Source: a bacterium
Lineage (GTDB): Bacteria > Desulfobacterota > Deferrisomatia > Deferrisomatales > Deferrisomataceae
Assembly (NCBI GenBank): GCA_027021615.1
Contig: JALUTY010000122.1
Coordinates: 1 to 64,000, forward strand
DNA length: 64,000 nt
Direction of reading: 5' to 3'
Shown here piece by piece: positions 1-64,000 of the stretch. Each line of letters starts with the position of its first letter. Position 1 is the stretch's first letter. The notes beneath the pieces were generated by a model, which worked only from the letters and a program-made list of their open reading frames with translations, made no database searches and had not been told where the DNA came from. Position numbers and translations under genes: made by a program.

Positions 1-1
1 G

Positions 2-601
2 CTCGCCCGTGGGGCGGAGCCCGGGCCGCCCCAGCGGTCGCTGGCCGCGGCCGCCGCGCGGGCCGCCGGTCCGGCGGCCGCCCGACCGGCCCTGGAGGCA
101 TGGGAGGCCTCGTTCGGGCGGGTGCGCCTGCGCTACGACTCCGCGGGCGCGCTCCGGCACGACGTGGTCCGCACCGGGAGCGGCGTGGAGATCCCCGAGG
201 CCGGGCCGTGGGCCGCCGGACCCGACTGGGAGGGTGCCCTGCTGGCCGCCCGCATGCCCCCGCCCCTGGAGGCGGACTCGCGGCCGGGGCCCCACGGCAC
301 GGCCCTGCTGGTGCGGTTGAGGGCGGGCCGGGTGCGCGCGATCACCCGGCTGCCCCTGCGGGTGACCCACCGGGCGGGCGACGAGCGGGGGCTCGCGGTG
401 AGCGGCCGGCTGCCCGGGGAGGTGGTTCCCGTGGCCCGGGCGGTGGAGGCCCGTTGCGCCTGGCTCGAGCCGGGGGGCCGGTTGTGGTACCCGAAGGAGT
501 TTGCCCTGGACCGGGACGAGGGGCTCTTCCTGGCCCGGTTTCCCCCGGGGGCCGGGGGCCGGGGCGAACTCCGGATGCTGCTCCTGGAGCCTGGTGACTG
601 A
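2..601 (+). CDS. Unrecognised protein, N-terminus outside the window
   Basis: The frame is open from the window edge to a TGA at 599-601, giving 199 visible residues; the true start lies upstream, although an in-frame GTG exists at 122. The protein is rich in Arg, Gly, Pro and Ala, with no membrane segment or motif I recognise. The visible part looks globular, with a hydrophobic-charged alternation suggesting beta strands in its second half. Its stop overlaps the GTG start of the next gene (594), so the two are probably translationally coupled and belong to the same operon as the Lon-like and VirD4-like genes downstream. I assign no function; coding status rests on high GC3 and the tight junction. 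Confidence 0.7.
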   Translation, partial: LARGAEPGPPQRSLAAAAARAAGPAAARPALEAWEASFGRVRLRYDSAGALRHDVVRTGSGVEIPEAGPWAAGPDWEGALLAARMPPPLEADSRPGPHGTALLVRLRAGRVRAITRLPLRVTHRAGDERGLAVSGRLPGEVVPVARAVEARCAWLEPGGRLWYPKEFALDRDEGLFLARFPPGAGGRGELRMLLLEPGD

Positions 602-2660
602 GACGGTGCGCGAGCCGGTGGGGTGGCGGCACGTCTGGTTCCTGGTCCGGTCGGGGGAGGCCGGGCTGGCCGCCTCGGACCTGGCGCGGCCCGGCCGGGT
701 GGAATGGCCGGCGGGTCCGGCGGAGCTGGGCCGCGCCCGCGGCGCCCTGGCCGCGGCGCTGCCCGGGGGGATGGGCCGGCTGATGGACCTTTCGGCCCTG
801 GCGTGGATGCTGCTCGAGGCCCGGGCGGGGCCGGCCGCGCCCTCGCCCCTGCCGGAAGCCGGGGCCCTGCTGGGCCGGCCGTGGCCGCGGGCGCGGGAAG
901 GCCGGTGGGTCCCGGCGGCCGTGCCGGTGTTGCAGGGAGGCCGGGGCGGCGTGATCTGGTTCCTGGTGGGCTCGGTGCCCGGCCCGGTGGGCGGGGTCCT
1001 GCCGGCCTGGGCCCGGGACCTGGTGGGCCCGGACGCCCAGGGCGAGGTGGCCGAGGCGTTCGCGGCTGCCCGGATCGAGGCCGGGAGGACGGCCGACCTG
1101 GTGGCGGTGCCGTTCGTTGCGCCCGCCTGGGGGGGCGTGCGGGAGCGCTCCCTGGGCCTCCCCCTGGCCCTGGCAGCCCTTTCGGCGTTGCGGGGGGGCG
1201 GACCCCTCCGGGGCGTGGCGGCCACCGGAAACGTGTCGCCGGACGGTGAGGTGCAGGCCGTGCCGGCCGGCGGGCTGGAGGTCAAGGCCCGGGCGGTGGC
1301 AGCGGCCGGCTTCACGCTGTTGCTGTTCCCCGCGGCCTGCGGGGGCGGGCCCGAGGTGCCGGGCCTCGAGGCGGCCGGGGTGGGCCGGCTGGACCAGGCC
1401 TGGCGCTGGGCGGAGCTCCACGCCCGGGGCGGGCCCGGATCCGTGCCCTGCCTGGACGAAGCCCTCCGGGACGGGGCGTGCTTCGCCGCCCGGTGCCGCC
1501 GCCTGTCGCCCCGGGTGCTGGCGTGGTGCCGGGATCAGGGGATGTTGGCCCCCCTGGGCCTGCGGCTGGCCCGGGATCCGGATTGCCTGGGACACCTGGC
1601 GGGCCGCGTGGAGGCCTGCCTGGCACAGGAGCCACCGGACCTGGAACGGGCCGGCCTGCTGGCGGGGCTGCTGGAGGGGGAGGAGGCGTTCCGGGCCGCC
1701 GCCCGGGCGTCTCCGGCAGCGGCGCTCGCATGGTGCTCGGCTGCGCTGGCCGCCGCCGCGGGGCTGCACCAATGGGCCCGGGCGTCCGAGTGGGCCCGGC
1801 GGGGCGAGGCCCTGGGTGCCGAGGCCCGCCGGGCCGACCCGGACGGCTGGATGCGGTTCCGCGCGCGCCGAATGGGGTTGGCCTTCCGGCCGGGGCGCAG
1901 GCCCGGGCCCCTGCCCCGGGGCGTGGCCGGGTGGATCCGGGTTCGGCGAGCCGTGCAGCGGCTCCGGGGCGGGGTGGACCCGGTGCTGGGCGAGCTGCAC
2001 GAGGCGGTGGGCCGGCACCTCGCCCTCAACGGGAGCCCGGCTGCTGCGGCCCGGCACTTCGAGGCCGCGGCCCGGGCGTTCGGGGCCAGCCGGCTGCCCG
2101 ATTGGCGGGCCGCCTGGAGGCGCCTGAGGGGATGGGCGGCCCTGGCGTTCCTGGACCTGGGCGAGCCGGCGAAGGCCCGCGAGGCCGCGCTGGACCACGC
2201 GGGGCTGGACGCCTGGGCCGACCTGGTGACCTGCGGGCGTGCGCTCCGCCGGCACGTGGTGCTCCGCTGCCTGCTCGAGGCGCTCCCGGGCCCGGTTCCC
2301 CCCGAGACCGTCGCGGCGGTCGAGCGGCTGGCCGAAAGCGGGGACGAGCCCGGCCTGCCGCCCCGGCACCTGTGGCTGTACGCGGCGGGGCGGATGCTTC
2401 GGGCCGCGGGCCGGAGGGAGGCGGCCCTCCGGGCGCTGCGGAGCAGCGCGCTCCTGTGCCGGAGGTTCCAGCACCCGCCGGTGGGCGCCCTGCTGCCCCT
2501 GGCCGAGCTGGCCCGGTTCGGCGCGCTGGACGCGGAGGCGGCGGTGCTGCTCCGCCGGGCCGCCGCCGGGCTGGACCCGCCCGTCCCATCGGATCCCCTG
2601 GACCTGCTCGCGCGGATCCGGCACGACCCCTCCCGCCTGTTTCCCTTCGACACCCGGTGA
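594..2660 (+). CDS. Lon-type (S16) protease-like protein with helical C-terminal region
   Basis: 688 residues from GTG 594, which overlaps the previous stop. Residues ~175-265 resemble the proteolytic domain of Lon: an RSLGLPLALAALSAL segment aligns with the Lon GPSAG serine loop, putting the candidate nucleophile at Ser186, and GGLEVKARAVAAAGF aligns with the Lon GGLKEK lysine loop, putting the general base at Lys231. The 45-residue Ser-Lys spacing is close to that of Lon (43 in E. coli, from memory). No AAA+ module is fused to it. The remainder (~300-688) is Ala/Leu/Arg-rich, predicted helical and TPR-like, suggesting a protein-interaction surface. It sits between an unknown gene and a lipoprotein/ATPase pair. 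Peptidase activity is inference; it could be a non-proteolytic Lon-fold protein. Confidence 0.65.
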   Translation: MTETVREPVGWRHVWFLVRSGEAGLAASDLARPGRVEWPAGPAELGRARGALAAALPGGMGRLMDLSALAWMLLEARAGPAAPSPLPEAGALLGRPWPRAREGRWVPAAVPVLQGGRGGVIWFLVGSVPGPVGGVLPAWARDLVGPDAQGEVAEAFAAARIEAGRTADLVAVPFVAPAWGGVRERSLGLPLALAALSALRGGGPLRGVAATGNVSPDGEVQAVPAGGLEVKARAVAAAGFTLLLFPAACGGGPEVPGLEAAGVGRLDQAWRWAELHARGGPGSVPCLDEALRDGACFAARCRRLSPRVLAWCRDQGMLAPLGLRLARDPDCLGHLAGRVEACLAQEPPDLERAGLLAGLLEGEEAFRAAARASPAAALAWCSAALAAAAGLHQWARASEWARRGEALGAEARRADPDGWMRFRARRMGLAFRPGRRPGPLPRGVAGWIRVRRAVQRLRGGVDPVLGELHEAVGRHLALNGSPAAAARHFEAAARAFGASRLPDWRAAWRRLRGWAALAFLDLGEPAKAREAALDHAGLDAWADLVTCGRALRRHVVLRCLLEALPGPVPPETVAAVERLAESGDEPGLPPRHLWLYAAGRMLRAAGRREAALRALRSSALLCRRFQHPPVGALLPLAELARFGALDAEAAVLLRRAAAGLDPPVPSDPLDLLARIRHDPSRLFPFDTR

Positions 2661-2801
2661 TCTTTTTTTCCTGCCCCGGGGTGTCACTTTCCCCTCCCCA
2701 GCCGTCACCTTCCTTTTGAAACCCGGCCCTGGAACGCGCGTCCCGGGCCGGACCGGTTGGAACCGGCGCCGGCAGGCGCCACAGCCCGGAAGGAGGGTGC
2801 G

Positions 2802-3080
2802 ATGGACAAGCGGGGAGTCGTCTGTGCGGTGCTGCTCGGTCTGAGCGGGGTCTCGGGATGTATCGGGTACCTGAGGACGAGGCCGACCGTGATGGAGCGG
2901 TTCGCGGTGGAGGCCGGTCGGTGGGCCGCCTCGGTGAATCCGGCGGAACGGGCCAAGGTGGACGAATACATGGACGAGCTCCTCAAGGAGCGGATCCGGC
3001 GGGGCCTTCCGTTCTTCCTGGTGGCGGGCGCGGCCGGGGTCGCTGGCATCGGTTCCCTGGGCAAGCGGGACCGCCGGTAA
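2802..3080 (+). CDS. Small predicted lipoprotein
   Basis: 92 residues. ATG 2802 is preceded by a strong Shine-Dalgarno (aaggaggg) about 7 bases upstream, which decides the start. The N-terminus has a basic KR followed by a hydrophobic stretch and a VSGC lipobox with Cys20, so lipidation and membrane anchoring are likely. A second hydrophobic segment (~70-86, GLPFFLVAGAAGVAGIG) near the C-terminus ends in a basic GKRDRR tail and could be a transmembrane helix. The central part is charged and helical. It lies between the Lon-like gene and the VirD4-like ATPase and could anchor them at the membrane. No family recognised. Confidence 0.65.
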   Translation: MDKRGVVCAVLLGLSGVSGCIGYLRTRPTVMERFAVEAGRWAASVNPAERAKVDEYMDELLKERIRRGLPFFLVAGAAGVAGIGSLGKRDRR

Positions 3081-3114
3081 GGGCGCCGGAGCCGCTTTGG
3101 CCTCGAGGACGGCG

Positions 3115-5487
3115 ATGGCGGAGGTTCCCGGGGGCGGAGAGCGCCGCCCGGGCTCCGCTCCCGGCGGCGAGTGGGTCCGGGTGGAGAGGCGCGAGGGCCG
3201 GCGGGGGTTCGAGGCGGTGGCCGCCATGCGGGTCGCCTGGGCGGCCTGGCGGGCGGAAGGCCGGCACGACCAGGAGCGCTTGTTCCGCGCGCTGGGGGGG
3301 TGCCTGGAAACCGGGCAGAAGCTCGCGGTGGTGCTGGAGGGGGAGTCGGGCGCCCAGCGGGTGGCCGCGGCCGTGGAGGTCGCGGCCACCGGCCGCACCC
3401 GGTCGGACAGCCGGGCGCGGGCGCGGGACCTGGCCGCCCGGGTGAGGGCCACGTTGGGGGCGTTCGGGGCAGGCCTGGGGCTCGAGCCCGGGCCGCCGCC
3501 GGTGGGGTCCCGGCGGCCCCACCGGATCCGGATCCGGCCGGCCTGCGTGGAGATCCCGGTCGCGGCCGGGGGAGTCCCGGGGTTCGCGAGGGAGCCGGGC
3601 GCAGGGCCGGCGGTCCTGGTGTTGCCGCTGCCGGAGCCGTGCCGTGGCACCGCCGAGGAGTTGGCCGAGACCCTGGCGCGCCTGGGGGGGCGCGCGGTCC
3701 TGCAGTTGGGGTGCCTGCAACCGCCGGCCCTGCCCCCGGGTCTGTTGGACCGGGCCGAGGCCCACCTGCTGGACGGCCGGGAGGTGCTCTGGGACGGAGC
3801 GGCTTGGAGCCCGTGCGGTGAAGCCGCGGAGGCGCTGCGGTCCGTCCTGGACGCCTGGCGGCGGGCGGGACCGAGTGCCTGGGCCCTGAGCTGCGTGCTG
3901 GAGTCGGACCGGCCCCTGCCGCCCGGCCTCCGTGACCTGGCCTGCGCCGTGGTGTTCGGAACCCGTAGATCCCGGCGCACACCGGGGCCGGGCGTGGACC
4001 TGTCGGCGTGGCGGCCCGCCGGGATGCCCCTGCCGGCGCTTCTGCCCGGGCCCGAGGTCCTGGCCCGGGGCGGGGTGCCCCGGGGGTATCCGACCCGGCA
4101 GGTTCCCTGCGCCCGGCAGGGGGTGTTGGTGGGAGAGGCGCGCACCCCGGCAGGGCCCCGGCCGGTCCGGCTGCCCTACCCGGACCGATCCCGGCACGTG
4201 TACGTGGTGGGGGCCACGGGCGCCGGCAAGTCCACGCTCCTCTACAACATGATCGTGCAGGACGTCCGTGCGGGGAAGGGCGTGGGGTTGATCGACCCCC
4301 ACGGTGATCTGTTCCGCCAGGTGCTCCGGGCGATACCGCCGGAGCGGGCCGGGGACGTGGTTCTGGTGGACCTGACCGACTTCGGGTACGTGCCGGGCCT
4401 GAACCTCCTGGAGGTCTCGGGACCGTTCCCGGACCTCCAGAAGGGGTTCGTGGTCAACGAGATGATCCGGATCTTCGACCGGCTCTACGACCTGCACCAG
4501 ACCGGCGGGCCCATCTTCGAGCAGTACATGCGCAACGCGCTGCTCCTGGCCCTGAACGCCAGGGACCACGCCCCCACCCTGCTGGACGCCTGCCGGATCT
4601 TCGAGAACGACGCCTTTCGGGAGGAGCTGCTCCGGCACTGCACCGACCCCGACGTGGTGCGGTTCTGGGAAGGGCAGGCCCACCGTGCCCTCGGGGACGC
4701 GAGCCTGAGCAACCTGGCCCCCTACATCACGAGCAAGGTGAACCAGTTCGCCCAGAACCCCCTGGTGAGGGACATCGTCGGCCAGGTCCGCACCACGGTG
4801 GACTTCCGGGGAATCCTGGACCGCGGCGGCGTGCTGCTGGTCAACCTGGCCAAAGGCGTGCTGGGCGACCTGGACTCGCGGCTGCTGGGCATGATCGTCA
4901 TGGGAAAGGTGTTCCAGGCAGGCCTCGCGCGGGCGCCCCTGCCCGAGGTCCGGCGGCGGCCGTTCCACCTGTACGTGGACGAGTTCCAGAATTTCAGCAC
5001 CGAGACGGTGAGCGACATGCTGGCCGAGGCGCGCAAGTTCGGCCTGCGCCTGGTGCTGGCGAACCAGAGCCTGCAGCAGATCAACCAGTACGCCGGCCCG
5101 GGCATGGGCCGGACGGGCGGCGGGGGGGTTCTTCCGGCCGTTCTCGGCAACGCGGGCACCCTCGTCGTGTTCCGCACCGGGCCCCTGGACGCACCCCATC
5201 TGGTGCCGTTCGTGGAGCCGGGGTTCCGGGGGCGCGACCTGCAGGAGCTGCCCGACTACCACGCGGTGGTCCGGCTCCTGGTCCACGGCAGGCCGTTCCC
5301 GCCGTTCGCGCTGCGCACGTTCCCGCCCGCGCCGGCAGAAGGGAGGGTGCGCTGCGCCCGGGCGATCCGCCGGCTCAGCCGGGCACGGTACGCGAGGCCC
5401 CGCCCAGAGGTGGAGGCCGAAATCCGCGCGGCCAGGGGGTTCCCTTCGACGGGTAGTCCCATGGAGAGGAGAAGGATCATATTTTGA
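3115..5487 (+). CDS. VirD4/TraG-like (HerA-FtsK superfamily) ATPase
   Basis: 790 residues from ATG 3115, with GAGGA five bases upstream. The first ~340 residues are Arg/Ala-rich and unrecognised. The C-terminal half is a type IV coupling-protein/HerA-like ATPase: Walker A GATGAGKS with Lys372, a following DPHGDL element, Walker B LYVDEFQNF with Asp622-Glu623, and a sensor-like LVLANQSLQQIN segment, as in chromosomal relatives of TraD/TraG/VirD4. No N-terminal transmembrane helices are visible, unlike classical coupling proteins, so the upstream lipoprotein might supply the membrane link. There is no relaxase or VirB gene in the window. Role inferred: NTP-driven movement or remodelling of DNA or protein with the Lon-like partner. 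ATPase identity is secure; function is open. Confidence 0.8.
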   Translation: MAEVPGGGERRPGSAPGGEWVRVERREGRRGFEAVAAMRVAWAAWRAEGRHDQERLFRALGGCLETGQKLAVVLEGESGAQRVAAAVEVAATGRTRSDSRARARDLAARVRATLGAFGAGLGLEPGPPPVGSRRPHRIRIRPACVEIPVAAGGVPGFAREPGAGPAVLVLPLPEPCRGTAEELAETLARLGGRAVLQLGCLQPPALPPGLLDRAEAHLLDGREVLWDGAAWSPCGEAAEALRSVLDAWRRAGPSAWALSCVLESDRPLPPGLRDLACAVVFGTRRSRRTPGPGVDLSAWRPAGMPLPALLPGPEVLARGGVPRGYPTRQVPCARQGVLVGEARTPAGPRPVRLPYPDRSRHVYVVGATGAGKSTLLYNMIVQDVRAGKGVGLIDPHGDLFRQVLRAIPPERAGDVVLVDLTDFGYVPGLNLLEVSGPFPDLQKGFVVNEMIRIFDRLYDLHQTGGPIFEQYMRNALLLALNARDHAPTLLDACRIFENDAFREELLRHCTDPDVVRFWEGQAHRALGDASLSNLAPYITSKVNQFAQNPLVRDIVGQVRTTVDFRGILDRGGVLLVNLAKGVLGDLDSRLLGMIVMGKVFQAGLARAPLPEVRRRPFHLYVDEFQNFSTETVSDMLAEARKFGLRLVLANQSLQQINQYAGPGMGRTGGGGVLPAVLGNAGTLVVFRTGPLDAPHLVPFVEPGFRGRDLQELPDYHAVVRLLVHGRPFPPFALRTFPPAPAEGRVRCARAIRRLSRARYARPRPEVEAEIRAARGFPSTGSPMERRRIIF

Positions 5488-5587
5488 TAACGTAGGCAGG
5501 TCTTGAAGTTCTGGGGCCACCGCGCCGCCCGCAGAATAGGGGGCGCTCCTCCCGGCCCGCGTGCGGGGCAGGGGGGAACAGCCCCTT

Positions 5588-6202
5588 TCAAGGCCGGGCG
5601 TTCACCGCCTCCACCACGGCGTTGCCGTCGGGGTAGACGGCGATCCGGTTCAGGCAGGCGGGGTCCTGGGCCAGGACGTGGAACCGGGACAGGGGGATCC
5701 CCAGGTACCGGAACAGGATGACCCGGTTCGTGCCGCCGTGGGCCACCACGGCCACGGTCTCGCCGGGGTGGCGGGCCACGATGCGGTCGAACGCGGGCAC
5801 GGCCCGGGCGGAGAGATCCGAGAGGCTCTCGCCCCCGGGGATCCGGAACGTCTCCAGGGCGGCCCACCACTTGCGGAGCCGTTCGCCGTCCTCGGCCAGG
5901 AGCTCCCGCACCGGCCGGCCGTCCCAGAGGCCCATGTGGAGCTCCCGCAGGGCCGGATCGGCGGTCACGGACAGCCCGTCGTGCCTCCGCGCCAGGATCT
6001 CGGCGGTCTCCCGGGCCCGGCACAGGTCCGAGCAGTACACGGCGGCCAGGGGCTCGCCGGCCAGACCCCGGGCCAGGGCCTCGGCCTCGGCCCGGCCCTG
6101 GGGCGTCAGCGGCACGTCCACGTGGCCGTGGAGCACGCCGTCGCCCCCCACCGAGCCGTGGCGGATCAGGAGGATCCGGGTGGGCACGTCACGAGAAGGC
6201 AT
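5588..6202 (-). CDS. cobC: Histidine phosphatase, probable alpha-ribazole phosphatase CobC
   Basis: 204 residues of the phosphoglycerate-mutase-like family. The phospho-accepting histidine lies in LLIRHG near the N-terminus, YCSDLCRARETAEI follows, and the second catalytic histidine is in VVAHGG. As the last gene of the cobU-cobT-cobS-cobC run, it most likely removes the 5'-phosphate from alpha-ribazole-5'-phosphate or adenosylcobalamin-phosphate. The ATG at 6202 overlaps the end of cobS by 14 bases and lacks a clear Shine-Dalgarno; an in-frame GTG a few codons in is an alternative start. Substrate is inferred from context, since family members are promiscuous. Confidence 0.8.
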   Translation of the reverse strand: MPSRDVPTRILLIRHGSVGGDGVLHGHVDVPLTPQGRAEAEALARGLAGEPLAAVYCSDLCRARETAEILARRHDGLSVTADPALRELHMGLWDGRPVRELLAEDGERLRKWWAALETFRIPGGESLSDLSARAVPAFDRIVARHPGETVAVVAHGGTNRVILFRYLGIPLSRFHVLAQDPACLNRIAVYPDGNAVVEAVNARP

Positions 6203-6932
6203 GGAGGAACACCAGGAACACGACCTCAGAGGTCTCCACGCAGAACCCGAGCACGTCGCCGGTGACGCCGCCCAGGCGGTGGCGGAAGTACCGGCGGAGC
6301 ACCTCGGACCACGCCCAGACGGCGGCCAGGGCCGCCGCACCGGGCCACCCCAGGAACACCACGGCCGCGCCCGCGGCCCACAGGGTGGCCTGGAGCACGT
6401 CGTTGCCGGAGAGGTGGGCGCTGTAGGGCGCGCCCAGGCCGCCTTCGGGCCGGGCGTAGGGGCTTCGGTGGGCCAGCCACACGGCCGCGGCCCGGCCCGC
6501 GGCCGGCGTGACCAGCAGCCCGGCCACGCGCGCCCCTTCGGGCAGGAGGCCGTAGCCGGCCGCCTTGGCCCCGATCACGAGGGCCAGGGCGGCGGCCCCC
6601 ACCGCGCCGGTGCGGCTGTCCTTCATGATCCGCAGGGCCCGTTCCGGGGTCCACCCCCCGGCCAGCCCGTCGGTGGTGTCGGCCAGGCCGTCCAGGTGGA
6701 AGCAGCCGGTGGCCCCGGCCAGCAGGGCCACCGCTAGGGCCCCCTCCAGCAGGCCCGGCAGGGCCCGGCCCAGCACGGCGTGGAACCCCACGAGCCCGGC
6801 GCCCAGGGCGAGCCCCACCAGGGGGAACGCGGCCATGGCCCGGCCCAGCTCCCGGTCCTCGAACCGCTGGGCCGGGAACAGGGGGATCACGGTGAGGAAC
6901 TGCCAGGCCACGGCGAACCGGCTCCGGGTCAC
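6189..6932 (-). CDS. cobS: Adenosylcobinamide-GDP ribazoletransferase
   Basis: 247 residues, a multi-pass inner-membrane protein with Ala/Leu/Gly-rich helices. The family hallmark [17 protein letters not shown] around residues 77-93 carries the acidic Mg-binding residues, followed by [15 protein letters not shown], typical of CobS. It joins adenosylcobinamide-GDP to alpha-ribazole (or its phosphate), the step that completes the lower nucleotide loop of cobalamin. The GTG start (6932) overlaps the cobT stop by four bases, so translation is probably coupled. Length matches the family. Confidence 0.93.
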
Positions 6933-7999
6933 GGTGAGTCCTCACGGTTCGACACCCCGGCCTCGCCGAACGTGGCCATCTCCGACAGGATCCGGGCCGC
7001 GGCCTCGATCACCGGCATGGCCAGGGCCGCGCCGGTGCCCTCGCCGAGGCGCAGCTCCAGCACCAGGAGGGGCTCCTGCCCCAGGTGCTCCACCATGCGG
7101 ATGTGGGCCCGCTCCTGGCTGAGGTGCGAGAGGAACAGGTACTCGGCGGCCCGGGGCGCGAGGCGGCAGGCCACCAGGGCCGCGGCCGTGGAGATGAACC
7201 CGTCCACCACCACGGGCAGGCCCAGGGCCGCGGCTCCCAGGCACACGCCGGCCATGCCCGCGATCTCGAACCCGCCGACCTTGTGCAGCACGTCCAGGGG
7301 GTCGGACGGATCGGGCCGGTTCACCTCCAGCGCCCGGCCCACCACCTCGGCCTTGCGGCGCAGCCCCTCGTCGTCCACACCGGTGCCCCGCCCCACCACC
7401 TCGGCCGGGGGCAGGCCCGTGAACGCGGCCAGGATGGCCGAGGCCGGGGTGGTGTTGCCGATGCCCATCTCGCCGATCCCCACCAGGTCCACCCGGTCCC
7501 GGGCGGCCTGCCGGGCCAGATCCACGCCGACGGCCAGGGCCTGGAGAGCCTGGGCCCGGGTCATGGCCGGCCCCCGGGCCAGGTTTCGGGTGCCCCGGGC
7601 CACCTTGGCGCGCACCAGCCCCTCCACCTCCTGGAAGTCGTGGTCCACCCCCACGTCCACCACCACGATCTCCGCGCCCGCGTGCCGGGCCAGCACGTTG
7701 ATGGCGGCCCCTCCCCGCAGGAAGTTGAGCACCATCTGGGCGGTGACCTCCCGGGGGTAGGCGCTCACCCCCTCCTCGGTCACCCCGTGGTCGGCCGCCA
7801 GGGTGTAGACCCGCTTCCTCCCGATGCGCGGACGGGTGGTGCGCTGGATGGCGGCCAGCCGCTTGGCCACCTCCTCCAGCCGGCCCAGGCTTCCGGGGGG
7901 CTTGGTGAGGTTGTCGAGCCGGGCCTGGGCGGCCTCCAGATCGGCCGGAGCAAGGGGCCGGATGCCGGCCGCGAGGTCGTGGAGTTCCCGTTCGGTCAT
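6929..7999 (-). CDS. cobT: Nicotinate-nucleotide--dimethylbenzimidazole phosphoribosyltransferase
   Basis: 356 residues, full family length. [15 protein letters not shown] at ~27-42 and [15 protein letters not shown] are CobT signatures; a Glu in the C-terminal [11 protein letters not shown] segment corresponds to the catalytic base region. It activates the lower base (dimethylbenzimidazole or another benzimidazole) as the alpha-riboside phosphate for CobS. The gene lies 22 bp downstream of cobU and overlaps cobS. The lower base used cannot be told from the sequence; no bluB or bza genes are visible here. Confidence 0.95.
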
Positions 8000-8021
8000 G
8001 TCTGCGCCTGCTCCCTGTTGC

Positions 8022-8540
8022 CTACTTCAGCCGCACCGGCAGGCCCGAGACGACCAGGTAGGCCTCGTGGGCCCAGGCGGCGCAGTCCTGGTTGATGCGG
8101 CCGGCCAGGTCCCGGAACCGGCGGGCCAGGGGGTTGGCCGGCACGATGCCAGCCCCCACCTCGTTGGTGACCAGGCACACCCGGCCGGAGAACCCGTCCA
8201 GGGCCCGGTAGAACGACTCCCGGGCCTGACGCAGGCCCCCCTCGTCGTCGCCGTGGTGGCCGAGCAGGTTCGAGGTCCACAGGGTCAGGCAGTCCACCAG
8301 GGCGCCCCCGTAGGCCTCGGCCTCGGCCAGGGCCCCGGCCAGGTCCAGGGGCTCCTCCAGGGTGGTCCACCGGGGGCCCCGGTCCTCGCGGTGGCGCCGC
8401 ACCCGGTCCGCCATCTCGTCGTCCAGCACCTCAGCCGTGGCGATGTAGAGGAGCGGCCCCTCCCAGGCCTCCACCAGGCGTTGGGCGAACCGGCTCTTGC
8501 CGCTGCGGGCCCCTCCGGTCACGAACACGATGCGGGCCAT
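8022..8540 (-). CDS. cobU: Adenosylcobinamide kinase / guanylyltransferase
   Basis: 172 residues. The P-loop [14 protein letters not shown] sits at residues 7-20, followed by the [14 protein letters not shown] segment and [11 protein letters not shown], all typical of the bifunctional CobU/CobP enzyme that phosphorylates adenosylcobinamide and attaches GMP. First gene of the minus-strand cob operon. I looked for a cobalamin riboswitch in the 450-bp region separating it from divergent folC and found no B12-box or GCCACTG-type core, so regulation by that route is not apparent. Corrin-ring synthesis genes are not in this cluster, which fits a salvage or late-assembly module. Confidence 0.95.
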
Positions 8541-8592
8541 GGTACTCCTGGGGCGGGTGGGTGAGATCTGATCTCCAGCAGGCCGGAGAAGC

Positions 8593-8834
8593 TTTCTAGC
8601 CTTCCAGCCTTCTAGCCCGCATTATTCATGAAGCCTTCTGCTGCAACCGCCGATTGCACGCCATCTCGGGGCGTGCTCGCGCCTCGGGGCTCGACGTACC
8701 GTCCAGTACGCCTGCGCCCCTCGGCGCTGCGCTTGCCCCGATCTGACGCACACTCGACGGTTTCGCGACGAACGCTCATGAATAATGCGGGCTAGCGGGC
8801 CGAAGGCCCTTGACCGACGACCGCAGACCGAAGT
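8593..8834. repeat. Composite intergenic repeat interrupted by a MITE-like insertion
   Basis: This covers the 454-bp cobU-folC spacer (8541-8994), which has no gene. Three period-8 units (tttctagc, cttccagc, cttctagc) lie at 8593-8616; GGGCCGAAGGCCC and period-7 units (gaccgac, gaccgca) follow at 8797-8834. The same octad-GGGCCGAAGGCC junction occurs uninterrupted at 36716-36735 and 52893-52912. Here it is split by the 176-bp element at 8616-8791, annotated separately. The remaining 160 bp before folC has no recognisable feature apart from the folC ribosome-binding site. Confidence 0.75.
8616..8791. mobile_element. MITE-like insertion, 176 bp, 16-bp TIRs, CTAG duplication
   Basis: A perfect 16-bp terminal inverted repeat (CCCGCATTATTCATGA at 8616-8631, its reverse complement at 8776-8791) is flanked on both sides by CTAG (8612-8615 and 8792-8795). 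Removing the element and one CTAG restores the octad-GGGCCGAAGG junction seen twice elsewhere in the window, which is what a transposition with a 4-bp target duplication would leave. The interior is an imperfect palindrome and carries no open frame of note, so it is non-autonomous. The transposase family is not determined; its parent element is not in the window. Confidence 0.8.
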
Positions 8835-8994
8835 TCCTGGGACGCGCATTGTGGGCGGAACGGCGAGGGTGCGTCAATGTGCGTCGCGGAAGCGGCCGTT
8901 GCGACGGGCCGGCCGGGTGCGATACCGTCTCAGGTCGGCCCGGCCCGAGGGGGCGGGGCGAGAACCGCCATGCCAGTGCCTCCACGGAGTCCCC

Positions 8995-10269
8995 ATGCCC
9001 ACCCTGCTCTCCCCGGACGAAGCCCTCGCCCGGATCGGCGGCCTGGAGAGGTTCGGCATCGACCTCGGCCTCGACCGGAGCTCCGAGTGCCTGGCCCGCC
9101 TGGGCTACCCCCAGAAACGGTTCCCTTCGGTCCACATCGCGGGCACCAACGGCAAGGGGTCCACGGCCGCGTTCGCCGAGTCGGTGCTCCGGCAGGCGGG
9201 GTACCGGGTGGGGCTGTACACCTCGCCGCCGCTGGAACGGTTCGGGGAGCGGATTCGGGTCGACGGCCGGGATCTGGCTGCCGGGGCCGTGCCGGACCTG
9301 CTGGCCCGGGTGGAGGCCACCGGGGTCGCTCTCACCCAGTTCGAGGTGATCACGGCCATGGCCCTGCTGCACTTTGCCGACCGGGAGGTGGACGTGGCCG
9401 TGGTGGAGGTGGGGCTGGGGGGGCGGCTGGACGCCACGAACACGGTGGAGCCGGCCGTGAGCGCCGTGACCAACGTGGGGCTGGAGCACGCGGAGCACCT
9501 GGGGCCCACCGTGGCCCACATCGCCCGGGAGAAGGCGGCCATCGCCCGGCCCGGGGTCCCCCTGGTCACCGCGGCCGAGGACGAGGCACTCCGGGCGGTG
9601 GAGGCCGAGGCCCGGGCCCGGGGAGCCCCGGTGGTGGTCGTGGGCCGGGACGTGGCGGTGCGGTCCGGTCCGGACGGGTACCGGTACGAGGGCCGGGCCT
9701 GGCGCCTGGACGGCCTGCGTCCCTCTCTGAAGGGCCCTCACCAGGCCCGGAACCTGGCCGTGGCCCTGGCGGCCCTGGAGAGCCTGGCCGAGCGGGGGTG
9801 GCGGATTCCGGCCGCGGCCGTGGGGGAAGGCGTGGCCGCGGCCCGGTGGCCGGGCCGGTTCGAGGTGCTGGGGACCGGCCCCCGGGTGGTGCTGGACGGG
9901 GCCCACAACCCCCATGCCAGCCGTTGCCTGGCCGAGGCCCTGGCGGCCGAGCCCAGGGACCGGCTGCTCCTCGTCCTGGGCATCCTGGGCGACAAGGACG
10001 CCCAGCGGATCGCCGGTGACCTGGTGCCCCTGGCCGACGCGGTGTGGGTGACCCGCTCGGCCTCCTCCCGCGCCGTGCCCCCGGAGCGGCTCCTGGCGGC
10101 GGCCCAGGAGGCCGCCGGGGTGCGGGCCGAGGCCGCCCCCACGGTGGCCGAGGCCCTGGACCGGGCCCTGGCCCAGGCCGGCCCGCGGGATCTGGTGTGC
10201 GTGACCGGGTCCCTGACCGTGGTGGGCGAGGCCCGCCGCCGCCTGAGGGAGCTGGGGTGGGTGCCCTGA
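8995..10269 (+). CDS. folC: Folylpolyglutamate / dihydrofolate synthase
   Basis: 424 residues from ATG 8995, with GGAG five bases upstream. The Mur-ligase ATP loop HIAGTNGKGSTAA is at ~45-57, followed by FEVITAMALLHFA, the VEVGLGGRLDATN segment typical of FolC, and DGAHNPHA in the C-terminal domain. It adds glutamate to folates (and to dihydropteroate if bifunctional). Divergent from cobU, it opens a long plus-strand run of genes. Its final codons contain the GTG start of lptD, so lptD is translationally coupled to it. Confidence 0.93.
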   Translation: MPTLLSPDEALARIGGLERFGIDLGLDRSSECLARLGYPQKRFPSVHIAGTNGKGSTAAFAESVLRQAGYRVGLYTSPPLERFGERIRVDGRDLAAGAVPDLLARVEATGVALTQFEVITAMALLHFADREVDVAVVEVGLGGRLDATNTVEPAVSAVTNVGLEHAEHLGPTVAHIAREKAAIARPGVPLVTAAEDEALRAVEAEARARGAPVVVVGRDVAVRSGPDGYRYEGRAWRLDGLRPSLKGPHQARNLAVALAALESLAERGWRIPAAAVGEGVAAARWPGRFEVLGTGPRVVLDGAHNPHASRCLAEALAAEPRDRLLLVLGILGDKDAQRIAGDLVPLADAVWVTRSASSRAVPPERLLAAAQEAAGVRAEAAPTVAEALDRALAQAGPRDLVCVTGSLTVVGEARRRLRELGWVP

Positions 10270-12263
10270 GGCGGGCCGCCTGGGTTCTGGTGCTCGTCCT
10301 GGTGGCCGCGGGTGCGGCCCGAGCCCAGAGCCTCCGGATGGTTCGCGGGCAGGGGGACGAGCCGGTGGAGATCCGGGCCGACCGGATCGAGGCCCGGCTG
10401 GACGGGGCCCGCCGGGAGGTGGTGGCCGTGGGCCGGGTCCTGGTGACCTGGGGGGGGTACCGGCTCCGGGCCCGGCGGGTCCGGTACCTGCCGGCGGAGG
10501 ACCGGGCCGAGGCCGAGGGCGAGGTGGTGTTCACCGACCCGGACGGCAACCGGCTGGAGTGCGAGGGGCTCGAGATCCACCTCGACACCCAGAAGGGGGT
10601 GGTGCGCTCGGGCCGGCTGTGGATCGCCCGCGAGGGGTACCGGGTGTGGGGCAAGCGGTTCGAGCGCTTGGGCGAGCGTTCGTACCGGGTGGAGGACGGC
10701 GGGTTCACGGCTTGCGACGGCACCTGGCCCAGCTGGAGGGTGGAGGCCGACCGGGTGGAGGTGGAGCTCGAGGGGCTCGTGCGGGCCCGGGGGGCCTCGT
10801 TCTGGATGGAGGGGGTGCCCGTGGCCTACAGCCCGGTGCTGGTGTTCCCGGTGGTCCGGGAGCGGCGTTCCGGGTTCCTGCTGCCCCGGGTGGGCTGGAC
10901 CGACACCCAGGGCCTTCGCTGGCTCCAGCGCTACTACTGGGCTCCTTCCGATTCCTGGGACCTCACGCCCCGGGCGGAGTACCGCAGCCGCCGGGGTTGG
11001 ACCGAGGGGATCGAGTTCCGGTACGCTCCGGCCGAGGGGCACCGGGGCCGGGTCGATCTGGAGCACCTGTACGACCGGCAGGACCGGGGTCACCGTTACG
11101 CCGTGGAGCTGGATCACGAGAGCCGGTTCCCCGGCCGCAACCGGCTCCGGCTCCAGGGGGCGTACCAGGGCGACACCCGGTACCAGGAGGAGCTGGCCGA
11201 CACCCTGGACGACCGGGAGGCCCGGCGCCTGCGGTCGTTCGGGCTGTGGTCCTGGGACGGCGCGGCCGGCACGGCCTACGGGCTGGCCGAGTTCTTCCAA
11301 GCCCTCGACACCTCCCAGGCCTCGGTGCTCCAGACCCTGCCCCGGCTGGGGTTCCTGGGGCGCGAGGTGCGGATCGCGGGGCCGTTGGTGGGCGGCGTGT
11401 CGGCCGAGGCGGCGCGGTTCTGGCGGGCCCGGGGGCCGCGGGGGGAGCGGGTGTCCCTGGAGCCGGCCGTGGGGCTCGAGGGCCGGGTCGGCGGGGTGGG
11501 GACCTTTGCCCGGGCCGGGCTCCGGGAGAACCTCTACCGCCTTGACGGCCGCACCCGAGGCCGCGGCGCGCCCCGGGCCGAGGTGGGCGCGAACGCGTTC
11601 CTGTGGCGGCGCTACGGTACGTGGCTGCACACCCTGGAGCCGTTCGCGGGCCTGGAGGCCGAGGGCCGGGGCCACGGCGAGGTGCCGGCCGCGTTCGATG
11701 GGACCGACCGGTTCGATCGGGGGCTCCGGGCCGTGGGCGGGGTCTCCACCCGCTGGATCCCAGGCGGCACGGCCGACGAGGTGCTGGGCGCGGACCTGAG
11801 GGTGACCCGGGACCTGACCGACGGCCTGTGGGGCGTCGGCTGGGTCGAGGCGTTCTGGGCCCCCGCGGCTGGCCGCCGGCTCTGGGCCGAGGGGGAGTAC
11901 GAGCCCGAGACGGGGAGTTGGGCCTCCTGGGCCGCCGGAGGGCGGTGGGCCGCGGATCCGCGCACCCGCGGGGTCGTGGAGGTCCGGCACCGCCAGGACG
12001 AGGCCACGTATCTCGACGCCGGCCTCTCCGTGGCCTTGGGCCGGTACGGCCGGATCGGGTATCGCGGCCGGGCCGACCTGGACGCGGGCCGCCTGCTGGA
12101 GGACGCCTACTCCGTGGGCGTGGCCCATCCTTGCTGGGAGCTCGACCTCACCTACAGCCGGACCTGGATCCCCGACGAAGGGCGGCTGGACCGGAAGGTG
12201 TTCGTCATGGTGAACCTCAAGGGGCTCGGAACCCTGGGAACCTGGAAGGGAATCCTGCCGTGA
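10257..12263 (+). CDS. lptD: LPS-assembly protein LptD
   Basis: 668 residues. GTG 10257 overlaps the folC end and has gaggga upstream. Residues 1-23 form a signal peptide ending ARA-Q. An OstA/LptA-like beta-jellyroll domain follows (~30-140; VEIRADRIEARLDG, RARRVRYLPAEDRAEAEGEV), then the FTACDGTWPSW segment typical of LptD, and a large C-terminal beta-barrel with alternating Arg/Tyr/aromatic strands. With LptE it inserts lipopolysaccharide into the outer leaflet. Cysteines are few (ECEGL, TACDG, HPCWE), so the E. coli disulfide pattern may not apply. Its presence shows a true LPS outer membrane. Confidence 0.9.
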   Translation: MGALRRAAWVLVLVLVAAGAARAQSLRMVRGQGDEPVEIRADRIEARLDGARREVVAVGRVLVTWGGYRLRARRVRYLPAEDRAEAEGEVVFTDPDGNRLECEGLEIHLDTQKGVVRSGRLWIAREGYRVWGKRFERLGERSYRVEDGGFTACDGTWPSWRVEADRVEVELEGLVRARGASFWMEGVPVAYSPVLVFPVVRERRSGFLLPRVGWTDTQGLRWLQRYYWAPSDSWDLTPRAEYRSRRGWTEGIEFRYAPAEGHRGRVDLEHLYDRQDRGHRYAVELDHESRFPGRNRLRLQGAYQGDTRYQEELADTLDDREARRLRSFGLWSWDGAAGTAYGLAEFFQALDTSQASVLQTLPRLGFLGREVRIAGPLVGGVSAEAARFWRARGPRGERVSLEPAVGLEGRVGGVGTFARAGLRENLYRLDGRTRGRGAPRAEVGANAFLWRRYGTWLHTLEPFAGLEAEGRGHGEVPAAFDGTDRFDRGLRAVGGVSTRWIPGGTADEVLGADLRVTRDLTDGLWGVGWVEAFWAPAAGRRLWAEGEYEPETGSWASWAAGGRWAADPRTRGVVEVRHRQDEATYLDAGLSVALGRYGRIGYRGRADLDAGRLLEDAYSVGVAHPCWELDLTYSRTWIPDEGRLDRKVFVMVNLKGLGTLGTWKGILP

Positions 12264-13825
12264 GGGCGGCGCTCGGGGCGGCGTGGTGTCTGCTTCTGGT
12301 CGCGGTGTGCGCGGCGTGGGCCGGCCCGGACCCGGGGGCGGCCCTGTACGAGGCCGCCCGGGCCCGGTACCGGCAGCTCGAGGCGGACGGCACCCCGGCT
12401 CGGGAGGTGAGCGCCTGGCGGGAGGTGGCCGATCGGTTCCTTCGGGTGGCGGACGAGGCCCCCCGATCGGCCAAGGCGGACGACGCCCTGTACATGGCGG
12501 GCATCTGCCGCGAGCGGGCCGCGGCCCTGTCGTCCGGGGTGGGGGACCGGCGGGCTGCGGTGGAGGCCTACGACCGGCTGGCCCGGTCGTACCCCGGGTC
12601 GCGCCTGGCGGACGACGCCCTGTTCCGGGCCGGCCGGATCCGCGAGGGCGCGGGTGACATCGAGGGGGCGCGAACCTTCTATCAAAGGGTGGTGCGGGAC
12701 ACCCAGCAGGGGGACATGGTGCCGGTGGCCAAGGCCCGGCTCCGGGACCTGGGCCGGCCGAGCCGGGTGAAGGGGGTGCGACGGTGGTCCGGGCCCCGGT
12801 ACACCCGGGTGGTGGTGGACCTGGGCCGCACCGTGGCCTACCAGGTGGGGGCCCTGCCCCCGGAGCCGGATGCGGGCCGGCCGGCCCGGGTGTACGTGGA
12901 CCTGCGGCCCGCCCGCCTGGGAGCCGGGTGCGCCGCGAGCACCTCCGTGGCCGACGGCCTGGTGCGCCGGGTTCGGGTGGCCCAGCACGACCGGGACACC
13001 GTGAGGGTGGTGCTGGACCTGGAGGAGGCGGCCGACCACCGGGTGTTCCCGCTGGAGGGGCCGGCCCGGCTGGTGATCGACGTGTTCGGGGGGCGCCGCA
13101 CCGGGGAGGACGTGGTCACCCGGATCCTCCGCGGGCAGGAGGGGGGCGTGCGGCCGGTCCGGGTGGTGATCGACCCCGGCCACGGGGGGCGCGACCCGGG
13201 GGCGCTGGGCCCCGGCGGTCTGCGGGAGAAGGACGTCACCCTGGCCATCGCCCGGGAGCTGGCGCGGCTGTTGGAGGCGAGGCCGGGCTGGGAGGTGCGG
13301 CTCACCCGGGACCGGGACGAGTACCTCTCGCTGGAGGAGCGCACGGCCCGGGCCAACGCCTTCGGGGCGGACCTGTTCGTGTCGATCCACGCCAACGCCA
13401 GCCGGTCGCGGCGGGCCCGGGGGATCGAGACCTACTACCTGAGCCCGGCCTCGGATCGGTCGGCCCGGCGGCTGGCCGCGCTGGAGAACCAGGGGAGGGA
13501 GGAGGACCTGGTCGAGATGGAGCACATCCTGGCCGACGTGGTGCTCTCGGCAAAGGTGGAGGACTCCCGCCGGCTGGCCGAGGCGGTGCAGCAGGCCCTG
13601 GTGGACGAGCTGGCCCGGCGTGGGGGACCGGTGCGGGACCTGGGGGTCAAGCAGGGGCCGTTCTACGTGCTGACCGGGGCGGTGATGCCGGCCGTGCTGG
13701 TGGAGACCTCGTTCATCACCCACCCCGAGGAGGCCCGCCGGCTGGCCGACCCCGGGTTCCGGCGCCAGGTGGCCGAGGCCCTGGCCCGGGGGGTGGAGCG
13801 GTTCGCCAAGGGGCGGGGGGGATGA
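12260..13825 (+). CDS. N-acetylmuramoyl-L-alanine amidase (AmiC-type) with TPR and AMIN domains
   Basis: 521 residues from GTG 12260, overlapping the lptD stop by four bases. Order: signal peptide (1-21, AAWA); a TPR-like region (~25-135; AVEAYDRLARSYPGSRLADDALF); an AMIN domain (~150-265) for peptidoglycan or septal targeting; and an Amidase_3 catalytic domain (~300-510). Zinc ligands visible are His308 in IDPGHGGRDPG, a Glu in REKDVTLAIA, and His377 in SIHANAS; VLVETSFI carries the catalytic Glu. It cleaves the lactyl-peptide bond in the periplasm during daughter-cell separation. The TPR-AMIN-amidase order is common in Desulfobacterota. Confidence 0.92.
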   Translation: MRAALGAAWCLLLVAVCAAWAGPDPGAALYEAARARYRQLEADGTPAREVSAWREVADRFLRVADEAPRSAKADDALYMAGICRERAAALSSGVGDRRAAVEAYDRLARSYPGSRLADDALFRAGRIREGAGDIEGARTFYQRVVRDTQQGDMVPVAKARLRDLGRPSRVKGVRRWSGPRYTRVVVDLGRTVAYQVGALPPEPDAGRPARVYVDLRPARLGAGCAASTSVADGLVRRVRVAQHDRDTVRVVLDLEEAADHRVFPLEGPARLVIDVFGGRRTGEDVVTRILRGQEGGVRPVRVVIDPGHGGRDPGALGPGGLREKDVTLAIARELARLLEARPGWEVRLTRDRDEYLSLEERTARANAFGADLFVSIHANASRSRRARGIETYYLSPASDRSARRLAALENQGREEDLVEMEHILADVVLSAKVEDSRRLAEAVQQALVDELARRGGPVRDLGVKQGPFYVLTGAVMPAVLVETSFITHPEEARRLADPGFRRQVAEALARGVERFAKGRGG

Positions 13826-16440
13826 ACGAGCCCCGCTTGCCGCCCGACGAGCTGGCCCACCCCGGCCGGCGGGGACCCGCCGTGGCACAGTGGGCCGCCC
13901 GGGCCCGCGAGGCCTTCCGGCGGGCCCACGCCGCCGGCATCGGCGGCCGGGAGGGCGTGGCCCTGTGGACGGGGTGGATCGACCACCTGGTGGGGGCCCT
14001 GTTCGAGGCCGTCCGAGGGGGCCGCGCCGGCCTGTGCCTGGTGGCCCTGGGGGGCTACGGCCGGGCCGAGCTCTCCCCCGGGTCGGACCTGGACCTTCTG
14101 CTCCTGCATCGGGGCGACCCGGACCTAGCCGAGGTGGCCGAGGCCCTGTGCTACCCCCTGTGGGACGCGGGGTTCGACGTGCAGGCGGTGACCCGCACCC
14201 CGGAGGAGAACCTGCGGGCGGCCCGGACGGACCTCAGGAGCCGCACGAGCCTGCTCGAGGCCCGACGGATCGCGGGCTGCCCCGGGCTGTGGGCCGAGTT
14301 CGAGAAGCATGTGATCGCCGGCGAGATCCTGGGGCAAGACCGGGACTGGTTCGTGGAGGCCAAGGTACGGGAGATGGAGGCCCGCCACGGCCGCTACGGC
14401 GACACCGTGTACCTGCTGGAGCCCCAGGTCAAGGAGGGGCCCGGCGGCCTCCGGGACATCCACACGGCCCAGTGGGTGCTCAAGGTGGCTGCCGGCACCC
14501 GGGACCCGGAGGAGGCATGCCGCCGCACGGGGGTCCCGCGGGCCGAGCTCAAGGGGCTGGAGGCATGCCTCGACTTTCTCCTGCGGGTTCGCAACCAGCT
14601 CCACCTGGCGAGCGGTCGGCGGGACGATCGGCTCAGCTTCGAGCAGCAGGACGAGGCAGCGGTCGCCCTGGGGTTCGGGGACGCGGGGGGCATCACCGGA
14701 GTGGAGCGGTTTCTTCAGGCTTACCATGCCACAGCCAACCGGGTGAGCCATCTGGCCCGCACGGTGATCCGTCGGGTCCGGGGCCGGCCCGAGGCCGGCA
14801 CGCGGAAGCCGTGGAGGGAGCCCGGGGTCTGGCTTCGGGACGGGGAGGTGTGGCTCGACCGAGACGAGGTGGGGCGCCGGCCCCTGGCCCTGCTGGCCGC
14901 GTTCGAGGCTGCCCAGGAGACCGACCGGGAGCTGTCGCCCACGGCCCTGGAGGTGGTGCGGGAGAGCCTGGATCGGGTGGACGACCGGTTCCGCCGGGAC
15001 CCGGGAGCGGTGGAGCGGTTCCTGCGGATCCTGCGGTTTCCGAGGCGGGTGGCCACCACCCTGATGGCCATGCACGAGGTGGGGTTCTTGGACCGGTTCA
15101 TCCCGGAGTTCGCCCGGATCCACGGCCGGGCCCAGCGGGACCTGTACCACGTGTACCCCGTGGACGTGCACAGCCTGTTCGCGGTGCGGGAGTTGCGCCG
15201 GATGGCCCGGGGCGAATACGCTACGGAGTTCCCCCTGCTCACCGAGCTGGTGTCCGGCGTGCGCCACCCCGAGGTCCTGTACCTGGCGGCCCTGCTCCAC
15301 GACGTGGGCAAGGGCGGGGGCGGAGGGCACGCCGCCCGGGGGGCAGAGGCCGCGGTGGCCGTGGCCGACCGGATGGGGTTCGACCCGGAGCAGCGGGAGT
15401 ACCTGGTGTTCTTGGTACGGGAGCACCTGGCCATGGCCCGCACGGCCCAGAGCCGGGACCTGGACGACCCGGACGTGGTGGCCGAGTTCTGCCGGAGGGT
15501 GGGGGATCAGGAGTCCCTGGACCTGCTGTACCTGCTGACCGTGGCCGACATCCGGGCTGTGGGCCCAGGGGCGTGGACCCCCTGGAAGGGGTTCCTTCTC
15601 CAGACCTTGTACCAGCGGGCCCGGGAGGCCCTGGCCAGCGGGAGCGACGCCGGCCCTCGGCGGGACGACCCCCGCCGGGCCGAGGCCGTGGCCGATCGGG
15701 TCCGGGCCGAAGCGGCCGGCCGGTTTCCCCCGGCCGAGGTGGAGGCGTTCCTGGCCGGGGTGGAGACGGTGCGCTACCTCCTGGCCAACCCCCTGGAGGC
15801 CCTGCTTCGGCACCTGGACGCGTTCGCCGCCCGGGGGCCGCGACCGGTGGTGCGGTTCCGCGAGGTGCCGGACGAAGGGTTTGCCGAGGTGCTGCTGGTG
15901 ACCCGGGACCGACCCGGCCTGTTCGCGCAGGTGGCCGGGGTCCTGGCCTCCCAGCGGTTCAACATCCTCTCCGCGATCTTGAACAGCCGCACCGACGGGT
16001 GGATCCTGGACGTGTTTCACCTGACCCCGGTGCGGCCGGAGCCGGGCCGGTGGGAGGCGTGCCAGCGGCTGCTCGAGGCCGTGCTCGGAGGCACCCAGGA
16101 GTTCGCCCCCGTGGCCGAGCGCCTGCAGCGCCGCGGCGGCCTGCGCCGGCCCCTGCCCACGGTGACCCCCGAGGTGGCCGTGGTGAACGGGGCGTCCCGG
16201 CGGTACACCGTGGTGGAGATCCGGGCGGCCGACCGCCTGGGGCTCCTGTACGACGTGGCCCGTACCCTGGCCGAGGAGGGATGCACGATCCGGATCGCGA
16301 AGATCACCACCAGCCTGAACCGGGCGGTGGACGCTTTCTATGTGGAGGATGCCAAGGGCGGGGGCAAGATCGCGGAGCCCGAGCGGATGGAACGGCTGCG
16401 CCAGGCCCTCGTGCGTGCGGCGCAGGGGGATCCGGCGTGA
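13822..16440 (+). CDS. glnD: Bifunctional PII uridylyltransferase / uridylyl-removing enzyme
   Basis: 872 residues, the usual GlnD length; ATG 13822 overlaps the amidase stop (ATGA). The nucleotidyltransferase domain has GGYGRAELSPGSDLDLLL with the metal-binding Gly87-Ser88-Asp89-Leu90-Asp91. The HD domain carries LLHDVGK (His493-Asp494) for UMP removal. Two C-terminal ACT domains (~690-770 and ~795-870; VTRDRPGLFAQVAGVLA and AADRLGLLYDVARTLAEEG) sense glutamine. It relays nitrogen status by modifying PII protein; no glnB or glnK lies in the window. All active-site motifs look intact. Confidence 0.95.
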   Translation: MNEPRLPPDELAHPGRRGPAVAQWAARAREAFRRAHAAGIGGREGVALWTGWIDHLVGALFEAVRGGRAGLCLVALGGYGRAELSPGSDLDLLLLHRGDPDLAEVAEALCYPLWDAGFDVQAVTRTPEENLRAARTDLRSRTSLLEARRIAGCPGLWAEFEKHVIAGEILGQDRDWFVEAKVREMEARHGRYGDTVYLLEPQVKEGPGGLRDIHTAQWVLKVAAGTRDPEEACRRTGVPRAELKGLEACLDFLLRVRNQLHLASGRRDDRLSFEQQDEAAVALGFGDAGGITGVERFLQAYHATANRVSHLARTVIRRVRGRPEAGTRKPWREPGVWLRDGEVWLDRDEVGRRPLALLAAFEAAQETDRELSPTALEVVRESLDRVDDRFRRDPGAVERFLRILRFPRRVATTLMAMHEVGFLDRFIPEFARIHGRAQRDLYHVYPVDVHSLFAVRELRRMARGEYATEFPLLTELVSGVRHPEVLYLAALLHDVGKGGGGGHAARGAEAAVAVADRMGFDPEQREYLVFLVREHLAMARTAQSRDLDDPDVVAEFCRRVGDQESLDLLYLLTVADIRAVGPGAWTPWKGFLLQTLYQRAREALASGSDAGPRRDDPRRAEAVADRVRAEAAGRFPPAEVEAFLAGVETVRYLLANPLEALLRHLDAFAARGPRPVVRFREVPDEGFAEVLLVTRDRPGLFAQVAGVLASQRFNILSAILNSRTDGWILDVFHLTPVRPEPGRWEACQRLLEAVLGGTQEFAPVAERLQRRGGLRRPLPTVTPEVAVVNGASRRYTVVEIRAADRLGLLYDVARTLAEEGCTIRIAKITTSLNRAVDAFYVEDAKGGGKIAEPERMERLRQALVRAAQGDPA

Positions 16441-17336
16441 CCCGCCGGCTGGCCCAGGTTCTCCTGGTGGCGGCCCTGGCTCTGGCCGGGACGGCTTGGG
16501 CTGGGTTGCGGGTGGACCCTCCCCGGCCCCGGCCGGGGGACCTGTTTCGGATCTCCTGGCGGCCCGGCGTCTCCGGAGGGCCGTGGCGGGCTCGGTTCGA
16601 CGGCCGGGAGTTTCCCCTGTGGCCCGGCCGGGACGGGGGGTGGGAGGGGCTGGCCGTGGTGGAGGCCACGGCCGAGCCGGGCCCCCGGAGTCTGGAGATC
16701 GCGGGCCGGGCCGGTCCGGTGGCCCGGCAAGGAATCGAGGTGATCCCCCGGTCGTTCGGTGTGCAGCGGCTACGGGTGGACCCCCGCCTCGTGAACCCCG
16801 ATCCCGAGGATGCGGCGCGCGCGGCACGGGAGGCCAAGCGGATTCGGGAGGTGTTGGCCCGGGTCAGCCGGCCCCGGCTGTGGGCCTTGCCGTTCCTTCT
16901 GCCGGCTCGGGGGCCGGTGTCGAGCCCGTTCGGGGTGCGGCGTGTGTACAACGGCGAGCCCCGGGGGTACCATTCCGGCCTCGACATTGCCGCTCCCCGG
17001 GGCACGCCGGTGCGGGCCGCCGCGGCCGGGGTGGTGGCCCTGGCCGGCGAGCTGTTCTACACCGGCCGTACCGTGTTCCTGGACCACGGGCTGGGGCTGT
17101 TCACGGCCTATTTCCACATGGACGAGATCCGGGTGCGGCCGGGGCAGCCCGTGGCGGCCGGCGACGTGCTCGGCGTGGTGGGCTCCACGGGCCGGTCCAC
17201 CGGGCCCCACCTCCACTGGGGCGCGTACCTCGAGGGGGTCAAGGCCGACCCCCTGACGCTCCCCGGCCTGGACGGCCGGCCCGAAAGGCGTGCCGGCGCC
17301 GGCGTCGCCCGGGGGGCGGGAGCCAAGGAACCCTGA
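16437..17336 (+). CDS. M23-family peptidoglycan metallopeptidase
   Basis: 299 residues; GTG 16437 overlaps glnD. A signal peptide (~1-22, ending TAWA) precedes an N-terminal Ig-like region and a LytM/M23 domain at ~160-285. Zinc ligands: His179 and Asp183 in YHSGLDIAA, and His260 in PHLHWG, with His258 as catalytic partner; PVSSPFGVRRVYNG precedes the domain as usual. It may act as a D,D- or L,D-endopeptidase on cross-links or, if non-hydrolytic, as an amidase activator, but all ligands are present. Next to the AMIN amidase, a joint role in wall remodelling is plausible. Confidence 0.9.
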   Translation: MTRRLAQVLLVAALALAGTAWAGLRVDPPRPRPGDLFRISWRPGVSGGPWRARFDGREFPLWPGRDGGWEGLAVVEATAEPGPRSLEIAGRAGPVARQGIEVIPRSFGVQRLRVDPRLVNPDPEDAARAAREAKRIREVLARVSRPRLWALPFLLPARGPVSSPFGVRRVYNGEPRGYHSGLDIAAPRGTPVRAAAAGVVALAGELFYTGRTVFLDHGLGLFTAYFHMDEIRVRPGQPVAAGDVLGVVGSTGRSTGPHLHWGAYLEGVKADPLTLPGLDGRPERRAGAGVARGAGAKEP

Positions 17337-17357
17337 CGATCTTTCCGGAGCTTTGCC

Positions 17358-17609
17358 GTGGGCGAGACGGACGAGCGGTTCGAAGATCTGCTGAAGCGCC
17401 TCGAGCAGAGGGTCGAGGCCCTGGAGTCGGGCGACCTGGACCTGGAGGCCGCCCTCGAGGCGTACGAGGAGGGGGTCAGGCTGGCCCGGGAGTGCCACCG
17501 GCGCCTGGACGAGGCCGAGCGGCGCATCGAGATCCTGCGGCGGGGCGAGCACGGGGAGCCGGTGGTGGAGCCCCTGGAGCCGGGTCGCCTGGAGACCGAA
17601 GAGGGCTGA
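17358..17609 (+). CDS. xseB: Exodeoxyribonuclease VII small subunit
   Basis: 83 residues, the usual size. RFEDLLKRLEQRVEALESGDLDLEAALEAYEEGVRL is the XseB helical hairpin; GTG 17358 has ggag eight bases upstream. It assembles with XseA into the nuclease that degrades single-stranded DNA to oligonucleotides. xseA is not in the window. The xseB-ispA-dxs-tlyA order is widespread in proteobacteria, although here xseB and ispA are separated by a 544-bp repeat-bearing spacer. Confidence 0.92.
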   Translation: MGETDERFEDLLKRLEQRVEALESGDLDLEAALEAYEEGVRLARECHRRLDEAERRIEILRRGEHGEPVVEPLEPGRLETEEG

Positions 17610-17651
17610 TACTATTAACCCGGTGACGATAGAGGCGCGCAGGTGGTCGCA

Positions 17652-17855
17652 GGGGCGTGGGGCCTGCTTCCGGCCGTGCGTGAGTGCGGCATCCGGCTTA
17701 CGCTGCCTCCGGCACTCAGCCCCAGGGGATGAAATGCGGCTGAAGTGCGGGCATTTTCGGAGTCCCCGAGGCCGGAAGAGCCCCAAGCGTAGGCTGAGTG
17801 CCGGAGGCGGCGACTGTCGGAGCCACGCCCGGCGCTCCAGCAGGCCCCACGCCCC
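17652..17855. repeat. Nested inverted-repeat element, copy 1 (204 bp)
   Basis: The spacer 17610-18153 has no gene. Outer arms form a perfect 17-bp inverted repeat (17652-17668, ggggcgtggggcctgct, and 17839-17855); inner arms form a second perfect 17-bp inverted repeat (17705-17721 and 17792-17808). The 3' part (ggcgctccagcaggcccc) is shared with the copies at 29748-29935 and 36443-36627. It can fold into one long stem with an internal loop. It is followed by AT-rich sequence and period-7 units (ggagtca, gaggtca, gaagaca) at about 17924-17950 and 18000-18030. Confidence 0.8.
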
Positions 17856-18153
17856 AGAGCGCGTCTATTTAGCCGCCGGAGTAAATAAGTTGTCAGGGTA
17901 CGGGGTGGGGGCCTGGGATTCAGGAGTCAGAGGTCAGAAGACAGAAGTTCGGACAGAGTCCAAAAAATGTGTGGGGCTCTACAAAAGTGGAAGACTTTCT
18001 CCTGTCCACTGAATTCTGACCCCTGATACGGTCGCCCCCGGCTCTCCGACAGGCCCCTTGCCCCTCTGCTCTGGGATTCAATGCCTTTGGACGCGACTTG
18101 GTATGAGTCGCAGGACTGGGGCTGCCACCGCAGAGCCGCCAAGGAGCGTGATC

Positions 18154-19044
18154 GTGGAAGTGAAGACGTACCTGGAGGCCTGCCGGACCCGGGTGGACGA
18201 GTGGCTGGATCGGTGGCTGCCGCCCGCCGACCGGTTCCCCCGGCCCCTGTTCGAGGCCATGCGCTACAGCCTGTTCGCGGGGGGCAAGCGGATGCGCCCC
18301 GCCCTGACCCTGGCGGCCTGCGAGACCTTGGGCGGCGAGCCCGAGGCGGCCGTGCCGTTCGCGGCGGCTTTGGAGATGATCCACACTTACAGCCTGATCC
18401 ACGACGACCTGCCCGCCATGGACGACGACGACCTGCGGCGGGGCCGGCCCACCAACCACAAGGTGTTCGGTGAGGGTATGGCCGTGCTGACGGGCGACGG
18501 GCTGCTGACCGATGCGTTCTCCGCCCTGACCGATCCGGAGGTGCTCCGGGTCCACCCCCCCGAGCGGGTGGTGCGGGCCGTGGCCGAGCTGGCCCGGGCG
18601 GCCGGGACCGCGGGCATGGTGGGCGGCCAGGCCCTGGACCTGGCGAGCGAGGGCCGGGTGCCGGACCTGCCGACCCTCGAGTTTCTGCACACCCACAAGA
18701 CCGGGGCCCTCATCCGGGCTGCCGTGGTGCTGGGGGCGCTGGCCGCGGGGGCCGGAGAGGAGGACCTGGGGCGGCTCGGCCGGTTCGCCGAGCGGGTGGG
18801 GCTGGCGTTCCAGATCGCGGACGACATCCTCGACGTGGAGGGGGACCCGGAGGAGCTGGGCAAGCCGGTGGGCAGCGACGAGGGCCGTGCCAAGGCCACC
18901 TACCCGGCTCTTCTGGGGCTTTCGGAGTCGCGGCGGCTGATGCAGGCGATCGTGGCCGAGGCCATGGACCTGCTGACCCCCTACGGCGAGCGGGCCGCAA
19001 CGCTCCGGGCCCTGGCCCGGTTCGTGGTGGAGCGCCGTCATTGA
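18154..19044 (+). CDS. ispA: Polyprenyl (farnesyl/geranylgeranyl) diphosphate synthase
   Basis: 296 residues from GTG 18154, seven bases after AAGGAG; an in-frame GTG at 18148 is too close to that site. Both Asp-rich motifs are present: [14 protein letters not shown] (first) and DDILDVEGD (second), with GGKRMRPAL for isopentenyl-diphosphate binding. The short FARM region ([16 protein letters not shown]) fits a C15 product. It condenses DMAPP/GPP with IPP to make farnesyl diphosphate, precursor of undecaprenyl phosphate, quinones and hopanoids. It lies upstream of dxs, which supplies its substrates through the MEP pathway. Confidence 0.93.
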
Positions 19045-19061
19045 ACGACCCGGGAGACCGA

Positions 19062-20954
19062 ATGAGACCGCGAGAACCCGTTCTTCCCCGCGTCCAGGGG
19101 CCGGCAGACCTGAAGAACCTCGACCGGGCCCAGCTCGAGCAGCTGGCGGGCGAGATCCGGGCGTTCATCCTGGAGAAGCTCTCCCCCGTGGGCGGCCACC
19201 TGGCCTCCAGCCTGGGGGTGGTGGAGCTCACCGTGGCCCTGCACCGGGTGTTCGACTCGCCCGAGGACCGGATCATCTGGGACGTGGGCCACCAGTGCTA
19301 CGCCCACAAGATTCTCACCGGCCGGCGCGACCGGTTCGGGAGCATCCGGCAGTCTGGCGGGCTCTCGGGGTTCCCCAAACGGAGCGAGAGCCCCCACGAC
19401 GCGTTCGGCACCGGCCACTCGTCCACCTCGATCTCCGCCGCCCTGGGCATGGCCGTGGCCCGGGACCTGGCCGGGGAGAGTCGCAAGGTGGTGGCCGTGA
19501 TCGGCGACGGCTCCATGACCGCGGGGCTGGCCTTCGAGGGGCTCAACCACGCCGGCCACCTGGACCGGGATCTGGTGGTGGTGCTCAACGACAACGAGAT
19601 GAGCATCTCCCCCAACGTGGGGGCCCTGTCGTCGTACCTTTCGCGCATCCTCACCGGCGACCTGTACTCCCGGTTCCGCAAGGACGTGGAGGAGTTCCTG
19701 AAGGCCATCCCGAGCCTGGGCGGTGCCATGGCCCGGCTGGCCAAGCGGGTCGAGGAGCACGTGAAGGGGTTCTTCTCGCCCGGCATGCTGTTCGAGGAGC
19801 TGGGGTTCACCTACGTGGGGCCGATCGACGGCCACAACGTGGGCCACCTGGTCGCCGCGTTCGAGAACGTGAAGAAGTTCCGCAAGCCGGTGCTGGTGCA
19901 CGTGGTGACCCAGAAGGGACGGGGCTTTCCCCCGGCCGAGGAGGCGCCCACCCGGTTCCACGGGGTGGGGCCGTTCGACCCGTGCAACGGCCGGAGCCGC
20001 CCCGGCTTGGGGGCCGCACCGAGCTACACGGCGGTGTTCCGCGACACCCTGATCGAGCTGGCCGAGAAGGACCCCCGGATCGTGGCCATCACGGCGGCCA
20101 TGCCCGAGGGGACCGGGCTCGACGGGTTTCGGGAGCGGTTCCCGGACCGGTTCTTCGACGTGGGCATCGCCGAGCAGCACGCCGTGACCTTTGCCGCCGG
20201 TCTGGCGGCCGAGGGGTGGAAGCCGGTGGTGGCCATCTACTCCACGTTCCTCCAGCGGGCCTACGACCAGATCGTGCACGACGTGGCGCTCCAGGGCCTG
20301 CCGGTGGTGTTCGCCCTGGACCGGGCGGGGCTGGTGGGGGCGGACGGGCCCACCCACCACGGGGCCTTCGACCTCTCGTACCTGCGGCACGTGCCCGGCA
20401 TGGCCGTGCTGGCCCCGGCCGACGAGGACGAGCTGCGCCACGCCCTGGCCACGGCCCTGGCATGGGGCCGGCCAGCCGCGGTGCGCTACCCGCGGGGCGC
20501 CGGGGTGGGGGTGCCCAGGGAGGGCCCCCTTCGGCCCTGGCCGGTGGGCGAGGGCCGGCTGGTGCTGGGCGACCCGTCCGATCCCGGGGTGGCGGTGGTG
20601 TCGGCGGGCACCGTGGCGAAGGCCGCCCGTCAGGCCGTGGAGCGGGCTCGGGCCGAGGGAGTTCAAGCGACCTGGTTCGACGCCCGATACGTAAAGCCAT
20701 TGGATCGTGAGGGAATCGTGGGTCTGGCCTCCCGGGCCCGGGGCCTGGTGACCGTGGAGGAGAACGCCCTGGCCGGCGGGTTCGGCTCGGCCGTGCTGGA
20801 GTGCCTGGTGGACGAGGGGGTGGCCCTGCCCCGGGTGCGGCGCCTGGGCCTGCCGGACCGGTTCGTGGAGCACGGCCCCCAGGAGGAGCTCCGGCGGTCG
20901 GTGGGGCTCGACGCCGACGCCGTGTATGGGGCCATCCGGGATCTGGCGGGGTGA
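19062..20954 (+). CDS. dxs: 1-Deoxy-D-xylulose-5-phosphate synthase
   Basis: 630 residues. ATG 19062 has GGGAG five bases upstream; a TTG at 19041 overlapping ispA is the alternative start. Thiamine-diphosphate motifs are intact: [36 protein letters not shown] with downstream [12 protein letters not shown], the catalytic-region [15 protein letters not shown] in the central domain, and a C-terminal transketolase domain ([10 protein letters not shown]). It condenses pyruvate with glyceraldehyde-3-phosphate, the first step of the MEP isoprenoid pathway. It ends with a GTGA overlap into tlyA. Confidence 0.96.
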
Positions 20955-21712
20955 GCCGGGGCGTCCGGATCGACGAGCTACTGGTGGAGCGGGGGCTCGC
21001 CCCCACGCGCCAGAGGGCCCGGGCCCTGGTGCTGGCCGGCCTGGTGGTGGCGGGAGACCGGCGGGTGGACAAGCCGGGGCAAAGGGTGGACCCGGCCTCC
21101 GAGGTCCGGCTCAAGGGGGAGCCCTGCCCTTACGTGAGCCGGGGCGGGCTCAAGCTGGAGGCCGGGCTGCGGGCGTTCGGGATCCGGCCCGAGGGCCGGG
21201 TGTGTGCCGACGTGGGTGCGAGCACCGGAGGGTTCACGGACTGCCTGCTCCAGCACGGGGCCCGGCGGGTGTACGCCATCGACGTGGGTTACGGCCAGCT
21301 GGCGTGGAAGCTGCGCCAGGACCCCCGGGTGATGAGCCTGGAGCGGCAGAACGTCCGCACCCTGCCGGCCGACGCCGTGCCCGAGCCCGTGGACCTGGCC
21401 GTGGTGGACACCTCGTTCATCTCCCTGGCCTTGGTGTTGCCGCGGGTCTGGGACCTGATTCGGCCGGGAGGGGAGGTGGTGGCCCTGGTGAAGCCCCAGT
21501 TCGAGGTGGGCCGGGAGCACGTGGGCAAGGGAGGGGTGGTCCGCGATCCCGAGCTGCGTCGGCAGGCCCTCGAGCGGGTGCTGGACACGGCTCGCCGGAT
21601 CGGGTACGGGGTGCTGAGCACGATGGAGAGCCCCGTGCCCGGAGCGAAGAAGGGCAACGTGGAGTTCCTGGCACATCTGCGGCGGCCGGGAGCTCCGGGG
21701 GAGACGAGGTAG
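20951..21712 (+). CDS. tlyA: TlyA-family rRNA (cytidine-2'-O)-methyltransferase
   Basis: 253 residues from GTG 20951, overlapping dxs. An S4 RNA-binding domain (~1-62; [27 protein letters not shown]) is followed by an FtsJ-type Rossmann methyltransferase with SAM-binding [21 protein letters not shown] and the catalytic-site [19 protein letters not shown]. TlyA methylates 16S and 23S rRNA ribose in mycobacteria; bacterial homologues were long labelled haemolysins. The ispA-dxs-tlyA order supports the call. Confidence 0.92.
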
Positions 21713-21716
21713 GCCG

Positions 21717-22712
21717 ATGGCGATCTTCAACTACGCAGCCCGTGAGCTCACCGCCAAGATCGTGTACTACGGGCCGGGCCTGTCGGGAAAGACCACGAGC
21801 ATCCAGCACATCCACTCCCGGATCAGCCCCAAGAACCGGGGGAAGCTGGTGAGCCTGGCCACCGAGACGGACCGGACCCTGTTCTTCGACTTCTTCCCGG
21901 TGGACTTCGGCCGGGTGGGCGGGTTCCGGGTGAAGTTCAACTTCTACACTGTACCCGGCCAGGTGTTCTACAACACCACGCGAAAGCTGGTCCTCAAGGG
22001 CGCCGACGGGGTGGTGTTCGTGGCCGACTCCCAGCCCGGGATGATGGAGCAGAACCTGGAGAGCCTGGAGAACCTGAAGGAGAACCTGAAGGCCCACGGC
22101 ATCGACTGGGAGACCGTGCCGTTCGTCATCCAGTACAACAAGCGCGACCTGCCGGGCGCGTTGCCCGTGGAGGAGATGCGCCGTCACCTGAACCCCCGGG
22201 GGGTGCCGGACTTCGCCACCACCGCCACCACGGGCGAGGGCGTGATGGAGGCGATGAAGACCATCTGCAGGATGGTCCTGGAGGACATTCAGCGAAAGCA
22301 GCGCCGGGGTGCCGGCCGCCCCGCCACGGCCAAGCCTGCCTCGGCCAAGCCGGTGTCGGACGACCGAGCCGGGTCTCCGGCCGAGCCGTCGGCCGCGGCC
22401 AAGGTGGAGGACATCCGTGAGGTCCAGTCCCGGGCGGCTCGCAAGGCGGCCGAGGCCGAGACCCCGGGGGTGGAGCGGACCCTGGTGGTGCCGGTGCAGG
22501 GTGCCGGCCCCACAAGCGTTCAGGTGGCGATCCCCCTGGAGCTGGAGATCCAGGAGGGGGTGGAGGCGGTCCAGCTCCAGGTGCACATCCGGGTGGAGTA
22601 CCTGACCGGGGGGGGCGGCGAGGTCCGCTTGCGGGAGGCGACCGCCCAGCAGACCCCCTCCGCCGCCCCGGAGAAGAGGGGGCTCCTCGCCCGTCTGTTC
22701 GGCAGGGGATAG
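21717..22712 (+). CDS. mglA: MglA-type Ras-like GTPase with C-terminal extension
   Basis: 331 residues. Residues 1-~195 match MglA closely: P-loop YYGPGLSGKTTS, SLATETDRTLFFDF, YTVPGQVFYNTTRKLVLKGADGVVFVADSQ, and the base-recognition QYNKRDLP. MglA sets the leading pole in gliding and twitching cells and controls type IV pili. Unusually, a ~135-residue tail follows: an Ala/Pro/Lys linker (~200-260), a beta-rich stretch (~265-305, VERTLVVPVQGAGPTSVQVAI) and a basic end LLARLFGRG. Canonical MglA is ~195 residues. No mglB or roadblock gene is adjacent; the next gene begins 4 bp later. Confidence 0.88.
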   Translation: MAIFNYAARELTAKIVYYGPGLSGKTTSIQHIHSRISPKNRGKLVSLATETDRTLFFDFFPVDFGRVGGFRVKFNFYTVPGQVFYNTTRKLVLKGADGVVFVADSQPGMMEQNLESLENLKENLKAHGIDWETVPFVIQYNKRDLPGALPVEEMRRHLNPRGVPDFATTATTGEGVMEAMKTICRMVLEDIQRKQRRGAGRPATAKPASAKPVSDDRAGSPAEPSAAAKVEDIREVQSRAARKAAEAETPGVERTLVVPVQGAGPTSVQVAIPLELEIQEGVEAVQLQVHIRVEYLTGGGGEVRLREATAQQTPSAAPEKRGLLARLFGRG

Positions 22713-22715
22713 CCG

Positions 22716-23486
22716 GTGGAGCCCCCGGTCTACTTCATCGGAGCCGGCCCCGGCGCGCCGGACTACCTGACCCTGGAGGGGCTTCGAGCCCTGGAGGCGT
22801 GCGGGGCGGTCCTTGCCCCGGCCTCGTTCCAGCGCAGCTTCTCGGACTTTCTGGACGGCAAGGATTTGGAGAGCCCCTTCGCCCTTCCCCATGCGGGGGT
22901 GATGCGCTGGATCGAGGAGCGGCTGACCCGGGGCCCGGTGGGGGTGCTGATCCCCGGCGACTTCAGCGTGTTCTGCCCCTTCCAGTCGTTCGTGGCCGCT
23001 TTCGGCACTCGGGCCCGGGTGATCCCCGGGGTGGGGGCCCATGCGGCCGCCGCAGCGCTTCTGCGGAAGACCTTCGACCTGCCCGAGGTGGCCCACGCCA
23101 CCGTGATCACCAGCCCCCGGGCGTTCGGCCGGGCCGGCTCGTCGGTCAGCCTGCGGGACTTCGCCAAGCCCGGTCACACCCTGGTGCTCTACATGAACGA
23201 CCAGCCCCTGGCCGAGCTGGCGGCCGAGCTGAGGGCCGGGTACGGCGCGGACGTACCGATCGCCATCGTGGAGGAGATCGGCTGCCCGGACGAGCGGGTG
23301 ACCGTGGCCACCCTGGACACCGTGGTGGACCGGGTCGGCGACCGGGATCCGTTCGGCCTGGGCTCGTCCGATCCGGAGCCGGCCCTGGCCCTGGTGGTGG
23401 TGGGCGAGGTCCTGGCTCGGGACGAGGACCCGTCCTGGTGGGACCGTCGGTACGAGAGCGTGTGGAAGCCGAGGAACATGAGGTAG
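22716..23486 (+). CDS. SAM-dependent tetrapyrrole methylase, CobM/CbiF-like
   Basis: 256 residues from GTG 22716. VYFIGAGPGAPDYLTLEG at the N-terminus is the precorrin/cobalt-precorrin methylase signature, and ARVIPGVGAHAAAAALLRKTFDLPEVAHATVITSPR resembles the CbiF (C11-methylase) core. The usual GDPSxY motif reads GDFSVFCP, so the active-site loop is divergent. It directly follows mglA, and no other corrin-ring genes surround it, although cobUTSC lie ~15 kb away. It may be a genuine CbiF placed alone, or a repurposed methylase. Family is secure; substrate is not. Confidence 0.75.
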   Translation: MEPPVYFIGAGPGAPDYLTLEGLRALEACGAVLAPASFQRSFSDFLDGKDLESPFALPHAGVMRWIEERLTRGPVGVLIPGDFSVFCPFQSFVAAFGTRARVIPGVGAHAAAAALLRKTFDLPEVAHATVITSPRAFGRAGSSVSLRDFAKPGHTLVLYMNDQPLAELAAELRAGYGADVPIAIVEEIGCPDERVTVATLDTVVDRVGDRDPFGLGSSDPEPALALVVVGEVLARDEDPSWWDRRYESVWKPRNMR

Positions 23487-23487
23487 G

Positions 23488-23514
23488 GTCGGTCGTCGGT
23501 CCACGGTCTATGGG
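23488..23514. repeat. Period-7 tandem array
   Basis: A short array of TCGGTCG-like heptads (tcggtcg, tcggtcc, acggtct) fills the spacer between the methylase and the U32 gene. It is one of several such arrays in the window; related ones lie at 27352-27372, 36736-36772, 56986-57013 and 57060-57094. Confidence 0.6.
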
Positions 23515-23532
23515 GTGATGGAGGAGCGTCGC

Positions 23533-24498
23533 GTGGTTGAGCCGGCTTCGAGCCCGACCCCTGCGGGGCCGGGCATCCTGGCCCCGGTGGACGGTCCCCA
23601 CGAGGTGGCGCCCCTGGCCGAGGCCGGGGCCACCGAGCTGTACGGCGGGGTGTGGGCCCCCGACGGCGAGCCGGGCCTGTCGGCCACCCAGCGGACCTTT
23701 GCCTCGGCCCACTTCGCGGACGAGGCCGCCCTGCGGACCGCGATCCGGACGGCCCGCTCTCTGGGTCTTGGGTTCCACCTCACCTTGAACGCCCCCCTTT
23801 ACGCCCCCCAACGCTTGGAAAGCCTGCTCGCCCTGGCCGACCGGGCCGCCGGGTGGGGGGCCACCGGCGTGATCGCGGCAGACCCGGGCCTGCTGGCGGC
23901 CCTGGCGGACCGGCAGCGCGGGCCGATGCTCACCCTGTCCACCCTGGGTGGTGCGCTCAACGCCGAAGCGTTCCGGTTCTTCGAGCGGTACGGGATCTCC
24001 CGGGCGGTGCTGCCGCGGCACCTCACTTTGGAGGAGGTGAGGGCGGTCTGCCGCGGAGTGCCCGGGGTGGAGTTCGAGGCGTTCGTGCTGGTGGGGGCCT
24101 GCCCCAACGAGGAGTCCCTGTGCACTTTCCAGCACGTGAGCCCTTCGAAACGGTGGCCGTGCGAGATCTCGTATCGCCTCACGGATGGGGCGGGTGAGCC
24201 CTTGCCAGCCGACCATCCCTTGGTGCGGTGGTACCGGCAGTGGGGGGAGACGGATCGGAGGCTGGGGTGCGGGCTGTGCGCCGTGCCCCGGTGGGTGGAG
24301 GCCGGGGTGCGCCACCTCAAGATCGTGGGCCGCGGCGGGCCCACGGCTCAAAAGGCGGCCAACGTGGCGCTCGTGGCGGCCGTGCTCCGGGGCGAGGTGG
24401 CCGAGGTCCCCCGGGCCTACCGGGAGCGGTTCGGCCGGCCGTGCCACCGGCTCGTGTGCTACGCCCGGGAGCTGTGGTCGGGCCGGCCGGCGTCCTGA
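23533..24498 (+). CDS. Peptidase U32 family protein
   Basis: 321 residues from GTG 23533, which has GGAGG(AG) at the right distance; GTG/ATG 23515-23518 is an alternative. ILAPVDGPHEVAPLAEAGATELYGG is the U32 start, and the Cys residues in VLVGACPNEESLCTFQ and LGCGLCAVPRWVEAGV resemble the Fe-S-ligand pattern of U32 proteins such as UbiU/UbiV, YegQ and RlhA. Members act in hydroxylation of ubiquinone or rRNA and tRNA, and in collagen degradation; which applies here cannot be told. The fold is a TIM-like barrel (VGRGGPTAQKAANVALV near the end). Confidence 0.75.
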   Translation: MVEPASSPTPAGPGILAPVDGPHEVAPLAEAGATELYGGVWAPDGEPGLSATQRTFASAHFADEAALRTAIRTARSLGLGFHLTLNAPLYAPQRLESLLALADRAAGWGATGVIAADPGLLAALADRQRGPMLTLSTLGGALNAEAFRFFERYGISRAVLPRHLTLEEVRAVCRGVPGVEFEAFVLVGACPNEESLCTFQHVSPSKRWPCEISYRLTDGAGEPLPADHPLVRWYRQWGETDRRLGCGLCAVPRWVEAGVRHLKIVGRGGPTAQKAANVALVAAVLRGEVAEVPRAYRERFGRPCHRLVCYARELWSGRPAS

Positions 24499-24507
24499 AC
24501 GCCCAAC

Positions 24508-25461
24508 TCAACGCGCGGGCACCCGGAATCGGGCCAGGAGCGGGGCGTGGTCCGAGCCCGCGTCGAAGGGGTCGAACCCTGGGCCCTCCAGGGCGGGCCG
24601 GAGCCGCTCGTTGTGGACCTCGGCCCCGGCGAAATGGGGCAGGAGGGCCTGGGAGATCAGGATGTGGTCGAGCATCTCTTTGCGGCCCCGGTACACCTGG
24701 GTGAACCGTCGGTCGGCCGGGATCGCCTCCTCGCAGGCCACCAGCTCGAGGGCCGCCAGGGACGGGCTGTCGCAGGCCCGGGCGTCCCCGGCCACGATGC
24801 GGAGCCCCTCGGAGTCGAGGCTGTCGTTGAAATCCCCCAGCACCACCACCCGGGCCTCAGGATCCCGCCGCAGCAGGTGGTCGACGGCCCGGCGGATCTG
24901 TACGGCCTGGGCCAGGCGCTTGGCCTCGGTCACGAGCCGCCCCTCCCCCGCGTCCCCCAAGCTCTGCCACCGGTCGGCCTCGGCCTGGCCCTGGAGCTCC
25001 CGGGTGTAAGAAGGGATCTTGGACTTCCAATGGACGACGATCAGGGTGACAGGAAACCCAGGGACGCCCCAGGTCACCTGGAGGGCCGGCCGGCTGAACG
25101 CGCCCCGGACCACCACCTCCAGGCCGGCCCGCCGGTCCACCACCTCCAGATCGATACCGGCGGCCACGCTGCGGGCCTCGGAAAGGGGGAGCCGGGAGAA
25201 CACGCCGCATCGCAGCGGGCTCGACCCCCGCTCGGCCAGGGCCACGTGGGGGTAGCCCAGGCCATCCAGGAGGGGGGCGAGGAGGTCCGGGTCCACCAGC
25301 TCCTGGAACGCCACCGCGTCCGCGTCCAGACGCCGGATCGCTCGGCGCAGGGCCTCCAGGTGCTCGGGGATCCGGGCCCGTGCCTGAGGGGTCTCCTCGT
25401 CGGGCCGGACGCCCAGGTTCTCCAGGTTGTAGGTGGCCAGCCGCAGCTCCCGGCAAGACAC
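24508..25461 (-). CDS. Endonuclease/exonuclease/phosphatase family protein
   Basis: 317 residues from GTG 25461, preceded by gaggggg. EEP-fold motifs are intact: LRLATYNLENLG, DAVAFQELVD (metal-binding Glu), VVVLGDFNDSLDSEG (catalytic Asp-Asn), and AGSDHAPLLARF (catalytic His near the C-terminus). The family includes DNases, phosphodiesterases and lipid phosphatases; the VVHWKSKI segment and GDFND suggest an extracellular-nuclease-like enzyme, but no signal peptide is seen. It lies 11 bp after the thioredoxin-like gene, so the two may be co-transcribed. Confidence 0.8.
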   Translation of the reverse strand: MSCRELRLATYNLENLGVRPDEETPQARARIPEHLEALRRAIRRLDADAVAFQELVDPDLLAPLLDGLGYPHVALAERGSSPLRCGVFSRLPLSEARSVAAGIDLEVVDRRAGLEVVVRGAFSRPALQVTWGVPGFPVTLIVVHWKSKIPSYTRELQGQAEADRWQSLGDAGEGRLVTEAKRLAQAVQIRRAVDHLLRRDPEARVVVLGDFNDSLDSEGLRIVAGDARACDSPSLAALELVACEEAIPADRRFTQVYRGRKEMLDHILISQALLPHFAGAEVHNERLRPALEGPGFDPFDAGSDHAPLLARFRVPAR

Positions 25462-25472
25462 GAAGGGCCCCC

Positions 25473-26009
25473 TCAATCGTCCCCGGAGGCTTTTTCCTCC
25501 GGGGCCACGGACAGCCGGGCCAGGGTCTCTCGGATCTGCTCGGCCGTCTGGAACCGGGTATCGTCTCGGACCCGCCCCTGGGGATCCACCAAGACCAGCC
25601 GGGGGATCACCCGGACCTTGTAGGCCGGGATGGCCTCGCCCTCCGGGTCCAGCAGGATCCGGTGGGGGTACATCCGGGGGGTCGCCTGGACCTTGGGGGC
25701 CACCACGTCCGCCCCCTCCCGGAGGAACACCTCCACCACCGTTACCCCCCGTTTCTCCAGCTCGGCCGCCAGCAGGTTGAGCTCCTTTACCTGGATCTCG
25801 CACTGGGGGCACCAGGTGGTGCCGAACTTCAAGAGGGTCCAGCCCCGGATCGTTTCGGAGATCGTGGCGGCCCGGCCATCCAGGTCCTGGAGCGTCAGGT
25901 CCGGCACGGGGGTATCGACCCCCCCGTATGTGCCCGCCGCCGGGGCTCGGAATCCGCATAGGAAGAGGGCCGCGACCACCACGGCGGCCACGGGGAAGGA
26001 AAAGCGCAC
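25473..26009 (-). CDS. TlpA/ResA-like thiol-disulfide oxidoreductase
   Basis: 178 residues from GTG 26009, with aaggaggt upstream. A signal peptide (~1-25, ending APAAG) exports it to the periplasm. The thioredoxin fold has the redox pair in TTWCPQC (Cys67, Cys70), a longer insertion between the motif and the cis-Pro region (VIPRLVLVDPQG), and a C-terminal helix. It probably reduces or exchanges disulfides in exported proteins or cytochrome c precursors. Its partner is not evident. Confidence 0.85.
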   Translation of the reverse strand: MRFSFPVAAVVVAALFLCGFRAPAAGTYGGVDTPVPDLTLQDLDGRAATISETIRGWTLLKFGTTWCPQCEIQVKELNLLAAELEKRGVTVVEVFLREGADVVAPKVQATPRMYPHRILLDPEGEAIPAYKVRVIPRLVLVDPQGRVRDDTRFQTAEQIRETLARLSVAPEEKASGDD

Positions 26010-26153
26010 GGGAACCTCCTTAGCGCGTGCGTGAAAGCGGGAAAGCAGGAACGTCCGGATCGGCCCGGGAAGGTTCCACCCCCAGCCGGTCCGCCGATGT
26101 CGTCGAGGGACCCATTCTGTCTCAAGCCGTGGGGAAAGGCAAAGGAACGGCCG

Positions 26154-26939
26154 TCACCGGGCCCACAGGACCCGGGCGCCGGTGACCAGCAACGCCAGGC
26201 CCAAGCCCCTTCGGAGGGTTACGGGCCGAGCCCCCTGGGCGCACCGGGCTCCCCATCGGGCGGCGGTGAGAGCGGCCCCTCCGGCCAGGGCCCACGCCGG
26301 CAGGTGCACGAACCCCAGGGTAGCCGGGACGGGGTTTGCGGCCTGGATGCCCAGCGCCACGTACACGGCCGTGGCCGGAGCCGCGGAGAACAGCATGAGC
26401 CCCGCGGCCGTGCCCACCGCCCGGTGGGCCGGTTGCCGCCCCGGCCCCGTGAGCAACGGCACCAGGAGCACCCCGCCGCCGATCCCGAACACCGAGGCGA
26501 CCGCTGCGGTCATCCCCGCGGCCGCGGCGAGGAGGGACGGGGCAAGGCTTCGGTGCCACGACCCGGGCCGGGGGAGCCACTGGCCGGCGCCCAGGAGGAC
26601 CAGGAAAGCGCCGAACGCCCCCTGGAGGGCTGCGGGGTGGGCCTGGGCTGCGAGCGCCCCCCCCAGGACGGCGCCGGTCACCACGGCCGGGGCCAGGCGC
26701 CGGAGCAGGGCCCGGTCCAACCGGCCGGCCCGGGCTTGGACCCGCAACGCGGCCGCGGCCGCCAGGATCACCACGGCCTTGGACGTGCCGATGGCCGTGG
26801 CCACCCGGGCGGGGGGGTAGCCCAGCATCCGGAACAGCTCCATGAACCCGGGCACCAGGAACACGCCTCCGCCGATCCCCAGGAACCCGGCGGCCCACCC
26901 CGCGCCCAGGCCCAGGGCCGGGAACCACAGCCAGGTCAC
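26154..26939 (-). CDS. TSUP/TauE-SafE family membrane transporter
   Basis: 261 residues, about eight transmembrane helices. The repeated GxGGGxxxVP signature occurs twice: GFLGIGGGVFLVPGFMEL near the N-terminus and VFGIGGGVLLVPLLTG in the second half, as expected for the internally duplicated TauE/SafE fold. It probably exports or imports a sulfur-containing or organic anion (sulfite, sulfoacetate or similar). The start is GTG 26939; the ribosome-binding site is weak. No sulfur-metabolism neighbours fix the substrate. Confidence 0.85.
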   Translation of the reverse strand: MTWLWFPALGLGAGWAAGFLGIGGGVFLVPGFMELFRMLGYPPARVATAIGTSKAVVILAAAAALRVQARAGRLDRALLRRLAPAVVTGAVLGGALAAQAHPAALQGAFGAFLVLLGAGQWLPRPGSWHRSLAPSLLAAAAGMTAAVASVFGIGGGVLLVPLLTGPGRQPAHRAVGTAAGLMLFSAAPATAVYVALGIQAANPVPATLGFVHLPAWALAGGAALTAARWGARCAQGARPVTLRRGLGLALLVTGARVLWAR

Positions 26940-26960
26940 GGCCGGCGCCGGGAGGTCGGC

Positions 26961-27350
26961 TCACCCACGGTGGGGCACCACGTGAACCTTGCGGGTGCGG
27001 GGGCCGTCGAACTCGGCCAGGTAGATCCCCTGCCAAGTCCCCAGGACGAGACGGCCCCCGGCCACCGGTACCTGGACCGAGGACCCCACCAGGGTGGCCT
27101 TGACGTGGGCGTCGGAGTTGCCCTCGGCGTGGCGGTAGGGACCGTGCCGGGGCACCAGCTTCGCCAAGTGGGTCAAGAGGTCGGCGGCCACGTCCGGGTC
27201 GGCATTCTCGTTGATGGTGACACCGGCCGTGGTGTGGGGAACGAACACGGTGCACAGCGCCGCGTCCGTTCCCTCCACGGCCCGGGTCACCTCGAGGGTG
27301 ATGTCCACGAAGCACTCCCGGCGTGGCGTCTTCACGGAAAGCGTGTGCAT
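26961..27350 (-). CDS. YjbQ/UPF0047 family protein
   Basis: 129 residues from ATG 27350 (gaggt upstream). CTVFVPHTTAGVTINENADPDV and the HAEGNSDAHVKATLVGSSV segment with its metal-binding histidines identify the YjbQ family; LGTWQGIYLAEFDGPR is the conserved C-terminal part. Members have thiamine-phosphate-synthase activity in vitro, but their in vivo role is unsettled. Full length, intact motifs. Confidence 0.9.
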   Translation of the reverse strand: MHTLSVKTPRRECFVDITLEVTRAVEGTDAALCTVFVPHTTAGVTINENADPDVAADLLTHLAKLVPRHGPYRHAEGNSDAHVKATLVGSSVQVPVAGGRLVLGTWQGIYLAEFDGPRTRKVHVVPHRG

Positions 27351-27518
27351 GGTAACCTCGGTCGTCGGTCGAAAAGGGCACGCAGCTGGCAACGCTTTCG
27401 TTGGAACTCGTAACCGTACCACAGGCGGGGCCCGTCGGCCCAACGGTCGCGCGATCCCGCGGGGTTCCTTGACTTGCCCAGGGGGCTCGGGTAAGAAGGG
27501 CGGCCGTTGGAGGGACCC

Positions 27519-28181
27519 ATGGCGGTCTGGGCCATCGGAGACGTACACGGGTGCCGGGAGCTCCTTGAAGGGCTGTGGAAGGAGATCTCCCCGGGCCCGG
27601 GGGACACGGTGGTGCTCCTGGGAGACCTGATCGACCGGGGTCCGGACCCGGCCGGGGTGCTGCGGTTCGTGCGAGAGCGGGTCCGGGCGACCCGGCTCGT
27701 GGCCCTCCGCGGCAACCACGAGGATCTCTGCCTGCGCTGGCACCGTACCCGGTCCGAGGCGGAGCGGGTCCTCTGGATGGGCAACGCCGGGTACACCACC
27801 CTGGAGAGCTACGGGTTCGCTCCCGGGGACCCGGCCGCCGAACTGCCCGCCGAGGACCTGGCGTTCCTCCGGGCCATGCCCCTGTGGCACCGGGAGGGGG
27901 ACGTGGTGTTCGTGCACGCCGGGTTACGGCCCGGGGTCCCCCCCGAGGAGCAGGACCCCGAGGACCTGCTGTGGATCCGCGACGAGTTCTACCGACACCC
28001 CGAGGCGTTTCGGGAGCGGATCGTGTTCGGCCACACCCCGTTTCGGCGGGTGCTGCGCAACGGCCCCCTGGTGGGCATCGACACCGGAGCCGTGTACGGG
28101 GGCTGCCTCACGGCCTATGAGCCGTTCGAGGAACGGGTGGTCCAGGTGGGGGCCGAGGACGGGGGCCGCTTTGTTTGGTAG
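27519..28181 (+). CDS. PPP-family metallophosphatase (PrpA/ApaH-like)
   Basis: 220 residues from ATG 27519 with GGAGGG upstream. Metal-binding motifs of the PPP family are complete: GDVHGC, VVLLGDLIDRGPD, ALRGNHEDLC, FVHAGLRPG and FGHTPF. It could dephosphorylate protein Ser/Thr or cleave dinucleoside tetraphosphate; at 220 residues it is closer to bacterial PrpA-type phosphatases than to ApaH (~280). It is divergent from yjbQ, with a ~170-bp spacer. Confidence 0.85.
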   Translation: MAVWAIGDVHGCRELLEGLWKEISPGPGDTVVLLGDLIDRGPDPAGVLRFVRERVRATRLVALRGNHEDLCLRWHRTRSEAERVLWMGNAGYTTLESYGFAPGDPAAELPAEDLAFLRAMPLWHREGDVVFVHAGLRPGVPPEEQDPEDLLWIRDEFYRHPEAFRERIVFGHTPFRRVLRNGPLVGIDTGAVYGGCLTAYEPFEERVVQVGAEDGGRFVW

Positions 28182-28242
28182 CCCCCCGGGCCCCTGGGGA
28201 GCCGGGCGACGAGGGAAGGTAGCTGGTTTGGACCAGGGCGGG

Positions 28243-28304
28243 CTAGAAACTAGAAACCAGAGACTAGAGACTAGAGAAATCTTGGGGACCTCGGTCCGTT
28301 GGGG
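28243..28304. repeat. Period-7 CTAGAGA array plus conserved tail
   Basis: Five heptads (ctagaaa, ctagaaa, ccagaga, ctagaga, ctagaga) run from 28243 to 28277 and are followed by aatcttggggacctcgg and tccgttgg. The same five-unit array and tail recur at 52693-52750. It lies just upstream of eno. No function is known; the pair shows that a composite unit has been copied. Confidence 0.75.
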
Positions 28305-28337
28305 GGCGGGGGGCGACCACGGGTTTCACCACCATAA

Positions 28338-29639
<1,302 letters not shown>

Positions 29640-29747
29640 GGCCGCGTTCCCGGGGAGGGAGGGGGGGAGGGGGGCAAGGGAGCTGCCACTCCCAGCAGGG
29701 GGCGATAGCGCCTGGTTACTAAGACCTTCAAACGTATTGCCAGGGTA

Positions 29748-29935
29748 CGGGGTGGGGGTCTGGTTCCGGCCGGGCGCGAGTGCGGCATCCGATCGCCGCG
29801 CCTTCTCGTGCCGCTGCTTGCGCGTCGATCCAGGCAACGATAGCGGAACCCTTGGGATCCGGAGGCGATTCGGACGTTCGGAGGGCGCGGCGAGCCAAGG
29901 GGCCGCACCCGGCGCTCCACCAGACCCCCACCCCG
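29748..29935. repeat. Nested inverted-repeat element, copy 2 (188 bp)
   Basis: Lies in the 515-bp eno-ndk spacer (29640-30154), which holds no gene. Outer arms are a perfect 17-bp inverted repeat (29748-29764, cggggtgggggtctggt, and 29919-29935); inner arms tcgccgcgcc (29793-29802) and its complement (29884-29893) nest inside. The right half (gcgcggcgagccaa then ccgcac) is clearly homologous to copy 3. The outer-arm sequence differs from copy 1 but stays self-complementary. Confidence 0.8.
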
Positions 29936-30154
29936 CACTCCCCGAGGGGAAGGGGGCACGGGCTTGGCGATACGTCCGTTGGAATTAGTATCCACCGCGT
30001 CAATAGCTTCCTAGCGGAAGATGGAAGTCATGGCAGCAGCTTCCCGCCGGCCCCGGTCCGCCGGTCGGTGGGGGGAGAAACGAGACGGCGCCCCGGCCTC
30101 GGCCGGGGCGCAGGTGTGAACCGGAACCGACATCGAAACGAGGAGGAGTTGCCG

Positions 30155-30574
30155 ATGGCTGTGGAACGTACCCTTGCGATCGTCAAGCCCGACGCCACCG
30201 CCCGGGGCATCGCGGGCAAGATCCTCGCCCGCATCGAGGAGGAGGGCTTCACGGTGCGGGCCATGAAGATGGTGCGGCTCACCAAGAGGGAGGCCGAGGG
30301 CTTCTACGCGGTGCACCGGGAGCGGCCGTTCTTCGGGAGCCTGACCGAGTTCATGTCCAGCGGGCCGGTGGTGGTGATGTGCCTGGAGCGCGAAGGTGCC
30401 ATCGCCAAGTGGCGCGAGGTGATGGGCGCCACCAACCCGGCCGAGGCGGCCGAGGGCACCATCCGCAAGCTCTACGGGGTGGACGTGGAGAAGAACTCGG
30501 TGCACGGCTCCGACGCCCCCGAGACCGCGGCCACCGAGATCGCGTTCTTTTTCACCGGCATGGAGCTGGCGTAG
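30155..30574 (+). CDS. ndk: Nucleoside diphosphate kinase
   Basis: 139 residues, with AGGAGGAG upstream of ATG 30155. [15 protein letters not shown] at the start and [16 protein letters not shown] near the end (the phospho-accepting His lies in the HGSD motif) are diagnostic. It equalises the nucleoside triphosphate pools using ATP. It is preceded by the repeat-bearing spacer and convergent with the secreted unknown at 30608. Confidence 0.97.
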
Positions 30575-30607
30575 GGCCGGTTCGCCCCTCTGGGGGTGCG
30601 GGCCGGG

Positions 30608-31330
30608 TCACTCCCCCGGCCCCATCCCCGGCGGCAGGCCCCGGGGCAGGTCGGCCGGCATGCCCGGAGGGGCCTGCATCGGAACGGGGGTCTCCTGGAT
30701 GGCGGACCTGGCGTCGGTGCCGTGGGCCAGGAGCTCCATGGTGGTGGTGGCCGTGTCCGAGGTGACCACACCGAAGGGCTTCACCTCGGGCACGAAGTCG
30801 TAGGTGGCCCGGACCCTGCCCTCGGCGTCCACGATCCGGTGGACCTCGGCCTCGAACGTGCCGGCCGGCACGGTCACGGTTCGCCGGCCGGCCGTTTCCG
30901 CCCGCAGCCCCCCAGTCTCGGCGGCCGGCACCCCGCTTCGGCGCTCGAACATGTGCACGGCCATGCGGCGGCCCATGGCCACGAAGTCTTTGGGCATCTC
31001 CGTGGCCGGCCGATCGCCGCTCTTCAAGATGAGCCGCTGGATGTTGTCGGGCCGGTCGGGGTCGCCCCGCACCAGCATCTTCACGATGTTCCGGCTCTGG
31101 CCGTCGTCCTGGACCACCTCGTACCACCAGCCTCCGTCCTCGCGGCCCACGATGGCCATGCGCATGCGGGTGGCGCGGCCGGTGGTCTTCTCCTTCACGA
31201 GGTACTCGGACCACACCCCCACCTCGGGCTGAAACGTGCCGAACAGCCGAGGCACCTGGGGCGGCCCGGCCAGGGCGGGGCCGGCCGCGATCACGGCGGC
31301 GAGGACGAGGAATCGAACCGGGCGAGCCAT
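30608..31330 (-). CDS. Secreted protein of unknown function
   Basis: 240 residues; ATG 31330 has aggagg upstream. Residues 1-21 form a signal peptide (ending PALA-GPP), so it is exported. The mature part is beta-rich (WSEYLVKEKTTGRATRMRMAIVG, VTVPAGTFEAEVHRIVD, YDFVPEVKPFGVVTSD), resembling periplasmic or outer-membrane-associated proteins that sense or carry lipid-like ligands. The last ~25 residues are Pro/Met/Gly-rich. No named family recognised. It is divergent from the M24 peptidase gene, with start codons 43 bp apart. Confidence 0.7.
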   Translation of the reverse strand: MARPVRFLVLAAVIAAGPALAGPPQVPRLFGTFQPEVGVWSEYLVKEKTTGRATRMRMAIVGREDGGWWYEVVQDDGQSRNIVKMLVRGDPDRPDNIQRLILKSGDRPATEMPKDFVAMGRRMAVHMFERRSGVPAAETGGLRAETAGRRTVTVPAGTFEAEVHRIVDAEGRVRATYDFVPEVKPFGVVTSDTATTTMELLAHGTDARSAIQETPVPMQAPPGMPADLPRGLPPGMGPGE

Positions 31331-31372
31331 CGGACACCTCCTGCGAGCCAACGGGCGAAAGACGGACCCTCC

Positions 31373-32605
31373 ATGACGCGCGTTCCCAATCCCCCAACCT
31401 ATCATCCGGGCCCGGCCGCGCAACCCGTGCCGGCCGAGGAGATCCGCGGCCGGATCGAGCGGTTCCGACGGGCCCTCCGGGACCGCGGCGTGGCGGGCGC
31501 GCTCCTGACCTACCGGCCGGACCGGTTCTACCTGGCGGGAACCACCCAGGAGGGGTTCCTGTGGATCCCGTCGGCCGGGGAGCCGGAGCTGTGGATCCTG
31601 CGGGACCCCACGCGGGCCGCCCGGGAGAGCCCCGTGCCGGTGGTGCCGGTGGGGTCGGGTCGGGAGCTGTGGCAGCGGACTGCCCGCGCCGTCGGAGGGG
31701 GCGCGGTGGGGATCGCGGCCGACGTGATGCCCGCGGCCTGGCTGGGACGGCTCGGATCTGACCGTTGGGAGGACGTGGCCCCGGACCTGCTCGGCCTGCG
31801 GCGCCGCAAGACGCCGTGGGAGCGGGAGCGGATGGCCGGGGTGGGCCGGACCGTGGCCCGGGTGTACGAGTACGGGGCCGCCCGCCTGCGGCCGGGGGTC
31901 ACCGAGGCCGTGTTCGCGGCGGAGCTGTTTGCCGAGGCGGTCCGATGGGGCCACGAGGGCCGGTTGTGGTCCCGGGGGACCTTCGAGGCCTACCCTTGGC
32001 ACGTGGTGGCCGGCCCGAACACCTTGGCCGCCGGCGCGGTGGACACCCCCATGCCGGGGGTGGGGCGGTCCCCGGCGTTTCCGGTGGGAGCGAGCGACCG
32101 GCCGATCCACGAGGCCGAGCCGGTGGTGGTGGACTTCGGGATCAGCGTGGGCGGATACCAGACCGATCAGACCCGGACCTTCTGCCTGGGCCCGGCGCCG
32201 GCGTGGCTCGCGGACCTCCACCGGGCGCTGCTGGACGTGCACCGCACCGCTGCGGCCCTGCTCCGGCCCAGCGTGCAGGCCGGAGAGGTGTTCGAGGCGG
32301 CCCTCCGCCGGGCCGAGACGCTGGGGGTGGAGGGGTACCTGGGGCCGCCGGAGCGCCGGTGCCGGTTCGTGGGGCACGGGGTGGGCATCGAGACCGTGGA
32401 GCCCCCGCTGATCGCCGAGGGCTCCCGAGAGGTGCTGGCCGAGGGCGACACCATCGCGCTCGAGCCCAAGGCCGTGGTGCCCGGCCTGGGAGGCGCGGGC
32501 GTGGAGGACACGTTTCTGGTCACGGCCGACGGCCCGGTGCGGCTCACCCCCATGCCCCAGGATTTGTGGGTGGTGGACCGTGGGCCGGCGACCGGCGACC
32601 CTTGA
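31373..32605 (+). CDS. M24 (Xaa-Pro aminopeptidase-like) metallopeptidase
   Basis: 410 residues from ATG 31373. An N-terminal creatinase-like domain (~15-170; RGVAGALLTYRPDRFYLAG) precedes a pita-bread catalytic domain (~175-395). All five metal ligands are visible: Asp254 in VVVDFGISVGG, Asp265 in YQTDQTRTF, His in GHGVGIET, Glu in IALEPKAVV and Glu in GVEDTFLV. It probably removes N-terminal residues preceding proline in the cytoplasm. Its TGA lies in a short heptad stretch (gaccgac) that continues to rsmD. Confidence 0.9.
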   Translation: MTRVPNPPTYHPGPAAQPVPAEEIRGRIERFRRALRDRGVAGALLTYRPDRFYLAGTTQEGFLWIPSAGEPELWILRDPTRAARESPVPVVPVGSGRELWQRTARAVGGGAVGIAADVMPAAWLGRLGSDRWEDVAPDLLGLRRRKTPWERERMAGVGRTVARVYEYGAARLRPGVTEAVFAAELFAEAVRWGHEGRLWSRGTFEAYPWHVVAGPNTLAAGAVDTPMPGVGRSPAFPVGASDRPIHEAEPVVVDFGISVGGYQTDQTRTFCLGPAPAWLADLHRALLDVHRTAAALLRPSVQAGEVFEAALRRAETLGVEGYLGPPERRCRFVGHGVGIETVEPPLIAEGSREVLAEGDTIALEPKAVVPGLGGAGVEDTFLVTADGPVRLTPMPQDLWVVDRGPATGDP

Positions 32606-32621
32606 CCGACGACCGATCCCC

Positions 32622-33194
32622 ATGGGCAACGTACGCATCACCTCCGGAACCCTGCGCGGCCGGCGGGTGGCCACGCCGGCGGGCCAAGGTACCCGGCCGC
32701 TCCTGACCCGGCTCCGGAAGAGCCTGGCCGACCTGCTGCGGCCCCGGCTCCCCGGGGCGCGGGTGCTCGACCTGTTCGGCGGGTCGGGCGCGGTGGCCCT
32801 GGAGCTCCTCTCCAACGGGGCCCGGGAGGCCGTGGTGGTGGAGCGGGACCGGGCCGTGGCCGAGCTGGTGAGCCGCAACGCCCGGGACCTGGGCATGGAG
32901 GGGCGGCTCCGGGTGGTGGCCGACGACGTCCTGCGGGCCTGCCGGTCCCTGGGCCGGGCCGGCGAGCGGTTCCAGGTGGTGCTCGTGATGCCCCCCTACC
33001 ACCGCGGGCTCCAGCAGGCGGCCCTCGAGGCCGTGGTGGAGGCCGGGGTGGCCGATCCGGACGGGGTGGTGGTGGTCCAGCGCCACCGTCGGGAGGCCCG
33101 GGCCGAGCACCCCGGGGCGCGGCTCGTGCGCACCCGCACCTACGGAAACACCGCCTTCGACTTCTACGAGATCGGCGGGGGAGACCCTTCATGA
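32622..33194 (+). CDS. rsmD: RsmD-family 16S rRNA (guanine-N2)-methyltransferase, altered motif
   Basis: 190 residues. MGNVRITSGTLRGRRV at the start and the SAM-binding VLDLFGGSGAVALELLSNGA are RsmD hallmarks; RsmD methylates G966 of 16S rRNA. The catalytic (D/N)PP(Y/F) motif reads MPPY (Met123-Pro124-Pro125-Tyr126), losing the acidic or amide residue that contacts the target amine. The nucleotides at 32988-32990 are ATG, so this is not a frame artefact. Activity may be lost or altered. It overlaps the downstream methyltransferase by four bases. Confidence 0.8.
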   Translation: MGNVRITSGTLRGRRVATPAGQGTRPLLTRLRKSLADLLRPRLPGARVLDLFGGSGAVALELLSNGAREAVVVERDRAVAELVSRNARDLGMEGRLRVVADDVLRACRSLGRAGERFQVVLVMPPYHRGLQQAALEAVVEAGVADPDGVVVVQRHRREARAEHPGARLVRTRTYGNTAFDFYEIGGGDPS

Positions 33195-34594
33195 GCGAGA
33201 AGATCGCCGGCGTGGCCCGCCGGCCCCGGTGGGCGTGGTGGGGCGGAAAGGTCTCCGACGTGAACCCCCGTCACGCCGTGCGGATCCTCCGAGCGGCGGC
33301 CGGGTTCGAGGAGCTGATCTGGTCGGGGGGGCCGCCCCTGGACCGCGCCCTCCAGGCCCACACCCGGGCCCGCCGAAACATGGGTCGCAACGACCGGGCC
33401 GTGCTGGCCGAGGCCGTGTACCACCTGGCCCGGAACCGCGAGGCGATCCGAAGGGCCTTGCCCGACGCGATGCCCGGCGACGGCGACCTGCTGCTTCTGG
33501 CGTTCCTGGACCGGATGGGCCTTGCGGATCCGGGCAAGGTGCCCCACCTCCCCGGCGGCGTGGCCCCGTGGCTCCAGGCCCTGGGGCGGCTGGAGCGGCT
33601 GCGGGCGGCGTGGGTGGAGCGGATCGGGGCCCGCCAGAAGGAGCCGATCCCCCGGTCCGGTCCGGTGCGAGAGGCCCTGGAGGCGCTGTTCTCGGTGCCC
33701 GGCTGGTGGTTCGACCTGGGCCCGTGGGACCGGGTGGGGGAGGCCGTGCGGGAGCTCGCGCGGCTGCGGCGGCCCCAGGAGCTGACCCTTCGCGCCCAGG
33801 CCCACCGGACCGACCGCGGCCGGGTGCTCCGGGAGCTTAGGGAGGCCGGGGTGCCGGCCCGTCCCACCGACCGGAGCCCCTGGGGCGTGCGGGTGGCCGG
33901 CCGGCACAACGTGCTCCGGCTCCCCCTGATCCGGGAGGGTCGGGCCGAGGTGCAGGACGAGGGCAGCCAGCTGGTGGCCTGCCTGTGTGACCCCAAGCCC
34001 AGGGAGAAGGTGCTCGACTTCTGCGCGGGAGGCGGGGGCAAGGCCTTGGCCCTGGCCGCGGCCATGGGGGGGCGGGGCCGGGTGGTGGCCCACGACGCGG
34101 ACCCGGCCCGGCTGCGCGACACGCGGCGCCGGGCCCGGCGGGGGGGGCTGGGCAACATCCGGGTCGAGCCGTCGGCCGAGCAGGTGGGGCGCGAGGCACC
34201 CTACGACCTGATCCTGGTGGACGTGCCGTGCTCGTCGTCGGGAACCCTTCGCCGCAACCCCGACGCGGCCTGGCGCTGGACCCGGGAGGACCTGGCCCGG
34301 CTCACCCGCATCCAGGCCGAGATCCTCGACCGGGTGGCCCCCTGGGTGCGGCCGGGCGGGTTCCTGGTGTACGTGACCTGCAGCCTGCTCGAGCCCGAGA
34401 ACCGGCGGCAGATCGAGTCGTTCCTCGCCCGCCACCCCGGGTTCGAGCCGGCCCCCCTCGGGGACCGCACCGGCCACGCCCCCCTGCTCGATGTGCCCGG
34501 CGCCGACCGCGGCGTCCTGCGGCTGCCCGCCGTGCTGCCCCGCTACGGCGGCGACGCCTTCTTCCTGGCCCGGCTGAGGAAGGATGGAAGCTAG
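33191..34594 (+). CDS. RsmB/NOL1-NOP2-Sun family RNA (cytosine-C5)-methyltransferase
   Basis: 467 residues from ATG 33191. An N-terminal NusB-like helical region (~20-190) precedes a C-terminal Rossmann methyltransferase (~250-460): SAM site VLDFCAGGGGKALALAAAM, catalytic cysteines in VDVPCSSSGTLRRNPDAAW (release) and YVTCSLLEPEN (nucleophile). It methylates C5 of a cytosine in 16S rRNA, C967 if it is the RsmB orthologue. It forms a two-gene rRNA-modification unit with rsmD. The first CAGxGGK position has the sequence CAGGGGK, within family variation. Confidence 0.85.
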   Translation: MSEKIAGVARRPRWAWWGGKVSDVNPRHAVRILRAAAGFEELIWSGGPPLDRALQAHTRARRNMGRNDRAVLAEAVYHLARNREAIRRALPDAMPGDGDLLLLAFLDRMGLADPGKVPHLPGGVAPWLQALGRLERLRAAWVERIGARQKEPIPRSGPVREALEALFSVPGWWFDLGPWDRVGEAVRELARLRRPQELTLRAQAHRTDRGRVLRELREAGVPARPTDRSPWGVRVAGRHNVLRLPLIREGRAEVQDEGSQLVACLCDPKPREKVLDFCAGGGGKALALAAAMGGRGRVVAHDADPARLRDTRRRARRGGLGNIRVEPSAEQVGREAPYDLILVDVPCSSSGTLRRNPDAAWRWTREDLARLTRIQAEILDRVAPWVRPGGFLVYVTCSLLEPENRRQIESFLARHPGFEPAPLGDRTGHAPLLDVPGADRGVLRLPAVLPRYGGDAFFLARLRKDGS

Positions 34595-34628
34595 TGTCAT
34601 GGTTTGCAAGTTCGTGCATTCCCGAGGG

Positions 34629-34787
34629 GGTGGGGCTGGGGGCCCCTCCTTCGCTGAACGGCCTCGCAGGGGCCGCCTCGGCGCGGCCCGCTGCGGCGCG
34701 TGAGAGCACGCGCCGCGGCCGCACCGCTCGCGCCGGGCGGCCCGAGCTGCTCGGCCGTCGCGCTTCGTCGGAGCCCCCGGCCCCACC
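34629..34787. repeat. Inverted-repeat element with perfect 10-bp hairpin (159 bp)
   Basis: Fills much of the 360-bp spacer 34595-34954, which has no gene. Outer arms (34629-34645 and 34771-34787) are complementary at 15 of 17 positions (ggtggggctgggggccc). Inside is a perfect 10-bp stem, gcggcgcgtg at 34693-34702 with its complement at 34707-34716 closing an AGAG tetraloop. The intervening sequence is itself an imperfect palindrome. It resembles the GGGGTGGGG-armed family but shares little internal sequence, so its membership is tentative. Confidence 0.7.
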
Positions 34788-34954
34788 GCCGGAATGGATA
34801 TACGTTTTTGTGGGACGGAACACTAGGCGGCGGGGCGGCTTCCGAACCGTGGCCAACGCTAGAGGGATGAGAGGGCCGGGGGAGGAGGGGCCCGGTTGCT
34901 CCGCATCCGGGGCGTTGCTATAAGAAGGCGCCGTTTCGTGCGCCGGAGGACCCC

Positions 34955-35788
34955 GTGGCCCCAGCCCCGCTCCTTGTGTTCACCGATCTCGACGGAACCC
35001 TGCTCGACCACCACACCTACCGGTGGGACGCGGCCGGGCCGGCCCTGGAGGCCCTCGGCCGGGTCGGGGCCCTCGTGGTCCTGTGCTCCTCGAAGACCCG
35101 CGCCGAGATGGAGGCCGTGCAGGCGGACCTGCGCCTGTCGGGCCCCCTGATCGTGGAGAACGGGGGGGCGGTGGTGTCCACGGGGGCGGGGGTGCTGGAG
35201 TCCGGGCTCCCGGACCGGGTCGGGGGCCGGCCGGCCAAGGTGTTCGGCACCGCATACGCGGAGCTGCGCCGGGCCCTGGAGGCGCTCCGCGAGGAGCTGG
35301 GGGCCGACCTCCGGGGGTTCGGGGACCTGTCCCCGGCCGAGGTGGCCCGGGTCACCGGCCTGCCGGAGGACCGGGCCCGGCTCGCCAAGGCCCGGGAGTT
35401 CGACGAGCCGTTCTTTTGGGAGCCCGCGCCGTCGCCCGCGGAGGTGGCCCGGGCCCGGGAGATCCTGGCGGGCCGGGGGCTTCGGCTCACCCGGGGGGGA
35501 AGGTTCTGGCATCTGATGGGCCCGAACGACAAGGGTCGGGCCGTGGCGTGGCTGATCGAGCAGGTGTCCCGGGTGAGGGGCCGGCCCCGCACCCTGGCCT
35601 TGGGCGACGGGGAGAACGATCTGCCCATGCTGTGCGCGGTGGACGAGGGCGTGGTGGTGGAGAGGGGAGACGGCGGGCACCTGGCCCCCCTGCCCCCTGG
35701 CCTGCGGAAGGTGCCGGGCCGGGGGCCGGTGGGCTGGAACCGGGCCGTGCTGGACTGGCTGGCCCGGCACGCGGGGGGGGAGCCGTGA
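34955..35788 (+). CDS. HAD-IIB phosphatase, mannosyl-3-phosphoglycerate phosphatase-like
   Basis: 277 residues from GTG 34955 with GGAGGA upstream. HAD motifs: LLVFTDLDGTLLD (nucleophile and acid/base Asp), VVLCSSKTRAEM, GRFWHLMGPNDKGRAV (Lys) and LALGDGENDLPML. The LIVENGGAV segment and cap arrangement match the MpgP/YedP group, which dephosphorylates mannosyl-3-phosphoglycerate to the compatible solute mannosylglycerate. The partner synthase mpgS is not in the window, so substrate is inferred from subfamily. It overlaps the GerMN gene by four bases. Confidence 0.8.
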   Translation: MAPAPLLVFTDLDGTLLDHHTYRWDAAGPALEALGRVGALVVLCSSKTRAEMEAVQADLRLSGPLIVENGGAVVSTGAGVLESGLPDRVGGRPAKVFGTAYAELRRALEALREELGADLRGFGDLSPAEVARVTGLPEDRARLAKAREFDEPFFWEPAPSPAEVARAREILAGRGLRLTRGGRFWHLMGPNDKGRAVAWLIEQVSRVRGRPRTLALGDGENDLPMLCAVDEGVVVERGDGGHLAPLPPGLRKVPGRGPVGWNRAVLDWLARHAGGEP

Positions 35789-36405
35789 GCCGTCCGGCTA
35801 GGAGGACGGCCCGGGGCCGGGCCCGCCGCCGGACCCGGCGTTCACCCTTGGGTTGGGTGGGGTGGGTGGTCCTGCTCCTGCTGCTCGGCGCGGCCGCTGG
35901 TGCCGGATGGCTGTGGTGGACCGGTCGGCTGGTGCCGCCCCAGGATCTGGTCCGCCTGACCGCGGTGGGCCGGGCGCGGCACCGGGTCACCCTGTACTTC
36001 GCCGATCCCCGCTGGACCCGGCTGGTGGCCGAGGAGCGGGAGGTGCCGGCCGGCCTGGGAACCACCGAGCTGATGGGGCGCCTCGTGGAGGAGCTGTCCC
36101 GGGGTCCGGGGGAGGACGGTGCGGCCCCGGTGCTGCCCGAAGGGGTCCGGGTTCGGGGAGCCTACCTGGGCTCGGAGGGGTTGGCGATCCTCGATCTCGA
36201 CGGATCCACGCTTCAGGGGTTCTCGGCCGGGGGGGCCTCGGGGGAGCTCCTCACGGTGTTCGCGCTGGTGCACACCCTGGTCGAGAACGTGCCCGGGGTG
36301 CGGGAGGTCCAGATCCTGGTGGATGGCCAGGAGCGCGAGACCTTAGGGGGGCACGTGAAGATCTCAGACCCCCTGTCGCCGGATCCCGACCTGACCGGCC
36401 GGTGA
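35785..36405 (+). CDS. Membrane-anchored GerMN-domain protein
   Basis: 206 residues from GTG 35785. A very basic N-terminus (SRPARRTARGRARRRTRR) is followed by one transmembrane helix (~22-45) and an extracytoplasmic GerMN domain (~70-195; VTLYFADPRWTRLVAEEREV, ILDLDGSTLQGFSAGGASGELLTVFALVHTLVENVPGVREVQILVDGQ). GerMN occurs in spore germination GerM and in LpqB. In Gram-negative bacteria its role is unknown but seems to concern peptidoglycan or envelope complexes. The stop is followed within 3 bases by a repeat module. Confidence 0.85.
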   Translation: MSRPARRTARGRARRRTRRSPLGWVGWVVLLLLLGAAAGAGWLWWTGRLVPPQDLVRLTAVGRARHRVTLYFADPRWTRLVAEEREVPAGLGTTELMGRLVEELSRGPGEDGAAPVLPEGVRVRGAYLGSEGLAILDLDGSTLQGFSAGGASGELLTVFALVHTLVENVPGVREVQILVDGQERETLGGHVKISDPLSPDPDLTGR

Positions 36406-36407
36406 TA

Positions 36408-36735
36408 CCGAGTTGCGTTCAAACCAAGAGTCCTCGTGGGGCGGGGCATGGGGCCTGCTTCCGGCCGCGCGCGAAGCCAAGCATGAGATTCGCCGCGCAG
36501 GCACGGGGCATCAGCGGTGACTTCATGAGAGACCGGCCGGCATGAACGATTCCACGGTGCGAACGTTGGAGGCGCTGCGCGGCGAGCCAAAGAGCCGCAC
36601 GCGGCTCTCCAGCAGACCCCATGCCCCCCGGACCGTGAAGTGAAGGCAAAGAGGCATAGTGATTCCTGGAACGCTTGGGAATCCGTTGGGTTTTCAAATC
36701 TCATAGCATCCCAGCCTCCCAGCGGGCCGAAGGCC
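36408..36735. repeat. Nested inverted-repeat element, copy 3, with flank and octads
   Basis: Covers most of the 399-bp spacer 36406-36804, which has no gene. The flank ccgagttgcgttc (36408-36420) is shared with 45336-45348. Outer arms 36443-36459 (ggggcatggggcctgct) and 36611-36627 pair at 16 of 17 positions; inner arms tcgccgcgcag (36490-36500) and its complement (36575-36585) pair perfectly. A tail resembling 45516-45560 follows, then three period-8 units (36700-36723) and GGGCCGAAGGCC (36724-36735). Confidence 0.8.
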
Positions 36736-36772
36736 TAGACCGAAGACCGTCGACCGACGACCGTAGACCGAT
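36736..36772. repeat. Period-7 GACCGAN array
   Basis: Tandem heptads (gaccgaa, gaccgtc, gaccgac, gaccgta, gaccgat) directly follow the octad-GGGCCGAAGGCC module and end ~30 bp before the elongation-factor gene. It shows the complete order octads, GGGCCGAAGGCC, heptads. Confidence 0.7.
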
Positions 36773-36804
36773 TGCGGCCGGGTCGGTTGTGTGGAGCCGG
36801 GAAG

Positions 36805-38820
36805 ATGAAAGACATCCGAAACTTTGGAATCTTCGCCCACATCGACGCCGGAAAGACCACCCTTTCCGAGCGGATCCTCTACTACACGGGCCGCACCCAC
36901 AAGATCGGCGAGGTCCACGACGGCCAGGCCGTCATGGACTGGATGCGCCAGGAGCAGGAGCGGGGCATCACCATCACCGCGGCCACTACCCGGGTGGAGT
37001 GGAAGGGGCACCGCCTGAATCTGATCGACACCCCTGGCCACGTGGACTTCACGGTGGAGGTGGAGCGGTCGCTGCGGGTGCTCGACGGCGCCGTGATCGT
37101 GCTCGAGGCGGTCTCGGGCGTCCAACCCCAGACCGAGACGATCTGGCGCCAGGCCGACCGGTACCGCGTTCCGCGGATCGTGTTCGTGAACAAGATGGAC
37201 CGGGTGGGGGCCGACTTCGGCCGCAGCGTGGACAGCGTGCGCGAGAGGTTGGGCGCCGTGCCCGTGCCGGTGGTGACCCCCCTGGGCGCCGAGGCGCGGT
37301 TTCGCGCCTGCCTCGACCTGCTCCGGGGCGAGGTGCTGGAGTGGGACGATGCGGACCGGGGCGCCACCATGACCCGCCGGGCCCCCGAGGGGGACGAGGT
37401 CGCCGAGCTGGAGACCCGGCGCGAGGCCCTGCTGGAGGCCCTGGCCGACTTCGACGACGCCGTGGCCGAGGCGTTCCTCGAAGGAACCTGGCCCGATCCG
37501 AATGAGCTCCGCAAGGTGCTCCGGCGCGAGACCCTGGCGGGCCGGATCGTGCCGGTGCTGGCGGGGTCGGCGCTGCGGAACAAGGGGGTGCAGCCGGTGC
37601 TGGACGCCGTGGTGGACTACCTGCCGAGCCCCCTGGACGTGCCCCCCATCCGCGGGGTCCATCCGGACACCGGGGCCGAGGAGGTGCGCCGGGCCTCCGA
37701 GAAGGAGCCGTTCGCGGCCCTGGCGTTCAAGATCCAGCAGGACGTGGGCCGCAAGCTCACCTACGTGCGGGTGTACTCCGGCGTGTTCCGCGGGGGACGG
37801 CTGTACAACGCCACCCGGCGCAAGGTGGAGAAGCCGGCCGCGGTCCTGCGCCTCCACGCCGACAAGAAGGAGCGGGAGGTGGAGGCCCGGGCCGGCGACA
37901 TCATCGCTCTGACCGGGCTCAAGTGGACGGTCACCGGCGACACCCTGTGCGACCAGGACCATCCCCTGCTCCTCGAGACCATCGCGTTCGCCCCGCCGGT
38001 GATCAGCGTGGCCGTGGAGCCGGAGCGCAGCCAGGACGAGGCCAAGCTCCTGGAGGTGCTGGAGCGCCTGGAGGAGGAGGACCCCACCTTCCACCACGAG
38101 GTGAACGAGGAGACCGGCCAGACCCTCATCTCGGGCATGGGCGAGCTCCACCTGGAGGTACTGGTGCGCCGGATGAAGGACGACTACAACCTGCCGGTGC
38201 ACGTGGGCCGGCCCCAGGTGGTGTACAAGGAGACCGTGGAGGGCGGGGCCGAGGCCGAGGCCACCTTCGACCGCGCCCTGGGCGACAAGCGCCACTGGGC
38301 CACGGTGCGGGTGCGGGTGGCCGCGGCCGACCGGGGCGCCGGAAACCGCGTCACCCTGGCCCCGGCCGGGGAGCTGCCCGAGGCGGTGGCCCAGGCCGTG
38401 GAGCAGGGGATCCGGGAGGCCTGGCTCAGCGGCGAGCTCGGCGGCTACCCCGTGGAGGACGTGGAGGTCGAGGTGCTCTCCGTGGCGTTCGACCCCGAGA
38501 ACCCCAGCGAGATGGCATGCAAGGTGGCCGCGAACCAGGCGTTCCGCGAGGCGTGCCGGAGCGCCGGCCCGGTGCAGCTCGAGCCGATCATGCGGGTCCA
38601 GATCCAGGTGCCCGACGAGAACGTGGGTGACGTGATCGGCGACATCAACGCCCGCCGGGGCGAGGTGCGGGGCATGAGCACCGGGGCCGGCATCACCGAG
38701 GTGGAGGCCCTGGTGCCCCTGAGGAGGATGTTCGGCTACTCCACCGACCTCCGGTCCAAGACCCAGGGCCGGGGCACCTTCCAGATGCTGTTCGAGCGGT
38801 ACGACCGGGTGACGGGGTGA
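36805..38820 (+). CDS. Elongation factor G-like translational GTPase
   Basis: 671 residues from ATG 36805 (weak ribosome-binding site, ggag). G motifs are intact: [39 protein letters not shown] and [14 protein letters not shown] domains II-V follow, with the tip region of domain IV in [24 protein letters not shown] and the C-terminal [37 protein letters not shown]. It is not beside rpsL, rpsG or tuf, so it is probably a second EF-G (EF-G2-type) used in translocation or ribosome recycling. The classical fusA is not in the window. Confidence 0.85.
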
Positions 38821-39515
38821 CCCCGACCCCCCCGCTCCCCATCCTCTATCAAGACGATGCCTGCGTGGCAGTGGCCAAGCCCGCAGGGCTCCTGGTCCAC
38901 CCCGTGCCCAAGATCCGGGAGAAGGACTCGGTCCTTCGGCGATTGAGGGACCACCTGGGCCGATGGGTCTACCCCGTGCACCGGCTCGACCGGGCCACCT
39001 CGGGGGCCCTGGTGATGGCCCTGAGCCCCGAGGCGGCGCAGGTTCTCGCAGGGGCGTTCCGGGAGGGTCGGGTGGAGAAGGTCTACCACGCGGTGGTCCG
39101 GGGATGGACCGACCCGGAGGGGGAGATCGACCGGCCCCTCAAGGACAAGGAGACCGGGGCGGTGCGGCCGGCCCGCACCCGGTACCGCCGCCTGGCCACG
39201 GCCGAGCTCCCGATCCCGGTGGAGCCGTTCCCCACGGCCCGGTACAGCATGCTGGAGGTCCGGCCGCTCACCGGCCGCACCCACCAGATCCGCCGGCACC
39301 TCTCGGGCATCGCCCACCCGGTCGTGGGCGACACGGTCCACGGCGACGGTCGCCACAACCGCATGTTCCGCGAGCACCTCGGCGTGCCGGGTCTGCTGCT
39401 CCACGCCCGGGTCCTGGTCTTTCCCTCCCCGGCCACGGGCGAGCCGGTCCGGGTCACCGCTCCCTTCGACGAACGCTGGCGCAGGGCCCTGGACGCGTTG
39501 GGATGGACGGGCTAG
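38817..39515 (+). CDS. RluA-family RNA pseudouridine synthase
   Basis: 232 residues from GTG 38817, overlapping the EF-G-like gene by four bases. The catalytic Asp lies in [31 protein letters not shown] at the start and [26 protein letters not shown] are family motifs. No S4 domain is present, and its size and motifs fit TruC (tRNA U65) or similar small RluA members; the exact target is inferred. It is followed by an integrase remnant, so it marks the left border of the AT-richer islet. Confidence 0.85.
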
Positions 39516-39571
39516 TTCGAAGGATATTACCGCGGCTCGTAGTCCCCAGGTCCCCCCTTCAACCTCCCGAT

Positions 39572-39670
39572 CCCGCCGTGACGATCGTCCACGACCGGCA
39601 CTCCTACGACCGGGAGAAGCGCGAGGCGCTGGAGGCGTGGGAGAGGAGACTGAGGGAGATTGTTGGATAG
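39572..39670 (+). pseudogene. C-terminal remnant of a tyrosine recombinase (integrase)
   Basis: About 32 codons ending at TAG 39668-39670 encode VHDRHSYDREKREALEAWE followed by RRLREIVG, a C-terminal tail typical of phage/P4-type tyrosine recombinases. There is no catalytic domain upstream: the frame runs back into non-homologous sequence antisense or out of frame to the pseudouridine synthase. Immediately downstream the base composition falls sharply. I read it as the relic of an integrase at the edge of an acquired islet. Short length keeps this tentative. Confidence 0.55.
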
Positions 39671-39740
39671 TCGCAGGAACAATAATCAGTCTACGACAAC
39701 AGCCTCTCTAGTTCAAAAGACTCCTTCAATATTTTGCTGT

Positions 39741-40166
39741 TTATCCTGTCGTTTCTTCCTCGTCTTTGCCTTCCGTTTGTTTTACAATCAAGGGCAATTC
39801 TGCCACTTTCTTATATCTTTTGCCTATATGTTGAAAAATCTGAAAAATGTAGGTCCCGACATGCTTGATTTTGAAGCCCGTAACCGTTAAAATAGTTCTA
39901 TGTCCTGCAAAAGGGGCCAGTTCCGGGATCTCTCCTTGGACGGGGGTCTCCTTTGTCCCATCTGGATACACAACGGTAAGCTTAAACTTTGAATTGGATG
40001 GGTCTTTAGAGTCGTTGAGCCAGTACGTGCTAATGGTTAGAAGAGGCAGAATCCCAGGAAGTTTGTCCACCAGGATGCTTTCGTAACACATAAAATGCGA
40101 TATTCTGTTTGTTTCCTTATCGACAATAGAGCGTTCGCATAGAACGGACCATATATGACGAATCAT
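39741..40166 (-). CDS. Unknown protein resembling the DUF6941 family
   Basis: 141 residues; ATG 40166 has aggagg eight bases upstream. The N-terminus (WSVLCERSIVDKETNRISHF) resembles DUF6941 proteins; the rest is beta-rich (KFKLTVVYPDGTKETPV, TILTVTGFKIKHVGTYIFQI), like a small beta-sandwich. The family's function is unknown. It lies 12 bp after hicB on the same strand, so it is probably the third gene of the hicA-hicB operon. Codon use is AT-richer than the surroundings, supporting acquisition with the toxin-antitoxin pair. Confidence 0.7.
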   Translation of the reverse strand: MIRHIWSVLCERSIVDKETNRISHFMCYESILVDKLPGILPLLTISTYWLNDSKDPSNSKFKLTVVYPDGTKETPVQGEIPELAPFAGHRTILTVTGFKIKHVGTYIFQIFQHIGKRYKKVAELPLIVKQTEGKDEEETTG

Positions 40167-40178
40167 GCGAAAGCCTCC

Positions 40179-40685
40179 TCAATGGACCCCGGTCAGCGTG
40201 ACGAAACGCGTATCAGTTGCAGTCAGATCGGTGGGTTCGACCACGTCGGGGGCTTTTTTGAGGATCTTTACCTCCGAGCTGGACTGGAAAACATTGAAAT
40301 CGAACAACGACTTCGGACGCCGTAAGACCACCTGGAAGACTGGCCGAGATTGTCTGCGCAGAGCATGCTGTTCAGAGAGCAGGGAAACAATGTAAGTGTT
40401 CAGAGAAACACCCTCCCGCTTTGCGGCTTCGGCCAGACCAGCGTGGAGACTTTTCGGAAGCCGCAAGCGAAGTTGTCCGCTGTAATGTTGGATCTTCTCC
40501 GGTTCCGGGACCGGGTCGCCGCATTCCCGCATAACCTGTAAGAACCCTTCTCGGGCAACCTCAAGCTCCTGAACAGCTTCCTCCTTAGTGGCTCCGAATG
40601 CGCTGAGCCCTGGAAACTCTTCGGACGTCGCAATAAACGCGTCGTCTTCGTCGCTCCATCGGACCACAACTGAATACTTGTTCAT
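40179..40685 (-). CDS. hicB: HicB-family antitoxin
   Basis: 168 residues. The N-terminal HicB fold (YSVVVRWSDEDDAFIATSEEFPGLSAFGATKEEAVQEL, ~4-60) is the degenerate RNase-H-like domain that blocks HicA. It is followed by a ribbon-helix-helix-like DNA-binding segment (RLRLPKSLHAGLAEAAKREG then VSLNTYIVSLLSE, ~71-105) and a ~60-residue tail ending KKAPDVVEPTDLTATDTRF, longer than usual. Its ATG overlaps the hicA stop (ATGA), so toxin and antitoxin are coupled. It should bind its own promoter; paired palindromes lie at the hicA start. Confidence 0.85.
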   Translation of the reverse strand: MNKYSVVVRWSDEDDAFIATSEEFPGLSAFGATKEEAVQELEVAREGFLQVMRECGDPVPEPEKIQHYSGQLRLRLPKSLHAGLAEAAKREGVSLNTYIVSLLSEQHALRRQSRPVFQVVLRRPKSLFDFNVFQSSSEVKILKKAPDVVEPTDLTATDTRFVTLTGVH

Positions 40686-40948
40686 GACTCCCCCTCCATA
40701 TCTAGACCCAGTACCTCAATGTGCTGCAAGACTTGACGCACCTGATAGGGCTTAGCCTTGCCTGTCTTGTTTTCTTGGATGCTTACCGTTACGGGGGCTG
40801 GATTCTCAAGGCGGTAAATGAAATGGCTCCCGTTCACGCGCGCTAGGCGCATTCCGGCACATTCGCATAATCTCTTGAGTTCATCAAACCGGAGCCCCTG
40901 CGGATTTCGCCGCGCTTTGTCGAGCAGCTTTCGGCATCGTGGTGTCAC
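40682..40948 (-). CDS. hicA: HicA-family mRNA interferase toxin
   Basis: 88 residues from GTG 40948 (aggggg upstream). The dsRBD-like HicA fold shows LRFDELKRLCECAGMRLARV, the active-site His in NGSHFIYRLENP, and KPYQVRQVLQHIEVLGL. HicA cleaves mRNA when free of HicB. hicA precedes hicB, the usual order. The start overlaps a 9-bp palindrome, so autoregulation by HicB is plausible. The catalytic His is present, so the toxin is probably functional. Confidence 0.8.
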   Translation of the reverse strand: MTPRCRKLLDKARRNPQGLRFDELKRLCECAGMRLARVNGSHFIYRLENPAPVTVSIQENKTGKAKPYQVRQVLQHIEVLGLDMEGES

Positions 40949-40977
40949 CGTGTGCCCCCTGCCCAGATGGTGACACC
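40941..40977. promoter_or_regulatory. Paired 9-bp palindromes at the hicA start (candidate operator)
   Basis: GGTGTCACC at 40941-40949 and GGTGACACC at 40969-40977 are each near-palindromic and are perfect inverted repeats of each other, 28 bp apart start to start. The first overlaps the hicA GTG. HicB-type antitoxins with a C-terminal ribbon-helix-helix domain bind paired operators of this sort. That this is the HicB operator is inference. Confidence 0.5.
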
Positions 40978-41123
40978 GCGGACGGTACCACCATTGCTTA
41001 TGGGCGTCAATGAGTGTTTCGGCTTTTGCGGTTGAAAACTTAAGCTTTTTCGAGCCGAGTGCCGACCGCGTCAAGGCGCGGCTTTACGCCTCCCCCTCCT
41101 CCACTTCCACGGCGATCTGGGCC

Positions 41124-41387
41124 CTAGAGCAACTTGACCAGGGCGGCAACGACGGCAGCTTGGGCCAGGAGCAGGCCGGTGACCCAGCGGATGGTCTCGG
41201 CCTTGGCCTGGTGGATGGCGAGCTTGAGCTGGACCTCCAGTTCCTTGAGGTCGCGCTTGGTGGCGAACTCGCTCTCGATGATCTCGGCCAACACCTCCGC
41301 CTGGACCTCGGCCTGTTCCTCGGTGAACCCAACGGCCTTCAGCCGCTTGGCGTACTGGAGGGTGTCGAACGGAAGGGTGGTCGGCAT
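41124..41387 (-). CDS. DUF1640-like coiled-coil membrane protein
   Basis: 87 residues; ATG 41387 has ggagg upstream. AVGFTEEQAEVQAEVLAEII is followed by a charged coiled coil (ESEFATKRDLKELEVQLKLAIHQAKAET) and one C-terminal transmembrane helix (~67-87), the layout of DUF1640/CCDC90-like proteins, which are common in Proteobacteria and related to mitochondrial MCUR1. Function in bacteria is unknown. GC is near the chromosomal level, so it lies at the right edge of, or just outside, the AT-rich islet. Confidence 0.75.
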   Translation of the reverse strand: MPTTLPFDTLQYAKRLKAVGFTEEQAEVQAEVLAEIIESEFATKRDLKELEVQLKLAIHQAKAETIRWVTGLLLAQAAVVAALVKLL

Positions 41388-41537
41388 GGGCGAAGCGCCT
41401 CCGTGGGTCGCCTTGGCACGATTGCCGGGACCCTATCGGGAGCCCCAGGAATTGTCAATGCTGGCGAGGCATTTCGAGTGCGCATATCTCCCCCCCTCCC
41501 CGCCCTGGGAGCGACGCAGGCGAGCAAAAGGCGGAGC

Positions 41538-42092
41538 CTACTTCATCCCAACGGCAGCAATCCCGCGGGTCACATCCTGGAAGGCCAGGAGGCATGAGAG
41601 GTCGGCGGGGTCCAGTCGCGCGCGCTGGGTCAGGACCTCCCCCTTGATCTCGATCAGCACGCGTCGCGCCGAGGTGATGCGGTCAAGGTCCTCCGGGCTC
41701 GCTTCGCAGAAGGTGGTCTCGAACGCTTCGCCGGTGTCCGTGATGTTGCGCCGGCCGTCGCTTCCCGTGCACGTCAGGACGATCTTGTCCCCGTCGGCGA
41801 TGAACGTCATGGCTTTGCCCGGCGAGAGAAATGCCCAAGTCGGGCCCACCCACTGGGCGAAGAATCCCAGCTTGAAGCCTCTTCTGTCGCTTGTTGCCGA
41901 TGCGCCGAGATACCAGATGCCGTTCTGAACGGCGCCCCCGCTGAGGATCAGGGAGTCGAGGACCACGCATTGGGCGTCTTGCAACGGGTCCTTCCACTTT
42001 CGGATCGGGCAGAGAGGCCCGCCTGCGAACGCCCCGGAACCGACCAGACATAGAACCGCCCCCAGAAAAACGCCCCTCCATACCCCCTTCAC
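41538..42092 (-). CDS. Secreted protein of unknown function
   Basis: 184 residues from GTG 42092 (preceded by aggggg). A signal peptide (~1-23, ending GAFA-GGP) suggests periplasmic location. The mature part has three or four Cys residues (PLCPIRK, AQCVVLD, LTCTGSD, TFCEASP) that could form disulfides, and beta-strand patterning (KAMTFIADGDKIVLTCTGSDG). No family recognised. It lies between the DUF1640-like gene and tRNA-Leu. Confidence 0.65.
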   Translation of the reverse strand: MKGVWRGVFLGAVLCLVGSGAFAGGPLCPIRKWKDPLQDAQCVVLDSLILSGGAVQNGIWYLGASATSDRRGFKLGFFAQWVGPTWAFLSPGKAMTFIADGDKIVLTCTGSDGRRNITDTGEAFETTFCEASPEDLDRITSARRVLIEIKGEVLTQRARLDPADLSCLLAFQDVTRGIAAVGMK

Positions 42093-42463
42093 GTGAACGC
42101 CCCCTTGATAGGTGAAAGGTTACCCCGGCTTCCTCGCCAGTTACACCGCCTGCCCGATCACCCGGAATCCGGGCACCCCTCTGTGATCCCCCCATGCGTC
42201 GCCTTTTCCCCGCACGAGCACGGGCTGGCGAGCCTGGTCTGAACCACCCGGTCGGAAATGCAACCATGTTTCCGTGCCCTCGTCAATCAGGATCAGAACC
42301 AAACCGCGGGCGTCTGGGCAAGAGCGGTTCCGTTGGCTGGTCGGAGGCGCATGGGGAGGAACGCTCGGTTGAACGGCCGCGTTTGAGCGTGAGGAAGCGC
42401 TCATGGGCGCACGTCTGTCGGGGCGGGAAAACCACCGGATCAAGGAACCAAACGAAGAATCAT
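42093..42463. other. Spacer without recognised gene
   Basis: The 371 bp between the secreted protein and tRNA-Leu contain short open frames on both strands. One minus-strand frame ends GVPGFRVIGQAV, faintly recalling the C-terminal GFRV of SUMF1-type proteins, but it lacks the rest of the domain and a good start. I see no repeat element of the families described here and no promoter I would defend. Confidence 0.4.
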
Positions 42464-42550
42464 TGGTGCCCGGGGCGGGATTCGAACCCGCACGGCCTTG
42501 CGGCCTAGGGATTTTAAGTCCCTTGTGTCTACCCGTTCCACCACCCGGGC
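42464..42550 (-). tRNA. tRNA-Leu(TAA)
   Basis: The 87-nt cloverleaf read on the minus strand begins GCCCGGGTGG and ends with encoded CCA. The anticodon arm reads gggacTTAAAAtccc, anticodon TAA, with a long variable arm (aggccgcaaggccgt) typical of class II leucine tRNA and a T-arm ggttcgaatcc. The acceptor arms pair (GCCCGGG with cccgggc). It lies alone, 53 bp from the SGNH hydrolase gene; I found no duplicated 3' end that would mark an att site. Confidence 0.95.
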
Positions 42551-42602
42551 CCGGCACGGAAAGATAGCACCGCGGCGCGGCTCCCCTCAAGATGCGGTGC
42601 GG

Positions 42603-43232
42603 TCAGTCCACCGCACCGGCCCGGCGGAGCAGGGAGGCCAGTGCCTCTGCGATGCGCCGGTACCCTCGAGCATTGGGGTGAATCGGGTCGCTCTTCAGTG
42701 CCGGGGCGGTCAGTACCTCTCGCAGCACCTCGGCTTCGACGGGGATCCCGAACTCTTCGCCCAGATCCTCGTAGAGATCCGGCACCGGAACCAGAAGACC
42801 CGGCCGGGGCACGGCCACGAGCACGAGCTCTGCCCCGAACTCCCGAACGGTCTGGATCATTCGCCGCAGGTTGGCCTCCACGACTTTGGGCGGCGTCCCT
42901 CGCAGGAAGTCGTTCCCTCCCTCGCACAAGATCACGAGCCGCGGTCGGTGGGTTTTAAGGACGCCCGGAAGGCGACGAAGCCCTTCGGTCGTGGTCTCGC
43001 CGGGCCGCCCCGAGTTCAACACCGGCCGCCCGAGGAGCCGACCGAGCACCTCGGGATAGCTCTCCTCGGCCGGAGCACCGGTTCCGGCCGTGAGGCTGTC
43101 GCCGAGGGCGACCACCGTGTCGTCCGGGGCGAGGGGCGAGAGCCGGGGTTCGTCCCGAGAGCAGGACCACAGCGCTCCGAGAACCCCGAGCAGCAGGACG
43201 AGGCCCGTTCGGCGGCAGGGCCGTCCCCTCAT
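42603..43232 (-). CDS. SGNH/GDSL hydrolase, lipoprotein-like arylesterase
   Basis: 209 residues. A hydrophobic N-terminus ending GALWSC suggests a lipobox (Cys24), placing it in the envelope. TVVALGDSLTAGTGAPAEESYP holds the catalytic Ser (GDSL), VILCEGGNDFL the block III Asn, and SDPIHPNARGY the Asp-His of the triad. This resembles TesA-type lysophospholipase/arylesterase. ATG 43232 overlaps the rtcA stop (ATGA), so it is probably translated with rtcA, an unexpected pairing. Confidence 0.85.
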   Translation of the reverse strand: MRGRPCRRTGLVLLLGVLGALWSCSRDEPRLSPLAPDDTVVALGDSLTAGTGAPAEESYPEVLGRLLGRPVLNSGRPGETTTEGLRRLPGVLKTHRPRLVILCEGGNDFLRGTPPKVVEANLRRMIQTVREFGAELVLVAVPRPGLLVPVPDLYEDLGEEFGIPVEAEVLREVLTAPALKSDPIHPNARGYRRIAEALASLLRRAGAVD

Positions 43233-44284
43233 CCCGGCTCGACCCCCCGCACCCGCACCCGGCCGGGCACCCCTTCCGGCGCGTCGATCTCGATCTCCAC
43301 CTCCGGGAGGAACCGGCGGATGACCCAGGCATTGGTGAGGAGATGCCGGGTGACGCGGGCGGTGAGGAACACGGACTCCTCCGGCACGAGGGCCAAGGGC
43401 AGCAGGAGCTGGTCGGCCAGATGAGGGTCCACGGACGCACGTGAGTCCAGGATCGCCAGTATCTCGTCCACGGCTTCGTCGGCAACCGCCTCGGCCGGCT
43501 TGCCCCGCTCGCCCAGGGCCGAGGCGCCCAGCGGCCCGGACTCGGTCTCGGCCCGGAGGAACACGTAGGCCCCCGGGCTGGGGGCATCCACCCGGCGCGC
43601 CTCGACCCGGGGCTCGAGCCCCTCGGCCCGAAGGCGCTCCCGCACCCGGTCGGCCGCACGACGGGAGACGTGTTCCGGCAGGCGCGCCGTGCCCACGACG
43701 GCGTGGATGCCTCGGAGCTCTCCCCTCTCCCCCAGCACCAAAGCCCTCCGCTCCGCAGCCGGCCCCAAGCGGGCGAAGATCTCCCCCCCTCCCCTCGGAT
43801 AGAACCCGGCCCGCCGCAGCTCCACCTGTACGGGAAAGCCCACCGAGGCGAGCGCCGGTACCCAGACCCGTTCAAGGTGCTCGAAGGGCGGGCTCCAGGG
43901 CACGTGGGTGCCGCCCGTCAGCCGCACGTCCGATGCCACATGGGTCAGGGCCAGCGGCAGGGCCACGGTGTGGAGCACGAGGGAGGTCGCGCCAGCGGTC
44001 CCGATGTCCCACCGGTACGACTCGGGAAACAGGCCGCAGGGTTCGAACCGGAGCTCTTTCGACCCCCGTACGTCGCCTTCGACCCGGGCCCGGCCCACCT
44101 CGGCTGCGGCCCACACCGCGGTGAGATGCTGGGGGGCGAGCCCCGGCTTGGGACGGCGGGCGCGGATGTTCCGCAGCACCACCGGCCGCCGGGTGAGCAG
44201 GGAGAGCGCCAGAGAGGTGCGGAGCACCTGGCCCCCGCCTTCCCCGTAGGACCCGTCGATGGGTACCGCTTCCGCCCGTGTCAT
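43229..44284 (-). CDS. rtcA: RNA 3'-terminal phosphate cyclase
   Basis: 351 residues from ATG 44284 with GGAGGG upstream. IDGSYGEGGGQVLRTSLALS, FYPRGGGEI and the nucleophile region DPHLADQLLLPLAL (His288, the adenylated His) identify RtcA, which converts 3'-phosphate RNA ends to 2',3'-cyclic phosphate for ligation by RtcB. rtcB lies 1.4 kb away on the other strand, with a DUF1858 membrane protein between. The usual sigma-54 regulator RtcR is not in the window. It shares a 119-bp divergent promoter region with the DUF1858 gene. Confidence 0.92.
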   Translation of the reverse strand: MTRAEAVPIDGSYGEGGGQVLRTSLALSLLTRRPVVLRNIRARRPKPGLAPQHLTAVWAAAEVGRARVEGDVRGSKELRFEPCGLFPESYRWDIGTAGATSLVLHTVALPLALTHVASDVRLTGGTHVPWSPPFEHLERVWVPALASVGFPVQVELRRAGFYPRGGGEIFARLGPAAERRALVLGERGELRGIHAVVGTARLPEHVSRRAADRVRERLRAEGLEPRVEARRVDAPSPGAYVFLRAETESGPLGASALGERGKPAEAVADEAVDEILAILDSRASVDPHLADQLLLPLALVPEESVFLTARVTRHLLTNAWVIRRFLPEVEIEIDAPEGVPGRVRVRGVEPG

Positions 44285-44315
44285 GGGTGACCCTCCGGCA
44301 AGAATCCGTAGTGCG

Positions 44316-44329
44316 TTGACTCGGATCAA
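44316..44329. promoter_or_regulatory. FNR/CRP-family half-site pair (TTGAC-N4-ATCAA)
   Basis: TTGAC at 44316-44320 and ATCAA at 44325-44329 form an almost symmetric site matching the FNR-type consensus (TTGAT-N4-ATCAA) except for one base. It sits in the divergent spacer between rtcA and the haem-type DUF1858 gene. A weak sigma-70-like pair TTTACG (44341) and TAGAAT (44363) follows toward the DUF1858 gene. Anaerobic or NO-responsive control of that gene is inference. Confidence 0.45.
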
Positions 44330-44403
44330 AGCGACCTTTGTTTACGGGGAATACGGTAACGGTAGAATCAGGAAACGCAACCCCGGGGGGATGGAGGTGC
44401 CCC

Positions 44404-45255
44404 ATGGATCGATACACGAAGGGCTTTGTCATCGCGTCGGTGATCTATCTCGCTTTGGCATCCGGGCTGGGGCTCTGGATGGGCATGGGGGACGCTCCGG
44501 GCTGGGCCCGGTTCGGCCACGTGCACTTCAACCTGCTCGGGTTCATGGCCATGATGGTCTACGGGGTGGGGTACTTCGTGCTGCCCCGGTTCAACGCCCG
44601 GGAGCTCCGGTGGCCCGGGTGGGTGGGCCTCCACTTCTGGATCTCCAACGTGGGGCTGGTGGGAATGGTGGCCGCGTACCCTGCCGAGTCGCCGGCGGCG
44701 TTCGGGCTGTTCTCGGGGTTAAGCGTGCTGGGGGTGGTTCTGTTCGCGGTGAACATCGCGGCGACCCTGCTGGCGCCGGCACCCCAGGAGGCGGCGCCCC
44801 AGGGGTCCTCGCCCGCCGAGCCCCCGGTCCCTGAGATCGGGCCCGACACCCGGGTGGGGGCGATCCTTTCCCGGTGGCCGGAGGCGGCCGAGGTGTTCGT
44901 GCGGCACGGGTTTCAGGGCCTGGCCGATCCCGAGCACCGGGAGCAGGTGAAGGGGCTGCCCATCACCGTGGCCATGGCGTGCCAGCGCCACGGGGTGGAC
45001 GTGGCCATCCTGCTAGCCGAGTTGCGTCGGGTCGTGGGGGCGGCCCCGGCATCCGCCGGCCCGGCGGTGGGCCCGGAGGACGTGATCGGAGACGTGCTGG
45101 CCCGATACCCCTCCACCGAGGCCGTGTTCCGGAGGTACTACGGCTCCGGGTGCTTCTCGTGCCCCGGCCAGAAGACCGAGACCATCCGTCAGAGTGCCCT
45201 GATCCACAACGTGGATCTGGACCGGCTGCTCGAGGACCTGAACCGGTCGGTGTGA
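44404..45255 (+). CDS. Membrane protein with cbb3-subunit-I-like N-terminus and two DUF1858 domains
   Basis: 283 residues from ATG 44404 (ggaggt upstream). Residues ~1-135 form four transmembrane helices; HVHFNLLGFMAMMVYGVGYFVLPRF resembles the haem-binding first subunit of cbb3 oxidases and NO reductases. Two DUF1858 domains follow: the first (~155-220) lacks cysteines, the second (~235-283) has SGCFSCPGQKTETI with a CxxC. DUF1858 partners with hybrid-cluster and ScdA/YtfE-type proteins that respond to NO or O2. I infer a haem- or NO-linked membrane sensor or reductase partner. An FNR-like site lies upstream. Confidence 0.75.
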   Translation: MDRYTKGFVIASVIYLALASGLGLWMGMGDAPGWARFGHVHFNLLGFMAMMVYGVGYFVLPRFNARELRWPGWVGLHFWISNVGLVGMVAAYPAESPAAFGLFSGLSVLGVVLFAVNIAATLLAPAPQEAAPQGSSPAEPPVPEIGPDTRVGAILSRWPEAAEVFVRHGFQGLADPEHREQVKGLPITVAMACQRHGVDVAILLAELRRVVGAAPASAGPAVGPEDVIGDVLARYPSTEAVFRRYYGSGCFSCPGQKTETIRQSALIHNVDLDRLLEDLNRSV

Positions 45256-45335
45256 TCGGCCCGCGATCCTGCCTGTTCCAAGGGTGGCGGCGCGGTACAA
45301 TGGGAACCCGCAGGGCCATGGGTTTCCCACTCATG

Positions 45336-45610
45336 CCGAGTTGCGTTCCAGCCGAGACCCTGCTGGGGCGGGGCATGGGCTTCAGTAGACGGATTTCAGG
45401 GGACAGAAGCCAGAAAAAGGGCAAAGGCACTGTGGCCAAAGCGACGTCGTGGGACCACGGCCCATCCGCTGACATCTGTCCTCTGCCCCCTGATCCCCAT
45501 TCCTCCCGAGATCATGAGGTGACGCCAAAGAGGCGTGGTGATGCTTAGAACGCTGGGAGATCATGGAGGTTTTTAAGCCTCCCAGCGTCCCAGCCTCCTA
45601 GCATCCTAGC
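45336..45610. repeat. Degenerate copy of the inverted-repeat element plus octads
   Basis: Within the 385-bp spacer 45256-45640, which has no gene. ccgagttgcgtt (from 45336) and gcggggcatggg (ending 45379) match the left end of the 36408 copy, and gccaaagaggcgtggtgatg with aacgctgggag matches its right flank, but the middle is replaced by period-7 sequence (cagaagc, ctgacat, ctgtcct, ctgcccc). Five period-8 units (ttttaagc, ctcccagc, gtcccagc, ctcctagc, atcctagc) run from 45571 to 45610. Confidence 0.7.
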
Positions 45611-45640
45611 GGAAGTTACATAGAAGCCGGAGGACGAACC

Positions 45641-47086
45641 ATGAGCGAGGGAAGCGAGCTCAGGCGGATCGACGAGTACCGCTGGGAGATCCCCCGGCAA
45701 GGGGCCATGCGGGTGCCGGGGGTGATCTACGCCAACGAGGAGATGATCGGCCACATCCGGTCGGAGCGGGCTCCCGAGCAGGTGCGCAACGTGGCCACCC
45801 TGCCGGGGATCCTGAAGGCCAGCATGGCCATGCCCGACGTCCACTGGGGCTACGGCTTCCCCATCGGGGGCGTGGCCGGGATGGACGCGGAGGAAGGGGT
45901 GGTCTCGCCCGGCGGGGTGGGCTACGACATCAACTGCGGGTGCCGCCTGATGACTACCCATCTGACCGTGTCCGAGGTCCGACCCCGGCTGCGGGACCTG
46001 GTGGGGTTCCTGTTCTCGCGCATCCCGTCCGGGGTGGGGTCCACCGGTGCGATTCGGCTGTCGCGCAAGGATGAGCGCGGGGTGCTGGTGCAGGGCGCGC
46101 GGTGGGCGGTGGAGGCCGGGTACGGATGGCCCGAGGACCTGGAGGCGACCGAGGAGGAGGGCTGCCTGGAGGGTGCGGATCTGGAGACGGTGTCTCCACG
46201 CGCCTACGAACGGGGATTCAATCAGGTCGGTACCCTGGGGTCGGGCAATCACTTCCTCGAGGTCCAGTACGTGGAGCGGATCTTCGACCCCGAGGCGGCA
46301 GGGGCGTTCGGGCTGGCGGAGGGTCAGGTTACGGTGATGATTCACTCCGGCAGCCGGGGGTTCGGCTACCAGGTGTGCGACGACTACCTGAAGGTCATGG
46401 CCCGGGAGGTGGCCCGGGAGGGCCTGGAGCTGCCGGACCGCCAGCTCGCCTGCGCGTTCCTGCGGAGCGACGCGGCCCGAAAGTACCTGGGGGCCATGGC
46501 TGCTGCGGCCAACTACGCCTGGGCGAACCGGCAGGCCCTGATGCACTGGACCCGGGAGGCCCTCCTGAACTTCTTCGGGGCCTCCCCCAGGGATCTGGGG
46601 CTCCGGCTCCTGTACGACGTGGCCCACAACATCGCCAAGCGCGAGCTCCACGTGCTGGACGGCCGGGAGCGGTGGGTGCTGGTTCACCGGAAGGGGGCCA
46701 CCCGGGCCTTCGGGCCCGGCGATCCCCGGGTTCCGGCCCGATACCGGGCCGTCGGTCAGCCGGTGTTGATCCCCGGCGACATGGGGCGGGCCTCGTATGT
46801 GCTCCGGGGCACGGCCAGAGCCATGGAGGAGACCTTCGGATCCACCTGCCACGGCGCTGGCCGGGTCCTAAGCCGCAAGGCCGCTCTGAAGCGGAAGAGG
46901 GGGCCCCAGGTGCGCAGGGATCTGGAGCGGCAGGGGATCTTCGTCTTCTCGGCCGGCACGAAGACCCTGGCCGAGGAGATGCCCGAGGCCTACAAGGACG
47001 TGGACGAGGTGGTCGGTGTGGTGGACGGGGCCGGCATCTCCCGGAAGGTGGCCCGGCTCCGGCCCCTGGGGGTGGTGAAGGGATGA
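45641..47086 (+). CDS. rtcB: RNA-splicing ligase RtcB
   Basis: 481 residues. Metal and guanylate motifs: YDINCGCRLM (Cys99), GSGNHFLEV (His204), IHSGSRGFG, YDVAHNIAK, and the nucleophile His404 in STCHGAGRVLS. Its length and His404 position equal those of archaeal RtcB (Pyrococcus, from memory) rather than the ~408-residue E. coli protein. It seals 2',3'-cyclic-phosphate or 3'-phosphate ends to 5'-OH ends using GTP. No archease gene is adjacent. With rtcA nearby, the cell has both halves of the RNA-repair pathway. Confidence 0.93.
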   Translation: MSEGSELRRIDEYRWEIPRQGAMRVPGVIYANEEMIGHIRSERAPEQVRNVATLPGILKASMAMPDVHWGYGFPIGGVAGMDAEEGVVSPGGVGYDINCGCRLMTTHLTVSEVRPRLRDLVGFLFSRIPSGVGSTGAIRLSRKDERGVLVQGARWAVEAGYGWPEDLEATEEEGCLEGADLETVSPRAYERGFNQVGTLGSGNHFLEVQYVERIFDPEAAGAFGLAEGQVTVMIHSGSRGFGYQVCDDYLKVMAREVAREGLELPDRQLACAFLRSDAARKYLGAMAAAANYAWANRQALMHWTREALLNFFGASPRDLGLRLLYDVAHNIAKRELHVLDGRERWVLVHRKGATRAFGPGDPRVPARYRAVGQPVLIPGDMGRASYVLRGTARAMEETFGSTCHGAGRVLSRKAALKRKRGPQVRRDLERQGIFVFSAGTKTLAEEMPEAYKDVDEVVGVVDGAGISRKVARLRPLGVVKG

Positions 47087-47102
47087 CCGGGGGGGAGGAT
47101 GC

Positions 47103-47663
47103 TCAAGGGGCTACAGGGGGAGCGGGTCTGCCCGCGGCCCCCGGGGCCCCACCCGACCCACGCCTCCGCACGGGAACGCCCCACTCCTCCAGCACCCCGG
47201 CCGCAGCCTCCACGAGCCGGGGGAGGTTGTTCCGCACGGGTTCGGTCAGCTCCACCCCGGGGTTGATCCTCTCGGGCTCGATGCCCAGGACGGTGAACCG
47301 CTCCGGCATCCGGCCCAGGAGCTCCAGGGCCGCGGCCAGATCCTGGACCCCCATCTGGTGGGGCGACAGGCACTGGGCGAATACCCGGGGGATGTCGTCC
47401 CCGTCCACTCGCACTACCGTCCCGGGTGCCCGGCCCGTGGCCACGCAGTCGAGGATCAGCACCCGCGGGTACTCCTCGACGATGTGCAGGAGGTCCAGCC
47501 CCAGGGTGCCGCCGTCCATCAGGTCCACGCCCCCCGGGACCTCGTAGGCCGAAGAAAACGCGGCCAGGGCTTCGAGCCCGGCCGCGTCGTCGGTCATGAT
47601 GCGGTTACCGACCCCGAGGATCAGTGTCCGCGAAGCTCTCGAGGTCTCCGTACTTGTACCCAC
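47103..47663 (-). CDS. hyaD: Hydrogenase maturation endopeptidase (HyaD/HybD type)
   Basis: 186 residues from GTG 47663 (gggag upstream); this start overlaps the end of hyaC by 59 bp, and a CTG at the LILGVGN position is a less likely alternative. LILGVGNRIMTDDAAGLEAL (nickel-binding acid) and ILDCVATGRAPGTVVRV are family motifs; SPHQMGVQDL carries the conserved metal-binding His. It cuts the C-terminal extension from the large subunit after nickel insertion; the substrate tail of 15 residues is visible in HyaB. Last gene of the hydrogenase operon. Confidence 0.88.
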   Translation of the reverse strand: MGTSTETSRASRTLILGVGNRIMTDDAAGLEALAAFSSAYEVPGGVDLMDGGTLGLDLLHIVEEYPRVLILDCVATGRAPGTVVRVDGDDIPRVFAQCLSPHQMGVQDLAAALELLGRMPERFTVLGIEPERINPGVELTEPVRNNLPRLVEAAAGVLEEWGVPVRRRGSGGAPGAAGRPAPPVAP

Positions 47664-48288
47664 TGAACATACTCCCGGCGGTGCCGTCCCGCTCGGCCAG
47701 GTCCGACATCCACATGGCGTAGATGTGGGTGATGAAGAACGCAAAGATCACCCACATCGCAAAGTAGTGCCCGAGCCGCACCCACTGGCTGGTGGCGATG
47801 TCGAACACCCACCCGGTGACTCGGTAGACCGTGCTCGCGAGGTCGGCCTGGCCGAGCAGGGCAAACCCCGTCACCACCTGGAATCCTAGCAGGAGGAACA
47901 GGAACCCGTAAGCCGTGGAGGCGATGGCGTTGTGGCCCAGGTGGGAAGGCATTCGGCGGGCCAGGAACGCGTAGTACCGGAGCACGCCCCAGATCTGCTT
48001 CCAGCCCTTCCGGGTCAGGTAGGGGAAGAAGGTGGAGAGCCGGGCGTACCGGTTCCCCACGAACGCCCAGTAGAGCCGGCCGACGAGGCCGACCATCAGG
48101 ACCCACCCGGCCACGAAGTGGATCGCCCGGGCCCATCCCATGAGGAACGGGAAGGCCGAGTTGGGGGTGCTCAGGAACGGCCAGTGGATGTAGGCGCCGG
48201 TCAGGCTCAGCACCACGATGGCCAGGAAATTGGTCCAGTGGAACAGCCGGACCGGGAACTCCCACACCTTGATCGCGAGCCTCCGCAT
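47605..48288 (-). CDS. hyaC: [NiFe]-hydrogenase cytochrome b subunit
   Basis: 227 residues, four transmembrane helices. Haem-ligand histidines are visible in FPVRLFHWTNF, ARAIHFVAGWV, LGHYFAMWVIFAFFITHIY. It ends with a soluble tail (SDLAERDGTAGSMFSGYKYGD) as in HyaC. It passes electrons from the small subunit into the quinone pool, so H2 oxidation is coupled to respiration. It follows hyaB by 18 bp. Confidence 0.93.
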   Translation of the reverse strand: MRRLAIKVWEFPVRLFHWTNFLAIVVLSLTGAYIHWPFLSTPNSAFPFLMGWARAIHFVAGWVLMVGLVGRLYWAFVGNRYARLSTFFPYLTRKGWKQIWGVLRYYAFLARRMPSHLGHNAIASTAYGFLFLLLGFQVVTGFALLGQADLASTVYRVTGWVFDIATSQWVRLGHYFAMWVIFAFFITHIYAMWMSDLAERDGTAGSMFSGYKYGDLESFADTDPRGR

Positions 48289-48306
48289 GGCTCCCTCCTT
48301 CCCGGC

Positions 48307-50028
48307 CTAGAGGACCTTCACCCGGGTGATCTCCCGACCCCTGGCGTCCAGCACATGGATGGCGCAGGCCAGGCAGGGGTCGAAGGAGTGGATGGTCCGA
48401 AGGATCTCGACGGGCTGCTCGGGGTCGGCGACGGGCGTGCCGATCAGGGCCTCCTCGTAGGGCCCCCGCTGACCCTGGGGGTCCCGGGGCGAGGCGTTCC
48501 AGGTGCTCGGCACCACCGCCTGGTAGTTGGCGATCTCCCCGTTCTTGATGCGGATCCAGTGGCTCAGGGTGCCGCGGGGCGCCTCGTGGAAGCCCACCCC
48601 CTCGGCCTCGGCCGGCCAGGCCGACGGGTCCCAGCGGTCGTTGTCCGCGATCCGCAGATCGCCCTTGCCCATGTTGGCCGCCAGTATGTCGAGCCACTCC
48701 ACGTTCTTCCGGGCCATGATCAGGCACTCGATGCCCCGGGCCGCCGTACGGCCCAGGGTCGAGAACAGGGCCGAGGCCGGAACTTTGAGGGTCTGGAGGA
48801 CGAAGTCGACCGTCTCCTTGATCTCCTTGTGGCCTTGGGCATAGCCGACCACCATCCGGGCGAGCGGTCCCACCTCGAAGGGGGTGTCGTCGTAGCGGGG
48901 GGCCTTGACCCACGAGTACTTGGCGTCCACGTCGCTCACGTACTGGTCGGGGTACGGCGGCTTGGGGCCGGTGTAGTTGGGCTCGGTCTCGCCCTCCCAC
49001 GGTCGGAGGCCCTTGTTGTCGCCCCCCGAGTACCGGTACCAGCTGTGGGTAACGTACTCCGCGATCTTGTCGGCCTGGGGCGCCGCTGCCGCGGGGAACT
49101 CGCCCTTTCGCACGAGGCCGGGCTTGAGCCAGTAGTCCTCCCGGCGCTGGCCCTCGGCCGTTGGGAAGTCGCCGAAGGTGAGATAGCTTTGCACGCCGGC
49201 CCCGTACTTGGCCCAGTCCAGGTAGAACGACGCCACGGCCAGCAGGTCGGGGATGTACACCTTCTCCACGAACTCCTGGGCCTGGACCAGCCACTCCCGG
49301 ATCATCATCAGCTTGTCGGCGTTCAGGGCGTTCTGGGCGTTGGGATCCACCGGCACGCTCATGCCGCCCGTGAGGAAGGTCTGGGGGTGGGGGTTCTTGG
49401 CGCCCAGGACCGCCTGGACCTTGATGACCTCACGCTGCCAGTCCAGGGCCTCGAGGTAGTGGGCCACGGCCATCAGGTTGGCCTCGGGCGGCAGCTTGTA
49501 GGCGGGGTGGCCCCAGTAGGCGTTGGCGAACGGGCCGAGCCGTTTGGTCCCCACGAAGGCGGCCACCCGCTTCTGCACCGCGGTGAAGTAGTCCTTGGAG
49601 CTCTTGGGCCAGTCGGAGATGGACTGGGCCAGCTTGGCCGTGGCCCCTGGGTCGGCCTTCAGGGCCGACACGATGTCCACCCAGTCGAGGGCGTGCAGGT
49701 GGTAGAAGTGGATCACGTGGTCCTGCACGTTCTGGATGCCCATGATCAGGTTGCGGATCAGCTCCGCGTTGAGGGGCACCTGCATGCCCACGGCGTCCTC
49801 CACGGCCCGCACCGAGGCCAGGGAGTGCACGGTGGTGCACACGCCGCAGAACCGCTGGGTCCAGTACCAGGCCTCCCGCGGATCCCGGCCGTGGAGGATC
49901 TTCTCGATGCCCCGCCACATGGTGCCGATGCTCCAGGCATCGGTGATGACGCCGTCCTCCACCTTCGCCTCGATGCGTAGGTGCCCTTCGATTCGGGTAA
50001 TCGGGTCGACCACGATCTTCTTGGCCAT
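48307..50028 (-). CDS. hyaB: [NiFe]-hydrogenase large subunit, group 1
   Basis: 573 residues. The nickel-binding cysteines are in the N-terminal RFCGVCTTVHSLA (RxCGxCxxxH, ~residues 59-71) and the C-terminal DPCLACAIH (~550-558). The last His is followed by a 15-residue tail (VLDARGREITRVKVL), the piece expected to be removed by HyaD. ITRIEGHLRIEAKVEDG opens the protein, as in periplasmic and membrane-bound uptake enzymes. It holds the Ni-Fe(CN)2CO site. It is exported with the Tat-bearing small subunit. Confidence 0.95.
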   Translation of the reverse strand: MAKKIVVDPITRIEGHLRIEAKVEDGVITDAWSIGTMWRGIEKILHGRDPREAWYWTQRFCGVCTTVHSLASVRAVEDAVGMQVPLNAELIRNLIMGIQNVQDHVIHFYHLHALDWVDIVSALKADPGATAKLAQSISDWPKSSKDYFTAVQKRVAAFVGTKRLGPFANAYWGHPAYKLPPEANLMAVAHYLEALDWQREVIKVQAVLGAKNPHPQTFLTGGMSVPVDPNAQNALNADKLMMIREWLVQAQEFVEKVYIPDLLAVASFYLDWAKYGAGVQSYLTFGDFPTAEGQRREDYWLKPGLVRKGEFPAAAAPQADKIAEYVTHSWYRYSGGDNKGLRPWEGETEPNYTGPKPPYPDQYVSDVDAKYSWVKAPRYDDTPFEVGPLARMVVGYAQGHKEIKETVDFVLQTLKVPASALFSTLGRTAARGIECLIMARKNVEWLDILAANMGKGDLRIADNDRWDPSAWPAEAEGVGFHEAPRGTLSHWIRIKNGEIANYQAVVPSTWNASPRDPQGQRGPYEEALIGTPVADPEQPVEILRTIHSFDPCLACAIHVLDARGREITRVKVL

Positions 50029-50074
50029 CGATCGTCTCCTGTTGTGTCGATGAAGCTAACGCCTGGCAGGGCGG

Positions 50075-51163
50075 TCAGTCCTTTTTCATCCGAAGCTGGG
50101 TCGTCTTGACCACGCCGTGTGCGGCGAACGCGGCCGCCGTGGCCACGGTGAGGCCCACCCCGATCTTGGTGGCGGTGGTCTCCGCGCCGAACCCGGGCAC
50201 GTTGGGCAGCCGGCCGTAGAACGGGCTCATGGAGTCCCAGAACCCTGGCTCGGAGCAGCCCACGCAGGGGTGACCCGCGCCCACCGGCCAGTTGATCCCG
50301 TCGTTCCAGCGCACCTGGGGGCAGTTATGGAAGGTGGCCGGCCCCTTGCAGCCCATCTTGTACAGGCACCATCCCTGCCGGTGGCCGTGGTCCCCCCAGG
50401 TCTCCACAAACTGACCGGCGTCGAAGTGGGCCCGACGCTCGCAGTTGTCATGGATGCGCTTGCCGTAGGCGAACAGGGGCCTCTTGTACCGGTCGAGCTG
50501 GGGGAGGTTTCCGAAGGTGAGCAGGTGGGCCACGGTGCCGGTGAGGTTGGCCGTGTTCACCGGGCAGCCCGGCAGGTTCACCACCGGGATCGAGGGCAGC
50601 AGCTCCGACACGCTCACGGCGCCCGTGGGGTTGGGGTAGGCGGCCTGGATGCCGCCGTAGGCGGAGCATGTGCCCACGGCGATCGTGGCCATGGCGTTGC
50701 CGCACACTTCGGTGGCGATGTCCACGGCGGAGCGGCCGCCGATACAGCAGTACAGCCCGCCGTCCTTGGTGGGGATGCCGCCTTCCACGACCGCGATGTA
50801 CTTGCCCTTGTACTCCTCGAGGGTCTTCGCTCGGGCCTGCTCGGCCTGGTGGCCGGCCGCGGCCATGATGGTCTCGTGGTAGTCCACCGAGAGGTAATCG
50901 AGAATCAGCTCTGCCACGGTGGGCCGGGACGCCCGCAGGAGCGCCTCGCTGTCGCCCGTGCACTCTTGGAAGTGAAGCCAGATTACGGCGGGGCGCTTGT
51001 CGTCGGCGATGGCTGCAGCCACCTTCTCGGCAGCGCCCAGCGGCAGGGCCAGCGTGGCGGCCAGGCCGGTGCAGTACTTCATGAAGTCGCGCCGGCTCAC
51101 GCCTCGGCTCTCCAGGTACTGTTCCAGACTGGTGTTTGCGATGGGGTCTCGGTTCTCTGCCAT
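50075..51163 (-). CDS. hyaA: [NiFe]-hydrogenase small subunit with Asp at a proximal-cluster ligand position
   Basis: 362 residues from ATG 51163 (gaggag upstream). The Tat motif SRRDFMK at ~22-28 directs folded export; a C-terminal helix (~330-355, IGVGLTVATAAAFAAHGVV) anchors it. The usual ECTGC proximal-cluster motif reads ECTGDSE: Cys68 is kept, but position 71 is Asp (codon 50951-50953). The remaining proximal Cys (VGTCSAYGG, LPGCPVN) and the medial and distal ligands (RIHDNCE, GWCLYKMGC, FHNCPQ, GHPCVGC) are present. A three-Cys one-Asp proximal cluster is known in the actinobacterial-type Ralstonia hydrogenase and is linked there to oxygen tolerance. Confidence 0.93.
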   Translation of the reverse strand: MAENRDPIANTSLEQYLESRGVSRRDFMKYCTGLAATLALPLGAAEKVAAAIADDKRPAVIWLHFQECTGDSEALLRASRPTVAELILDYLSVDYHETIMAAAGHQAEQARAKTLEEYKGKYIAVVEGGIPTKDGGLYCCIGGRSAVDIATEVCGNAMATIAVGTCSAYGGIQAAYPNPTGAVSVSELLPSIPVVNLPGCPVNTANLTGTVAHLLTFGNLPQLDRYKRPLFAYGKRIHDNCERRAHFDAGQFVETWGDHGHRQGWCLYKMGCKGPATFHNCPQVRWNDGINWPVGAGHPCVGCSEPGFWDSMSPFYGRLPNVPGFGAETTATKIGVGLTVATAAAFAAHGVVKTTQLRMKKD

Positions 51164-51609
51164 GACGCTCCTCTCCGCAAGAATGACCTGGGGTGCACCG
51201 GTCCCAGTTTGCCCAAAAAAGGGCGCAGCGAGTTTACAGAACGAGATGCATTGGATCAAGTGGAATCCCCTAATGACGGTTGATTTTGTGTTGTCGGCCC
51301 CATGGCGAAAAGCGGCCAACACGATGGCGGAGAGCCGCCAGGTGTGAGTGGAACGCTTCTGTGTGTGAAACGTCCTTTGCAGGCGTGAAATAAATGAAAC
51401 AAAAAGAGTGTGAAATGGGGGCCGGGCCGGGATGGCTCGCAAAGCAACCGGCAAAGTGTATGGAAAGGGGGTTGGGGCTCGGATTTATGGCAGGGATGGG
51501 TATTTCGAGAGGCCGTGTCCGGACTCCAGCATCCATCGGTTGACAGGAGGACGATCCGCAGTAGGGTGCCTTCCACATCTTCCCATTTCCCCTTCGAGGA
51601 GGAAGCGTT
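51164..51609. promoter_or_regulatory. Divergent control region of hyaA and a small lipoprotein
   Basis: 446 bp with no gene, GC lower than average. Seen: GCCCAAAAAAGGGC (51211-51224), a 6-4-6 palindrome TGGCGG-agag-CCGCCA (51325-51340), and three GTGAAA direct repeats starting at 51365, 51385 and 51410. A sigma-70-like promoter for the lipoprotein lies at TTGACA (51540-51545) with TAGGGT (51562-51567), 16-bp spacing. I could not identify a convincing sigma-54 site. Which regulator binds is unknown. Confidence 0.45.
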
Positions 51610-51786
51610 ATGAGGAACCTGATTGCTTTGGCCGTGCTCGGACTCGGGTTGGTGGCCTTCGGGTGCGCCGGTCCCCAGGCCCGGGCGGACAAGCCCATCA
51701 GTAAGAAGACCATGATCAAGTGCCCCAAGTGCGGGGTGGAGTTCCCGGTGGGGAAGGGGTTGTCCGAGATGGAGAAGGGCCGTTAG
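51610..51786 (+). CDS. 58-residue lipoprotein with a CPKCG motif
   Basis: ATG 51610 follows gaggaggaagcgtt, a strong ribosome-binding site, and the frame ends at TAG 51786. The signal peptide (MRNLIALAVLGLGLVAFGC) ends in a lipobox-like AFGC with Cys19. The mature part is KKTMIKCPKCGVEFPVGKG and a basic end: one CxxC knuckle reminiscent of half a zinc ribbon. It is transcribed divergently from the hydrogenase operon from its own TTGACA-type promoter. Function unknown; it could bind a metal or contribute thiols at the membrane near the hydrogenase. Confidence 0.75.
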   Translation: MRNLIALAVLGLGLVAFGCAGPQARADKPISKKTMIKCPKCGVEFPVGKGLSEMEKGR

Positions 51787-51858
51787 GCTCGGGCAGGGTT
51801 CCGCAACCGGAGGCCGGCGGGTGCCGGCCTCCGGTGTTTGGGCCCCGGGTGCGTACAT

Positions 51859-51928
51859 GGAAGCCTCGTCAGACCCCTGGGGGGCCCTACAACACCGGAG
51901 TAATAGAGTGTCCCAACGGGCCGAAGGC
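51859..51928. repeat. Dispersed repeat segment, inverted copy at 57020
   Basis: The 25 bases 51859-51883 (begins ggaagcctcgtcagac) match 57020-57044 perfectly in inverted orientation, 5 kb away. They are followed by aacgggccgaaggcccc (from 51916), the GGGCCGAAGGCCC hairpin also found beside octad arrays elsewhere in the window. Confidence 0.7.
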
Positions 51929-51957
51929 CCCAAGTTGCCGGGAAGAGGAGAGATTCC

Positions 51958-52668
51958 ATGGGGCTGTGGCCTGAGGCTCGGCTTCGGTGGGCCGCGGCTG
52001 CGGTGGTTGCAGCCGCGGTGGTCTGGCTCGGGTGGCGCTACGACCCGAGGGGCCTGCTCCTGGCGGCCCTGGCCCGAGTCGAGGATCTGGGAGTCATCGG
52101 AGCCGCAGCGTTCGCGGCGATCTACGTGGCTGCGTGTATCCTGTTCATCCCGGGTTCGGTGCTGACTCTGGGTGCGGGGGTGGTGTACGGCGTGGGGTGG
52201 GGCTCGGTGCTCGTGTCCGCGGCCTCGACCCTCGGCGCCACGGCCGCGTTCCTGGTGGGCCGTTACCTGGCGCGGGACTGGGTTGCCCGCAAGATTGCGG
52301 GCAACCCTCGTTTTCGGGCCATCGACGACGCCGTGGCCCGGGAGGGATGGAAGATCGTGGGGCTGACCCGGCTCTCGCCGGTGTTCCCGTTCAATCTGCT
52401 AAACTATGCCTACGGCCTGACCAAGGTGAGCCTGCGGGACTACGTGCTGGCCTCGTGGGTGGGTATGATGCCGGGCACCGTGATGTACGTGTACCTGGGG
52501 TCCCTGGCGGGGGACCTGGCGTCGGTGGGTACGGGGCAGTCCACCCGCACCCCGGCCCAGTGGGCCCTGTACCTGACCGGGCTGGTGGCCACCGTGCTCG
52601 TCACCGTGTACGTTACCCGGATCGCCCGGGCCGCCCTGACCAAGAAAGTGGAGACCGGCGAGCGCTGA
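51958..52668 (+). CDS. TVP38/TMEM64 (DedA-superfamily) membrane protein
   Basis: 236 residues with agaggagag upstream of ATG 51958. Six or so hydrophobic helices; the family core AACILFIPGSVLTLGAGVVYGVGWGSVLVSAASTLGA and RLSPVFPFNLLNYAYGLTKVSLRDYVLASWVGMMPGT, with the conserved Arg and the FN/PGT motifs, identify the SNARE-associated/TVP38 group. Members flip phospholipids or undecaprenyl phosphate across membranes. It lies alone between repeat-rich spacers. Confidence 0.88.
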   Translation: MGLWPEARLRWAAAAVVAAAVVWLGWRYDPRGLLLAALARVEDLGVIGAAAFAAIYVAACILFIPGSVLTLGAGVVYGVGWGSVLVSAASTLGATAAFLVGRYLARDWVARKIAGNPRFRAIDDAVAREGWKIVGLTRLSPVFPFNLLNYAYGLTKVSLRDYVLASWVGMMPGTVMYVYLGSLAGDLASVGTGQSTRTPAQWALYLTGLVATVLVTVYVTRIARAALTKKVETGER

Positions 52669-52692
52669 TCGAAGACCGAAGTTGCCGGCAGG

Positions 52693-52912
52693 CTGGAGAC
52701 TAGAGACTGGAAACTAGAGACTAGAGAAATCTTGGGGACCTCGGCCCGTTGGACGAGTGCTCCGGCAGGCCCCATGATCCCCGGACTGTGAGGTGGAGGC
52801 GAGGAGGGATGGGGATGCCGAGAGCGGGTGGGGATCCTGGAGGCCTTCAAGCCTTCTAGCCTCCCAGCCTCCTAGCTTTCCAGCTTTTGAGCCTTCCAGC
52901 GGGCCGAAGGCC
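52693..52912. repeat. Composite spacer repeat: heptads, element fragment and octads
   Basis: Fills the 267-bp TVP38-MoaD spacer. Five CTAGAGA-type heptads (52693-52727) are followed by the aatcttggggacctcgg tail shared with 28243-28304; then the right end of the inverted-repeat element (gctccggcaggccccatg, from 52752); then seven period-8 units (52845-52900) and GGGCCGAAGGCCC. This is the longest octad array here. Confidence 0.75.
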
Positions 52913-52935
52913 CTACCGGCAAGGGAGGATCGAGG

Positions 52936-53169
52936 ATGCGGATTCGAGTGAATCTGTACGCGGGGCTGCGGAAGTTCGCGCCCGAGGGCAAGGCGCCGTT
53001 CGAGATGGACGTGCCGGAGGGGATGAGCCTGGCCGATCTGATCTCCCGGCTCGGGATCCCGGCGGAGAAGCCCAAGATCCTCCTCGTCAACGGCCGGCAC
53101 GCCGACCCGGGTCAGGTTCTCGCCGAGGGGGACGAGGTGGCCCTGTTCCCGCCGGTGGCGGGGGGGTAG
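52936..53169 (+). CDS. MoaD/ThiS-family sulfur-carrier protein
   Basis: 77 residues; gaggatcg lies upstream of ATG 52936. The ubiquitin-like fold (RIRVNLYAGLRKFAPEGKAPFEMDVPEGMSLADLI) ends in FPPVAGG, the terminal Gly-Gly that is adenylated and thiolated. It probably serves molybdopterin, tungstopterin or thiamine sulfur transfer. No moaE, thiG or E1-like enzyme is adjacent, so the pathway is open. Its last 58 bp overlap, tail to tail, the end of the Gx transporter gene on the other strand. Confidence 0.85.
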   Translation: MRIRVNLYAGLRKFAPEGKAPFEMDVPEGMSLADLISRLGIPAEKPKILLVNGRHADPGQVLAEGDEVALFPPVAGG

Positions 53170-53675
53170 CCCAGATCCTCCTGGGCTACCCGGACGATCC
53201 CGGCGGCCACCCACCCCGTGACGACCCCGGAGGCCAGGGCCAGGGTCCCGGCCAGGGGCACGAGGGCCCACACCGCAGGGGTTCGGAGCAGGGCGGCGGC
53301 CAGAGCGAGTTGGGTGAGCAGGTGGGCCTCGGCCCCCAGCGCGCTCACCCCCACGAGCCCGAGCACCGGCACCCGAACGGCTACGGCCATGACCGCCACC
53401 GCCGTTAGGGTACCCCCGGCCGAGAGGAGGAAGCCCGGGGTGAGGAACCGGCCCGTGAACAGGGCTCCCACGATCACCTTCCCCGCCCCTACCCACAGCC
53501 CGGGCCCGGGGCCCCACAGGGTCAGGGCCGCGAGCACCGGGGCGTTCGCCAAGCCCAACCGTGCCCAGGGCACCGGAGTTGGCAGAAGGAGCTCCAGCAC
53601 CTGGAGCGCCCCCGCCAGGGCGATCAGGAATCCCATGTGGGCAGCCCGGGCCGTGGGTTCAGCGTCCCACCGCAT
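53112..53675 (-). CDS. Gx transporter family (heptaprenyl diphosphate synthase component I) membrane protein
   Basis: 187 residues from ATG 53675, overlapping the NusG-like gene by 17 bp, with aagggg upstream. Five or six hydrophobic helices and RLGLANAPVLAALTLWGPGPGLWVGAGKVIVGALFTGRFLTPGFLLSAGG identify the PF07456-type family. These proteins cluster with ApbE and NusG-II proteins in quinone, flavin and extracellular-electron-transfer loci. The last ~18 residues lie antisense to the MoaD-like gene; a shorter real end cannot be excluded but no earlier stop exists. Confidence 0.8.
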   Translation of the reverse strand: MRWDAEPTARAAHMGFLIALAGALQVLELLLPTPVPWARLGLANAPVLAALTLWGPGPGLWVGAGKVIVGALFTGRFLTPGFLLSAGGTLTAVAVMAVAVRVPVLGLVGVSALGAEAHLLTQLALAAALLRTPAVWALVPLAGTLALASGVVTGWVAAGIVRVAQEDLGYPPATGGNRATSSPSART

Positions 53676-54024
53676 CCACTTCCCCTTCCGGACCCAAGGC
53701 CTCCAGGGCCACGCGGTTGGGAAGGCAAACGGCCACCCGGCCCGGCCGGGCGAGCGCCCCCGTGCGGACACACAGCCTGAGGGGGCAGGGGCCCTCCACG
53801 ATCCAGGCGGAGCGTTTCCCCACCTCGATCACCGTGGTCCCCAGGGGGCCAGGGACCTCGATCCTGCCGCTGCCGGGGGGCACGGTGCGCGATCCGGCCT
53901 GCGAGGTGATCCGGTACCCCGTGGGCCGGCCCGGCCGGCCGGGTGCCCAGGCGATGAGGTTCAGCCCCAGGAGGGCCGCCACCACCAGGGCGTCCCAGGG
54001 CGTGAACGCCCTTCGGCTCACCAC
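53659..54024 (-). CDS. NusG domain II-like exported protein
   Basis: 121 residues from GTG 54024 (GTG 54021 is equally possible). One N-terminal transmembrane helix (~8-27, WDALVVAALLGLNLIAWAPG) is followed by a beta-domain with VEGPCPLRLCVRTGALARPGRVAVCLPNRVAL; the Cys pattern and PxRxC motif are typical of the NusG-II family encoded beside ApbE and Gx transporters. No transcription role is implied. It sits between apbE (four-base overlap) and the Gx gene. Confidence 0.8.
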   Translation of the reverse strand: MVSRRAFTPWDALVVAALLGLNLIAWAPGRPGRPTGYRITSQAGSRTVPPGSGRIEVPGPLGTTVIEVGKRSAWIVEGPCPLRLCVRTGALARPGRVAVCLPNRVALEALGPEGEVDAVGR

Positions 54025-55016
54025 CGCACCTCCGGGGCCACCCGGGCGAACCCGGGGGTCTCCCGGACCGTCCCGTCGGCCGCCACCACCAGCCCCTCCA
54101 CGCCGGGTTGGGCCTCGAGCAGCCGCAGGCCCTCCTCCGGGCCCAGCACGAACACGGCCGTGCTCAGGGCGTCGGCATCCACCGCTGTGGGCGCCCAGAC
54201 CGTGACGCTCTGGCACCCGCGGGCCGGCCGTCCGGTGCGGGGGTCGAGGATGTGGTGGAACCGGCGGCCCTCCCACTCGTAAAACCGCTCGTAGTCCCCC
54301 GACGTGACCAAGGCTCCCTCCATGGGGGCCACCACCCGGAGGAACCGGTTTTGGTTCCTGGGATGCTGGATCCCCACCCGCCAAGGCCGGTCCCCCCGGC
54401 GGCCGGCCACGTACAGGTCGCCGCCCGCGTTCACGATGAAGTCGGATGCCCCGGCCGCCCGCAGGGCCTCGGCAGCCCGGTCGATGGCCCATCCCTTGGC
54501 GATGCCGCCCAGGTCCACCCGGGTGCGGCCCAGGTCCACGGTGCGACGGCCGGGATCGAGGCGGACCCGGTCCCATCCCACCTGGGAAAGGGCCGCGTCC
54601 ACCGCCAGGGGCGACGGGGGCGGGTGGGGCCCCCGCGGGATGTCCCACAGGTCCAGCAGGGGAGCCACCGTGGGATCGAACGCTCCGCCGGTGCGCCGCG
54701 CCCAAGCCAGGGCGTCGGCAAGGACCGAGGCGAGCGCCTCCGACACCCGGCCCCCTCCGGCCCGGTTCAGCTCCCACAGGGGGGTGCCCTCGACCCGGGC
54801 CATCTCCTGGTCCACCGCGGCCAGGGCGGCGAACGCGCGCTCCTCGGCGGCCCGTGCGTCGGGCTCCGGGGTCCCCCACACGGTCACCGTCACCAGGGTG
54901 TCCATCAGGAACCGGGTCTCGGTGAACGGCTCGGCCCCTGGGCGGCGGCCGGAGGCGTAGGCCATGACCAGGGCTACCGCCGCGAGCGGCACGGCCCAAC
55001 GCGCCAGGCGGGTCAC
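54018..55016 (-). CDS. apbE: FAD:protein FMN transferase
   Basis: 332 residues from GTG 55016, overlapping rimO by four bases. A signal or anchor segment (~1-22) is followed by TETRFLMDTLVTVTVWG, the metal-binding RVDLGGIAKGWAIDRA, FIVNAGGDLYVAG, and the C-terminal HHILDPRTGRPARG with conserved Asp-Ala cluster (TAVDADALSTAVFVLG). It covalently attaches FMN to Ser/Thr of exported redox proteins. Its partners here (NusG-II, Gx) suggest a membrane flavoprotein or quinone-related electron path; the flavinylated substrate is not in the window. Confidence 0.9.
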   Translation of the reverse strand: MTRLARWAVPLAAVALVMAYASGRRPGAEPFTETRFLMDTLVTVTVWGTPEPDARAAEERAFAALAAVDQEMARVEGTPLWELNRAGGGRVSEALASVLADALAWARRTGGAFDPTVAPLLDLWDIPRGPHPPPSPLAVDAALSQVGWDRVRLDPGRRTVDLGRTRVDLGGIAKGWAIDRAAEALRAAGASDFIVNAGGDLYVAGRRGDRPWRVGIQHPRNQNRFLRVVAPMEGALVTSGDYERFYEWEGRRFHHILDPRTGRPARGCQSVTVWAPTAVDADALSTAVFVLGPEEGLRLLEAQPGVEGLVVAADGTVRETPGFARVAPEVRW

Positions 55017-56314
55017 GGCCGCTCCACCTGGGCCGTGAGATCGTAGAGGTCCGCGTCCGTGATCCGGGCCCGGACGAACGATCCGGCCTCGGCCCGGTCG
55101 GCCTCGGGCCCCTCGATCACGGTGAGCCCGTCCACCTCGGGGGCCTGTCCGTAGGTGCGGCCCACCGCCCGCCCCGAGTCGTCCCGTCCCTCCACGAGCA
55201 CCTCCAGGCTGCGCCCCAGGAACTCCCGGTTCCGTCCGAGGCTGATGCCCGCCTGCACCTCGAGCAACCGCTCGATCCGGGCCTGGACCACGGCCCGGGG
55301 AACCCGGGGCCTCAGCCGCTCCGCCGGGGTTCCCTCCTCCGGCGAGTAGGCAAAGGCTCCCAGGTGGTGGAACCGCACATCCTCCACGAACCTCAGCAGG
55401 GCTTCGAACTCCGCATCGGTCTCCCCCGGAAACCCCACGATGGCCGTGGTGCGAAGCACGAGGTCGGGTACCCGTTCGCGCAGGCCGTCGATCACCCGGC
55501 GGACCTCGTCGGCCGTGGTGCGCCGGCCCATGGCCCGCAGGATACGGGGGTGGATGTGCTGGATGGGAAGGTCCAGGTACGGCAGCAGCTTTTTCCCGGC
55601 CGCCATCCGCTCGACCACCCCCGGCGGAAACGGCCGGGGGTAGGCGTACAAGAGCCGGATCCACCGCAGCCCCTCGATCCCGGCCAGCCGGTCCAGGAGC
55701 CGTGCCAGGGCCCCCGGGTCGCCCCGGTCGAGGCCGTAGGAGGTGACGTCCTGGGCCACGAGGTTGAGCTCCACCACGCCCCGCTCGGCAAGCCCCCGGG
55801 CCTCGGCCACTAGGGCGTCTTCGGCGAGGCTGTGGAACGGCCCGCGGATCCGCGGGATGGTGCAGTAGGTGCACCGGTTCGAGCACCCGTCGGCGATCTT
55901 GAGGTAGGTGGAGTGGGGCTGCTGGGTGAGCAGCCGGGGCAGCGGCCCCCCGGGGGCGCGATCGGTAGGCTCCCCGCCCAGCTCCCGGGCGATCCGGGGC
56001 AGGTCCTCGGGGCCGAAGAACCGGTCCACCTCGGGCAGCTCCCGGGGCAGTTCCGGGTAGCGCTTGACCAGGCAGCCGGCCACCACGAGCTGCCGGCACC
56101 GCCCCTGCTCCTTGTGGCGGGCCGCCAGCAGGATCTCCTCGATGCTCTCCTCCACGGCGTCCTGGATGAACCCGCAGGTGTTCACGATGAGGATCTCGGC
56201 CTGGGCCGGCTCTTTTACGACCCGGAACCCATGGGCCGCCAGGCCCCCCAGGATGTGCTCGGCGTCCACCCGGTTCTTGGCGCAGCCCAGGTTGATCAGA
56301 CCCACGGTCCTCAC
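55013..56314 (-). CDS. rimO: Ribosomal protein S12 methylthiotransferase
   Basis: 433 residues from GTG 56314, overlapping lolA by four bases. Domains in order: UPF0004 (~1-115; VGLINLGCAKNRVDAE, VNTCGFI, VVAGCLVKRY with its three Cys for the auxiliary cluster), radical-SAM (~130-355) with CSNRCTYC binding the 4Fe-4S, and a C-terminal TRAM domain (~365-433; GRSLEVLVEGRDDSGRAVGRTYGQAPEVDG). CAKNRVDAE distinguishes RimO from MiaB. It methylthiolates an Asp of ribosomal protein S12. Confidence 0.93.
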   Translation of the reverse strand: MRTVGLINLGCAKNRVDAEHILGGLAAHGFRVVKEPAQAEILIVNTCGFIQDAVEESIEEILLAARHKEQGRCRQLVVAGCLVKRYPELPRELPEVDRFFGPEDLPRIARELGGEPTDRAPGGPLPRLLTQQPHSTYLKIADGCSNRCTYCTIPRIRGPFHSLAEDALVAEARGLAERGVVELNLVAQDVTSYGLDRGDPGALARLLDRLAGIEGLRWIRLLYAYPRPFPPGVVERMAAGKKLLPYLDLPIQHIHPRILRAMGRRTTADEVRRVIDGLRERVPDLVLRTTAIVGFPGETDAEFEALLRFVEDVRFHHLGAFAYSPEEGTPAERLRPRVPRAVVQARIERLLEVQAGISLGRNREFLGRSLEVLVEGRDDSGRAVGRTYGQAPEVDGLTVIEGPEADRAEAGSFVRARITDADLYDLTAQVERP

Positions 56315-56961
56315 CGCGCCGTCTCCCCCCCGCCCACCACCTGCACCCCCTCGGGGACCTGGAACGTGAACCGGTCGGCCGGGATGTCCTCGTTGACCCT
56401 CAGCCCGCTCAGCTCCACCGTGGTGCGGTTGCCCACCGGGTCGTAGGTGGTCACGGCCGCGGGCAGCGCCCGGTCGGGCAGGAGCCGGATCTGGACCCGG
56501 TCCAGGCCGGGTTGGGGGGCTTTGGGCCGCAGCTCCAGACACCGGCCGCCGCAGGAGCTCACCTGGAACTCCTTGTCGAGGCGGCCGAGCCCGTTCAGGA
56601 GGTCGAGCGCCAGCCGGGCCGCCGGGTTCAGATCGGTCAGGGGCTGCCGGATCACCGTACGGTCCCGCACCTGGTAGATCCAAAGGGTCTGGCCGTCGCT
56701 CACGATCACCTGGGGATCGTCGCCCTCGTACTCCCACCGCATCCGGCCGCCCTTGGCGAACCACACCCTGCCCCCGGCCACCTGGTCGAACCCGGTGGTG
56801 ACCATGCGGGCCGTCTGCACGAACCGGGCCTCCAGGGTTCGGGTGGCCGCCACCGCGGCCCGCAGTTCCTCGACGAGGTCCCGGGCCTCGTCCGCGGCGG
56901 CGGCCGTGGCGGCCACCGCCACGGCCGCGAGAGCGGTGAGCACGGTGCGTACCCAAACCAT
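56311..56961 (-). CDS. lolA: Outer-membrane lipoprotein carrier protein LolA
   Basis: 216 residues; AAGGAGGAG lies upstream of ATG 56961. Signal peptide ~1-23 (ATAAAA). LRAAVAATRTLEARFVQTARMV, GGRVWFAKGGRMRWEYEGDDPQVIVSDGQTLWIYQ and the C-terminal GNRTTVELSGLRVNEDIPADRFTFQVPEGVQVV are LolA features: an unclosed beta-barrel that shuttles lipoproteins across the periplasm. It leads a lolA-rimO-apbE operon on the minus strand. No lolB is seen, which is common outside Beta/Gammaproteobacteria. Confidence 0.9.
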   Translation of the reverse strand: MVWVRTVLTALAAVAVAATAAAADEARDLVEELRAAVAATRTLEARFVQTARMVTTGFDQVAGGRVWFAKGGRMRWEYEGDDPQVIVSDGQTLWIYQVRDRTVIRQPLTDLNPAARLALDLLNGLGRLDKEFQVSSCGGRCLELRPKAPQPGLDRVQIRLLPDRALPAAVTTYDPVGNRTTVELSGLRVNEDIPADRFTFQVPEGVQVVGGGETAR

Positions 56962-56985
56962 GAAACGCTCCTCCTTCCCAGTAAC

Positions 56986-57133
56986 TTCGGTCTACGGTCG
57001 TCGGTCGACGGTCTCCCGGCCCCCAGGGGTCTGACGAGGCTTCCGTGTAACTTCGTAACTTCGGTCGTCGGTCTACGGTCAACGGTCGTCGGTCAGGGGC
57101 CTTCGGCCCGCTAGGCGGCTGGGCGGCTCTCGA
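56986..57133. repeat. Heptad arrays and inverted octads upstream of lolA
   Basis: Fills the ~260-bp spacer between ftsK and lolA. Heptads (ttcggtc, tacggtc, gtcggtc, gacggtc) run 56986-57013 and five more run 57060-57094; the 25-bp segment 57020-57044 repeats 51859-51883 in inverse; GGGCCTTCGGCCC lies at 57097-57109, followed by three octads on the reverse strand (57110-57133). Read on the minus strand, the order is octads, hairpin, heptads, as at 36700-36772. Confidence 0.75.
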
Positions 57134-57222
57134 ACCTCGCCGGCAATGGCCCCGGACCAACGTGTAAGTTACCCTTCTCCGTTGTAGGGTCGCGCAGCGG
57201 CCGAAGGGGGCTTCCCCCGAGT

Positions 57223-59478
57223 TCATAGCTTGTGGATCAGGACCTCCCGGGGCTTCGAGCCCCGGGAGGGGCCCACCACGCCCTCCTGCTCCATGCGTTC
57301 GATCATGCGAGCCGCCCGGTTGTACCCGATCTGGAGCCGGCGCTGGATCATGGAGATCGAGGCCTGTCGGGTCTCGGCCACCAGGGCCACCGCCTTGTCG
57401 TAGAGCTCGTCGAACTCGGGATCGTCCGGCACCAGGGTGGGGTCGGGCTCCTCCAGGATCTCCTCCTGGTACGCCGGCTTCCCCTGCTCTCGCAGGAACG
57501 CCGTGAGCCTTGCGATCTCGTCCTCCGACACGAACGAGCCGTGCACCCGCTCCAGCCGGGCCGTGCCGGGCGGGAGGAACAGCATGTCCCCCCCGCCGAG
57601 CAGCGTCTCGGCGCCCTGGGTGTCGAGGATGGTGCGGGAGTCCACCCGGGACGCCACCTGGAACGCGATGCGGGCCGGAAAGTTGGCCTTGATCATGCCC
57701 GTGAGCACGTCCACCGAAGGCCGCTGGGTGGCCACGATCAGGTGGATGCCGGCCGCCCGGGCCATCTGGGCCAGCCGCGCGATGGACTCCTCCACGTCCT
57801 TGGAGGCCACCATCATCAGGTCGGCCAGCTCGTCGATCACCACCACGATGTAGGGCAGCACCTCGGTGTTCTCGTCCTCGGCCGGCGACCGGCCCCGAAG
57901 CTCCCTAAGGCGTCTCTCGATCTTCTTGTTGTACGTGGTGATGTTGCGCACCTGCTCGTCGGCCATGAGCCGGTAGCGCCGCTCCATCTCCTGCACGGCC
58001 CACCGAAGGGCGAGAGCGGCTTTTTTGGGCTCGGTCACCACGGGCAGCAGGAGGTGGGGGATGTCGTTGTACACCGAGAGCTCGAGCATCTTGGGGTCTA
58101 CGATCAGCAGCCGCACCTCCTTGGGCGTGGCGCGGAACAGCAGGCTGGCCAACATAGAGTGCACGGCCACGCTTTTGCCCGAGCCCGTGGCGCCGGCGAT
58201 CAGCAGGTGGGGCATCCGGGCCAGGTCTGCCACGTAGGGGTTGCCGGCCGTGTCCGTGCCCAGGGCCAGGGTGAGCTTCGACTTGGATTCCTGGTAGGGG
58301 GGCGAGGCCAGGATGTCCCGCAGGTACACGGTCTCTCTCTGATGGTTGGGGATCTCGATGCCCACGGCCGCCTTTCCCGGGATCGGGGCGATGATCCGCA
58401 CCGACAGGGCCTGGAGGGCCAGCGCCAGGTCGTCCGAGAGGTTCACGATCCGGTTGATCTTGACCCCGGGTGCCGGCTTGAGCTCGTACAGGGTGATCAC
58501 CGGCCCCGGCCGCACCTTCTCCACGGTGCCGTCCACCCCGAAGTCCGAGAGCTTCTTCTCCAGCACCTTGGAGGCCATGCGCAGGCTCTCCCCGTCCGGG
58601 TCCGCTCCTGGCTGGGACCCAGGATCCAGCAGATCCAGGGACGGCAGGCGGTAGCCGTCGATCTCCCGGGCGAACGGGAACGCCTCCTGCACGGGGGCCT
58701 TGGGCCGGGTCGGGATCTCCAGCTTCGGACCCTTCTCGTCGGGCTCCGCCTTGGGGGGCGAGCCCCTCCCGGCCTTGGACCGGGGTGTCGGGGCGCAGGC
58801 CGCCTGCCGGCGTTCGCGCCGCCGGGCCCGCTGCTCCCGGCGGCGGATGAGGTCGTCGCGCACCCGCTGGCTCAGGCCCACCATCCGGAGCCTCAGGCCC
58901 TCCCAGAACCCGTACAGGCTCAGGTTCACCGTGAACATGAGCGACGACAGCCAGCCCACCCCGAGCACCAGGGCCGTGCCAGGCACGTTGAGGTAGCGCA
59001 CGAGCCCCGAGGCCAGGAGCTGGCCCAGGGCGCCGCCGGCCGACAGGTCCAGCTGGTCGAACCGCACCGGCCCGAGCCCCAGGCTCAGCAGCCCCGCCGT
59101 GGTCAGGGTGAGCGCCGTGTACCCCACGCCGACCCATCCGGGGTGGGCGAACGGCCGCAGGAGGATGTATCGGACGGCGCACACCCCCAGGGCCAGGGGC
59201 ACGAGCCAGGCCGCGATCCCGAGGGTCTGAAGGAGGAGGTCGGCCGCGTGGGATCCGACGACCCCGCCCAAGTTGTGGGGTTGGACCGGGCCGGCCGCGG
59301 TGTTGAACGAGGGGTCCGAGGTCCGGTAGGAGGCCAGCGCCAGCACCACGAACCCGCACGCCAGGCCCAGGGCCAGCCCCAGCAGCTCGGCGCGCACCTG
59401 GGGGCCCAGGTGGTCGCGCCACCCGTTAAGCGCGTCGCCGAGGCGGGGGGGCGGGGGGTCCTTGCGGGGGCGGGCCAT
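57223..59478 (-). CDS. ftsK: DNA translocase FtsK/SpoIIIE
   Basis: 751 residues from ATG 59478. Four N-terminal transmembrane helices (~30-180), a short basic linker (~200-255, RRREQRARRRERRQAA), then the alpha and beta motor domains (~270-670): Walker A LLIAGATGSGKSVAVHS with Lys435, and PYIVVVIDELADLMMVASKDVEE. The C-terminal gamma winged helix (~685-751; SISMIQRRLQIGYNRAARMIERMEQEGVVGPSRGSKPREVLI) reads polar KOPS-type sequences and activates XerCD. It moves chromosome termini at the septum. The linker is short compared with E. coli FtsK. Confidence 0.95.
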   Translation of the reverse strand: MARPRKDPPPPRLGDALNGWRDHLGPQVRAELLGLALGLACGFVVLALASYRTSDPSFNTAAGPVQPHNLGGVVGSHAADLLLQTLGIAAWLVPLALGVCAVRYILLRPFAHPGWVGVGYTALTLTTAGLLSLGLGPVRFDQLDLSAGGALGQLLASGLVRYLNVPGTALVLGVGWLSSLMFTVNLSLYGFWEGLRLRMVGLSQRVRDDLIRRREQRARRRERRQAACAPTPRSKAGRGSPPKAEPDEKGPKLEIPTRPKAPVQEAFPFAREIDGYRLPSLDLLDPGSQPGADPDGESLRMASKVLEKKLSDFGVDGTVEKVRPGPVITLYELKPAPGVKINRIVNLSDDLALALQALSVRIIAPIPGKAAVGIEIPNHQRETVYLRDILASPPYQESKSKLTLALGTDTAGNPYVADLARMPHLLIAGATGSGKSVAVHSMLASLLFRATPKEVRLLIVDPKMLELSVYNDIPHLLLPVVTEPKKAALALRWAVQEMERRYRLMADEQVRNITTYNKKIERRLRELRGRSPAEDENTEVLPYIVVVIDELADLMMVASKDVEESIARLAQMARAAGIHLIVATQRPSVDVLTGMIKANFPARIAFQVASRVDSRTILDTQGAETLLGGGDMLFLPPGTARLERVHGSFVSEDEIARLTAFLREQGKPAYQEEILEEPDPTLVPDDPEFDELYDKAVALVAETRQASISMIQRRLQIGYNRAARMIERMEQEGVVGPSRGSKPREVLIHKL

Positions 59479-59491
59479 GGCAGAACCGGTC

Positions 59492-60274
59492 TCAGGGCCC
59501 GAGCACGAGGTAGCCGGCGCCCAGGACCCAGCAGTACACCGCGAACCACCGGAACCGGCCCCGTCGGATCACTCCCAGGAGCCAGTGGATCGCGGCCAGG
59601 CCCGAGAGGAACGCTGCCGCTGCTCCGGCCACGTAGGGGCCCCAGGCCAGCCCGGGAGTGGCGGCGTGACGCAGCTCCAGCACGGCCGCTCCCATGATGG
59701 CAGGGATCGAGATCAAAAAACTGAAGCGGGCCGCGTCCTCGGTGCGAATCCCCAGGAGGGTGCCGGCCGCGATGGTGGAGCCGGAGCGGCTGATTCCGGG
59801 CACGATGGCCATGCCCTGCACCGTGCCCACGGCCACGGCCCGCCACGCGCCGATCCGCTCCCCGGTGTCCCGCCCCCGGTTGAGGACCTCGGACACCCAC
59901 AGGACGGTCCCGGTGACCAGAAGCATGACGGCCGCGACCCGCGGAGCATGGAACAGGGCCTCGAGCGGGTCTTTGAGCGCCAGCCCGATCGCTCCCGTGG
60001 GTGCCGTGGCGGCCAGGACCCACCCCACGAGCCGGCGACGGCCCGCGTCTCCGCCCGGGAGGAGCGATCCCGCCATGCCAACCACGTCCCGCCAAAAGTA
60101 GACCACCACGGCCCCGAGGGTGGCCACGTGCAGGAGCACGTCGAAGAACACGCCGGGCTGTCGAAACCCGGGGACCAGGCTCTGGGCAAGCACCAGGTGG
60201 CCTGAGGAGCTCACCGGAAGAAACTCGGTGAGCCCCTGCAACAATCCCAGCAGGGCGCCTTGAAGGACGGTCAT
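59492..60274 (-). CDS. uppP: Undecaprenyl-diphosphatase
   Basis: 260 residues, ~7-8 transmembrane helices. LLGLLQGLTEFLPVSSSGHLVLAQ near the N-terminus and GMAIVPGISRSGSTIAAGTLLGI in the middle carry the Glu, Ser and Arg of the UppP/BacA active site. It removes a phosphate from C55-PP so the lipid carrier can be reused for peptidoglycan and O-antigen. Start ATG 60274. The 13 bp to ftsK suggest co-transcription. Confidence 0.94.
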   Translation of the reverse strand: MTVLQGALLGLLQGLTEFLPVSSSGHLVLAQSLVPGFRQPGVFFDVLLHVATLGAVVVYFWRDVVGMAGSLLPGGDAGRRRLVGWVLAATAPTGAIGLALKDPLEALFHAPRVAAVMLLVTGTVLWVSEVLNRGRDTGERIGAWRAVAVGTVQGMAIVPGISRSGSTIAAGTLLGIRTEDAARFSFLISIPAIMGAAVLELRHAATPGLAWGPYVAGAAAAFLSGLAAIHWLLGVIRRGRFRWFAVYCWVLGAGYLVLGP

Positions 60275-60421
60275 GGGACCTCCGGAACGGGGCCGGTGCG
60301 GCCCGGGATTACCGAAACATCACACTGTAGGGGACGTTTGAGGGCGGCGTCAACGAAGCGGTGGCCGGGCGCTGGCCGGGAGGCCGCGCGCCAAAGACCA
60401 ACCGCCAACGGCCGCTTTTCC

Positions 60422-62071
60422 TCACACCTCCGCAACCGTGGCCACCACCACGGGCCGGCGGTTTCCCCTCCGGCGAAAGTGGCGACGCAGGGCCACCGTG
60501 AACAGGGTCTCCCAGTCCTCGGCGCTGGGGGCCTCGGGCGCCTCCCGGCGCACCACGCGGGCCAGCTCCTCCTCGGCCTCCCGGGCCTCCCGGCTCGCTT
60601 GGTCGTCGGGAACGACGCCCCGCAGCTCTACCCGGGGCCCCCACACCAGGGCGCCCGCTGGATCCACGGCCGCCACGGCCAGCACCAGCCCGGCCCGGCC
60701 CAGCCGCCGTCGGTCGGCCAGTGCCCCGTCGGCCACGTCGCCCTCAGTGCCGGCCTCCACGTAGAGCCGTCCCGTGGGCACCGTGCCGTCGGGCCGGATG
60801 CCCTGGTCGTCCAGACGCACGACCACACCGTTCTCCGCCCGGAAGCACCGGTGCGGCGGGTATCCAAGGCCCCGCGCCCGGTCCACCAGGGCCTGGAGGT
60901 GGCGAAGCTCGCCGTGGACCGGCAGCACGCAGCGGGGCCGGGTGAGCTCCACCACCCGCCGGGCGTCGGCCGCCGACGCGTGCCCCGACACGTGGATCTC
61001 GGAGACCTCCTCGTAGTGGACCCGGGCCCCGAGCCGAATGCACCGGTCGATCTGGCGGTAGATGGCCCGCTCGTTGCCAGGGATCAGGCGCGACGACAGA
61101 AACACGTGATCCCCCGGCAGGATCCGGTGGTGGGGCTCGAGCCCCCGGGTGACCCGCCACAGGGCGCTGCCCGGCTCGGCCTGGCTCCCGGTGAGCACCA
61201 CGGTCAGGCTGTCGCGGGGCATGCCCCGGCTCCGGGGCTCGGGCACCAGGTCGCCGGGGGCCGGCCTGAGGTGACCCAGGCTGCGGGCGATGCGCGTCGT
61301 GCGTACCATGGCCCGACCCAGCAGGGTGACCCGACGACCCACCGCCCGGCTCGCTTCGATCACCTGTTGGACCCGATGGACGTTGCTGGCGAAGGTGGCC
61401 ACCCAGGCCCGGCCCTCGACGTCGGGCAGGAGACGGTGCAACGCCTCTCCCACCAGCCGCTCCGAAGGGGTGGGGCCGGGCCGATGGGCGTTGGTGCTGT
61501 CGCAGCACAGGAGGTCCACCCCCCCGTCCCCCCACCGGGCCAGGGCGGCTTCGTCCGTGGGCATCGCATCCACCGGGGTGGGGTCGAGCTTGAAGTCGCC
61601 GGTGTGCACGATGCGCCGGCCGTGGACCTCGATCCCCAGGGCGCACGCCCCGGCCGTGGAGTGGGTGATCCGGATGAACTGGGCCCGAAACGGGCCGGCC
61701 TCGACCCAGGCGCCGGGCGCCACGGACTGGAGCAGGCTGGTGGTCGTGGGAGCATGCTCGGCCAGGCGCTCCCGCACCAGCCCCAGGGTCATGGCTGTGC
61801 CGTACACCGGCACCCGGTGCCTGCGCAGCAGGTGGGGAAGCCCGCCGATGTGGTCCTCGTGGCCGTGGGTAAGGAGCACGGCCCTCAGCCGGCCCGGCGA
61901 GCCCAGGTAGGAGAGGTCTGGGATGAGGTAGTCCACCCCGGGGTGGTGGTCCTGGGCAAACATGAGACCGCAGTCCACCAGGATCCGCTCGTCCCCCGCC
62001 TCGATCACCAGGGCGTTCAGGCCGATCTCGCCCAGGCCCCCCAGCGGCACCAGCCGCACCGGAGCGCTCAC
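60422..62071 (-). CDS. rnj: Ribonuclease J
   Basis: 549 residues from GTG 62071, overlapping plsC by four bases. The metallo-beta-lactamase motif TLLTHGHEDHIGGLPHLL is at ~67-80 (His69, His71, Asp73, His74); further ligands are FIRITHSTAGACAL, IVHTGDFKLD and HVSGHASAADARR; VLPVHGELRHL belongs to the beta-CASP region. The ~100-residue C-terminal domain is present. RNase J is a 5'-3' exo- and endonuclease in mRNA decay and rRNA processing. In E. coli-type bacteria RNase E does this work; RNase J here fits Desulfobacterota. Confidence 0.92.
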   Translation of the reverse strand: MSAPVRLVPLGGLGEIGLNALVIEAGDERILVDCGLMFAQDHHPGVDYLIPDLSYLGSPGRLRAVLLTHGHEDHIGGLPHLLRRHRVPVYGTAMTLGLVRERLAEHAPTTTSLLQSVAPGAWVEAGPFRAQFIRITHSTAGACALGIEVHGRRIVHTGDFKLDPTPVDAMPTDEAALARWGDGGVDLLCCDSTNAHRPGPTPSERLVGEALHRLLPDVEGRAWVATFASNVHRVQQVIEASRAVGRRVTLLGRAMVRTTRIARSLGHLRPAPGDLVPEPRSRGMPRDSLTVVLTGSQAEPGSALWRVTRGLEPHHRILPGDHVFLSSRLIPGNERAIYRQIDRCIRLGARVHYEEVSEIHVSGHASAADARRVVELTRPRCVLPVHGELRHLQALVDRARGLGYPPHRCFRAENGVVVRLDDQGIRPDGTVPTGRLYVEAGTEGDVADGALADRRRLGRAGLVLAVAAVDPAGALVWGPRVELRGVVPDDQASREAREAEEELARVVRREAPEAPSAEDWETLFTVALRRHFRRRGNRRPVVVATVAEV

Positions 62072-62781
62072 GGGCCCTCCAGGCACCGGACCATGGCCGA
62101 GCGCAGCCGCTCGGCCTCAGCGCGGCGCTGCTCCGGGGTGTCGATGGCAGCCACCCGGTACGGCTCCAGCACGACCACCTCCACCGTGCCCGGCCGGGGC
62201 GCCCACCGCCCTTTGGGCCACAGCCGGGCCGTGCCGCGGATCACCAAGGGCACCACGGGGGCCCCGCTCGCCGTCGCCAGGTGCACGAACCCCAGCTTGA
62301 ACGCCAACAGTCGGCCGTCTCGGCTGCGGGTGCCCTCGGGGAACAGGATCACGGGCTCGCCCGAGCGCACCCGCCGGGCCGCCTCGTCCACGCTGGCCCG
62401 GGCCCGTTCCGAGTCGCCCCGGTCCACCGGCAAGTACCCCACCGCCCGGATCGCCTGCCCGAACACCGGAATCCGAAAGAGCTCCCTCTTGGCAAGCCAC
62501 AGCACGTTGTGAGGCAGGATGTGCCCCAGGACCAGAATGTCCAGGTTGGACTGGTGGTTTGCCACGAACACGACTCCCCCGGTTGAGAGCCGGTGAGGAT
62601 CCCGGACCCGCACCCGGATGCCGGCGGCCCCGAGAAGGATTCGGCACCACACCGGTGCCAGGTGCCGGCACCACTGTCGCCTCGGGTCCGTGTACCCAGC
62701 CACCACGGCCACGGGCCCGAGGACGAGGGTCACCAGAAGGATCACCAAGGGAAACAGAGCGGTTCGAATCGGGTTCCACAT
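62068..62781 (-). CDS. plsC: 1-Acyl-sn-glycerol-3-phosphate acyltransferase
   Basis: 237 residues. One N-terminal membrane helix (~6-30) anchors it. The acyltransferase box NHQSNLD has His76 and Asp81 (HX4D); [26 protein letters not shown] is the phosphate-binding block and [10 protein letters not shown] the fourth. It acylates lysophosphatidate to phosphatidate in the inner membrane. Its stop overlaps the RNase J start (GTGA), coupling two functionally unrelated genes. Confidence 0.92.
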
Positions 62782-62962
62782 GCCTGTGTCAAGGGGTCGG
62801 GCGGAGTGCGGGGAGTCGGGAGGGTGCTATACGCTTTTTGCTTGCGCCGGGTCAACGGCTTGGGTATAAAACCGCGCCCCGTACGGCAGGGGCGAGGGCT
62901 CGTCTGCGCGGGGATGGGTGGGCGAGGCCCGGCCGGCCCTCGGCCGGCGGCTCTGCGTGCCC

Positions 62963-63010
62963 TTGACACGGGGGGAAGGTTGGCATACCCTTCCGGCTTT
63001 CGTCCGGAAG
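62963..63010 (+). promoter_or_regulatory. rplM promoter -35 and leader hairpin
   Basis: TTGACA at 62963-62968 is a perfect -35 hexamer; the matching -10 is poor (cataccc around 62984-62990, spacing 15-16). A perfect 7-bp hairpin, CTTCCGG at 62990-62996 and CCGGAAG at 63004-63010 with a CTTTCGT loop, follows 30 bp before the rplM start. The rplM-rpsI operon of E. coli is autoregulated through its leader by L13, so the hairpin may be a regulatory site. That role is inference. Confidence 0.5.
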
Positions 63011-63039
63011 AGGAAACATCTGTTCGGGAGGCCCTTCCC

Positions 63040-63468
63040 ATGAAGAGTTATATGGCAACCCCCCAGACCGCGGAGCGGGAGTGGTTCGTGGTGGACGCCG
63101 AGGGGCAGACCCTGGGGCGGCTGGCGAGCCGGATCGCCACGGTCCTCCGGGGGAAGCACAAGCCCACCTACACCCCCCACGTGGACACGGGGGGCTTCGT
63201 GGTCGTGGTGAACGCGGAAAAGGTTCGCCTGACCGGCAACAAGCTCGACCAGAAGATGTACTGGCGGCACTCCGGCTACCCCGGTGGGATCAAGGGGCGC
63301 ACGGCCCGCCAGATGCTGGAGCGCAAGCCCGAGGACGTGCTCCGACTGGCCGTGAAGGGGATGCTCCCCAAGAACATCCTGGGCCGGAACATGCTTCGGA
63401 AGCTTAAGATCTACGCGGGCCCGGAGCACCCCCATCAGGCCCAGCAGCCCAGGCCGTTGGAGCTTTAG
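63040..63468 (+). CDS. rplM: Ribosomal protein L13
   Basis: 142 residues, the same length as E. coli L13. Start ATG 63040 follows GGGAG at 63026-63030. [69 protein letters not shown] and AVKGMLPKN...[16 protein letters not shown] are diagnostic. It is a primary 23S-binding protein in 50S assembly. It pairs with rpsI 10 bp downstream. Confidence 0.98.
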
Positions 63469-63478
63469 GAGGGAAACC

Positions 63479-63874
63479 ATGGCACAGCAGATGACCCATG
63501 CCACAGGGAAGCGGAAGACGGCCATTGCCCGGGTGTACCTCACCCCCGGTGACGGGCAGGTGATCATCAACCGGAAGCGTTCCTTGGAGGAGTACTTCCC
63601 CCGGGAGGCCCACCGTCGGGCCGTGCTGGCTCCGCTGGCCCTGACCGAGCGGCTGGGCAAGTTCACGGTGAAGGTGACCGTACGGGGAGGTGGTCCCACG
63701 GGGCAGGCGGAGGCGATCCGCCACGGCATCGCCCGGGCCCTGGTGGAGGAGGACGCGGACCTTCGCCCCCTGCTCAAGCGGGCCGGCCTCCTGACCCGGG
63801 ACGCCCGGATCGTGGAGCGCAAGAAGTACGGCCACCACAAGGCCCGGAAGAGCCCCCAGTACTCCAAGCGGTAA
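63479..63874 (+). CDS. rpsI: Ribosomal protein S9
   Basis: 131 residues; TTAGGAGGG lies upstream of ATG 63479. [39 protein letters not shown] and the C-terminal [24 protein letters not shown] are diagnostic; the final KR reaches the P-site tRNA. It is followed by a strong terminator at 63905, ending the rplM-rpsI operon. Confidence 0.98.
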
Positions 63875-63904
63875 GCTCATCCCCCCATCCGTTCGACGCC
63901 AAAA

Positions 63905-63930
63905 GGGACCCCGTCGGGGTCCCTTTTTTT
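63905..63930 (+). terminator. Rho-independent terminator after rpsI
   Basis: GGGACCCC (63905-63912) pairs with GGGGTCCC (63916-63923) across a GTC loop and is followed by seven T (63924-63930); four A precede it, so the same hairpin could act on the other strand. It ends the rplM-rpsI transcript. Confidence 0.92.
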
Positions 63931-64000
63931 GAGCGCCCTGGTGGCCCACAGGGTTCCCGGATATCATGGGCCGCCCTGCCGCCCTGCGGGCCGCAGGCCC

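Follow-up and report, generated by a model that had tools for sequence, protein, structure and literature searches.

The repeats of this stretch of DNA are a previously undescribed group of small non-coding MITEs, confined to one Deferrisomatales family and probably moved by IS630-type transposases. With a probability of roughly 88%, and judging from their sequence features, we predict that they are non-autonomous IS630/Tc1-mariner-type MITEs with a palindromic core that would be mobilised in trans. They showed the features expected for such elements: they are short, non-coding, and present in many interspersed copies, their TIRs match those of autonomous IS630 elements (classes T2 and T3), and they carry a TA target duplication.

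Copies in the window and the complete element

The window (the whole stretch of 64,000 nucleotides that was analysed) contains three intergenic copies of a structured core with outer arms, at 17652..17855, 29748..29935, and 36443..36627, all on the minus strand. An earlier sequence-only reading had placed them at exactly these coordinates. It had also proposed a covariance-model search, and our model R1, built from alignment A1 of 38 diverse copies, picked out these three copies and no others in the window, with 161.9, 150.4, and 143.3 bits on the minus strand. The copies are members of three subfamilies (A, B, and C, in that order) of one large family. RNA folding of the core strand gave z = -7.4, -5.2, and -5.1 for copies 1, 2, and 3, with 0/200 shuffles as good. 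The matching arms that had been described were present too: the 16-bp outer arms pair at 16/16, 16/16, and 15/16 positions, and each copy has a different arm that its partner follows.

The 17-bp outer repeat of that reading is real, but it is not the outermost part. The elements reach ~30-40 nt further per side, to the true TIRs, and the unit of the 17652-17855 type is the middle portion of an element of ~275 bp. Copy 1 as a whole element spans 17613..17887 on the minus strand, with T3-class TIRs (the IS630-II ends) matched at 17613-17639 and 17860-17886 and TA flanks on both sides. It is adjoined on the plus strand by an arm remnant of a T2-class element at 17896..17917 (arm match 17901-17917, 2 mismatches), elements being inserted in or beside one another. 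Copy 2 spans 29717..29990 on the minus strand, also with complete TA-flanked ends, and its TIRs at 29717-29743 and 29964-29990 are of class T2 (the IS630-I ends). Copy 3 was delimited in part on the minus strand, from a T1-class left TIR (36406-36423, 1 mismatch) through the C-type core identified by R1, at 36406..36627, and C-type copies in general were likewise delimited only in part. Two further traces, previously noted at 45336 and 52752, were confirmed, though in degenerate form. The first, at 45334..45380 on the plus strand, is a decayed T1-like TIR with 4 mismatches followed by a partial outer arm, and the second, at 52760..52790 on the plus strand, is a lone outer-arm remnant (match 52764-52780, 3 mismatches) with C-type flank. 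Low-complexity intergenic arrays (GGTCGTCGGTC..., AGGCTGGGAGGCTAGGACGC..., GGGCCTTCGGCCCGCTGGGCGGC) repeatedly flank C-type copies, at loci L057, L061, L064, L071, and L085 and in the window at ~52700-52900.

Inside the outer TIRs, which are flanked by TA, lies the structured core of ~190 nt. On the core strand it runs through P1, an internal loop, P2, linkers, P3, and a variable tip. P1 is the outer arm, of at least 16 bp. The internal loop is asymmetric and conserved in sequence (5'-GGAGN / CGGA-3'). P2 is a sequence-conserved basal helix of 11 pairs with a near-invariant terminal G-T pair (200/222 copies), and P3 is an inner stem of 10-21 bp.

The same core was found with at least three TIR classes, namely T1 (TACCAAGTTGCGTTCAAA), T2 (TACTAA...GTATTGCC), and T3 (TATTAACCCGGCG or TATTACTCCGGCGG). 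One genome had 79 T1 TIR sites and a second had 95, while the reversed control gave 0. Chimeric elements were also seen: L087 combines a C-type end with a T2-type end, and in L195 a single core lies between a T3 and a T1 end. T1 ends additionally bound an unrelated 222-bp palindrome and deletion derivatives of 67-94 bp. Examples of this palindrome (221-222 bp) lie at L215:18400-18621 and L216:19346-19566, and a 72-bp deletion derivative lies at L206:13024-13095.

Distribution within the family

The extrapolation of several hundred copies per genome held up. A complete congener genome of 4.24 Mb (G002) gave 51 R1 matches above 50 bits in 800 kb, which corresponds to ~270 per genome, copy counts here being based on searches together with 19% of G002 as a sample. 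Within the window's own genome (G000), each subfamily has dozens of copies that are 70-96% identical, and each of three DNA queries returned at least 40 scored candidates.

R1 matches were found in 4/4 genomes searched within the family (G000, two congeners, and one other genus), the named relatives with copies being Deferrisomatales MAGs, and they were absent from 55 other genomes, including eight of the same order. DNA-pattern matches in unrelated taxa (Frigoribacterium, Alsobacter, Gemmata, Oceanobacillus, Herbaspirillum, and others) were unsupported by the covariance model and are due to chance. Rfam 15, including HEARO, gave no match above gathering and nothing relevant even at E up to 5. 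In G002, divergent core copies of 66.6 and 21 bits sit amid unusually low GC (0.61) at locus L240 (G002:C1:2264600-2266900).

IS630 elements and insertion at TA

The T2 and T3 ends were traced to two intact IS630-family elements in G002. IS630-I, 1.1 kb long, has T2 ends and encodes an intact transposase of 343 aa containing DDE_3 (PF13358, E=1.6e-41) and winged-helix domains. IS630-II has T3 ends, and its transposase is 39% identical in protein sequence to that of IS630-I. Both have TA at their ends, and each is present in three near-identical copies (99.3-99.6% for IS630-I). Both were apparently active recently in this congener. The two elements are sited at L197:9041-10148 (G002:C1 ~2.109 Mb) and L233-L235.

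In the window's own genome, no PF13358 match was found, only a 34-aa fragment of an IS630 transposase; with no intact transposase found, current activity in that genome is conjectural. A partner transposase in the same genome is usual for an IS630-type MITE, though not obligatory, and partners are often lost. TIR class T1 yielded no autonomous element. Three T1-bounded stretches of 0.96-1.8 kb were considered as candidates and rejected: the two with ORFs listed were without transposase, and all three contain core copies.

Comparison of orthologs revealed sites occupied in G000 at which G002 lacks the element. The cleanest comparison is L056 against L220, where GCGTTA-[element]-TACTTCC stands opposite GCGTTACTTCC, with the short target duplication that is expected. 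At L235, a copy of IS630-II is itself inserted at a TA within a C-type core and is bordered by TA at either end. C-type copies with a comparable ortholog were shared in 4/4 cases, and the C subfamily therefore looks older.

Origin of the paired changes

The paired changes pointed out by the sequence-only reading were recovered across the family. The covariation score was 0.291, against 0.126 +/- 0.007 for shuffled and at most 0.076 for slid alignments, and 91% of cells were paired, against 81% (shuffled) and at most 44% (slid). Cells changed on both sides numbered 146 versus 49 +/- 6, but shuffling takes no account of relatedness, and the arm types go with the subfamilies; independent events are therefore fewer than this cell count. 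In P1, 10/14 pairs change on both sides, and older isolated copies such as L059 retain pairing with a unique arm sequence. The same reading had proposed that a hairpin is maintained rather than the sequence itself, and this contrast was not supported: only the outer (P1) and inner (P3) arms covary, whereas P2 and the GGAG/CGGA loop are conserved in sequence. Within subfamilies, divergence per site was 0.01-0.08 in the loop and P2, a value partly biased by the selection pattern for copies, which covered that part, and 0.09-0.28 in the tip. P3, which lies outside the selection pattern, diverged by 0.01 and 0.06 in the two largest clusters.

The arms may have been re-matched by template switching at the palindrome (quasipalindrome correction), with the structure itself unselected. 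We regard this as a plausible explanation, albeit one that we would not favour on balance. Such re-matching of quasipalindromes has been reported in bacteria (PMC7202029) and yeast (PMC8604942). It is in line with the many recent P1 changes that are two-sided (27, vs. 105 one-sided), with the slippage-type deletions that are common within copies, and with P3, where departures from pairing showed no strand preference (G.U 36 vs. A.C 46). However, it leaves unexplained the sequence conservation of the loop and P2, as well as a wobble bias in P1 and an orientation bias.

Strand bias and possible selection on the core

Between tandem (same-direction) neighbour genes, the core strand was antisense in 80/102 cases (80:22, p=6e-9), with genes called by a simple codon-composition heuristic. 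The bias was present in all four genomes and strongest in the C-type cluster (45:9). In G002, the core strand also lay on the lagging-sense strand at 59:24 (p=1.5e-4), the origin being placed by GC skew, consistently with rRNA orientation. Since only 56% of genes in the G002 sample are leading, neither bias produces the other. A difference in strand stability was discarded as the cause, as mean folding energy is equal for both strands. Neither the symmetric TIRs nor the palindromic TA target would lead one to expect biased insertion, and we infer that the orientation bias arises by selection after insertion.

This bias would also suit a core that codes for a structured RNA, active in trans or in cis (e.g., a protein-binding RNA or a processed leader or trailer), with the covariation reflecting selection on that RNA. 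Consistent with it, the conserved internal loop sits between covarying helices, the covariance model is clearly strand-polar, and the closing pair of P2 is G-T on the core strand in nearly every copy. Moreover, P1 departures on the core strand favoured G.U over A.C (109 vs. 31 in 120 unique arm pairs), also among recent single changes (47 vs. 25, p=0.013). Taken as strong RNA evidence, the P1 excess is weakened by the P3 count given above. Both strands fold equally, Rfam offered no match, and the copies are antisense to neighbour genes, so read-through would yield the opposite strand. Given a wobble bias in P1, none in P3, and equal folding of the strands, selection on the core as RNA is possible only, and we consider the structured-RNA explanation rather unlikely.

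A more speculative proposal, which we hold with still greater doubt, is that selection acts on P1-P2-P3 with the GGAG/CGGA loop as an autonomous unit. Several IS630 TIR classes would have captured it for the benefit that its folded form, RNA or cruciform, brings to element survival. If this were true, the antisense placement would reflect the module actively affecting transcription or replication of the host in a strand-specific manner.

Other proposed origins of the core

It is improbable that the core and arms are an independent mobile unit inserting at the centres of palindromic MITEs, the varying arms then being those of the target hairpins. Such a unit would fit a core common to three or more TIR classes, and at one orthologous site (L203:975-1055 vs. 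L012) the outer flanks are indeed kept with core and arms missing. However, that site retains a single CCCGC direct repeat, as a slippage deletion across a palindrome would leave, and this allele is probably such a deletion. In addition, the short T1 elements retain arm remnants, which makes them deletion derivatives, and none of the copies seen had duplicated target sequence at the boundary of the arms.

An origin as REP/BIME-type repeats that depend on a RAYT (Y1) transposase is highly improbable: although G000 has three Y1_Tnp matches, one with a copy ~1 kb away, the full-length Y1 gene locus (L092) is without any copy, the elements are far larger than REP units, and the TA-duplicating empty site and the IS630-matched ends contradict it. 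The sequence-only reading had named a nearby REP-type transposase as a possible sign of a structured or mobile element; mobility was borne out, while the transposase is of the IS630 type (DDE_3) and the elements have TIRs and TA duplications. They are IS630-type MITEs, not REP elements, because their TIR classes match IS630 ends, an empty site shows the duplication, and an IS630 copy lies in a TA. As a separate observation, L092:8-985 (G000:C28) encodes a 325-aa Y1_Tnp protein with a C-terminal DnaA helix-turn-helix match below the Pfam cut-off; the two short ORFs that come after it look like a VapBC-type pair, and there is no repeat copy nearby.

Proposed cycle and comparison with known systems

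For IS630-dependent MITEs with a palindromic core, we propose the following cycle. A transposase encoded elsewhere would bind the outer TIRs and excise the element, which would then insert at a TA and duplicate it. TIRs and core are swapped between elements, which leaves one and the same core with three or more TIR classes. Judging from its conservation, the core may be kept because its folded form has a bearing on element survival, whether as cruciform DNA or as a hairpin of the transcript. The palindrome arms may be re-matched through template switching in replication, and selection presumably disfavours one orientation where the surroundings are transcribed.

In MITEs, the ends are usually kept while the interior varies. 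Here we found the reverse, a conserved structured interior with differing ends, and this allows a direct question: does selection maintain the interior of palindromic MITEs as an RNA or DNA structure, or does replication only homogenise it? Moreover, a bacterial family that has received little study now has its principal dispersed repeat named and linked to transposases, and the 80:22 bias offers a way to approach quantitatively what such insertions cost.

Like REP/BIME sequences, these elements are intergenic palindromes present in hundreds per genome. REP/BIME sequences lack TIRs and TA insertion and depend on a Y1 RAYT, whereas the partner here is a DDE transposase (IS630). Correia/NEMIS elements in Neisseria and ERIC/IRU in enterobacteria are described as TA-flanked, MITE-like palindromes whose folding transcripts can affect mRNA (PMC2229807, PMC3049150). 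Our elements are likewise TA-flanked, MITE-like palindromes; as far as those descriptions go, the covarying multi-helix core and the strong antisense placement set them apart.

The closest likeness is to RUP, the repeat unit of pneumococcus, described as a non-coding, intergenic, strongly folded repeat of 107 bp in ~100 copies, with IS630-like TIRs and TA targets, for which mobilisation by IS630-Spn1 has been proposed (PMC2229807, PMC3049150). Our elements share the non-coding and intergenic nature, the IS630-type TIRs, the TA targets, and the strong folding. Compared by description, they differ in their size of ~275 bp, in a multi-helix core common to several TIR classes, and in belonging to an unrelated lineage. 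Thus, they have the sequence characteristics of IS630-dependent MITEs such as RUP (PMC2229807, PMC3049150), and the multi-helix core conserved across TIR classes sets them apart.
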